The translations under genes were made by a program, and so were the position numbers. A model generated the notes under the pieces. It worked only from the letters and a program-made list of their open reading frames with translations. It was not told the DNA's origin and did not search any database. Shown here piece by piece: positions 1-35,660 of a DNA stretch of 35,660 bases. Positions within the stretch are counted from its first letter, which is position 1; each line of letters begins with the position of its first letter. The DNA comes from Candidatus Limimonas coprohippi (lineage in GTDB: Bacteria > Bacillota > Clostridia > Oscillospirales > Acutalibacteraceae), in assembly GCA_018065925.1 (NCBI GenBank), contig JAGHSI010000055.1, forward strand, positions 1-35,660, read 5' to 3'.

Positions 1-16
1 ATATAAAGAGGCAGAT

Positions 17-679
17 ATGGGAAAGTTAATTGTTATTGAAGGACTTGATGGTTCAGGTAAATCTACACAGACAGAAAATGTTTTAAATTTCATAAAGTCA
101 AAGGGCGTAGAGGTACGTCAGATTAAACTCCCTGATTATGAGTCTGAGTCATCAGCTTTAGTACGTATGTATCTTGGCGGAGAATTTGGTACTCACCCAA
201 AAGATGTCAATGCCTATGCAGCCTCTTCTTTTTATGCGGTTGATAGATATGCAAACTACAACACAAAGTGGAAAGATGATTATCTCTCTGGAAAGGTAAT
301 TCTCGCCGACCGTTATGCGACATCAAACGCAGCACACCAAATGACAAAACTCGACAAGTCCGAGTGGGATGAATACCTCGCTTGGCTTGAAGATTTTGAA
401 TATGTAAAAATTGGAATCCCAAAGCCTTCACTCGTTGTATTTCTTGATATGCCAGTTGAAATATCTCAGAAGCTTATGACTTCTAGATATAAAGGCGATG
501 AGGGTAAGAAGGATGTTCACGAAGCTGATGTCGCTTATCTTCTTGCCTGTAGAGAGGCCGGCATGTATGCCGCTAAAAAGCTTGGTTGGAATATCGTAAA
601 ATGCTATGAAGGTGATGAACCAAGAAGTATCGAAGATATAGCAAGGGACATAGAAGCACTTGTTGCTTCAATCATTTAA
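17..679 (+). CDS. tmk: dTMP kinase (thymidylate kinase)
   Basis: Phosphorylates dTMP to dTDP with ATP in the cytosol, an essential step of dTTP synthesis. The 220-aa protein has a P-loop at residues 8-17 (EGLDGSGKST), a DRY motif (DRYATSNAAHQ) in the nucleoside-binding position, and a basic LID-like stretch (KGDEGKKDVHE). Length fits the family. The ATG lies behind a short AGAGG-type ribosome site at the very left edge of the window, so any upstream gene or promoter is outside view. It is the first visible gene of a colinear run reaching 9456, and only 9 bp separate it from the acetyltransferase that follows. Identity is secure. Other deoxynucleoside kinases share the fold, but the P-loop and DRY context favour Tmk. 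Confidence 0.93.
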   Translation: MGKLIVIEGLDGSGKSTQTENVLNFIKSKGVEVRQIKLPDYESESSALVRMYLGGEFGTHPKDVNAYAASSFYAVDRYANYNTKWKDDYLSGKVILADRYATSNAAHQMTKLDKSEWDEYLAWLEDFEYVKIGIPKPSLVVFLDMPVEISQKLMTSRYKGDEGKKDVHEADVAYLLACREAGMYAAKKLGWNIVKCYEGDEPRSIEDIARDIEALVASII

Positions 680-688
680 GGAGGACAT

Positions 689-1552
689 ATGGAACACGTT
701 GTTGAATTTGCAAACAGTGGCGACTTTGAGCATCTTACCGCTCTTTGGCGTATGGCTTTTGCTGACACGGATGAGTATATCCAGTCTTTCTTTGACACAA
801 TGTATAAAGATGGTCATGCTATCGTATCACGCGAAGAGGGAATTGCAGTAGCATGTGCATATCTTTTACCATGCCAAACTGTAATAAATGGACGACTTTA
901 TAGCACATATTATTTGTACGCTGCTACAACTCATCCAAGCCATAGAAACAAAGGACATATGGCTGCCATTATGCGTAAGGTAGAGGAAGTTGCTATAGAG
1001 AGAGGTATCGACTTTATCGTTCTCGTACCTGCTGAGGATTATCTCTTTAACTATTATGCAAAATTCGGTTATCAGACCGCTTTTTATAAGAAGATTCTTC
1101 ACTTCACACGAGAGGAACTCAAAGGTAAGGCGCTGGAACCTGATCTTAAAGATGCTTACTCACTTGATCTCTTGAATATTCGCCAGAGTTGTCTTGGCTT
1201 TGGTGATTATTTGAACTGGGGTACAGAGGGTATTAAGTACGCAATGTATGCGCACAATGCAGGCTCGGGCTCAATAGCCTTCACAAGTGATGGATATGCA
1301 ATGTACAACATGGGTAAAAATGTTGCATATATCAGAGAGATGTGTACTCTCTCTGATCCTGGCGAACTTTATACTATGCTTCTTCTAGAAGAGGAGGCAG
1401 AACGTTTTACTTTTAACTTGCCAGTAAACTCAAATATCCACTCGGCCGATGAGCGTATTACGAGAGTGGGAATGCTTCTAGCCCTTAATGAAAATGCTCA
1501 AATCGGTGCGTCGGAAATGAGAAACGCATATATAGGTCTTACACTTGGTTAA
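689..1552 (+). CDS. GNAT family N-acetyltransferase
   Basis: A cytosolic acetyl-CoA-dependent acetyltransferase whose substrate cannot be told. The GNAT core is in the first half: the acetyl-CoA binding motif A falls at about residues 81-95 (HPSHRNKGHMAAIM), followed by a helix and the motif B strand and helix (LFNYYAKFGYQ). At 287 aa the protein is about 130 residues longer than a minimal GNAT domain. The C-terminal half lacks a recognisable second motif A and may form a substrate lid or an Eis-like extension (inference). The ATG is preceded by AAGGAGGACAT, a near-ideal ribosome site. It lies between tmk and a DJ-1 family gene and is probably co-transcribed with them. Nothing in the context points to a particular substrate. 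Confidence 0.85.
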   Translation: MEHVVEFANSGDFEHLTALWRMAFADTDEYIQSFFDTMYKDGHAIVSREEGIAVACAYLLPCQTVINGRLYSTYYLYAATTHPSHRNKGHMAAIMRKVEEVAIERGIDFIVLVPAEDYLFNYYAKFGYQTAFYKKILHFTREELKGKALEPDLKDAYSLDLLNIRQSCLGFGDYLNWGTEGIKYAMYAHNAGSGSIAFTSDGYAMYNMGKNVAYIREMCTLSDPGELYTMLLLEEEAERFTFNLPVNSNIHSADERITRVGMLLALNENAQIGASEMRNAYIGLTLG

Positions 1553-1562
1553 GGAGGAATTT

Positions 1563-2108
1563 ATGGTTTACATTCTTTTGGCAGAAGGCTTTGAAGAAAT
1601 TGAGGCTTTGACTCCAGTTGATGTACTTCGTCGCGCTGGTGTCGATGTTAAAACTGTAGCCGTAGGCAGAGACTACACAGTAATAGGTGCTCACGGTATT
1701 CCTGTAAAAGCAGATATTTTGATTGCGGATGTCAAGGACTCCGATATCACTGCTGTTGTACTTCCAGGTGGTATGCCTGGAACTAAAAATCTTGATGCAA
1801 GTGATGAGGTTCGTGGCCTCGTAAGATTTTGTGCAGATAAGCATTTACTCATCTGCGCTATCTGCGCAGCACCATCTGTACTCGGCCATATGAGACTTCT
1901 AGTTGGCAGAAAAGCAACTTGTTTCCCAGGATTTGAAAGCGAACTTCATAGTTCCATCTTTACTGGCGCATCCGTTACAAAAGATGGAAATATTATTACT
2001 GCAGATGGCCCTGGCAGTGCACTTGGTTTTGCTGAGGCTATAGCTGCAGAATTTGTAGGAAAAGATGCTGCTCATAGAGTCGTTGATTCTATGATGTGCA
2101 GATTCTAA
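1563..2108 (+). CDS. DJ-1/PfpI family protein
   Basis: A 181-aa member of the DJ-1/ThiJ/PfpI superfamily. The acidic partner residue lies in GFEEIEA (Glu14, equivalent to human DJ-1 Glu18) and the nucleophilic cysteine is Cys101 in ICAICAAP, equivalent to DJ-1 Cys106. The PGG motif (LPGGMPG) is at residues 67-73. Family members have been described as glyoxalase/deglycase-like enzymes, redox sensors or chaperones, and the sequence does not choose among these. I place the start at the ATG directly after AAGGAGGAATTT. An upstream in-frame ATG 18 bases earlier would overlap the preceding gene and has no ribosome site. Expected to be cytosolic, since there is no signal peptide. The subfamily resembles the bacterial 4-methyl-5(b-hydroxyethyl)-thiazole monophosphate biosynthesis (ThiJ) annotation group. 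Confidence 0.88.
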   Translation: MVYILLAEGFEEIEALTPVDVLRRAGVDVKTVAVGRDYTVIGAHGIPVKADILIADVKDSDITAVVLPGGMPGTKNLDASDEVRGLVRFCADKHLLICAICAAPSVLGHMRLLVGRKATCFPGFESELHSSIFTGASVTKDGNIITADGPGSALGFAEAIAAEFVGKDAAHRVVDSMMCRF

Positions 2109-2128
2109 TTTGGAGGACATTTTAAGAA

Positions 2129-3628
2129 ATGGCATTTGATGCAGACAAAGAACTCGAAGCACTCATAAATAATTTGAATGCTGAAGATAAACAGGTGGAT
2201 CAGAAAGCTCATGTTGTAGCTCAAGAATGGAAGCCACCTGTTGAAAAGAAGAACAATGAGGAATACTACAGTGGCGAAGTTTACTTCTCCGCTAAGAAGA
2301 CTGCGCGTCCGGATGAGCCTATAGTTAGAAGACAAGCACAGGCACAGACACCTCAGCAGAGAAGACCAATGACTGGCGCTCAAAGACCAAGCCAGGGTCG
2401 GCCTGTAAGACGCGCACAGGGCCAGGGTAGACCAACTCAGGGAAGGACCCAGACTCAAGCTCGTAATAGATACAAATCAAAAACAAGATTTAGCAACACA
2501 AGAAATACAGCACAAAGAGGCGGGGGAGAATTTAATCTTAAGAAATTTATCCAATCCAACGGTACAAAAGGTGCTTTAATTTATGTTGCTGTTCTTGTGG
2601 CAATTTCTGCAATCTTTTCCGTTTACGCTATGTCCTTTGTAAATGATATTCTCGGTAGCAACCGTTCAACAGATGTTGTAACTATAACAGTTTCAGAAAA
2701 CACAACAACAAGTAAACTCATAAACCAGCTTAAGAAGAACAAACTTATCAAGCGTAAAGGTCTTTGTAAGACATTTATGATGCTCACAAGTGGCATGCAT
2801 AAGTCAACTGACTATAAGACATACTTGAGTGGTGTTTATGATCTCTCGCCATCAATGGGTCTTGAGAAGATGCTTCTCTCATGTCAGGAAGTTCAAAAGG
2901 CTGACACTGTAACAGTTACTATCCCTGAGGGATTTAACATTGACCAAATTGCTTTAAAACTTGAAAAGGCAGGCGTTTGTACTTCTGCTGATTTCTATAG
3001 CAATCTTAAAAAAGCTACTTTCGATAACCAAATGCTTAAAGGTATCGAGAATAAGAATGCACGTTATAACTACCTCGAAGGTTACCTATATCCAGATACC
3101 TACGAATTCTATGTTGGTCAGAGCGCAAGCTCAGTAATTAGAAAACTCCTTGAGAATTCAGAGAATAAGTGGACTAAGGAATATTCAACTCAGGCGAAGA
3201 AGATGGGTATGTCCATGGATGAGGTTCTCACTATGGCTTCTATCATTCAGAAAGAGGCCGGTGATGCAGAACAGATGCCAATTATTGCATCAGTATTCTA
3301 TAACCGACTTAAGTCTTCGTCTTTCCGTTGTCTCCAGTCTGATGCTACAACGGTTTATGTTGCAAAATTTATCAAGCCAAATGTCTCAGTCGGTGAGGCT
3401 GATACATACGCTCAGAAATATGATACATATAAGTGCATCGGTCTTCCTGCTGGTCCTATCTGTTGTCCTGGTAACGATGCTATTAAGGCTGTACTTTGGC
3501 CTTCGGAAACTGACTATTATTTCTTTGGACATGATTCATCAGGAAAGATGTACGCTGCAAAGACAGAGTCAGAACGTAATAAACTTATGTATCAATCAGT
3601 GGTAGGTACTGACGATGAAGACAAATAG
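2129..3628 (+). CDS. mltG: Endolytic murein transglycosylase MltG with a long basic cytoplasmic tail
   Basis: Cleaves nascent glycan strands at the outer face of the membrane and releases them from synthesis. The 499-aa protein has a cytoplasmic N-terminal tail of about 148 residues, one membrane segment at about 149-171, then the extracellular YceG/MltG domain. The catalytic Glu is Glu376 in MASIIQKEAG, aligned with E. coli MltG LASIVEKETG. The LEGYLYPDTYEF motif is also typical. The tail is odd: residues 67-120 carry 13 Arg, 2 Lys, 12 Gln and no acidic residue, with repeated QGRP/QGRT units. The ATG follows GGAGGACATTTTAAGAA. The 3' end overlaps the next gene by 14 bp, suggesting translational coupling. 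In many Firmicutes an mltG homologue sits near a U32-family gene, as here. Confidence 0.92.
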   Translation: MAFDADKELEALINNLNAEDKQVDQKAHVVAQEWKPPVEKKNNEEYYSGEVYFSAKKTARPDEPIVRRQAQAQTPQQRRPMTGAQRPSQGRPVRRAQGQGRPTQGRTQTQARNRYKSKTRFSNTRNTAQRGGGEFNLKKFIQSNGTKGALIYVAVLVAISAIFSVYAMSFVNDILGSNRSTDVVTITVSENTTTSKLINQLKKNKLIKRKGLCKTFMMLTSGMHKSTDYKTYLSGVYDLSPSMGLEKMLLSCQEVQKADTVTVTIPEGFNIDQIALKLEKAGVCTSADFYSNLKKATFDNQMLKGIENKNARYNYLEGYLYPDTYEFYVGQSASSVIRKLLENSENKWTKEYSTQAKKMGMSMDEVLTMASIIQKEAGDAEQMPIIASVFYNRLKSSSFRCLQSDATTVYVAKFIKPNVSVGEADTYAQKYDTYKCIGLPAGPICCPGNDAIKAVLWPSETDYYFFGHDSSGKMYAAKTESERNKLMYQSVVGTDDEDK

Positions 3629-4844
3629 ACCGGAATTACTTGCGCCCGCAGGTGACGCTGAGCGCCTCGAGTCTGCGCTCCTTTATGGCGCAGATGCAGT
3701 TTATCTTGGCGGTCAGCTCTTCAACATGCGTGCGGCAACAGAGAGTTTTGACGACAAAACTCTCTATGATGCTGTGAAAAAGTGTCATGATAAAGGTGTT
3801 GCTGTACACCTCGTTGCAAATACACTTCCACGAAATAATGAGGTGCCAGCATTACCACACTTCTTTGAGGTGGCACAGGATGCCGGTGTAGATGCATTTA
3901 TCATCGCCGATATCGGCGTGATGCGTCTCGCTCAAAAGTACGCTCCAAATGTTGACATTCATATGTCAACACAGACTGGTGTCGTAAACTATGAGACCGC
4001 ATCAGCTCTTTACGATCTCGGCGCAAAACGTATAGTTATGGCACGCGAAGTATGCCTTGACGATATCGCGGAGATTCGTGCAAAGACTCCAAAGGAACTT
4101 GAAATTGAATGCTTTGTACATGGCGCTATGTGTATGAGCTTCTCAGGTCGTTGTATGCTCTCAAACTATATGACTGGTAGAGATGCAAATCGTGGTGACT
4201 GTGCACAACCTTGTCGCTGGAAGTATCACCTTGTAGAGGAAAAACGTCCTGGTCAGTATTTTGAAATCACTGATAGTAAGGATGGAACATATATCTTAAA
4301 TTCACAGGATATGTGTATGATCGAGCACATCCCTGAACTCGTTGCTGCAGGAGTTGACAGTTTTAAAATCGAGGGCAGAGCAAAATCTGCCTATTATGCA
4401 GCTGCTGTAACTAATGCTTATCGTGCAGCAATTGACGAGTATAAAAGGAACCCTTCGTCAGATTTCAAACCATCTCAGTGGATTATTGACGAGATGAGAA
4501 AAATCAGTTATAGGGATTATTGCACAGGATTTTATTTTAATAGTCCGAATGAAAATGCTCATGTTTACTACGATGGCATTTATATTCGTGAATGGGATAT
4601 TATCGCAAATGTTTTGGGCACTAAAGATGGATATCTTGAAGTTATTCAAAGGAATCGCTTCTTCAAGGGAGATGAACTTGAAGTCTTGATGCCTGGCACA
4701 GAACCTTTCAAAATCTCGGCAGATGAGATGTTTAATGAGAAGGATGAGCCTATCGACGTTGCACCAAACCCTATGGCGATAATAAAAATCAAATGTGACA
4801 AAGAAATTATGCCGGGAGCTATACTCCGCAAGGAAAAGGAGTAA
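3615..4844 (+). CDS. U32 family protein, TrhP/YrrO-like tRNA hydroxylation factor
   Basis: A 409-aa protein of the family historically called peptidase U32. It opens with the U32 signature LLAPAGDAERLESALLYGAD (from about residue 8) and has the central motif GRCMLSNYMTGRDANRGDC followed by AQPCRW. Cysteines at 173, 180, 196 and 234 have nearly the same spacing as the four 4Fe-4S ligands of E. coli UbiU, so an iron-sulfur cluster is likely (inference). Length and the short C-terminal beta domain fit the TrhP/YrrO group, which acts in prephenate-dependent 5-hydroxylation of uridine 34 in tRNA. No proteolytic residues are evident. The start lies inside the mltG 3' end, and dgt follows after 2 bp. 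A companion YrrN-like gene is not in the window. RlhA-type 23S rRNA hydroxylation is the main alternative. Confidence 0.85.
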   Translation: MKTNRPELLAPAGDAERLESALLYGADAVYLGGQLFNMRAATESFDDKTLYDAVKKCHDKGVAVHLVANTLPRNNEVPALPHFFEVAQDAGVDAFIIADIGVMRLAQKYAPNVDIHMSTQTGVVNYETASALYDLGAKRIVMAREVCLDDIAEIRAKTPKELEIECFVHGAMCMSFSGRCMLSNYMTGRDANRGDCAQPCRWKYHLVEEKRPGQYFEITDSKDGTYILNSQDMCMIEHIPELVAAGVDSFKIEGRAKSAYYAAAVTNAYRAAIDEYKRNPSSDFKPSQWIIDEMRKISYRDYCTGFYFNSPNENAHVYYDGIYIREWDIIANVLGTKDGYLEVIQRNRFFKGDELEVLMPGTEPFKISADEMFNEKDEPIDVAPNPMAIIKIKCDKEIMPGAILRKEKE

Positions 4845-4846
4845 TT

Positions 4847-5845
4847 ATGTCAAATATTAGGGAAGAAACATTGAGAATTGAGGACTTGGCCCTCAGTACC
4901 AAAGCAATGCATTGCCGAGAAACAAAGGGCAGAGCAGTCTTTGAGGAAGAGGATGATATCCGTACGGCCTATCAGAGGGATAGGGACCGTATTATTCACT
5001 CTGCGGCTTTCCGTCGACTAAAACATAAGACACAGGTATTTTTAGCTCCAACTGGAGATCATTATAGAACAAGACTTACACATACACTTGAGGTATCTCA
5101 AATAGCGAGAACTATGGCTCGAGGCCTCCGCCTTAATGAGGACTTAACCGAGGCTATCGCTTTAGGCCACGACCTTGGTCACACACCATTTGGACGCGCC
5201 GGTGGGCGTGCTCTTAACGATGTGTTCCCTGGCGGGTTCAAACATTATGAACAGAGCCTCCGTGTTGTGGACGTGCTTGAAAAGCACGGTCGTGGCCTCA
5301 ATCTCACATATGAGGTGCGCGACGGTATTGTCTGTCATACAGTAGGTAAAGAATCAGACACCTTAGAGGGTAGACTTGTAAAGGTGGCTGACCATATCGC
5401 GTATATCAACCACGATATTGATGACGCAGAGCGTGCTGGTATTTTAACTGAGGAGGATATTCCAAAGGATCTTCGAATTATACTCGGCGAGAAAAAATCG
5501 CAGCGCATTAATACTATGGTTCGCTCGGTTATCGAAAATTCAACTGACGATATTAGAATGGCTCCAGATATAGAAAAAGCCTATGATGAGATCCATAAAT
5601 TTATGTTTGCAAATGTCTATACTAACCCAACTTGTAAAGGTGAAGAGGGTAAAGCTATGGACATAGTTGTAAAACTTTATAAATACTTCCTTCAGCATCC
5701 AGATGAGATGCCAGAGGATTATCAGATTGTTGCAAAAAATGAGGGCGAAGAGCGCGGTGCTTGTGATTATATCTCGGGTATGAGTGACCATTACGCACTC
5801 GCAACATATAATAAGATATTTGTACCTAAGTTCTGGGTAGAATAA
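4847..5845 (+). CDS. dgt: Deoxyguanosinetriphosphate triphosphohydrolase-like HD protein
   Basis: Hydrolyses dNTPs, classically dGTP, to the deoxynucleoside and triphosphate, so lowering or balancing dNTP pools. The 332-aa protein carries the HD-domain metal ligands His79 (RLTHTLEV) and His108-Asp109 (GHDLGHTPFG), plus the preceding FRRLKHKTQVF segment typical of bacterial dGTPase-like proteins. A further conserved D falls in VKVADHIAYINHDIDDA. The length matches the short dGTPase subfamily common in Clostridia rather than the roughly 500-aa E. coli Dgt, so the true substrate preference is uncertain. The ATG follows AAAAGGAGTAATT, overlapping the end of the previous gene. It sits directly before dnaG and rpoD, an arrangement recurring in Clostridia. 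Confidence 0.9.
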   Translation: MSNIREETLRIEDLALSTKAMHCRETKGRAVFEEEDDIRTAYQRDRDRIIHSAAFRRLKHKTQVFLAPTGDHYRTRLTHTLEVSQIARTMARGLRLNEDLTEAIALGHDLGHTPFGRAGGRALNDVFPGGFKHYEQSLRVVDVLEKHGRGLNLTYEVRDGIVCHTVGKESDTLEGRLVKVADHIAYINHDIDDAERAGILTEEDIPKDLRIILGEKKSQRINTMVRSVIENSTDDIRMAPDIEKAYDEIHKFMFANVYTNPTCKGEEGKAMDIVVKLYKYFLQHPDEMPEDYQIVAKNEGEERGACDYISGMSDHYALATYNKIFVPKFWVE

Positions 5846-5878
5846 GAAACTCAAAGTGTTACGAAAGGAGGGGGTACT

Positions 5879-7612
5879 GTGGCCGTAAGACTTAGTGAAC
5901 AGTTCTTAGAACAGCTTCGTGACAGAATTGACATCGAGCAACTCATCGGAGAATATGTTGACCTTAAGCGTGCAGGTAGACTTACAAAAGGTCTCTGTCC
6001 GTTCCACAGCGAAAAGACTCCTTCTTTTGTTGTATATCCTGAAAGTCAGTCCTACTACTGCTTTGGTTGTACAAAGGGTGGCGATGCCATTACTTTCATT
6101 AGAGATATTGAGAATCTTGACTATATTGAGGCTGTAAAATTTCTTGCTGATAAAGCTGGACTCTCAATGCCGACTGAGCAGTACGATGACACGCTTATAA
6201 AAAAGAGAAAACGCATGATTGAGATGAACAAAGATGCGGCACGCTTCTTCCATCAATACATGCTTTCACCAAAAGGACAAAAGGGTCTTGAGTATTGGAG
6301 CGGGCGAGGTCTTACACCACAGACCATCACACATTTTGGTCTAGGTTATGCTCCGGATGATTGGACCACATTTATGTCATATATGCGTAGCAAGGGATAT
6401 TCTGCGCAAGAATTATTTGAGGGCGACCTCTGCAGAAAGTCAGTTAGGGATGAAAAGACCAACTTTTATCCAACTTTTAAAAATAGAGTTATCACTCCAA
6501 TCATTGACTTAAGAGGAAATGTCGTTGCTTTTGGCGGTAGAGTCCTCGATGACTCAAAACCAAAGTATCTAAATACTAGCGATACTTTGATTTATAAAAA
6601 GGGTCAAAACTTATTTGCTATGAACTTCGCAAAGGCATCAAATGAGGATAGCTTGATTCTTTGCGAGGGATATATGGATGTTATTGCGCTTCACCAAGCG
6701 GGATTTACAAATGCCGTTGCGGGCCTCGGTACTGCTTTGACCGAAGAACAGGTGCGACTCATCTCGCACTACTGCTCGAAGGTCTACCTGTCTTATGACA
6801 GTGACGAGGCTGGTCAAAAAGCACTTACAAGTGCTATCGATAAGTTGAATAAAACCGCACTTAGCATTCATCCACTTAAGTATTCAGGTGCAAAAGACCC
6901 TGATGAAGTTATTAAAAAATTTGGTCCAGAGCGTTGGAAGACAATTCTCTCCGGCGCGATGAACGAAATTGAATATAAGCTCCTCACATGCAAAGAGGGA
7001 CTCGACACAACCACAGATGACGGACGGTTGAAATACTTACGCAAGGCCGTGCCTATTTTAGCGCCACTTGGCGCCATCGAGAAGGATATTTATACCTCCC
7101 GTCTATCTGAGGAATTGTCAGTATCAAAGGATGCCATAATGGCACAGGTCAAAGACGCGGAACGACGCCTTAATAGGCGGAATAAGAAAAGTGATTTCAG
7201 CAGTCTTGGCCGAGGCTTTGATGACAAGGTTCGTGCTCATCGAGCAGAGGAGACTATAATTACATCTCTCATGAACAATCCAGATTTCTTAAAGATTGTT
7301 GAACTACAGTTGACACCGGAAGAATTTCCAAGTGATTTTTACAGACATGCATTTATTGTATTCTCTGAAAGAATAAAGTCCGGTCAATCACTTGACTTCA
7401 TATATCTCTCATCTGAATTTTCTAATGAGGAGATGGGACATCTCGTTAAGCTACAGCATAGTGGGGCATTGATATCCAACACAGAGGATGAGGTAAAGGA
7501 CAGTATTAAAGCTCTCAAAGAGGAGAACCAAAAAGCCCAACAAACTAAAGATGTAGTTGAACTCAGTGATGAGGATTTCTTGAAACTATTCAAAAATAAT
7601 AAGGATGTGTAA
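5879..7612 (+). CDS. dnaG: DNA primase
   Basis: Synthesises RNA primers at the replication fork together with the DnaB-type helicase. The 577-aa protein starts with a CHC2 zinc-binding domain (Cys40, His43, Cys61, Cys64 in [11 protein letters not shown] and YYCFGC). It continues with the catalytic core and a TOPRIM fold whose acidic residues include Glu263 (LCEGYMDV) and the SYDSDEAG motif. The C-terminal 150 residues resemble the helicase-interaction domain. Length is normal. Translation starts at GTG, chosen because AAAGGAGGGGG lies just upstream and the protein start matches the family. It lies between dgt and rpoD in the classical macromolecular synthesis arrangement (rpsU is absent). The stop is 2 bp before the rpoD ATG. 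Confidence 0.96.
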
Positions 7613-7614
7613 AC

Positions 7615-8712
7615 ATGGCAGAAGAAAAAGGTTTTAATGTCATTACCGCCCTTGTTGAGAAGGGTAAGGCACAAGGTAGACTCTCAACAAATGACATTGA
7701 CGCAGCAATCGTTGAAGTAGATATGGACATGGAGGAACTTGATCACCTCTATGAAACTCTCGATCAAAATGGTATCGAGATTATCGATGACCTCGGCGAT
7801 GCAGCTCTCGAGTCTTTAAATTTCGACCTTGAAATGCCAAAGGCAGTAGAACTTGGTGCAGTTGACAACTCAAACAAGAATGCTGCAATGGATGACCCAG
7901 TAAAGGTGTACTTAAAGGAAATCGGTAGAGTTCCACTTTTGACACCTGAGGAGGAAATCGACCTCGCTATTCGTATCTCAGAGGGTGATGAGGCAGCTAA
8001 GAAAAAACTTGCTGAATCAAACCTTCGTCTTGTTGTATCTATTGCAAAGAGATACGTTGGCCGTGGCATGAGTTTTCTCGATCTTATCCAGGAAGGAAAC
8101 CTTGGACTTATTAAGGCAGTAGATAAGTTCGACTTTACAAAAGGATTTAAGTTCTCAACATATGCTACATGGTGGATCCGCCAGGCTATTACAAGAGCAA
8201 TTGCTGACCAGGCAAGAACAATTCGTATACCAGTACATATGGTTGAAACTATCAACAAAGTTAAGAAGACAAATTCAATTCTTCTTCATAAGAATGGCCG
8301 TGATCCAACAGCTGAAGAGATTGCAAAGGAACTCGATATGCCTGTAGAAAAGGTTCGCGAGATTCTTCGCGTTGCTCAGGAACCAGTTTCTCTTGAGACA
8401 CCAATAGGTGAAGAGGAAGATTCACATCTTGGCGACTTCATCCCAGATGATGATGCACTCGCTCCTGCAGACGCTGCATCAATGCTTCTCCTTAAGGAGC
8501 AGCTCGCTGAAGTACTTAAGACCTTAACTCCACGTGAGGAGAAGGTTCTCTCACTCCGTTTCGGTCTTGAGGATGGACACCCAAGAACACTTGAAGAAGT
8601 AGGTAAGGAGTTCAATGTAACTCGTGAGCGTATTCGTCAGATTGAGGCTAAGGCTCTTCGCAAGCTTCGTCATCCTTCACGCTCAAAGAAACTTAAGGAC
8701 TTCCTTGATTAA
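7615..8712 (+). CDS. rpoD: RNA polymerase primary sigma factor (sigma-70/SigA)
   Basis: Main sigma factor directing RNA polymerase to housekeeping promoters. The 365-aa protein has a short region 1.1 (residues 1-75), region 1.2 ([20 protein letters not shown]), region 2 with the -10 recognition helix ([20 protein letters not shown], followed by RTIRIPVHM), region 3, and region 4.2 ([20 protein letters not shown]) for the -35 element. Its size matches Bacillus SigA (about 370 aa) and not the longer proteobacterial form. It starts 2 bp after dnaG, so the two are co-transcribed. The ribosome site (AAGGATGTGTAAAC) overlaps the dnaG stop. No internal promoter is obvious, but heat or growth-phase promoters inside dnaG are known in other species and were not excluded. 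Confidence 0.97.
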
Positions 8713-8724
8713 GAAGGGTAAAAA

Positions 8725-9456
8725 ATGATTTATTATTTTTCGGGAACAGGTAACAGCGAGTGGGCTGCAAAGGAACTTGCAGTACTCACCAACGATACCG
8801 CTGAATTTATCACAAAAGATACTAAGGCAAAATATGATGAAAAACTTGGAATTATTTTTCCAATTTATGCTTGGGGTGTACCGGGCCCAGTTGAGGATTT
8901 CTTAAAGACTTTAGAAATCCCAGAGGACACATATTTCTATGCTGTTGCAACATGTGGTTCAAACTGTGGACGTGTTGATGATCAGATTATGAAACTCACC
9001 TCACGTAAACTTAATGCCATTCTCTCACTTTCACTTCCTAACAACTATATCCAAGGCGGTGACTGTGATACACCAAAGAAGGCTATCGAGAAGTTTAAGA
9101 AGGCAAAGCCAAAACTTCTTGATTTCGCAAATAGCATTAATAATAAAGAGGTTATTAAAGTTGTCGATAGAGGACCGCTTCCAGGTCTCATGACTGAAGT
9201 TATTCATCCATCTTTTATTAAGTATGCAACTAGTGATAAGAAGTTTAGCGTTAATGATGATTGTTCATCCTGCGGTGCTTGTGTAAATAACTGCCCACTT
9301 GATAACATTACATTAAAAGATGGTAAACCTATTTGGAATGGCAACTGCTCGCAGTGCACATCCTGCATTAACCGTTGCCCAAAGAATGCTATTCAATATG
9401 GCGCTTCAAAACCATCTCGTGTTCGCTATTATTTCAAAGAGGAATATGTAAAATAA
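8725..9456 (+). CDS. EFR1 family flavodoxin/ferredoxin protein
   Basis: A 243-aa cytosolic electron-transfer protein. The N-terminal flavodoxin-like domain begins with the FMN phosphate loop YYFSGTGNSEWAA (residues 3-15). The C-terminal domain holds two 4Fe-4S motifs of the ferredoxin type: CSSCGACVNNCP and CSQCTSCINRCP. This combination defines the EFR1 group, common in anaerobic gut Clostridia. The redox partner is unknown. The ATG follows AAGAAGGGTAAAAA and is 12 bp after rpoD, so the gene may be the last of the long operon. A hairpin with a T-run follows at 9470-9497. Identity as a flavodoxin-ferredoxin fusion is firm; physiological role is not. Confidence 0.9.
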   Translation: MIYYFSGTGNSEWAAKELAVLTNDTAEFITKDTKAKYDEKLGIIFPIYAWGVPGPVEDFLKTLEIPEDTYFYAVATCGSNCGRVDDQIMKLTSRKLNAILSLSLPNNYIQGGDCDTPKKAIEKFKKAKPKLLDFANSINNKEVIKVVDRGPLPGLMTEVIHPSFIKYATSDKKFSVNDDCSSCGACVNNCPLDNITLKDGKPIWNGNCSQCTSCINRCPKNAIQYGASKPSRVRYYFKEEYVK

Positions 9457-9469
9457 TTAAAAATTAAGC

Positions 9470-9497
9470 CCCTATCATCGTGATAGGGACTTTTTTT
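9470..9497. terminator. Bidirectional hairpin terminator
   Basis: Perfect 8-bp stem CCCTATCA/TGATAGGG with a 3-nt loop TCG, followed on the plus strand by a run of seven T. On the minus strand the stem is followed by a moderately T-rich stretch. It lies between the convergent EFR1 gene and permease gene, and probably ends both. Confidence 0.88.
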
Positions 9498-10479
9498 AAC
9501 CTATTATATAATGTAAACCGAGTAGAACGAATAAGAAGATAATGTTTATTGCTGTAAAAACAAGTAAGAATTTACCTTTTTTATCGTTGAACTCTTTTGC
9601 GAAAATTTTGTATGCAATCAAGTTTGCCATAGAGGCAATCAAAGTTCCGAGTCCGCCGATATTTATACCTATTATCATATCGGAGTAATTATCACTAAAG
9701 CCCGATATCATCATAGCAGCTGGAACGTTTGAAATAATCTGTGATGCAAGTATACTGCAGAGCAATTCTTTTCCAAGAATTATCTTTTCAAAGAATGCGG
9801 AAACGGAGGGGATAGCTTGTAAATTGCCTATAAGGATGAAAAAGGCGATAAATGTCAAAAGAAGGAAATAATCCACTCCGGTGAGAGTTTTCTTTAATAT
9901 GTCTCTTCTGTCCACTTCTACAGCAGCTCCCACATCCGATATGCTTGAAGCAGGAATGAAGAAGCCGATGATTAATAAAACTGCAAATGCAAGTGCCCAG
10001 TAGGGTAGAAGTAGATGTATAAAGCCAAAAACAGATAAACCTGAAATTGAGAATGCATAAATATTATGTGGCGCGCCAAAAGGCTGGATCATGCATCCAA
10101 GGTTCGCCGCTACTGATTGGAGGGTTACCGTTAAGATAATCAAATCTTCTCTTTTTACCTTTTTTAATGCTGCTATACAAAATGGTACAAATGTCAAAAG
10201 TGCAATATCATTTGTTATTAGTATTGAAAAGAAAAAACAGGAGAAAACAAGTATGAAGTAGAGCTGTCTGACGCTTTTGACATGGCATAGAAGCTTTCCT
10301 ACAAGCAGGTCAAAAATCCCCATTGCTTTTAGAAACTGAACAATTACCATCATTATTAGAAGAATAACAAGTGTCTTCCAATCAATATAAGAAATTGATG
10401 GCACTGCAAAGAAACAGGAGATTATAGCAAGTATAGTTGCTATAAAGAAGACTGATTCCTTTTTTATTAATTTTATCAT
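9496..10479 (-). CDS. Ion transporter (SLC13/ArsB/CitM-like) permease
   Basis: A 327-aa very hydrophobic membrane protein with about ten predicted segments. Two repeat-type motifs of the ion transporter superfamily are visible: ITNDIALLTFVPF in the first half and SNVPAAMMISG in the second. These correspond to re-entrant loops that bind substrate in SLC13, CitM, NhaD and ArsB families. The substrate (dicarboxylate, sodium/proton or oxyanion) cannot be assigned. The open frame extends 27 codons upstream, but I start at the ATG preceded by AAGGTGATCAA, a good ribosome site. The upstream frame lacks one and runs over the divergent promoter of ybaK. At 327 aa it is shorter than usual members of about 400-450 aa, so one or two helices may be missing. 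An extended -10 promoter lies just upstream. Confidence 0.78.
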   Translation of the reverse strand: MIKLIKKESVFFIATILAIISCFFAVPSISYIDWKTLVILLIMMVIVQFLKAMGIFDLLVGKLLCHVKSVRQLYFILVFSCFFFSILITNDIALLTFVPFCIAALKKVKREDLIILTVTLQSVAANLGCMIQPFGAPHNIYAFSISGLSVFGFIHLLLPYWALAFAVLLIIGFFIPASSISDVGAAVEVDRRDILKKTLTGVDYFLLLTFIAFFILIGNLQAIPSVSAFFEKIILGKELLCSILASQIISNVPAAMMISGFSDNYSDMIIGINIGGLGTLIASMANLIAYKIFAKEFNDKKGKFLLVFTAINIIFLFVLLGLHYIIG

Positions 10480-10495
10480 TTGATCACCTTTTTGG

Positions 10496-10504
10496 ATTAT
10501 AGCA
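10496..10504 (-). promoter_or_regulatory. Extended -10 promoter of the permease gene
   Basis: On the minus strand the sequence reads TGCTATAAT, a perfect extended -10 element. No good -35 is seen at 17 bp. The predicted transcript would start near 10489, giving a leader of only about 10 nt that consists almost entirely of the ribosome site. Confidence 0.6.
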
Positions 10505-10519
10505 CAAACATATCCACTA

Positions 10520-10528
10520 TGGTATAAT
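10520..10528 (+). promoter_or_regulatory. Extended -10 promoter of the ybaK operon
   Basis: The sequence TGGTATAAT is a perfect extended -10 element oriented toward ybaK. It sits back to back with the permease promoter, and the two -10 boxes are 21 bp apart. A transcript starting near 10535 would have a very short leader before the ATG at 10544, with GGTGAT as ribosome site. Confidence 0.6.
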
Positions 10529-10543
10529 AAATACGGTGATTTT

Positions 10544-11011
10544 ATGAGTAAAGAAAACAAAACAAATGTAATGCGTGTCTTGGATCAAAAAAAGATTCCA
10601 TACACCGAGCACTTCTATGAGGGGGTTGTATCCGGTGTTGATGTTGCGAATTACCTCGGCGAAGATCCAAAGAGATGCTTTAAAACTTTAGTTACAGTTG
10701 CTGCATCAAAGGCACATTATGTTTTCATAGTTCCAGTTGATAAGACACTTGATTTGAAAAAGGCTGCAAAAGCAGTAGATGAAAAATCAGTCAGCATGAT
10801 AAAGCAGGACGAATTGCTTCCGCTTACGGGATATGTTCATGGAGGTTGTTCTCCAATCGGCATGAAAAAGCAATTTAAAACTGTAATTGACGAGACTGCT
10901 ATAGATAATACAATATTTATTTCTGCTGGAAAAATTGGATATCAGGTTGAACTAAAATATGAGGATTTAAAGAAAGCTGTACCACTTAAAACAGCAGATA
11001 TAACTGTATAA
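10544..11011 (+). CDS. ybaK: Cys-tRNA(Pro) deacylase YbaK/EbsC
   Basis: A 155-aa trans-editing enzyme that removes cysteine wrongly loaded on tRNA(Pro). The YbaK/aminoacyl-tRNA editing fold is recognised from IPYTEHFYEG at the N-terminus, the CFKTLVTVA segment with the family lysine, the YVFIVPVDKTLDLKKAAKA segment, and the C-terminal GYVHGGCSPIGMKK loop, which is highly characteristic. Length is normal. The ATG follows GGTGATTTT. An in-frame ATG ten codons downstream has no ribosome site. It heads a four-gene plus-strand run that ends at the 11704 hairpin. It acts in the cytosol, probably with prolyl-tRNA synthetase, which is not in the window. Confidence 0.92.
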   Translation: MSKENKTNVMRVLDQKKIPYTEHFYEGVVSGVDVANYLGEDPKRCFKTLVTVAASKAHYVFIVPVDKTLDLKKAAKAVDEKSVSMIKQDELLPLTGYVHGGCSPIGMKKQFKTVIDETAIDNTIFISAGKIGYQVELKYEDLKKAVPLKTADITV

Positions 11012-11030
11012 AAGTTAGGAGTAAGAAAGT

Positions 11031-11258
11031 ATGGATTTATCAGTGCTTATGAGGGGCAAACAGGCGTGGGATACTTTTAAAACAAATCATCCAAAGTTCC
11101 CACAGTTTTTAAATTATATAAAGACAAAAGGCCTTCCAGTTGATTCTGAGATAAATATTACTGTCACATATCCAGATGGGCAGAATGTCAAATCAACAAT
11201 AAAAGTTAAACCGGAGGACCTTGAACTTCTCTCTATGCTTCAAGGCATGATGAACTGA
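11031..11258 (+). CDS. Uncharacterised 75-aa protein
   Basis: I do not recognise a named family. The protein begins with a possible helical part (LMRGKQAWDTFKTNHPKF), then two short beta-like stretches (INITVTYPDGQN, STIKVKPEDL) and a final helix rich in Leu and Met. It has no signal peptide or membrane segment and no cysteines. The ATG follows TAGGAGTAAGAAAGT. It sits between ybaK and the DUF1294 gene with gaps of 19 and 1 bp, so it is almost certainly translated as part of that operon. The codon use looks like its neighbours. It could be a small soluble adaptor; no function can be claimed. Confidence 0.75.
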   Translation: MDLSVLMRGKQAWDTFKTNHPKFPQFLNYIKTKGLPVDSEINITVTYPDGQNVKSTIKVKPEDLELLSMLQGMMN

Positions 11259-11259
11259 T

Positions 11260-11529
11260 ATGGAAAAGACTATTATTATTTTCTATATACTTATTAATAT
11301 CATTACGTTTTCTCTTTATGGTATTGATAAGTGGAAGGCGAAGCGCCATGCTTGGCGTATACCGGAGGCCACTTTACTCGGCTTCGCCGCCATCGGCGGA
11401 GGCCTCGGCGCCCTCCTCGGCATGTCCGCCTTCCACCATAAAACAAAACATAAAAAGTTCACTTTAACAGTTCCAATAATGTCTACTGTACAAGTTCTAC
11501 TTATGGTGTTATATTTTATTCAAAGATAA
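11260..11529 (+). CDS. DUF1294 small membrane protein
   Basis: An 89-aa membrane protein with three hydrophobic segments (about 4-21, 36-54 and 68-87). The motif YGIDKWKAKRHAWRIPEATL followed by a Gly-rich helix (IGGGLGALLGM) and HHKTKHKKF marks the DUF1294 family, whose function is unknown. In other bacteria this domain occurs alone or fused to cold-shock domains. The gene begins 1 bp after the 75-aa gene, with its ribosome site inside that gene's end. The helix-coding part from about 11380 to 11440 is unusually GC-rich for this region, because it uses GGC and GCC for many Gly and Ala codons. Confidence 0.85.
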   Translation: MEKTIIIFYILINIITFSLYGIDKWKAKRHAWRIPEATLLGFAAIGGGLGALLGMSAFHHKTKHKKFTLTVPIMSTVQVLLMVLYFIQR

Positions 11530-11543
11530 GAGGAGGTACGCTT

Positions 11544-11684
11544 ATGGGACTTTTTGATAAGATTCTTGAACCAATTGAAGATGAAGACGGAAACGTAGAG
11601 CACCTTTTTGACGAACCTCTCTTTGAAGAGGATCTCGACTTTGTGGATGAACTTGAGATACTTGATATGCTTTTTGATGATTAA
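11544..11684 (+). CDS. Very acidic 46-aa protein
   Basis: A short frame with a strong ribosome site (AAGAGGAGGTACGCTT) directly before its ATG. It runs MGLFDKILEPIEDEDG through to a stop just before a terminator hairpin. Of 46 residues, 19 are Asp or Glu against a single Lys, so its net charge is about -18. Hydrophobic residues (Leu, Phe, Ile, Met) recur between acidic pairs, so it may fold as a short amphipathic helix or bind a basic partner. No family is recognised. It is the last gene of the ybaK operon. Its reality is supported by the ribosome site, operon position and the terminator 20 bp beyond its stop. Confidence 0.7.
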   Translation: MGLFDKILEPIEDEDGNVEHLFDEPLFEEDLDFVDELEILDMLFDD

Positions 11685-11703
11685 AAGAAAAATATCATAA
11701 GTA

Positions 11704-11731
11704 AAGACCGCCGCTGGCGGTCTTATTTTTA
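11704..11731. terminator. Bidirectional hairpin terminator
   Basis: A 9-bp perfect stem (AAGACCGCC/GGCGGTCTT) with loop GCT, followed by ATTTTTATTT. It lies between the convergent 46-aa gene and XRE regulator gene. The minus-strand flank is also T-rich, so it may stop both transcripts. Confidence 0.9.
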
Positions 11732-12187
11732 TTTCATATTTTCAACTGCAATTTTTAATGAATCAATTGCAGTTGATAATTTATCAAGATCATCGAGAAT
11801 CTTACTTATTTCTTTTTGCTCGGTGTCGCTGATAACATCGTCAACGCAGATGGCACGGAGTCTCTCTTCCTGTGATTTTATATTATCGAGAGCGACACTT
11901 ACCTCAAGTGCAACACGGGCGAGGTCTTTAACTTCAAGTTCTGGCACATCTCTTATTCCGATAGGGCATTCATGAGAGCAGTAGTAGTTGCGAAGTTCAG
12001 CTTTTTTGTATGCATCTGACATGGCGTTGACATGATCAGGCTGAATTCTTGTATCACCGTTTTCAAGCTTCTCAAGTGTGCTAGGGGAAACGCCGATAAG
12101 CTCGCTGGCTTTTTCTCTTGAAAGATCAAGTTCCTCTCTAGCTAATTGATATACAGTCTTATCATCCTTAACTGACATTCTGCCCAT
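11729..12187 (-). CDS. XRE-type helix-turn-helix regulator with C-terminal coiled coil
   Basis: A 152-aa probable DNA-binding protein. Residues 11-65 form a Cro/C1-type HTH (ELDLSREKASELIGVSPSTLEKLENG). A short Cys motif follows (YYCSHECPIG, Cys70 and Cys74). Residues 85-150 look like a long amphipathic helix rich in Glu, Asp, Lys and Leu, possibly a coiled-coil dimerisation arm. The start ATG follows CGGAGGCACAAA; a second in-frame ATG three codons later is less well placed. It is divergent from the DUF4230 gene, with a 24-nt inverted repeat in the intervening region that is a candidate operator. The two cysteines could bind metal or sense redox state only with partners (inference). No effector domain is recognised. 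Confidence 0.82.
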   Translation of the reverse strand: MGRMSVKDDKTVYQLAREELDLSREKASELIGVSPSTLEKLENGDTRIQPDHVNAMSDAYKKAELRNYYCSHECPIGIRDVPELEVKDLARVALEVSVALDNIKSQEERLRAICVDDVISDTEQKEISKILDDLDKLSTAIDSLKIAVENMK

Positions 12188-12216
12188 TTTGTGCCTCCGT
12201 TAATAATAAATATGTA

Positions 12217-12222
12217 ATTATA
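12217..12222 (-). promoter_or_regulatory. Likely -10 box of the XRE gene
   Basis: TATAAT on the minus strand, about 30 bp before the regulator's ATG. No good -35 is seen at 16-18 bp. That position is instead covered by the inverted repeat at 12234-12267, which suggests control by a protein bound there. Confidence 0.5.
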
Positions 12223-12233
12223 ATAACACAAAT

Positions 12234-12267
12234 AAATCTATTTCGCTATTTTTTACGGAATAGATTT
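12234..12267. promoter_or_regulatory. Inverted repeat, candidate operator between XRE and DUF4230 genes
   Basis: Two 12-nt arms, AAATCTATTTCG and CGGAATAGATTT, pair in 11 of 12 positions with one T-G wobble. They are separated by a 10-nt T-rich spacer. The arms centre about 64 bp upstream of the regulator ATG and about 90 bp before the DUF4230 ATG. A protein-binding site is the simplest reading, with the neighbouring XRE protein as the candidate (inference). As RNA it would form a hairpin with no T-run directly after it on the plus strand, so a terminator is less likely. Confidence 0.55.
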
Positions 12268-12340
12268 CCTATCTCGCCATCGATTACGTAGAGAAAAGCA
12301 TCTAAAAGGCACATAATGTAGTCGTAAGGAGGAGATAAAA

Positions 12341-13006
12341 ATGAGAAAAATACTTACAATCATCTTAAGCATAACAATGGTAGCAGTTGCAACCTGCGGA
12401 GTTATTAAATATAGGGCAAACGCAGCAATGGATGTAGCAGATGAAGTTGCTGATAATACAAAGGATCTTGCAACTGCAATTGTCTCAGCAGCAAGCACAA
12501 AAGAAATAGTAAATGTTACAAATGTAGAAGTTAAACACGAACTTCAGGAAATCGGTGAGATTTCAACATATGAACTTAAATATGAGGGCACAGATGAGAT
12601 CAATAGCCACAAAGAGAAAATCGGTGTAAAACTTCCTGGTTCAACATATCAAATCAATATCGCATACAAAGGTACAGTAAAAGCTGGATACGATTTTGAG
12701 GAAGTAGAAGTAACAGTAGATAACGAGAATAAAGAGATTACTGTAAAGCTTCCAGAAGCAAAGATTATTCAGAGTGGTGTTGATAATAAGAACTTGAAAA
12801 TCACAGAAAAGACAAGCTTTATAAGCAAAGCAATCAATCCGATTGGTGCGGGCACAGTTTCAAATCGTATCAAGTTGATTGAGAATCAAGAACTTGATAA
12901 GGCAATCAACCAGGATGAAATCAAAACAAAGGCAAGAGAAAACGCAGAGCAACTTATAAAAGAAGTTCTTACAAGCTTTGAGTACGAAGTAGTATTTGAG
13001 GGGTGA
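12341..13006 (+). CDS. DUF4230 membrane-anchored protein
   Basis: A 221-aa protein with an N-terminal hydrophobic segment at about residues 4-24 that acts as signal or anchor. The rest is predicted extracellular beta-rich sequence: IAYKGTVKAGYDFEEVEV, VTVDNENKEITVKLPEAKI, and a helical C-terminus ending in a short strand. These features fit the DUF4230 family, found widely in bacteria with unknown function. A strong ribosome site (AAGGAGGAGATAAAA) precedes the ATG. It leads a four-gene run with three tiny ORFs and is divergent from the XRE regulator. Neighbouring small membrane proteins suggest a membrane-associated complex (inference). Confidence 0.82.
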   Translation: MRKILTIILSITMVAVATCGVIKYRANAAMDVADEVADNTKDLATAIVSAASTKEIVNVTNVEVKHELQEIGEISTYELKYEGTDEINSHKEKIGVKLPGSTYQINIAYKGTVKAGYDFEEVEVTVDNENKEITVKLPEAKIIQSGVDNKNLKITEKTSFISKAINPIGAGTVSNRIKLIENQELDKAINQDEIKTKARENAEQLIKEVLTSFEYEVVFEG

Positions 13007-13010
13007 TAAG

Positions 13011-13130
13011 ATGACCCCTAAACAGAGAGTAGAACTCATAAGACTCAAAGAAAAAATAGAAAGACAAAAAGAATACAGTGAAAAAATCGGCGTAGAAGTC
13101 AAAATGAAAAGGAGACAAAACAATGAATAA
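13011..13130 (+). CDS. Basic 39-aa protein, possible coiled coil
   Basis: Frame MTPKQRVELIRLKEKIERQK onward, ending NNE, 39 residues with 12 Lys/Arg and 7 Glu. The spacing of Leu, Ile and Val suggests a short amphipathic helix. The ATG follows GAGGGGTGATAAG, whose GGTGAT part matches the extended anti-Shine-Dalgarno. Its last 8 bases overlap the start of the next ORF (ATGAATAA), a classic sign of translational coupling and the best evidence that it is real. No family is recognised. Confidence 0.6.
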   Translation: MTPKQRVELIRLKEKIERQKEYSEKIGVEVKMKRRQNNE

Positions 13131-13323
13131 CGATTATAACAACAAAAGAAAAATGTACGGTATCCTCGCAATCCTCTCAGCAATCCTCTTTGTAAGCCCA
13201 GTTGATCTTATGACAGGCCTTCAGGTAGACGATATCGGATACCTCTTAACAACAATCATCACAACAATTCTTAACTTCAAAATGGCACAGCCGCCAAAAA
13301 ACTACCAGGAGGTAGACAACTAA
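13123..13323 (+). CDS. 66-aa small membrane protein, DUF1232-like core
   Basis: A 66-residue protein with a charged N-terminus (NNKRKMYG) and two hydrophobic stretches (about 12-25 and 39-51). The middle reads SPVDLMTGLQVDDIGYLL, which resembles the SPIDLIPD...GYLDD signature of DUF1232 (YkvA-like) membrane proteins. Similarity is only by eye and the length is below the family norm. AAAAGGAGACAAAACA precedes the ATG, and the start overlaps the 39-aa ORF by 8 bp. The protein is probably inserted in the membrane beside the DUF4230 product. Function unknown. Confidence 0.68.
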   Translation: MNNDYNNKRKMYGILAILSAILFVSPVDLMTGLQVDDIGYLLTTIITTILNFKMAQPPKNYQEVDN

Positions 13324-13324
13324 C

Positions 13325-13477
13325 ATGGGATTTCTTTGGACAGTAATTGGAATAGCTTTGGTAATAGCTTTCTTCGATTTCTTTGTCGTAGCAATTAAGC
13401 TTACTATCAAGTTTTGGCTTGCTTTTATTATAATCTCCCTAGCGATCAAACTGATTGCAAAAATCCTATTTCTCTAA
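13325..13477 (+). CDS. 50-aa hydrophobic small membrane protein
   Basis: Frame MGFLWTVIGIALVIAFFDFF onward, 50 residues with two hydrophobic segments (about 3-24 and 30-50) separated by Lys25 and Lys29. It begins 1 bp after the previous stop, with AGGAGG 12 bp upstream of the ATG, a slightly long spacing. It ends just before a terminator. Almost no soluble part, so it is probably an integral membrane peptide or partner of the 66-aa protein. No family is recognised. Reality rests on spacing, ribosome site and terminator position. Confidence 0.6.
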   Translation: MGFLWTVIGIALVIAFFDFFVVAIKLTIKFWLAFIIISLAIKLIAKILFL

Positions 13478-13500
13478 CCCCCAAACGAGAAATTAAAGGG

Positions 13501-13528
13501 AAAGCGCCCCGCAAGGAGCGCTTTTTCT
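13501..13528. terminator. Hairpin terminator after the DUF4230 operon
   Basis: Stem AAAGCGC-CCC with a GCAA tetraloop and GG-A-GCGCTTT, containing one C-A mismatch, followed by TTCTTTT. It sits between the convergent 50-aa gene and the lipase gene. Confidence 0.85.
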
Positions 13529-13529
13529 T

Positions 13530-14696
13530 TTAATCTAATTTACTTACTCTGTCATAAATATCAGTAAAGAACTTCAAAAACTCAGCTTTATCTTCTTTCC
13601 ATCCAAGGTATGACATATGGTCCTTAATCTCAAGTGGCATTACATGCCAGATGCCTGGTGAATAAGACTTAACCTTGCGAACGTCCACTGAAGGGCAGTT
13701 GTCTGGTGCAGTACCAGACACTGTATTAATAACTAGGTCGTTCGCCATCCAAGCCCTAGATGGAACACCAAGTCTATTAACACCCATAGCGAATCCCAAG
13801 ATATTAAGAACAGGGAAGGACTTAGGTCCTGGAACCTGTACAAGGCCGCCTAAAGCCTTTCTAGTTCTCTGTCCTCTATATGAGAAGTAATACACGTTAT
13901 CCCTAATAGGCAACCTACTATTAAGCTCTTTAGCACCCTTACGTGACAAGTCATAGAAGATGTTGTCATGATTAATATCCATACTAAGATACTTCCTTGC
14001 CTTAGGACCAACGTCCTGAGGTGCGAACTTGAATTTGCGAGGTGGAGTAGTTATTCCCCACTGATCCAAGCGAAGATCATATACGCACTGAAGAGGGGTG
14101 TAATCAAGTGCACCAAAGAATCTACATATCAAGATGCAGATTTCTTTCATCACTTTACCAGTTCTCTTCTCACCCAAAGTACATCCGTTATGTGGACTAG
14201 CCAGCGTAGTAATTGAATGAACCCAATCACCCTTGCCACCCGAGAACAAAGGAGATAACTCCCCAGCAGGTGTTCCCTGACGTTCTTCTTCAGAACCGTC
14301 AGCTAACAACTGTAACAACATTCTTGCGGTGGCGCCACCAAAGCTATGGCCTATAAACTCAGCCTTAATCAAGTCACCTTTGCTATCCTTAGTGCCCCAC
14401 TCAGGCAACAATGCCTTGTATGTTCTACCGTACCTTGCATGTCCATACTTCTCTGAGTGAACCTTGCCGTAGTCAACTGTACCGCCGACTAACTGTGCAT
14501 AGCATTCACATGCTCTGTCCCAAGCCCCAGTGAAAGGACCTAAAGAAGGAGCTACAGTATGAACTCCTGCTTTATCAAAAGTCTTCCTAATATGAGTATT
14601 CCAAAGTCCATAATAAGGTAATACTCTTTCAACAATGTCTTGCTGTCCATAGCCAAACATGCCATGGCACAATACTACTGGATATCTGTTTTCCAT
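13530..14696 (-). CDS. Family I.5-like zinc-containing lipase without a signal peptide
   Basis: A 388-aa alpha/beta hydrolase close to the Geobacillus/staphylococcal lipase group. The oxyanion segment YPVVLCHGMFGYG opens the protein, the nucleophile is Ser118 in GHSFGG, the likely acid is the Asp of ANDLVINT, and the likely base is the His of KDHMSYLG. The zinc-site block AWDRACECYAQLVGG with HSEKYGHARYGR matches the Geobacillus L1 lipase zinc ligands (Asp60, His80, His86 here). Those relatives are secreted, but this protein starts directly at the hydrolase domain. I start at the ATG with AGGAG nine bases upstream, not the TTG three codons earlier. Leucine codons are TTA/TTG in about 20 of 37 cases with no CTC, unlike the CTT/CTC use of neighbouring genes, which suggests transfer. 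It is flanked by terminators or promoters on both sides. Confidence 0.88.
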   Translation of the reverse strand: MENRYPVVLCHGMFGYGQQDIVERVLPYYGLWNTHIRKTFDKAGVHTVAPSLGPFTGAWDRACECYAQLVGGTVDYGKVHSEKYGHARYGRTYKALLPEWGTKDSKGDLIKAEFIGHSFGGATARMLLQLLADGSEEERQGTPAGELSPLFSGGKGDWVHSITTLASPHNGCTLGEKRTGKVMKEICILICRFFGALDYTPLQCVYDLRLDQWGITTPPRKFKFAPQDVGPKARKYLSMDINHDNIFYDLSRKGAKELNSRLPIRDNVYYFSYRGQRTRKALGGLVQVPGPKSFPVLNILGFAMGVNRLGVPSRAWMANDLVINTVSGTAPDNCPSVDVRKVKSYSPGIWHVMPLEIKDHMSYLGWKEDKAEFLKFFTDIYDRVSKLD

Positions 14697-14746
14697 TAAT
14701 ACCAACTCCTAACTTGAAAAACAACACATTAATTATACAATAATTG

Positions 14747-14755
14747 TGGTATAAT
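14747..14755 (+). promoter_or_regulatory. Extended -10 promoter of the EamA gene
   Basis: TGGTATAAT, the same extended -10 string as before ybaK. Transcription from about 14762 would leave a leader of roughly 25 nt before the GTG start. No convincing -35 is present. Confidence 0.6.
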
Positions 14756-14787
14756 TGAAAATCGAAATATAAAGAGAGGTGACTAAT

Positions 14788-15201
14788 GTGTGGATAATTA
14801 TGGCGGTACTCAGTGCAGTATTTGCTGCATTAACAAGTATCCTTGCAAAAGTCGGAATTGAAAATGTTGATTCAACTTTAGCTACAGCAATTAGAACTCT
14901 TGTCGTTGTTGCGATGTCTTGGTTTATGGTCTTGATTACAAATCCAAATCCAGGCCTTTCAGCTGTGGACAAGAAAAGCTGGATTTTCCTTATTCTCTCT
15001 GGTCTTGCAACGGGAGCTTCGTGGCTCTGTTATTATAAGGCTATTCAAATTGGAGATGTATCTAAAGTTGTTCCGATCGATAAATTAAGCGTTGTATTTA
15101 CAATCATACTCGCTGCCACACTTCTCCATGAACAATTAACGGCAAAGTCCATCATCGGCTGCCTTCTCATTGCTGCCGGCACTTTGCTCATGGTGATTTG
15201 A
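14788..15201 (+). CDS. Single-domain EamA family transporter
   Basis: A 137-aa membrane protein with about five hydrophobic segments forming one EamA (DMT) repeat. It carries the typical end motif LSVVFTIILAATLLHEQLTA followed by a Gly-rich last helix (IGCLLIAAGTLLMVI). Canonical DMT transporters have two such repeats in about 300 aa; one-repeat forms act as dimers in other bacteria, so this need not be truncated. The substrate is unknown. I choose the GTG at 14788 because the ribosome site AGAGGTGA lies 6 bp upstream; a GTG at 14779 lies within that site and is less likely. Promoter and terminator both lie close, so it appears monocistronic. Confidence 0.85.
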   Translation: MWIIMAVLSAVFAALTSILAKVGIENVDSTLATAIRTLVVVAMSWFMVLITNPNPGLSAVDKKSWIFLILSGLATGASWLCYYKAIQIGDVSKVVPIDKLSVVFTIILAATLLHEQLTAKSIIGCLLIAAGTLLMVI

Positions 15202-15212
15202 TATGATAAAAG

Positions 15213-15254
15213 AAGCCTGCCGCTATTAAACGGCAGGCTTTTTGATTTTTATTT
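15213..15254. terminator. Bidirectional hairpin terminator
   Basis: Perfect 10-bp stem AAGCCTGCCG/CGGCAGGCTT with an 8-nt loop, followed by TTTGATTTTTATTTTT. It separates the convergent EamA gene and membrane protein gene. The minus-strand flank (TTCTTTTATCATATC) is also T-rich. Confidence 0.93.
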
Positions 15255-15905
15255 TTAATCTTCTGATTTCTTTGAATAGATAAAGAGGAAGAAGACCATA
15301 AAGAGTTCACCAAACATAGTGATGAAGAATGTGAGCTCTGGATGACCAATGGCTGGCGCTATTGCAGCAAAGATAAACATTAAGAAACCAGCAAGGAAGA
15401 GTGATGGTTTTTTCTGCTTAATCCAAGCAATGATACCGGAAATCATAAGTGGAATAACAGTGCCAAATGAAAGTCCAAGGCTTATCATAGTTGCCCATTT
15501 AGGAGTTGTCGAAGCAGATGACATTCTGTTTACTCCAGCTAATTCAACCAGTTCAAGGTCAGTTGCTAAGGCCTCAGCAAGTCCTCCGGCCATCAAAAGA
15601 CCAGTAACTGCCCAAGTAATTATCATACCCTTCTTTTTAAATTTAAGTGCATATGCGCAGATAGGGAAAAGAAGAGGAATTAAAAGACCGTGGAAGATAA
15701 AACGGAATTTACTCATGATGCTGAATAATTTGCCAGGTTTCATAATCGTACCAAGGCTTATACCAAAGGCATCAAAGAAAAGGCCAAAAGTGATTAATGC
15801 CACACAAAGAAGGAAAGGCTTTTTGTCTCCAAAATAGTTTTTACCCATTAATAAGAAAAGAATAAATTCAAGTGCCGCAATTACCCAAATTGTTATAGAT
15901 ATCAT
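15255..15905 (-). CDS. Uncharacterised polytopic membrane protein
   Basis: A 216-aa protein with six or seven hydrophobic segments and short loops. I recognise no family. Notable stretches are FGLFFDAFGISLGTIMKP in the first third and FAAIAPAIGHPELTFFITMF near the C-terminus, with a positively charged tail. The ATG follows AAGGAGAAACAATA. It is the last gene of the addB-addA operon, 25 bp after the AIM24 gene, and ends at a strong terminator. The conserved-looking Gly-, Pro- and His-containing GHPE loop might be functional (inference). Confidence 0.72.
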   Translation of the reverse strand: MISITIWVIAALEFILFLLMGKNYFGDKKPFLLCVALITFGLFFDAFGISLGTIMKPGKLFSIMSKFRFIFHGLLIPLLFPICAYALKFKKKGMIITWAVTGLLMAGGLAEALATDLELVELAGVNRMSSASTTPKWATMISLGLSFGTVIPLMISGIIAWIKQKKPSLFLAGFLMFIFAAIAPAIGHPELTFFITMFGELFMVFFLFIYSKKSED

Positions 15906-15930
15906 TATTGTTTCTCCTTATTTATTTATT

Positions 15931-16722
15931 TTATGAGCCAGATGGCATCATAGCTATAATTCTGCCGGCAAAATCATTGAAGTTTTGTGTTTGAAGAATG
16001 ACTTTACCCGGACCGGTAAGCTTTGTGAGGAAGAGACCTTCACCACCAAAGAAGATGTTGCTAAAGCCCTTAACTGTCTCAACTTCATAACTAACAGTTT
16101 TTTCAAAACAAACTACGTTACCAGTATCAACCTTAAGCACTTCGCCTGGTGCAAGATCTTTTACAATTTGGTCACCGTCGATTTCAAGGAACACATATCC
16201 GTCACCTTTGATGTCTTGAAGAATAAATCCTTCACCGCCGAAGAGACCAGCTGTGAAACGCTTTGTAAATGCTATACTAACATCAATGCTATTCTCTCCG
16301 CAAAGGAAAGCTCTTTTCTGAGCGATGATACCATTAGTTCCAGTAAGGTCAATAGGAACGATTGCACCTGGAACAGTTGAACCAAATGCGACTTTTGCAC
16401 CATCTTTTGTAGATGTGTATGTTGCCATAAATAAAGATTCACCAGCAAACATACGGCCAAGGCCCTTCATAAGACCACCCTTTGTGTTAGTGGTCATAGA
16501 AATACCTTCAGTCTGCCATACCATACCGCCACTCTGCGTGTATACAGAGTCACCAGCATTAAGTGAAACTTCAACTGCAGGAACTGTTCTGCCTATCAAT
16601 TCATACTTGAGTTTTTGCTTTGGTTTTGCTGTTGGAACTGGGGCATCACTGAGTTTTGTTCCGCATTGAGTGCAGAATTTAACGCCGTCATCTAAAACGG
16701 CTCCGCAATTTGTACAAATCAT
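15931..16722 (-). CDS. AIM24/TIGR00266 family protein with N-terminal zinc ribbon
   Basis: A 263-aa soluble protein. Residues 1-22 form a zinc ribbon with Cys3, Cys6, Cys17 and Cys20 (CTNCG and CTQCG). A short linker leads to the AIM24 beta-sandwich domain, recognised by GGMVWQTEGISMTTNTKGG, the LGRMFAGESLFMATYTS segment, and Gly-rich repeats such as GLFGGEGFILQDIKGDG and FFGGEGLFLTKLTGPG. The family includes yeast AIM24, needed for inner mitochondrial membrane organisation, but the bacterial role is unknown. AGGAGGATTCATA precedes the ATG. It lies between the DUF2804 gene and a polytopic membrane protein, so a link to membrane processes is plausible but unproven. Confidence 0.88.
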   Translation of the reverse strand: MICTNCGAVLDDGVKFCTQCGTKLSDAPVPTAKPKQKLKYELIGRTVPAVEVSLNAGDSVYTQSGGMVWQTEGISMTTNTKGGLMKGLGRMFAGESLFMATYTSTKDGAKVAFGSTVPGAIVPIDLTGTNGIIAQKRAFLCGENSIDVSIAFTKRFTAGLFGGEGFILQDIKGDGYVFLEIDGDQIVKDLAPGEVLKVDTGNVVCFEKTVSYEVETVKGFSNIFFGGEGLFLTKLTGPGKVILQTQNFNDFAGRIIAMMPSGS

Positions 16723-16743
16723 TATGAATCCTCCTAAAATTAT

Positions 16744-17814
16744 TTACCATTTAAGTGTTACTGTCTCACAGAAGGCGTATTCGTCTTTGAGAGTGATTAC
16801 TGTACCGTCATCAAGGGTGAGAGTACCAGACCATTTTCCGTGACATTGATGGTTCTTTGCACCGGCAATACCTAATTCAAGCCACATTGAATTATCAAAG
16901 GTTGGAACCATTGTCATTTCGAAGCGTCCGTTTTCTTCATGGAAATGCCAAGGATTGTCCTTTGGATGTTTCTCATCGTAGGTGATTTCTACATTGCCAA
17001 GCTTATGTGCTTTTCCGTCATAGAAGATACAAGTTTCAGCAGCTCTTGAGTCATCTGCGATATCGTATGTAACTTCCCAACCGAGGAGTTTGTCGCCTAA
17101 GTTTACTGTACCGTTTGACCAGAACCAGTGCATCTTGTGAGCCATTACGCCGCGGGCCCAGTCGAGTACTGCAAATGTTTTGTCTGGTGTGAATTCAAGC
17201 TTCTTCCAACCGATTTTTGCATAGCCAGTAACTGGGATGCAGTTGATCTTATTTGTGTAGAAGAAATGATCCTTGTAGTGGTTTGAACCTTTCTTATCGC
17301 GAAGAGTCCAAGGAGTTACGATGGAGATTGATTCCTGCTCAATTGGATCTTCAAGAGTGTAATCGAGTTTGAATTTGAAACCAAGAGGCCAAATTGCTCT
17401 ACCTTCAGCAACAAGGTGACGGGTGTGCTTTCCGTCATATGATTCATTCATGGTGAAAATGCCATAGTTACGGTCAACTTCATACTTTTCACTTGAAGAA
17501 CGTGGGAGTTGATATGTCTTAACAGTGTAAGGGTGGAGGAGTGCAGCACAGAGAACAATATGTCCGTTTGTGATATCTGTGATTGTTACACAACCTGCCT
17601 CTGCGAGTGAAACGTTCGCTATTGTGAATTGTGTCATGTACCTTCCATCGCAGATCTGATAGAAGTCCCACTCTTTGATTCTGAATTTGTTTGCAGAGAT
17701 GTTCTCACGATTATAGGTGAATAGGTCGTTGTGACGAGCCCAACCTGGTTCGAGAACATAGCCTTTTTCATCAAGTAAGTCAGTCTTTTTTGTAATTTCA
17801 TGCTGAATACTCAT
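16744..17814 (-). CDS. DUF2804 family protein
   Basis: A 356-aa protein without signal peptide or membrane segment. The sequence is rich in aromatic and beta-strand-forming residues. Family cues are the opening GYVLEPGWARHNDLFTYNRE, the WDFYQICDGRYMTQFTIANV segment and the central DWARGVMAHKMHWFWSNG. DUF2804 proteins are widespread and unassigned; a lipocalin/beta-barrel-like ligand fold has the right look but is my inference. The ATG follows AAAGGAGATAACGTC. It starts 13 bp after addA and is followed by the AIM24 gene, so it belongs to the addBA operon. Confidence 0.82.
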   Translation of the reverse strand: MSIQHEITKKTDLLDEKGYVLEPGWARHNDLFTYNRENISANKFRIKEWDFYQICDGRYMTQFTIANVSLAEAGCVTITDITNGHIVLCAALLHPYTVKTYQLPRSSSEKYEVDRNYGIFTMNESYDGKHTRHLVAEGRAIWPLGFKFKLDYTLEDPIEQESISIVTPWTLRDKKGSNHYKDHFFYTNKINCIPVTGYAKIGWKKLEFTPDKTFAVLDWARGVMAHKMHWFWSNGTVNLGDKLLGWEVTYDIADDSRAAETCIFYDGKAHKLGNVEITYDEKHPKDNPWHFHEENGRFEMTMVPTFDNSMWLELGIAGAKNHQCHGKWSGTLTLDDGTVITLKDEYAFCETVTLKW

Positions 17815-17827
17815 GACGTTATCTCCT

Positions 17828-20800
17828 TTATATTAACTTTATTTCTTTGTCCAAACTAAAAGCGTAGAGATAAGCTGATTTGACAGGTTTTCCAAGAACT
17901 TTTTCCAAAGCATCTGCATATATGCGAAGCTGAGGTGTGTGTCTCTCTTTTAACACTTCTTCGTTCTTTGTTCGGTCAGTCTTATAGTCTACTATTACAA
18001 GTTCATTATCCTCTTCAAATACTAAGTCTGCAATACCCTGAATAAGAATTTTTTCATCCTCAAATTCATTTTCAAGTGCAGGAATTAGAACAGAGAATTT
18101 CTTTTCTTTGTAGACTTTAGGACTATTTTTAATACGATTATATATGTCGGATTTTAAGAAACCTTTAACTTTTTCAAAATCGATTATTTCAAGTTCCTCA
18201 GTTGTGAGGAACTTTTTATTTTTAATGCGTTCTATCTCTTCATCAAGATCTTTTTCAGTGTTGAAATACTGCATAAATTTGTGGAGACATGTACCGCGCT
18301 GAGCTGGGGTGAAATAATCATCATTTAGGAAGTTTGGCTTTGATGTTGCAAAGAATTCATCATCATAGATGTCCTTATTAACTTTTGATGCTGCAAGCTT
18401 TGTGGACACTTTGCTAAGAGGAAGATATTTGTATTCAAAACTTATTCTGTTTTGAAGCTCGGTAAGGAGATCCTTATCAACTTCTTTGCTCCTTGGTGCA
18501 AGTTCTACCTGCTGCTGTTCACCAGGTTGGTGAACCTCACAGATTAAGTCAAAGTCGCTAGGGAGTACTCCGATTGGGGTATCTGTGAGGTCGCGAAGCG
18601 GCTTTGCAGCAGGGTGTCTTATGGTTGCGAGGATTAACCAGTCAAAGAAGTTCTTCTTTGATAGTAGCTCAGAGTAATGAATTTTTGTTTCATCGCTTGA
18701 CAGAGCAAATTTATCAAAGTAGTTATCTTTTTTAACTGAGCCTACAATTACAAGCTTTTCTTCGGCTCTTGTAAGCGCAACATAGAGAACTCTTAAAAAT
18801 TCCGAGTAGAGTTTTTGCTTCTTTGCAAGACGTATAGCAACATACATGAGAGTAGGGTATGTTGAACCCGTATTTCTATTTCGTCCCTTTATGCCAAGAC
18901 CATAATCGGAGTCAAAAAGAACACTCTCATTTAAGTCATTTGTGTTGAATTCGTGTCGAGTATTCAAAAGGAAACAGTATTTGAACTGAAGTCCTTTACT
19001 CTTATGAATGCTCATAATTCTTACAACATTATCTGTACCTGAGGAGAGAGAAGCGGTTTGAAGTTCTCCATTGTTCTCTTCTATACTCTCAAGGTAACGG
19101 ATGAATGATGAGATGCCGAATGAATTTGTTTGGTCAAAACTATCGGCATAGTCGAGGAAGAGAAGAAGGTTTGCAATTCGCTGTGAACCATTTGGCATGG
19201 CCCCAACGATTTGAGCAAAGCTTGTATCCTCGTATATCTTACGGACAAGTTCACCTGCTGGAAGCGAGATGCTGAGTTGTCTATATTTGCTGAGATCATT
19301 TAAAAATTTTGAAATCTTTGCATCTTCGTCCTTTAAGTCTTGAAGTTTAGCAAAGAACGTTTTTTGTTTACTTTTAATCTTGATGTTTGCAATCTCATCT
19401 GGTGTGAATGAGTAAATAGGTGACATCAGGACTGCAAGAAGAGGGATATCAAGTGTTGGATTATTTATGCACTTGAGGAACGATGTCACAATCATAACGT
19501 CAGCAGTTTCAAGGAAAGTAGAACCAGTTTCCGAATATACTGGTATACCTCTTTCCTTTAAAATACGTTCAACTTTCGGTGCAACATCACTGGTCTTTTG
19601 CATGAGAATAGCAAAATCAGAGTATTTTGCGCCGCAGTTGTTGATCTTATCAAAAATATAGTCGGCTGCAAAATTGGCCTCCTGCTCGACATTGTCGGCA
19701 TCTTTTTCGAGACTAAATACATGAAGTTCAGTCTCTGGCTCAGTAACTTCTTTGTCTTTGCCTTTGAATTTATTGTTGTCCTCGTTGAAATTAAGACGCT
19801 CATTTTCGTCGTAGTCTACATCGCCAAGTGTTTTTGACATGAGTTGGTCAAAGACGAAGTTGATATAGGCAAGTATGCCTTTGCGACTTCTAAAGTTGTC
19901 ACTGAGATTTATTGTATAGAATTCATTTTTCTTTCGGTTGAAGATTTCAGGCATGGCATTACGGAAGCCGTAGATACTCTGTTTGATATCGCCAACCATG
20001 AAAAGATTCTCTTCATTTTTTGAGAGCTTTCTAAAGATGGTATCTTGAAGATCGTTGGTGTCCTGATACTCGTCAATTAATATCTCTTCATATTGAATAG
20101 GCTTGAAATCGTGATATTGGAGAAGCTCGTAGGCATAGTGCTCTACATCTGCAAAGTCGAGTGTTGATTGGCCGAGTTTCAATTCCATGAATCTCTCGTC
20201 GAGTTCAAATACGATTTTAATAAGAAGAGTGAGGGCAGGGAGAATTGTTTTGATATCGTCATGCACTTCCTGCTCGTTTTCACAGAAGAGTGAAGGGAGA
20301 GCGAGGATGTCCTTCTTTAAGTCGTCCCTTGCCTTCTTTAAGTTTTTATAAAGGTATGGATTTTCATCAAGGGCAAAACCTTTGCTCTTTCTACTCCAAG
20401 TGCTAAAAGTGAAAAGTTCTATATTATCAACATCGTTTTTGAAGATTTTTTCAATTAGTTCCTCTGTATATGAGATGAGACTTGTCACTTCAATGTAGTT
20501 TGGGTGAGTAGCATAAAGAGGATTTAATTTATCTATTTGAATTACTGCGCTGTTAAGCTTTGACAAATTATATGTGAGAAGATCAATAGCAGAAACTTTG
20601 ATTATTTTAAAGTAATCGGATGTCTCATACGAGAAGTCATTTTTATACTCCTGTAGAGATGTTTCAAGGATCTGCCTTGGTTCAGCAAAGGCTCTTGAGA
20701 AGTTGTAAATCTTAAGAATGGTATCCTCAATGGCTTTGTCATTTTTGCCTGATATGAAGAGCTCTACAAGATTTTCAAAATCTTTATCCTTGCTTGAATA

Positions 20801-21271
20801 ATAGGTTTCAAGAATCTCCTCGAGTGCTTGTTTTAAGAGCTCTTGAGCCCCTGATTCATCTATGAGAGTGAAATCTGGAGCGAGGCCTAAAGTTTCAAAG
20901 TTTTCACGTACAAGGTTTTGACAAAAAGCGTCAATGGTATAGATATTTGCGCTAGGAATAAGCATCTGCTGGCGCTTTAAGTGGTCGAATTTTTTCTTGA
21001 AATCCTTATCATCTTTATTCTTTAAAAGTTCCTTTAAGGATGCTGAAACAGCAGTGAAAAGACGCTCTCTAATCTCAGCTGTCGCAGCACGAGTAAAGGT
21101 TACGATTAGCAATTTATCGACATCGCAAGGGTGATCTAAATCTGTGATTTTTGTGATGATTCTCTCGATAAGAACAGATGTCTTACCAGAACCGGCAGCA
21201 GCGCTGACGATTATGGTTTTACCACTTGTATTAATGGCAAGTTTTTGGTTTTCTGTGAGTTTATCAGCCAT
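17828..21271 (-). CDS. addA: ATP-dependent helicase/nuclease subunit A
   Basis: Helicase and nuclease subunit of the AddAB complex, which resects DNA double-strand breaks to a recombination hotspot in place of RecBCD. The 1147-aa protein opens with Walker A (VSAAAGSGKTSVLIERI), then has the UvrD-type motif II (LIDEYQDTNDLQD), motif III (GDIKQSIYGFRNA), motif V (SIHKSKGLQFKYCFLLN) and motif VI (YVALTRAEEKLVIVG). The C-terminal RecB-type nuclease holds the DYKTDR active site with PQLRIYADAL. Size fits. The ATG follows AGAGGAATTATCAA, and its first 8 bases overlap the end of addB, so the subunits are translationally coupled. Confidence 0.96.
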   Translation of the reverse strand: MADKLTENQKLAINTSGKTIIVSAAAGSGKTSVLIERIITKITDLDHPCDVDKLLIVTFTRAATAEIRERLFTAVSASLKELLKNKDDKDFKKKFDHLKRQQMLIPSANIYTIDAFCQNLVRENFETLGLAPDFTLIDESGAQELLKQALEEILETYYSSKDKDFENLVELFISGKNDKAIEDTILKIYNFSRAFAEPRQILETSLQEYKNDFSYETSDYFKIIKVSAIDLLTYNLSKLNSAVIQIDKLNPLYATHPNYIEVTSLISYTEELIEKIFKNDVDNIELFTFSTWSRKSKGFALDENPYLYKNLKKARDDLKKDILALPSLFCENEQEVHDDIKTILPALTLLIKIVFELDERFMELKLGQSTLDFADVEHYAYELLQYHDFKPIQYEEILIDEYQDTNDLQDTIFRKLSKNEENLFMVGDIKQSIYGFRNAMPEIFNRKKNEFYTINLSDNFRSRKGILAYINFVFDQLMSKTLGDVDYDENERLNFNEDNNKFKGKDKEVTEPETELHVFSLEKDADNVEQEANFAADYIFDKINNCGAKYSDFAILMQKTSDVAPKVERILKERGIPVYSETGSTFLETADVMIVTSFLKCINNPTLDIPLLAVLMSPIYSFTPDEIANIKIKSKQKTFFAKLQDLKDEDAKISKFLNDLSKYRQLSISLPAGELVRKIYEDTSFAQIVGAMPNGSQRIANLLLFLDYADSFDQTNSFGISSFIRYLESIEENNGELQTASLSSGTDNVVRIMSIHKSKGLQFKYCFLLNTRHEFNTNDLNESVLFDSDYGLGIKGRNRNTGSTYPTLMYVAIRLAKKQKLYSEFLRVLYVALTRAEEKLVIVGSVKKDNYFDKFALSSDETKIHYSELLSKKNFFDWLILATIRHPAAKPLRDLTDTPIGVLPSDFDLICEVHQPGEQQQVELAPRSKEVDKDLLTELQNRISFEYKYLPLSKVSTKLAASKVNKDIYDDEFFATSKPNFLNDDYFTPAQRGTCLHKFMQYFNTEKDLDEEIERIKNKKFLTTEELEIIDFEKVKGFLKSDIYNRIKNSPKVYKEKKFSVLIPALENEFEDEKILIQGIADLVFEEDNELVIVDYKTDRTKNEEVLKERHTPQLRIYADALEKVLGKPVKSAYLYAFSLDKEIKLI

Positions 21272-24200
21272 TTGATAATTCCTCTAAAATTTCTTTGTTC
21301 TTCTTGTTCTTTATCTCTGTGATAGGGTCACCCTGTTCAAAACCGCAGATTGCATGATAATCACAAAATGCACAAGCATTGTCATAAGATGATTTGTAAA
21401 CTGGTTGAACTTCGATATTACCTTTGTGGAGTTCAAGGCCAAGTTGTCTAATTTCCTCTTCTACAGTCTCTTTAATCTTACCGAGACCTGCAAGAGAAAC
21501 AACAGAGTCTTCGTTCATTGGAATGAAGATGCCTTGTTGGCCGTGCTCCATTGCCTCGAGGATAAAATCATCGCCGCGTATCATACCGCTCTCTTTATCT
21601 TTCTTACGTTTTTCAGCAAGTATATCCTGATCTTTTCTATTTGCAGCAATAGTTGCGCGAAGTGCAGGATAGTAGAGGATGCCGGTAGATTCAATATTAC
21701 CGCCATAATAATCTCTTCCGTTCTCTTCGATGGCGAAAAGGTAGATGAGCATCTGCATGTTGAGTCCGTGAAGGATCTCCGAAAGTTTGAACTCTTTACC
21801 TCCGGATTTGTAGTCGATTACACGGATGTAAGTAACTCCGTCTTTTTCATATTTATCTACACGGTCTACGCTTCCGTAGATGTCGATACTTCCACCTTCG
21901 TCGCCAAGGTCAATATGGTATGGCTTTATGCCTTCTTTGTCACTGAGTGGAAGTTCAAAATCACAAGGCTCAAAGTCGGTGAGTGAGAATTCCTCACAGA
22001 GTCTGTCGACGATGTCAAGAAGGTGGACTTTTAGTCTGTTATAGAGATAAAGGAAGCGTGCAGTCTTTCCCTCAGTGCCCTTGAAGAAGACATTCATGTA
22101 TTCTTCAAGCCATCTACCGACGGCTTCTTCACGTTCGTCTCTGCTTGATTTTATAAGGTTTTCTTTACCTTTTTCTTTAATAATATTTTCAAGTACATAG
22201 TGGATTACTGTACCACTGATAGCTGGAGTGATTTCGGCTTTTTCGCGCGGATAGGCTCCGAGACCGTACTGGCAAAAATATTTGAACTTGCATTTGTAGA
22301 AAGTTTCGGTACGAGATGCAGAGAGACCAATATTTTTGCCGAAGAGCCTCTCCGCGATTTTTGCGTTTTGAATCTGTTTTGGCCTATTTTCAATTATTTG
22401 ATCAATAGCCTCAACTTTATCACCGTATTTTTTTGATGCTATCTCTCGGAGCGCATTTATCTTCTCTTGGTTTTCGTTTGAAGCTTTTGGAATTGATTCG
22501 GCATATGAGAGGAAGGTTGAATACTCTGTCTCTGCAAGGTAGTCACACTCCTGCTCGGAGAGGATGAATTCAGGCATTCCGTCAGCATATAAATTCTTTA
22601 CTGCGTTGTAAATAATTGATGGCTTTTTGTCGTCGCGAGGGTAGGAGATGTATACCTTCTCAGAGGCTGCAGATAACGCAGTATAAGCGATAAAGCGCTC
22701 TTCGGCCGCCTGCTTATCAACAGGTGGGGAGAGAGAGATGTTGGCGCTTTCTTCGAGCAATCTGCGCTCTGCATTTGAGAGAAGTCCCGAGGATGAAATA
22801 GTCCTTGGGAATATGCCTTCAGCACAGCCTGCAACAAATACAACTTTTGGAGAATCCGGTCTTATACGATCGGCTGAACCGATGATTACTTCGTCGAGTC
22901 CGTGAGGTATTGAACCGAGAGTTGAAATACTAACCACGGCATCAAAAAGTTCAAGGAAAGTTTTTGGTTTTATACGGTTTTCACCATAGACAGTTGCTAT
23001 CTTATCAAGGATATCCATGAGGATATCCCAAACTCTATCTTGCTCCTCGGCAAGAGCGGCAAAATCGTTATCACTAAGGGATTTTGCGGAGTCTTTAAGG
23101 CGAATTCCTGTGCCTGTTTCAATGAGGAAATTGTAGAGTGAATTCGCTGCTTTGAAAGCGTTGGTATCATCTTTGAACTCTCTCTCAAGTTTTAAGAGAG
23201 GAGTGATAACTTGCTTTCTCAAATCTTCAAGATTTAAGAAGGCTTCTTCAGCGGCCTCAGCCTCTTTTTCATTTCTTGGTTCCTTGAGTCCGAGAGGGCT
23301 GTTTTCTTTTAAAAATCCTTTTCTCCAAATATCGCCTTTGATGTTCCAAATCAGGGCATAATTTTCAAGTTCTGAGATGTCATCAAGTGAGATGGGAGAG
23401 AGGCCTGTTTTGAGATAATTTAAGATATTTTCAGTTGTAAATCCGTTTACAAGTATGCGAAGAACGCTTCTGATAAGGGCAATTACAGGTTGATTCGTAA
23501 TTGGCTGACGAACGTCCTCATAAACTGGAATATCATACCTGTTAAAGGCTGATACAAGTTCGCGATTATACTCGGTCTCATCTCGGACAATTATAGCGAT
23601 ATCAGAAAGTTTTAAGTCCTCAGTTCTGATAAGTTTTCTAATGGTTGCAGCGATGAAGTTACACTCGGCACGTTTGTTGTCTGCTGTACAGAGCGTGATG
23701 TTTTTTGGATATTCTGTAAGAGGTGTAACCTCGGCTTCAAAAATATTCTTTTCCAAGTGGAGAAGATCATCATTTTTGAAACGGAGAGATGATGACATTT
23801 TTATGATATTTGGTGTCGCGATTCTCTCAAGTCTTGCTTTGGTGTCCTCTACAGATTCAAAGATCATCGATGTGTCAAGGTCCTTATCAGTTGGGTCGAG
23901 ACAGAGGGTCAAGAACACATCATTTGCCTGCTTAATAATGATCTCTATAATTTGGAGTTCTTGGGCCGTAAAGCCTTTAAATGCGTCGATTGCTACGGTG
24001 TAACCCTCAAAGAAGTTTGTCTCTCTTGTAAGGCTTGCCAATTCATCAAGGATGGTGTTGTCGTTGGTGAATCTCTCTCTCAAAATTGAGTCATAGTTTC
24101 TATATATTTTTGAGAGTTCAAGGATTTTTTCTTTAATTTGAATTTTCTCTGCGGCAGCGTCAAGCATATCAGGTGTTACCTGTTGCATATAGAATTCTGT

Positions 24201-24572
24201 TGTGAGATAGAGAAGCTGCTGGGCGAGAGAGGTACTGTTTGTATGATGCTTATAAAACTCGAGTTCACCATCGAGCTCATGTAAAGTTTTAAGCATTAAA
24301 ATGAGTTTCGCTTTGTCGTCGGCATAGGAAGTTGGTAAACCGCCAATAGCGCGGTTTACGTAGTCGACGAGACGAGTGAAACTCAGTACTTCTATACGGT
24401 TTGCTACCTGTGGGCCGTGCTCTAAGAGCAAAGCGCGCTCACAAGTATACGAAAACTGCTCGGGTACAATATAAAGGAGCTTTTCGTTGCCCGCTTTTGC
24501 TTTGTCACCAAGTATTTTTCTGACATATTCTGTTTTTCCAGAGCCAGCACGGCCCACAATTAAATTAAACAT
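21264..24572 (-). CDS. addB: ATP-dependent helicase/nuclease subunit B
   Basis: Partner subunit of AddA. The 1102-aa protein begins with a Walker A-like motif (VGRAGSGKTEYV, residues 6-17), followed by the inactivated helicase core that recognises Chi. The C-terminal RecB-type nuclease has VIDYKSGGKEFKL. Four cysteines, Cys761 and Cys1067-x2-Cys1070-x5-Cys1076, match the 4Fe-4S staple of AddB (pattern C, CxxC, xxxxxC). The frame extends 30 codons upstream, but the ATG before FNLIVGRAGSG is the family start. Its ribosome site (GGTG) is weak, which may limit synthesis. First gene of a five-gene minus-strand operon, divergent from murC. Confidence 0.96.
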   Translation of the reverse strand: MFNLIVGRAGSGKTEYVRKILGDKAKAGNEKLLYIVPEQFSYTCERALLLEHGPQVANRIEVLSFTRLVDYVNRAIGGLPTSYADDKAKLILMLKTLHELDGELEFYKHHTNSTSLAQQLLYLTTEFYMQQVTPDMLDAAAEKIQIKEKILELSKIYRNYDSILRERFTNDNTILDELASLTRETNFFEGYTVAIDAFKGFTAQELQIIEIIIKQANDVFLTLCLDPTDKDLDTSMIFESVEDTKARLERIATPNIIKMSSSLRFKNDDLLHLEKNIFEAEVTPLTEYPKNITLCTADNKRAECNFIAATIRKLIRTEDLKLSDIAIIVRDETEYNRELVSAFNRYDIPVYEDVRQPITNQPVIALIRSVLRILVNGFTTENILNYLKTGLSPISLDDISELENYALIWNIKGDIWRKGFLKENSPLGLKEPRNEKEAEAAEEAFLNLEDLRKQVITPLLKLEREFKDDTNAFKAANSLYNFLIETGTGIRLKDSAKSLSDNDFAALAEEQDRVWDILMDILDKIATVYGENRIKPKTFLELFDAVVSISTLGSIPHGLDEVIIGSADRIRPDSPKVVFVAGCAEGIFPRTISSSGLLSNAERRLLEESANISLSPPVDKQAAEERFIAYTALSAASEKVYISYPRDDKKPSIIYNAVKNLYADGMPEFILSEQECDYLAETEYSTFLSYAESIPKASNENQEKINALREIASKKYGDKVEAIDQIIENRPKQIQNAKIAERLFGKNIGLSASRTETFYKCKFKYFCQYGLGAYPREKAEITPAISGTVIHYVLENIIKEKGKENLIKSSRDEREEAVGRWLEEYMNVFFKGTEGKTARFLYLYNRLKVHLLDIVDRLCEEFSLTDFEPCDFELPLSDKEGIKPYHIDLGDEGGSIDIYGSVDRVDKYEKDGVTYIRVIDYKSGGKEFKLSEILHGLNMQMLIYLFAIEENGRDYYGGNIESTGILYYPALRATIAANRKDQDILAEKRKKDKESGMIRGDDFILEAMEHGQQGIFIPMNEDSVVSLAGLGKIKETVEEEIRQLGLELHKGNIEVQPVYKSSYDNACAFCDYHAICGFEQGDPITEIKNKKNKEILEELSNG

Positions 24573-24652
24573 AATAAAACACCGTTTATATTTTAACACA
24601 TTTGTTAGCGCTGTGCGAGTTATTAATGGGACATCGCAGACAAATATTTTTG

Positions 24653-24670
24653 AATTGTACACAATTTGTC
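24653..24670. promoter_or_regulatory. Operator-like repeat, copy 1 (addB-murC region)
   Basis: AATTGTACACAATTTGTC, identical over 18 bases to the copy at 24742. Its core AATTGT-AC-ACAATT is an inverted repeat with 6-bp arms around a 2-bp centre. It lies 81 bp before addB and just upstream of a possible -35 (TTTATT, 24672-24677) and -10 (TATACT, 24695-24700) spaced 17 bp apart toward murC. The core has the GT-N-AC look of GntR-family sites, but no such regulator is in the window. Confidence 0.55.
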
Positions 24671-24671
24671 G

Positions 24672-24700
24672 TTTATTTTATTGATATTGTGTTGTATACT
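24672..24700 (+). promoter_or_regulatory. Possible upstream murC promoter
   Basis: TTTATT and TATACT separated by exactly 17 bp. The -35 is poor (3 of 6) and the -10 good (5 of 6). It would begin transcription near 24707, upstream of the second operator copy. Confidence 0.35.
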
Positions 24701-24734
24701 CTTCTAGTCTATAAAAGGTATTATTTTTTATAGA

Positions 24735-24740
24735 TATAAT
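24735..24740 (+). promoter_or_regulatory. murC proximal -10 box
   Basis: A consensus TATAAT box that abuts the second operator copy, which begins at the next base (24741). The predicted transcription start near 24747 would lie inside the palindrome. No clear -35 is present. It is 37 bp before the murC ATG. Confidence 0.5.
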
Positions 24741-24759
24741 AAATTGTACACAATTTGTC
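24741..24759. promoter_or_regulatory. Operator-like repeat, copy 2 (over the murC start site)
   Basis: AAATTGTACACAATTT is an inverted repeat with 7-bp arms around a 2-bp centre, followed by GTC as in copy 1. Positions 24742-24759 are identical to 24653-24670, 89 bp apart. A protein bound here would cover the predicted start of the murC transcript, consistent with repression (inference). Confidence 0.6.
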
Positions 24760-24776
24760 TATTATGGAGGCAATTC

Positions 24777-26177
24777 ATGAATATTGACAGCTTGCTCAAA
24801 AGCATTAAGAGAATTCACTTTATAGGAATTGGTGGCTCGGGCATGTGTCCCTTAGCAGAAATTCTTATCGCTAATGGATACGCTCTGACAGGCTCTGATA
24901 ACAACCCTGGTGATAACATAAATAAACTTAGAGATTTAGGTGCAGAGATTGCTATGGAACAAGTTCCTGAAAATCTCACAAAGTTTAATCCTGAACTTAT
25001 TGTTTATACAAACGCTATCTTACCAGGCAACCCAGAACTTAGTGCAGCTATGAACGGTGAAGTTCCTTGTGTTGAGAGAGCGGTACTCTTTGGTGCTATC
25101 TCTCGTATGTTTAACAACTGTATCGGTGTGTGTGGTACACATGGCAAAACATCAACCACATCACTTCTTTCACAACTCTTACTTGAAAACGGCAAGGATC
25201 CTACACTTGTAATCGGTGGCATACTTCCTTTAATTGATAGCCACGGCAGATCTGGTAAATCTGACACTATGGTCTGTGAGGCGTGTGAGTTTAAAGATAC
25301 ATTCCTTGAACTTTCACCGGACACTTGCATTATCTTAAACATCGATAATGACCATATGGAGTATTTTGGTACTATCGAAAACAGCATTCGTTCTTTCACT
25401 AAATTTGCTGACATGACAACAAATCTTGTTGTTTATAACGGTGATGATGAAAACACTCTCACTGCTATTAAGAATATGACAAATACTTCTGGTAAGAAGT
25501 TTATTTCTTTTGGCTTTGATAGTTCTAATGATTACACTGCTGCAAATATCACTTTTGTTCGAGGAGCTTATCCTGAATTTGATGTTATTTATCGTGGAGA
25601 TAAAATCGGACATGTTGCATTGGGATTCCCAGGTATGCACTCTGTAATCAACTCTCTGTCTGCTATTGCTGTAGCTTTGGAAAATGGTATTACTATGGAA
25701 CAGATTTCTGCTACTATTGGAAACTTCAAGGGAGCAGGCAGACGTTATGAAATTTTGGGTGAAATAGGTGGCATAACTATAGCTGATGATTATGCACATC
25801 ATCCAACAGAACTTTTTGCAACTTTGAATACTGTAATGCGTATGCAATTCAACCACGTTTGGGCTGTATTCCAACCATTTACATATTCAAGAACGAAAAC
25901 TCATATGAAAGCATTCGCAGAGGCACTGTCAATCCCTGACCACTGTGTAATGACTGAGATTATGGGTTCACGTGAAATAAATACAGATGGCGTTTATACA
26001 TCTCAACTTGCTGAACTTATTCCAGGTAGTGTTTGGTTTGAAACACAAAAGGAAGTTGCAGATTATGTAATGTCAAAAGCCGAACCAGGCGATCTTATTA
26101 TTACTCTTGGCTGTGGTGATATTTATAAAGCCGCACAGTATATGCTCAAGACTTATGAGGAGAGATTAAATGGCTAA
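24777..26177 (+). CDS. murC: UDP-N-acetylmuramate-L-alanine ligase
   Basis: Adds L-alanine to UDP-MurNAc in cytosolic peptidoglycan precursor synthesis. The 466-aa protein begins with the Mur N-terminal Rossmann motif (IGIGGSGMCPLAEIL). The ATP-binding P-loop is Gly120-Thr-His-Gly-Lys-Thr-Ser126. Later parts include EACEFKDTFLELSPD, NIDNDHMEYF and the C-terminal DDYAHHPTEL motif typical of Mur ligases. Length is normal. The ATG follows ATGGAGGCAATTC. An upstream in-frame start would begin in the regulatory repeat and lacks a ribosome site. It heads a seven-gene operon and overlaps the next gene by 8 bp. Confidence 0.96.
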   Translation: MNIDSLLKSIKRIHFIGIGGSGMCPLAEILIANGYALTGSDNNPGDNINKLRDLGAEIAMEQVPENLTKFNPELIVYTNAILPGNPELSAAMNGEVPCVERAVLFGAISRMFNNCIGVCGTHGKTSTTSLLSQLLLENGKDPTLVIGGILPLIDSHGRSGKSDTMVCEACEFKDTFLELSPDTCIILNIDNDHMEYFGTIENSIRSFTKFADMTTNLVVYNGDDENTLTAIKNMTNTSGKKFISFGFDSSNDYTAANITFVRGAYPEFDVIYRGDKIGHVALGFPGMHSVINSLSAIAVALENGITMEQISATIGNFKGAGRRYEILGEIGGITIADDYAHHPTELFATLNTVMRMQFNHVWAVFQPFTYSRTKTHMKAFAEALSIPDHCVMTEIMGSREINTDGVYTSQLAELIPGSVWFETQKEVADYVMSKAEPGDLIITLGCGDIYKAAQYMLKTYEERLNG

Positions 26178-26958
26178 GTACACAAGAAACACAAATAAGA
26201 ATAAGTACAGGAATAGACATCAAGAGATGATGCGTAGACGTCGTGTCACGACTATTGTGGTTCTCTTTATCTTTGTACTTATTTTTGCACTTATTCTTAA
26301 AAGTTGCTTTTCTTCGGATAAGAAGAAAGATAAGAAAGAGGATACGTCCTCAAAGACAGAATCATCTATGACAACAGATGGTACAACTGAACCAGTTACT
26401 TATGAGCGTGATATTGCATTTGATACGGACAGCTCATATGCATCAAATCATAAGTACTGTGTAGGCGTAAATAGAAAAGAAAATGTTGTTACTGTTTATG
26501 CTAAAGATTCAGAGGGCTTCTTTACTGAAGCAGTCAAAGCTTTCACTTGCTCTTGTGGTAAGGAAGGTCACGAAACTCCTCTTGGAACTTATACCACATC
26601 TGAAAAGTATGAGTGGCTTAAGATGGTCGACGGCTCATATGCTCAGTACACACTTCATATCAATGATCAGATTTGGTTTCACTCAGTACCATACACAGCA
26701 AAGGACAAGGGATCACTTGAGTACGACGAGTTCAACAAACTTGGAACTGCGGCTTCACTTGGATGCGTAAGACTCGCTGCAGCGGATGCTAAATGGATCT
26801 ACGATAATATTGAGTGGAAGACCATGGTATTCATCTACGATAGTGAGACACCGGGACCACTTGGTAAACCTGAGACAGTTAAAATTGATACTAACAATAG
26901 AAACAAAGGTTGGGACCCTACGGATCCTGACAAAGCAAATCCTTGGGCAAAGAAATAG
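26170..26958 (+). CDS. L,D-transpeptidase (YkuD domain), membrane-anchored
   Basis: A 262-aa protein predicted to crosslink or trim peptidoglycan outside the cell. A basic N-terminus (MMRRRRV) precedes one membrane segment at about 26-43, followed by a Lys/Ser/Thr-rich linker. The YkuD domain covers about 95-225, with candidate His171 (WFHSVPY) and catalytic Cys199 in SLGCVRL. The classical ending is SHGCHN/R; here Leu replaces the His before the Gly, a variant seen by eye. A tail containing Pro and Gly follows. Translation overlaps murC by 8 bp (ATGGCTAA), and the ribosome site AGGAGAG lies in the murC end. Confidence 0.88.
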   Translation: MAKYTRNTNKNKYRNRHQEMMRRRRVTTIVVLFIFVLIFALILKSCFSSDKKKDKKEDTSSKTESSMTTDGTTEPVTYERDIAFDTDSSYASNHKYCVGVNRKENVVTVYAKDSEGFFTEAVKAFTCSCGKEGHETPLGTYTTSEKYEWLKMVDGSYAQYTLHINDQIWFHSVPYTAKDKGSLEYDEFNKLGTAASLGCVRLAAADAKWIYDNIEWKTMVFIYDSETPGPLGKPETVKIDTNNRNKGWDPTDPDKANPWAKK

Positions 26959-26969
26959 GGGAGAAAATT

Positions 26970-28718
26970 ATGAATACAAATAAAGCACTTTATGATGTTC
27001 CACAGGTTAAGAACTTTAAAGAACTCATTGAAAATTCAGTAAAGCTTTACGGTAATGAACCAGCTTTTAAACTCCGTAATTCTGATGGTTCTCTTTACGA
27101 CATTAACTATATTTCATTCAAAGAAGATATTTACGCTTTAGGCGCTGCTATTACAGACCTCGGTTGGCTTGGTAAGCAGGTGGCTATTATGGGTCTTAAC
27201 TCATACAATTGGGTTATGACATATCTTGCGGTTCAAATCGGTGGTGGATGTACAGTTCCTATCGATAAGGAACTCTACTTTGAGGATATCAATACTATTC
27301 TTGAGGTTTCGGAGACTGATATTTTCTTCCTTGATACAAAGGCTTATAAGAAGATTATTGAGCATAAGAATGAACTCTCTCACGAGATTACTTTTGTTGT
27401 ACTCGATGCCAAAGAACCAAGTGATGATTTTATGATGTTCTCTGACGTTTTGGAGAGAGGCCGTACATTAGTAACTGCTGGATCTGAATGCGTTGCTACA
27501 TATTCTGCTATCGATGCGGATCCTAACAAGATGAGCGTGCTCAGCTTCACATCGGGTACTTCTGGTCTTACAAAGGGCGTTATGCTCACACAGGGAAATA
27601 TTTGCTTTGCTGTAACAAGTAACTGTTCCGTTGCAAAGTGTGGCCCTGGTGACCAGTATCTCTCAGTTTGCCCATGCCATCACACTATGGAAATGACAGA
27701 AGGCATTTTGATTCCTCTCTATACAGGTTGCTGCATTGCTTTTAATGATAGCCTTCTTCACCTTATGAAGAACCTTCAGGAAATCAAACCAACAATCTTT
27801 GTATGTGTTCCACTTATGATGGAAAAATTCTGGCTTAAGATTATGTCAGCTGTTTCTGAAAAGAAGGGCGGTAAACTTAAACTTACATTTGGTAAGCTCG
27901 TTGCTGAGGCTACAAATGCAGTTGGTATTAATATGAATGACCGAATCTTTGAGGAAATCACAAAGAACTTCGGTGGTAGACTTCGTCTTTTCGTTGTAGG
28001 TGGTGCTGCTGTACCTCCACAGCCTGTTAAGGACTTTAAGACTTTCGGTGTTGATTCATATATCGGTTATGGTATGACAGAGTGTGCACCACTCATTGCT
28101 TGTAATCACGATGCTCTCTTTACAACCGATTCAGTTGGTAAGCCAATTCCAGGTGTTGACGTTAAGATTATCAATGAGGACTCAAACGGCATTGGTGAGA
28201 TTTGTGTTAAGGGTCCAAATGTAATGCTTGGTTACTATAAGGATGAGGCATTGACTAAGGAGACTATCGACGAATTTGGATATCTCCATACAGGTGACCT
28301 TGGTTCTATGGATTCAGAAGGCATTCTTCGTATTCACGGTCGCATCAAGAACGTTATTGTTACAAAGAATGGTAAGAATATCTATCCAGAAGAGCTTGAA
28401 TATCACCTCAATAATAATCCTCTCGTTGCAGAGTCAATGGTAGTTGGCTTTGAAAATGAGGAGGAGGATGACACTATCGTTGAGGCAAAGATTTTCCCTG
28501 ATTTTGATGCTATCAAGAAGAAGTATCAGGAGAAGGGCAAGGATGTCCCAACAGGTATTGAACTTGAAAAACTCTTTGATGATATGATTAAGGAACTTAA
28601 CAAGAAACTTCCAAATTACAAAAACATCAAAAAGGTTACACTCCGTGATAATGAATTTATCAAAACTACAACTATGAAAATTAAGCGTTATGCAAATATG
28701 GATAACGAAAAGGAATAA
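26970..28718 (+). CDS. AMP-binding enzyme, long-chain acyl-CoA synthetase-like
   Basis: A 582-aa adenylate-forming enzyme that activates a carboxylate (probably a fatty acid) as an acyl-AMP and likely transfers it to CoA. The P-loop-like motif at 192-203 reads SFTSGTSGLTKG. Further motifs are GYGMTE (366-371), HTGDLG (from 440), and the C-terminal catalytic Lys in TTTMKIKRY. The IHGRIKNVIVTKNGKNIYPE segment is also characteristic. No membrane segment is clear. The start ATG has AGGGGAGAAAATT before it; the open frame has an earlier ATG without a good site. Substrate and acceptor are not certain, and acyl-ACP or lipid-related ligation are alternatives. It may feed lipid metabolism, since the operon has cell-envelope genes. 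Confidence 0.88.
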   Translation: MNTNKALYDVPQVKNFKELIENSVKLYGNEPAFKLRNSDGSLYDINYISFKEDIYALGAAITDLGWLGKQVAIMGLNSYNWVMTYLAVQIGGGCTVPIDKELYFEDINTILEVSETDIFFLDTKAYKKIIEHKNELSHEITFVVLDAKEPSDDFMMFSDVLERGRTLVTAGSECVATYSAIDADPNKMSVLSFTSGTSGLTKGVMLTQGNICFAVTSNCSVAKCGPGDQYLSVCPCHHTMEMTEGILIPLYTGCCIAFNDSLLHLMKNLQEIKPTIFVCVPLMMEKFWLKIMSAVSEKKGGKLKLTFGKLVAEATNAVGINMNDRIFEEITKNFGGRLRLFVVGGAAVPPQPVKDFKTFGVDSYIGYGMTECAPLIACNHDALFTTDSVGKPIPGVDVKIINEDSNGIGEICVKGPNVMLGYYKDEALTKETIDEFGYLHTGDLGSMDSEGILRIHGRIKNVIVTKNGKNIYPEELEYHLNNNPLVAESMVVGFENEEEDDTIVEAKIFPDFDAIKKKYQEKGKDVPTGIELEKLFDDMIKELNKKLPNYKNIKKVTLRDNEFIKTTTMKIKRYANMDNEKE

Positions 28719-28719
28719 T

Positions 28720-30600
28720 ATGAAAAGAATTATTAGTATTATCCTCTGTGTGGCTTTGGTACTTAGCTTCGCTGGTTGTAGTTCACACTTCACAGAGGAA
28801 GGCCTTAAAGTTGTTGCGGCGACTGCCATGGGTGCCGGATTCCATACTGCAATTCCCGAGGATTACAGTACGGCCATGAAATCCGGCCTTTATGAGCTTC
28901 TCATTGATGAGAAGAACAGCGCCATCGCCGCAAAAGATACAACAGGCAAAATATGGTATGCACTTCCAACCTCAGAGAACTCAAAGGGTTCTATGCTGAA
29001 TCTTGAAGTAACTGATGGTAGCAAGTGGTACAAACTTAATTCACAGGATAATGCTGTAGCTTTTGGTAATGCTAAGTGTGTTGCATCTGATTCTGCTATA
29101 AGTATTGAATATACTTTCAGCGATAAAGCAACTAATCCAACTTTTAGTATCCCTGTAACTTTGACACTTAAACTTGTTGATGGTGTCTTTGTCGCATCGG
29201 TCGACGCATCAAAAATTGGAGTAAACTCCGGTTGGACAATTATAAACGTTGAGATTCTTCCAACATTTGGTGCAGTATCAAGCCCAGAGGGGGAGGATTT
29301 CATCGTCATCCCTGATGGCCCTGGTGCTATGATTGATCTTTCGGGAGCTGGTGAAACATCATATGTGCTTGATACATATGGCAGTGATCCTTTAAAAACT
29401 GAGGATAACTTGCATCCTGCAGTTATCGGCGCATTTGGCCTTAAAGCTGGTAGCAGCGCCTTTGCCGGTATTGTTACAGGCGGCGACGCCATATCTAAAA
29501 TCAAAGCAGAGACAGGTGCTTTGAACACTGTCGGAGCCTCATTCTCATATCCAACAAATGAGAACTTATCTCTCTCTTATAAGTTTATTTCCGGCTCGGC
29601 TGCAACCTGTTCTACACTTGCATCTATGTGTCGTGAACAGCTTACCCGTGACGGCATGTTATCAACCCGTATAATTTCGGCTGAGGACAGCCTTCCTGTA
29701 AATATTACTGTAAATGCAGATAAAGATAACAAGTTTGAGAATACAGAGGACTTGATTTCAATTCTCAAGGCGAAGGGTATCAATGATATTAATCTTCGCT
29801 ATGACAATATCATTAAGTCTTATAAAGTTCAGTCAAAGATGGGAAAAAGTGAAGAACTTGAATCCCTTCGTGCATATCTCTCGTCTCAAGGATTTGGTTT
29901 TTATCCAACTGTTAACTTCTTTGATTCAAATGTTGCAACAACAAATAAACTTGCTTCAAATGTTGTTTCTTTCATGAAAAATGCAAAGAAACTTGGCTTT
30001 GAAGGATACTGTATTGGCGATGCTGGCAGTGAACTTTCTTCATCGTCATCTACAGGACGACAGGAGTTTGCTGAGGGAATTTTCTCACAGTCAATTACTC
30101 TTTCAACTAATAAGAATCTTATGGTTGACCACGGTAACCTCTACACTTTAAAGAATGCAAATATCGTTTCTGGTCTTCCAATATTTACATCGTATGAAGA
30201 GAATGATCACTATGAGGCAACTCCATTTGTACAAATGATTCTTCGTGGCGTTGTTGAGTATACTGGCACTTACTTAAACAATGTAGAGGACTATGACCAG
30301 GCTCTTCTCCGTTGCCTTGAATATGGCGCAATGCCATCATACATGCTCTCCCTTAATGAGAAGGACGAGAAGTATTACTACGAGAACTGGTCTGCAAAAG
30401 CACTTAATGCATATGAGTTGTTTGACAAATCTATGGCAGATCTTCGCTCGGCAAGAATGACAGATCATAAAAAAATTCAAAAAGGTCTCTATCTCACAGA
30501 GTATAACAACGAGACTTATATCTATGTAAACTTCACAGGAGATACACAGCATTACAATGGCCTCACAATTGGACCACTTACTTATCTCCGTGTAAACTAA
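28720..30600 (+). CDS. DUF5696-like lipoprotein
   Basis: A 626-aa exported protein with a lipobox (LVLSFAGC at residues 12-19), so Cys19 is the likely lipidated residue after cleavage. The mature part begins SSHFTEEGLK. A beta-rich N-terminal half (GKIWYALPTS, IPVTLTLKLVDGVF, VIPDGPGAMIDLSG) is followed by an alpha/beta region (INDINLRYDNIIKS, QGFGFYPTVNFFDSN, MVDHGNLYTLKNANI) that looks like a glycoside-hydrolase-type TIM barrel. I assign it by resemblance to DUF5696 proteins; this is moderately sure. No catalytic residues are named. AAAAGGAATAAT precedes the ATG, one base after the previous stop. Probably sits on the outer membrane leaflet in contact with the wall. Confidence 0.7.
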   Translation: MKRIISIILCVALVLSFAGCSSHFTEEGLKVVAATAMGAGFHTAIPEDYSTAMKSGLYELLIDEKNSAIAAKDTTGKIWYALPTSENSKGSMLNLEVTDGSKWYKLNSQDNAVAFGNAKCVASDSAISIEYTFSDKATNPTFSIPVTLTLKLVDGVFVASVDASKIGVNSGWTIINVEILPTFGAVSSPEGEDFIVIPDGPGAMIDLSGAGETSYVLDTYGSDPLKTEDNLHPAVIGAFGLKAGSSAFAGIVTGGDAISKIKAETGALNTVGASFSYPTNENLSLSYKFISGSAATCSTLASMCREQLTRDGMLSTRIISAEDSLPVNITVNADKDNKFENTEDLISILKAKGINDINLRYDNIIKSYKVQSKMGKSEELESLRAYLSSQGFGFYPTVNFFDSNVATTNKLASNVVSFMKNAKKLGFEGYCIGDAGSELSSSSSTGRQEFAEGIFSQSITLSTNKNLMVDHGNLYTLKNANIVSGLPIFTSYEENDHYEATPFVQMILRGVVEYTGTYLNNVEDYDQALLRCLEYGAMPSYMLSLNEKDEKYYYENWSAKALNAYELFDKSMADLRSARMTDHKKIQKGLYLTEYNNETYIYVNFTGDTQHYNGLTIGPLTYLRVN

Positions 30601-30608
30601 GGTGAATT

Positions 30609-30866
30609 ATGAGTAAGATTTATTTGCCACGCTTTGATTATATGTGCCAAAAGAACACATATGTTGGAAGCGTTGGAACATTCAGATACAGACTTAGCCC
30701 ATTAAAAAAGGATGATATTGAAAATGTTTTTCTTGCATCCTTCTACCATAACAATTGTTATGAAGTTGAACTTGAGGCTGGTAGAGTAACTGAAAAAGAA
30801 TTTGAGTATAGTCAAGAAGGAATCGATGCTGCGGAAGCTTGGTTCGTTCTTCAGTTAGGTGATTAA
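30609..30866 (+). CDS. Uncharacterised 85-aa protein
   Basis: A small soluble protein starting [20 protein letters not shown]. It has a beta-like N-terminal half with Tyr and Arg ([14 protein letters not shown]), a [20 protein letters not shown] stretch, and a final helix ([13 protein letters not shown]). I recognise no family. It has two cysteines and no signal peptide. AAGGTGAATT precedes the ATG, and its stop overlaps the lepA ribosome site, suggesting coupled translation. Its position between the lipoprotein gene and lepA gives no clear clue. Confidence 0.72.
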
Positions 30867-30867
30867 T

Positions 30868-32676
30868 TTGTCCGATTACAAACAGAACATAAGAAACTTT
30901 TCTATCATTGCACACATTGACCATGGTAAGTCAACTTTGGCTGATCGTTTGCTTGAACTCACTGGAATGGTAGCCAAGCGTGACATGACAGAACAGATTC
31001 TTGATGACATGGATTTGGAGCGTGAGCGTGGTATCACTATCAAAGCTCATGCTGTTAAGCTTGACTATAAGGCATCTGATGGTCAAGTTTATGAACTTAA
31101 TCTCATTGACACTCCGGGCCATGTCGATTTTAACTATGAGGTATCTCGTAGCCTTGCTGCTTGCGAGGGTGCGGTACTTATCATTGACTCCACACAGGGA
31201 ATAGAGGCTCAGACACTTGCAAACACATATCTTGCACTCGACCATGACCTTGAGATTTGCCCTGTAATTAATAAGATTGACTTGCCTGCTGCTCATCCAG
31301 AAGAGGTTTGCCAAGAGGTGGAAGATGTTATAGGCCTCGACTGTTCTGAAGCACCTCGCGTTTCAGCAAAGACAGGTGAAAATGTAGAGCAGGTACTTGA
31401 ACAAATTGTAAAGATTGTTCCACCTCCACAGGGCGATGAGTCTGCTCCTTTACGTGCCTTGATCTTTGACTCGATTTATGATAGCTACAAGGGCGTAATT
31501 GTATATGTGAGAATTGTGGATGGTACCATCAAAGCCGGTGATACTATGCGTCTTATGTCAACAGGCGCTGAATTCACAGTTGTTGAAGTTGGATATATGC
31601 GTGCAACATCAATGCAACCTGCTGCTTGTCTTAAGGCGGGTGAGGTAGGATATATCACTGCTTCAATTAAAACTGTATCAGAGGCACGTGTTGGTGATAC
31701 CGTAACTACTGTTGATAAACCAGCTGATGCGCCATTGCCGGGATATCGTAAGGTTAACCCTATGGTATTTTGTGGTATTTATCCAGCAGATGGCGCTGAT
31801 TATGAGGCTTTGAAGGAAGCCCTCGCAAAGCTCCAGCTTAATGATGCGGCTCTCTCTTTTGAGCCGGAGACATCCGGAGCTTTGGGCTTTGGCTTCCGTT
31901 GCGGTTTCTTAGGTCTTCTTCATCTTGAAATTATTCAAGAACGACTTGAACGAGAGTATGATTTGGATCTCGTTACAACTATCCCATCAGTTATCTATAA
32001 AATTCATTTGACTGATGGCACTGTAGTTGAAATTGACAACCCATCTAATTATCCAGATCCAGCAACGATTCAGTTCTCCGAGGAGCCAATTGTAAATGCT
32101 CATATCTTCTCGCCACCTGAATATGTTGGCCAGATTATGGATCTCTGTCAGGAGAGACGTGGCGTATTTAAAGATATGCAGTATATAACTCCTGACCGTG
32201 TGGATATTCATTACGAACTTCCACTCAATGAGATTATCTATGACTTCTTTGATGTTCTTAAGTCACGCACTCGTGGCTATGCATCCCTCGATTATGAAAT
32301 CTTGGGATATCAGGAGTCTGACCTTGTAAAACTCGATGTTCTCTTGAATGGCGATCAAATTGATGCTCTCTCGTTTATCATTCATTCAGAGAAGGCATAT
32401 GCAAAGGCTCGTAAAATCGCTGAGAAGCTCAAGGATAATATTCCACGCCAGCTCTTTGAAATTCCTATTCAGATGGCTATTGGCGGAAAAGTAATCGCTA
32501 GAGAGACCGTTAAGGCTATGCGTAAAGACGTACTTGCAAAGTGCTACGGCGGTGATATCACTCGTAAGAAGAAACTTCTTGAAAAACAGAAAGAGGGTAA
32601 GAAGAGAATGCGCCAGTTTGGTACTGTTGAGGTGCCACAGGAGGCATTCATGGCAGTTCTTAAACTCGACGAATAG
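30868..32676 (+). CDS. lepA: Elongation factor 4 (LepA)
   Basis: Ribosome-associated GTPase that back-translocates or helps assemble ribosomes. The 602-aa protein has the G1 P-loop at 15-23 (AHIDHGKST), G2 region [11 protein letters not shown]3 DTPGHVDF, G4 NKIDLP, then EF-G-like domains and the LepA-specific C-terminal domain ([20 protein letters not shown]). Length matches the family. I use the TTG at 30868 as start, giving [14 protein letters not shown], because AGGTGAT is well spaced before it. A GTG three codons upstream at 30859 is the alternative and overlaps the end of the preceding gene. Followed after 7 bp by hemW, a neighbourhood typical of Firmicutes. Confidence 0.95.
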
Positions 32677-32683
32677 GATTTTT

Positions 32684-33766
32684 ATGGAATCTTCAGGACT
32701 TTACATCCACATACCTTTTTGTAAGTCCCTCTGTCCTTACTGTGATTTTTATAAAGTGAGATTTGATGAGGAACTAGAGAAGAAATACGTAGAGGCAGTA
32801 GAAAAATCTACTGCCTCTCTTGGTATTTCATATTCCTCTGAAGCTTTTGATACTGTTTATTTCGGTGGTGGAACACCATCCTGTTTAAGCGGGGAGAGTA
32901 TTGTGAAGATACTTGATGCTCTGCGCTTAAACTTCAACATATTACCGGATGCAGAAATAACTGTTGAGTGCAATCCGTCGTCAAATCTTGAGATTTTTAT
33001 TCCAGTAGTTGCAAATGCTGGAGTCAACCGTATATCTTTAGGCCTTCAATCGGCAAATGAGAATGAACGCCGTTTGCTCGGTCGTATTTCTGGAACAGAA
33101 CGTGTACGTGAAGTCTTAGATATATGTAAAAACTCTGGCATCACAAATATCTCACTTGATTTGATGCTCGGTGTTCCGGGCCAGACACTTGATTCTTTAA
33201 AAGATTCATTAAACTTTTGCCTTGACTCAGGTGTAAGTCACGTCTCGGCATATATGCTAAAAATTGAGGAGGGCACAGTTTTTTATAAGAGACAGGAGAC
33301 CCTTGATTTGCCATCTGAAGATTTGGTCTGTGATATGTATGAACTTACATGCAAAACTCTAAATGATGGTGGACTGTCTCAATATGAGATTTCAAACTTT
33401 GGGCTCCCATCAAAACATAATATTAAGTACTGGAGAGATGAGACATATCTTGGAATAGGACCTGGCGCCCATTCGTATATGAATGGTAAGAGGTTTTATT
33501 ATCCAAAGGATATAAACGCATTTATTAATGGTGATTTAAAAGAAGTGCCTGATGGAGACGGCGGTGCGATAGAAGAAAAGGTTATGCTCGGGCTTCGTCT
33601 TACATCTGGAATAGGTTTTCTTGAACCGGCGACACTAAAATTAATCAGTAATGACAAAAGCATTGAACCGTTTATAAGCATAGATGAAGGAACCTTGTCT
33701 TTAAATCAAAATGGCTTCTTAGTTTCAAATGCTGTGATTTTGAAAATACTTGAGTATATAAAATAA
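32684..33766 (+). CDS. hemW: Radical SAM heme chaperone HemW
   Basis: A 360-aa radical-SAM protein that binds heme and S-adenosylmethionine, historically called HemN-like coproporphyrinogen oxidase. The 4Fe-4S/SAM cluster is Cys13-x3-Cys17-x2-Cys20 (IPFCKSLCPYCDF), which lacks the fourth cysteine of true HemN. The FGGGTPSCL motif follows, then ECNPSSN, RISLGLQS, LDLMLGVPGQT and a C-terminal winged-helix-like tail. The size fits HemW. The ATG has TAGGATTTT before it; the upstream frame lies within lepA and has no ribosome site. It is the last gene of the murC operon and ends at a strong hairpin. Confidence 0.92.
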   Translation: MESSGLYIHIPFCKSLCPYCDFYKVRFDEELEKKYVEAVEKSTASLGISYSSEAFDTVYFGGGTPSCLSGESIVKILDALRLNFNILPDAEITVECNPSSNLEIFIPVVANAGVNRISLGLQSANENERRLLGRISGTERVREVLDICKNSGITNISLDLMLGVPGQTLDSLKDSLNFCLDSGVSHVSAYMLKIEEGTVFYKRQETLDLPSEDLVCDMYELTCKTLNDGGLSQYEISNFGLPSKHNIKYWRDETYLGIGPGAHSYMNGKRFYYPKDINAFINGDLKEVPDGDGGAIEEKVMLGLRLTSGIGFLEPATLKLISNDKSIEPFISIDEGTLSLNQNGFLVSNAVILKILEYIK

Positions 33767-33795
33767 AGAGGAAGAGCAGTGCTCTTCCTCTTTTG
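33765..33795. terminator. Bidirectional hairpin terminator at the hemW end
   Basis: A perfect 12-bp stem AAAGAGGAAGAG/CTCTTCCTCTTT around a 5-nt loop CAGTG. The hemW stop codon overlaps its left arm. T-runs occur on both sides, so it can also stop transcription of the convergent minus-strand gene. Confidence 0.92.
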
Positions 33796-34482
33796 TTATT
33801 GGTTTTTGTTTTCACTGTTTTGTGCGAGACGGTTTATGTCTGGAATAGCATCCATAGCGGCTTTTCTGCTAGCACTGTAGGCTTCGGCAGCTTGTTCCTC
33901 ATTTCGTTCATCAATATTCTTAATGAAGTCATATTCGTTAGGATCAAATCTTGTTCCACCTATAACATCATTTGCTCGAACCTTTAAAGTCTCTTGAGCC
34001 CTTTCGGTAATAGTTGAGGTGTGAAGTTCGAATTTTCCTTTTTGCAAGTCGAAGGTGTCATCGATGATAAATACGGATGAGAGGAAAATTGAGATGATAG
34101 GAATAGCGAATGTTGCTTGGAATGTAAAATAAACATTTCTAAGATCTAAAAGGTAGAGGCCACCAATGGTCAATGTACATATGAGCCAGTTGAGGCACAT
34201 AGTTATAAATGTCAAAAGTGTAGGCCATTTTCTGTCATAGAAGAGGAAGAAAGTTGTAATGCACATGGCAAGTTCTGTAATTCCTGCGACTGAACAAAAA
34301 TAGAAATAATATTTGTTAAAAAATGCAACAATTTTTTCAAATCCGGTAAGATCAATAGTGTCGATTAATACCGGCATGTTACCAATCGTAGTTAAGAAAA
34401 ATACTAATTGACATAGCAAAAATATAAAAGTAAAGAAAACTGAGAACCATTTTGCTGGCAATGGCTTTTGTTTTTTGACCAT
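33796..34482 (-). CDS. Uncharacterised four-TM membrane protein
   Basis: A 228-aa protein with a short basic N-terminus, four hydrophobic segments (about 12-33, 60-80, 86-104 and 115-140) and a charged C-terminal tail of about 90 residues rich in Glu, Asp and Asn. No family is recognised. The tail includes RFDPNEYDFIKNIDERNEEQ and probably lies in the cytosol. The ATG follows CGGTGATAAA. It is 38 bp downstream of the LCP gene with no terminator between them, so they are probably co-transcribed; a link to wall polymer attachment is only contextual. Confidence 0.75.
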   Translation of the reverse strand: MVKKQKPLPAKWFSVFFTFIFLLCQLVFFLTTIGNMPVLIDTIDLTGFEKIVAFFNKYYFYFCSVAGITELAMCITTFFLFYDRKWPTLLTFITMCLNWLICTLTIGGLYLLDLRNVYFTFQATFAIPIISIFLSSVFIIDDTFDLQKGKFELHTSTITERAQETLKVRANDVIGGTRFDPNEYDFIKNIDERNEEQAAEAYSASRKAAMDAIPDINRLAQNSENKNQ

Positions 34483-34520
34483 TTTATCACCGCCCCCAAC
34501 TACTTTTTAGTTTACCAAAA

Positions 34521-35549
34521 TTATTTTGCTTCGGCAAGAGGGCTAATATCATTGTATATATAATTATAAAGAATTTCTGATGTTTCATTTACATCGAATA
34601 CAAGACAGAGTCCACACGATTTTGACTGTGAAGTCCATTTGTTGTCGAGAGGAATACCGAGAGATTCAATGTCATATTTTAAATATTTGATAATGGCATT
34701 GAAGCCTAATGTCAACATCTCTGAGCTTGTTATATCTGTCTCGATATTTGGAAGAACACCGTTTGCGAGTTTTATAAGTTCAACTGGATTTGTATGCATG
34801 AGTTCGTGCTTAATTGAAGAGATAGTATCACGCTGACGTCTTGTACGCTCAAAATCAGAGTCGAGTTTACGAATACGGCAGAACATCAAAGCTTCCTCAC
34901 CGTTTAAGTGAACGCTATCACCATAGTCATAGTTAAGTTCATTGCCCGTAAGTGTCCATTTGTACCAAGTATCGTTTAAATAACTTGCTTCCTTTTCAGT
35001 GATTGGAACATCTACACCACCGAGGGCATCAATCATCTTTTCAAATGCAATAAAGTCAACCATCATATAGTTGTCGATCTTGATTTTAAAGTTGTATTCG
35101 AGTGTGTCCCAAAGGAGATCGATTCCGCCCCAAGTCATTGAGGCGTTGAGTTTGTTGTAGCCATGTTCTGGAATTTCGACATAACTATCACGAAGGAAAG
35201 AAGTGATTTTCATCTTCTTTGTCTTTTGGTTTATAGATACAATCATCATAGAGTCGGAGCGGGATACAGTCTCGCCCTCACGAGCATCTACACCTACAAG
35301 AAGTATGTTCTTAACATCCTCGTCGGAGTAGAGTTCATCCTCGCTAATATAAGGATTTACATGTTCTGCTGTCTCAGCGTGGGAAAGTTTACTGTATATG
35401 CTCAATATTAAAATTGCAAAGAGAAGGATAACAGCTAAAATGATAATTCCAATAGCTTTTACAACTCTCTGCTTAAAACTTTTCTGCTTTTTAGGTTTTG
35501 TATCTGAATATATATCTTCATATTCAAAGTCATCATATTGTTTTGGCAT
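34521..35549 (-). CDS. LytR-CpsA-Psr (LCP) family protein
   Basis: A 342-aa phosphotransferase-like enzyme that attaches teichoic acids or other glycopolymers to peptidoglycan. An acidic cytoplasmic tail (residues 1-22) and basic stretch precede a membrane segment at about 31-52. The extracellular LCP domain starts at DVKNILLVGVDAREGE and has the RSDSMMIVSINQ motif and FLRDSYVEIPEHG. Later come the DYGDSVHLNGEEALMFCRIR block and ERTRRQRDTI, whose Arg residues line the lipid-phosphate site. The ATG follows GGAGGTGTAAT. Polymer substrate and acceptor are unknown. Only 111 bp of upstream sequence is in view; no clear promoter was found there. Confidence 0.92.
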   Translation of the reverse strand: MPKQYDDFEYEDIYSDTKPKKQKSFKQRVVKAIGIIILAVILLFAILILSIYSKLSHAETAEHVNPYISEDELYSDEDVKNILLVGVDAREGETVSRSDSMMIVSINQKTKKMKITSFLRDSYVEIPEHGYNKLNASMTWGGIDLLWDTLEYNFKIKIDNYMMVDFIAFEKMIDALGGVDVPITEKEASYLNDTWYKWTLTGNELNYDYGDSVHLNGEEALMFCRIRKLDSDFERTRRQRDTISSIKHELMHTNPVELIKLANGVLPNIETDITSSEMLTLGFNAIIKYLKYDIESLGIPLDNKWTSQSKSCGLCLVFDVNETSEILYNYIYNDISPLAEAK

Positions 35550-35660
35550 ATTACACCTCCAAATTTGATTTTATTTATTTTATATCTATCCATATTATTT
35601 AGCAGGTTTTAGAGCAAGATGTAAGATACTCGTAAGAATTGTTGAGTTTATGTTATTTTT

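Follow-up and report, generated by a model that had tools for sequence, protein, structure and literature searches.

Sequence and Position of the Palindromes

The essential gene murC is usually regarded as a housekeeping gene, and a pair of identical palindromes upstream of it raises the question of whether a dedicated regulator acts there, which protein that might be, and which genes it would control. We addressed this question in a stretch of 35,660 bp on contig C10 of Candidatus Limimonas coprohippi (genome G000, 1.33 Mb in 135 contigs), referred to below as the window. Both palindromes lie in the intergenic gap of 204 bp that separates addB on the minus strand from murC on the plus strand.

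24653..24666, no strand: putative operator 1, AATTGT-AC-ACAATT, with TTTGTC to 24670
24742..24755, no strand: putative operator 2, the identical palindrome, with TTTGTC to 24759; in the murC leader, directly 5' of the ribosome-binding site

A first-pass annotation had described two identical 18-mers here, and this description was borne out. AATTGTACACAATTTGTC occurs at 24653-24670 and again at 24742-24759, identity ends at the edges of the 18-mer, and each copy contains the 14-bp palindrome. The repeat is far above chance expectation, as the longest exact repeat in the gap was 18 bp, against a maximum of 13 bp in 3,000 dinucleotide shuffles (0/3,000). At least two perfect 6-2-6 inverted repeats arose in 0.7% of the 3,000 gap shuffles. 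Both palindromes consist of half-sites of the AATTGT/ACAATT type, as in MarR-family (SarZ/OhrR-type) operators. The trailing TTTGTC becomes TTCATC, TTTATC or TTTGCA in relatives and is less conserved than the palindrome itself.

Two other readings of the element were rejected. Only with the AC centre does the element come within one mismatch of a DnaA box, and what is conserved is the symmetry, not the box. For a WalR or OmpR-type direct repeat (TGT-N8-TGT), the second TGT, 11 bp downstream, is not conserved. A literature search returned no paper for the exact palindrome AATTGTATACAATT, and only unrelated papers for TTGTATACAA together with MarR.

The Predicted murC Promoter and Its Operon

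Upstream regions of murC throughout the family carry GTTTATTT, followed some 17 bp on by TATAAT. The corresponding elements of the window place a putative promoter between the two palindromes.

24672..24677, plus strand: inferred murC -35, TTTATT within the conserved GTTTATTTT, based on family-wide conservation
24695..24700, plus strand: inferred murC -10, TATACT, with TATACT/TATAAT aligned in six genus members and family-wide

The predicted transcription start falls at about 24706, which puts the centre of copy 1 at about -47 and that of copy 2 at about +42. The copies thus bracket the conserved promoter, with copy 1 abutting the -35 and copy 2 lying in the leader. The earlier annotation had instead placed the start at copy 2, next to a TATAAT box at 24735-24740. 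This box does abut copy 2; as a promoter it finds no support, since relatives lack it and promoter calling gave nothing sigma-70-like in that region on the plus strand. A start at copy 2 is therefore probably not the main one, since the conserved promoter sits between the copies. Between the -10 and copy 2, at 24714-24731, the leader also holds a conserved element, AAAGGTATTATTTTTTAT, which with its flanks could fold into an RNA hairpin of 13 bp (z-score of the leader versus shuffles, -3.1).

Four tightly packed genes follow.

24777..26177, plus strand: murC (NCBIfam TIGR01082, 387 bits), first gene of the putatively controlled operon
26170..26958, plus strand: YkuD L,D-transpeptidase-domain protein (PF03734, E 8e-18)
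26943..28718, plus strand: long-chain acyl-CoA ligase-like (AMP-forming) protein, whose homologue in G005 forms a unit apart, with a putative operator pair to itself
28690..30600, plus strand: DUF5696 protein (PF18952), probable last gene of the operon

The operon had been annotated as murC-lepA-hemW, an assignment that we revise to murC, the L,D-transpeptidase, the acyl-CoA ligase and DUF5696; lepA begins about 260 bp further on, after a gap, and is followed by hemW.

Conservation Across the Genus

The addB-murC gap was aligned from G000 and five genus relatives, with MurC 82-88% identical in the four that gave a long match. Copy 1 is present in all six species, at the same place in G010, G004, G002, G001 and G003, while copy 2 is present in four (the window, G010, G004 and G002). 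Overall, murC sites are kept in seven of the nine genus members with a readable murC upstream region, and no palindrome sites were found upstream of murC in the other two, G008 and G009. Alignment of this gap had been proposed earlier as a check on the element, and it found the palindromes conserved among relatives rather than confined to one genome. The arms AATTGT and ACAATT are nearly invariant between species. The central two bases vary among AC, AT and GT, with GC in G005, and because they are always purine-pyrimidine, the two-fold symmetry is maintained.

In G005, gene order has changed, and murC and addB are separated by the acyl-CoA ligase gene as a unit of its own. This genome has two pairs of sites: those of the first pair, spaced 22 bp, occupy the murC leader and are both downstream of the promoter, and those of the second, spaced 21 bp, precede the ligase gene.

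On the other side of the gap, AddB and AddA are encoded, and co-control of recombination repair with wall synthesis had been suggested. We consider this unlikely. The sites track murC and the acyl-CoA ligase after the change in gene order, and addB keeps a box of its own.

24614..24632, minus strand: addB promoter box GTCCCATTAATNNCTCGCA, 19 bp, separate from the operator system

GTCCCATTAATNNCTCGCA lies upstream of addB in genus members with a readable region, including G008 and G009, whose murC genes are without palindromes, and the CTCGCA within it is followed some 18 bp on by a TAAAAT -10. The box occurs in nine of the 11 genus genomes, once in each (twice in G008, where the second copy has two mismatches); none was found in the reversed control. 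Because the addB box is kept where the palindromes are absent, we assign the palindromes to murC and the ligase rather than to addB.

Other Occurrences of the Motif

We searched 11 genus genomes exhaustively for AATTGNNNNCAATT and read the neighbours of the matches. Among 14 perfect AATTGTNNACAATT sites, seven were at murC, three at a sarZ-like gene, two inside gyrB and two elsewhere. Two of the three sites at sarZ-like genes come from G009, where two motif copies 78 bp apart separate gpx from a MarR-family gene of the OhrR/SarZ type. More generally, the palindrome is directly upstream of five of the eight sarZ genes of the genus, and is absent upstream of the sarZ-like gene in G000, G010 and G006. 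In G009, G002 and G005, its right arm supplies the TACAAT that forms the -10 of a TTGNNN-17-TACAAT sarZ promoter; in G001 and G003 it falls just downstream of the sarZ -10. A palindrome over the -10 of sarZ would be the layout expected of autorepression.

The link between the two kinds of site holds in both directions. A matrix built from sarZ-promoter sites only ranked copy 2 first (22.2 bits) and copy 1 second (21.6 bits) in the 35,660-bp window, with the next unrelated site at 10.3 bits, a gap of about 11 bits. In the reverse test, a matrix from murC sites recovered the sarZ sites. Outside the genus, ATTGTRYACAAT was found in four of 28 OhrR-homologue loci (93 kb), ahead of gpx-ohrR or cation-transporter-ohrR operons; at the density seen across the family, about 158 sites per 250 genomes, only about 0.03 would be expected. 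Family-wide, matches to ATTGTRYACAAT are mostly background and coding, and TTGWNNWCAA was absent within 200 bp of most OhrR-homologue genes outside the genus.

A genome-wide search with up to two mismatches had also been proposed, as a means of finding other promoters that carry the element. In G000 it gave 8 and 7 matches versus 5 and 11 in the reversed control, and no genome-wide regulon was visible above that control. Since near matches are no commoner than in the reversed sequence, a regulon in G000, if there is one, must be very small. In G001, AATTGTACACAACT lies between a membrane sensor-like protein gene and an ABC transporter gene (C26 9559; L251 1560), a possible further target. Separately, a large inverted repeat, GAATTTGTGAACAATTT...AAATTGTTTACAAATTC, was seen near a contig end in G000 (C81 3858-3902; L009 1490-1556).

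A Candidate Regulator

The first-pass annotation placed the regulator outside the window, and indeed none was recognised within it. SarZ/OhrR-type homologues were found in eight of the 11 genus genomes, and the one in G000 is the sole convincing MarR protein of that genome.

C21 4901-5371: SarZ homologue of G000, 68% identical to the G009 homologue; proposed regulator

Its best structural match is SarZ of Staphylococcus aureus (E 2.8e-33), with OhrR of Bacillus subtilis a close second. SarZ of S. aureus has exactly the same recognition helix (LDSGTLTPLLKK / FLDSGTLTPLLKKLE), and that of B. subtilis OhrR is nearly identical. The sensing cysteine of OhrR (NQLC) is replaced by alanine (NQIA) in G000 (L158) and G010 (L159), so that the G000 regulator lacks the peroxidatic cysteine of an OhrR organic-peroxide sensor. 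A second cysteine in the same helix is still present in the NQIA homologues, and the six other homologues of the genus have NQLC or VQVC. Because the cysteine is alanine, sensing of organic peroxide through the NQLC residue is unlikely in G000 and G010.

Presence of the regulator and of the murC operators could also be compared. G008, which is 98% complete, has neither. G004 has operators, and no regulator was found in its genome, which is 55% complete.

Taken together, these patterns suggest that the palindromes are probably operators of a MarR-family repressor of the SarZ/OhrR branch at the murC-led operon. An operator pair for a dimeric repressor, in line with the repressor binding suggested in the first-pass annotation, is supported by the conservation in seven of nine members, by the symmetry that is kept, and by the motif's position on a repressor's own promoter. 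In the mechanism that we propose, the homodimeric regulator encoded at C21 4901-5371 would bind both palindromes, each dimer reading the AATTGT/ACAATT half-sites. Binding at copy 1 (about -47, against the -35) would hinder polymerase entry, and binding at copy 2 (about +42, in the leader) would act as a roadblock. Transcription of the murC-L,D-transpeptidase-acyl-CoA ligase-DUF5696 operon would then most likely be lowered until a signal releases the repressor. We infer the binding, the repression and the start site from sequence. As the sarZ genes of G000 and G010 have no site of their own, the link to the regulator in G000 itself rests on homology.

Alternative Explanations

The same SarZ/OhrR-type protein might activate murC rather than repress it, or copies 1 and 2 might loop the DNA. 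We regard this as somewhat unlikely, in an estimate that overlaps with the one for the operator reading above. An activator would act from copy 1, which is centred at about -47 next to a weak -35, and RmaH of Lactococcus lactis is a MarR-family protein that activates wall and lipid genes (PMC13277315). However, murC promoters of the family share the same weak -35 without any site, and at sarZ the site covers the -10. Looping draws on the spacings (78, 89, 90, 90, 101, 21 and 22 bp), which are in phase at a helical repeat of about 11.2-11.4 bp, although the series is small, its values are related, and the helical repeat was fitted post hoc. The G005 arrangement, with both murC sites downstream of the promoter, also argues against this alternative.

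That the sites serve a dimeric repressor of some unrelated family, such as GntR, TetR or LacI, which reads a similar palindrome, is unlikely. Two-fold symmetry would suit any dimeric helix-turn-helix protein, no regulator was recognised in the window, and sarZ of G000 lacks its own site, all of which such a repressor would accommodate. What it leaves unaccounted for is that, away from murC, the motif recurs at sarZ/ohrR promoters, both within the genus and at OhrR loci of other genera. For GntR in particular, an analogy drawn in the first-pass annotation, FadR-type sites have an odd GT-N3-AC centre, which the even 2-bp centre here (GT-N2-AC) does not match. The recurrent partner gene of the motif is a MarR gene, and the linkage to sarZ/ohrR points to the SarZ/OhrR branch of that family instead.

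It seems highly improbable that the palindromes belong to a structured RNA leader or to a cis-acting RNA element that controls translation of murC. The leader is predicted to fold better than shuffles (z of -3.1) and copy 2 makes a short stem; yet copy 1 precedes the inferred start, sarZ promoters have the same palindrome over their -10, the arms are fixed with no covariation, and no Rfam match was found. A chance or functionless neutral repeat is scarcely credible: the gap is AT-rich and the rest of the genome holds no more near matches than background, but no shuffle among 3,000 produced such a repeat, the sarZ-site matrix picked out both copies, and three more species, with MurC 82-88% identical, have kept both.

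Comparison With Known Systems

The SarZ/OhrR-type operators proposed here can be set against several characterised or predicted MarR systems. SarZ of S. aureus (PDB 3hrm, 3hse, 3hsr), the best structural match, shares the recognition helix FLDSGTLTPLLKKLE with the G000 protein; its sensing cysteine is in KQLC, where G000 and G010 have NQIA, and the target proposed here is murC. OhrR of the B. subtilis OhrR-ohrA system (PDB 1z91, 1z9c) is likewise a MarR dimer, with a nearly identical reading helix. The published B. subtilis OhrR box, TACAATTNAATTGTA, is made of TACAATT/AATTGTA heptamers (PMC6034001). In that box the same heptamers face inward across a 1-bp spacer, whereas in the window they face outward (AATTGT-RY-ACAATT), and the window sites are thus not canonical OhrR boxes. 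The targets also differ, ohrA encoding a peroxidase.

Outward orientation is found in the predicted TTGTG...CACAA sites of Lp_0889, a proposed MarR/OhrR-type O2-response regulator of Lactobacillus plantarum (PMC3389018); those sites were predicted for oxygen-response genes, not wall genes. Precedents for MarR proteins on wall genes are AsrR and RmaH. AsrR of Enterococcus faecium is OhrR/MgrA-like and its regulon includes ohr, gpx, pbp5 and dlt genes (PMC3410868), but it has a broad regulon of 181 genes and cysteine sensing, unlike the G000 system. RmaH of L. lactis targets murT-gatD, for peptidoglycan, and membrane-lipid genes (PMC13277315); there it is an activator and uses a different AT-rich motif. 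What is new here is very probably the regulatory target and the lineage-specific variant, the kind of switch being already known.

Implications

A more tentative reading, possible though on balance doubtful, is that a redox repressor has been rewired in this lineage. It would have lost its sensing cysteine and its autoregulatory site and kept its reading helix. Its main targets would now be an essential wall operon and an acyl-CoA ligase, and in place of peroxide it might sense a lipid or wall intermediate. If the proposed regulation is correct, this group of uncultured gut Clostridia would use a MarR-type switch to make the supply of wall precursors respond to a redox or lipid signal, and within one genus the regulator's DNA code would have been kept while its sensing residue changed.
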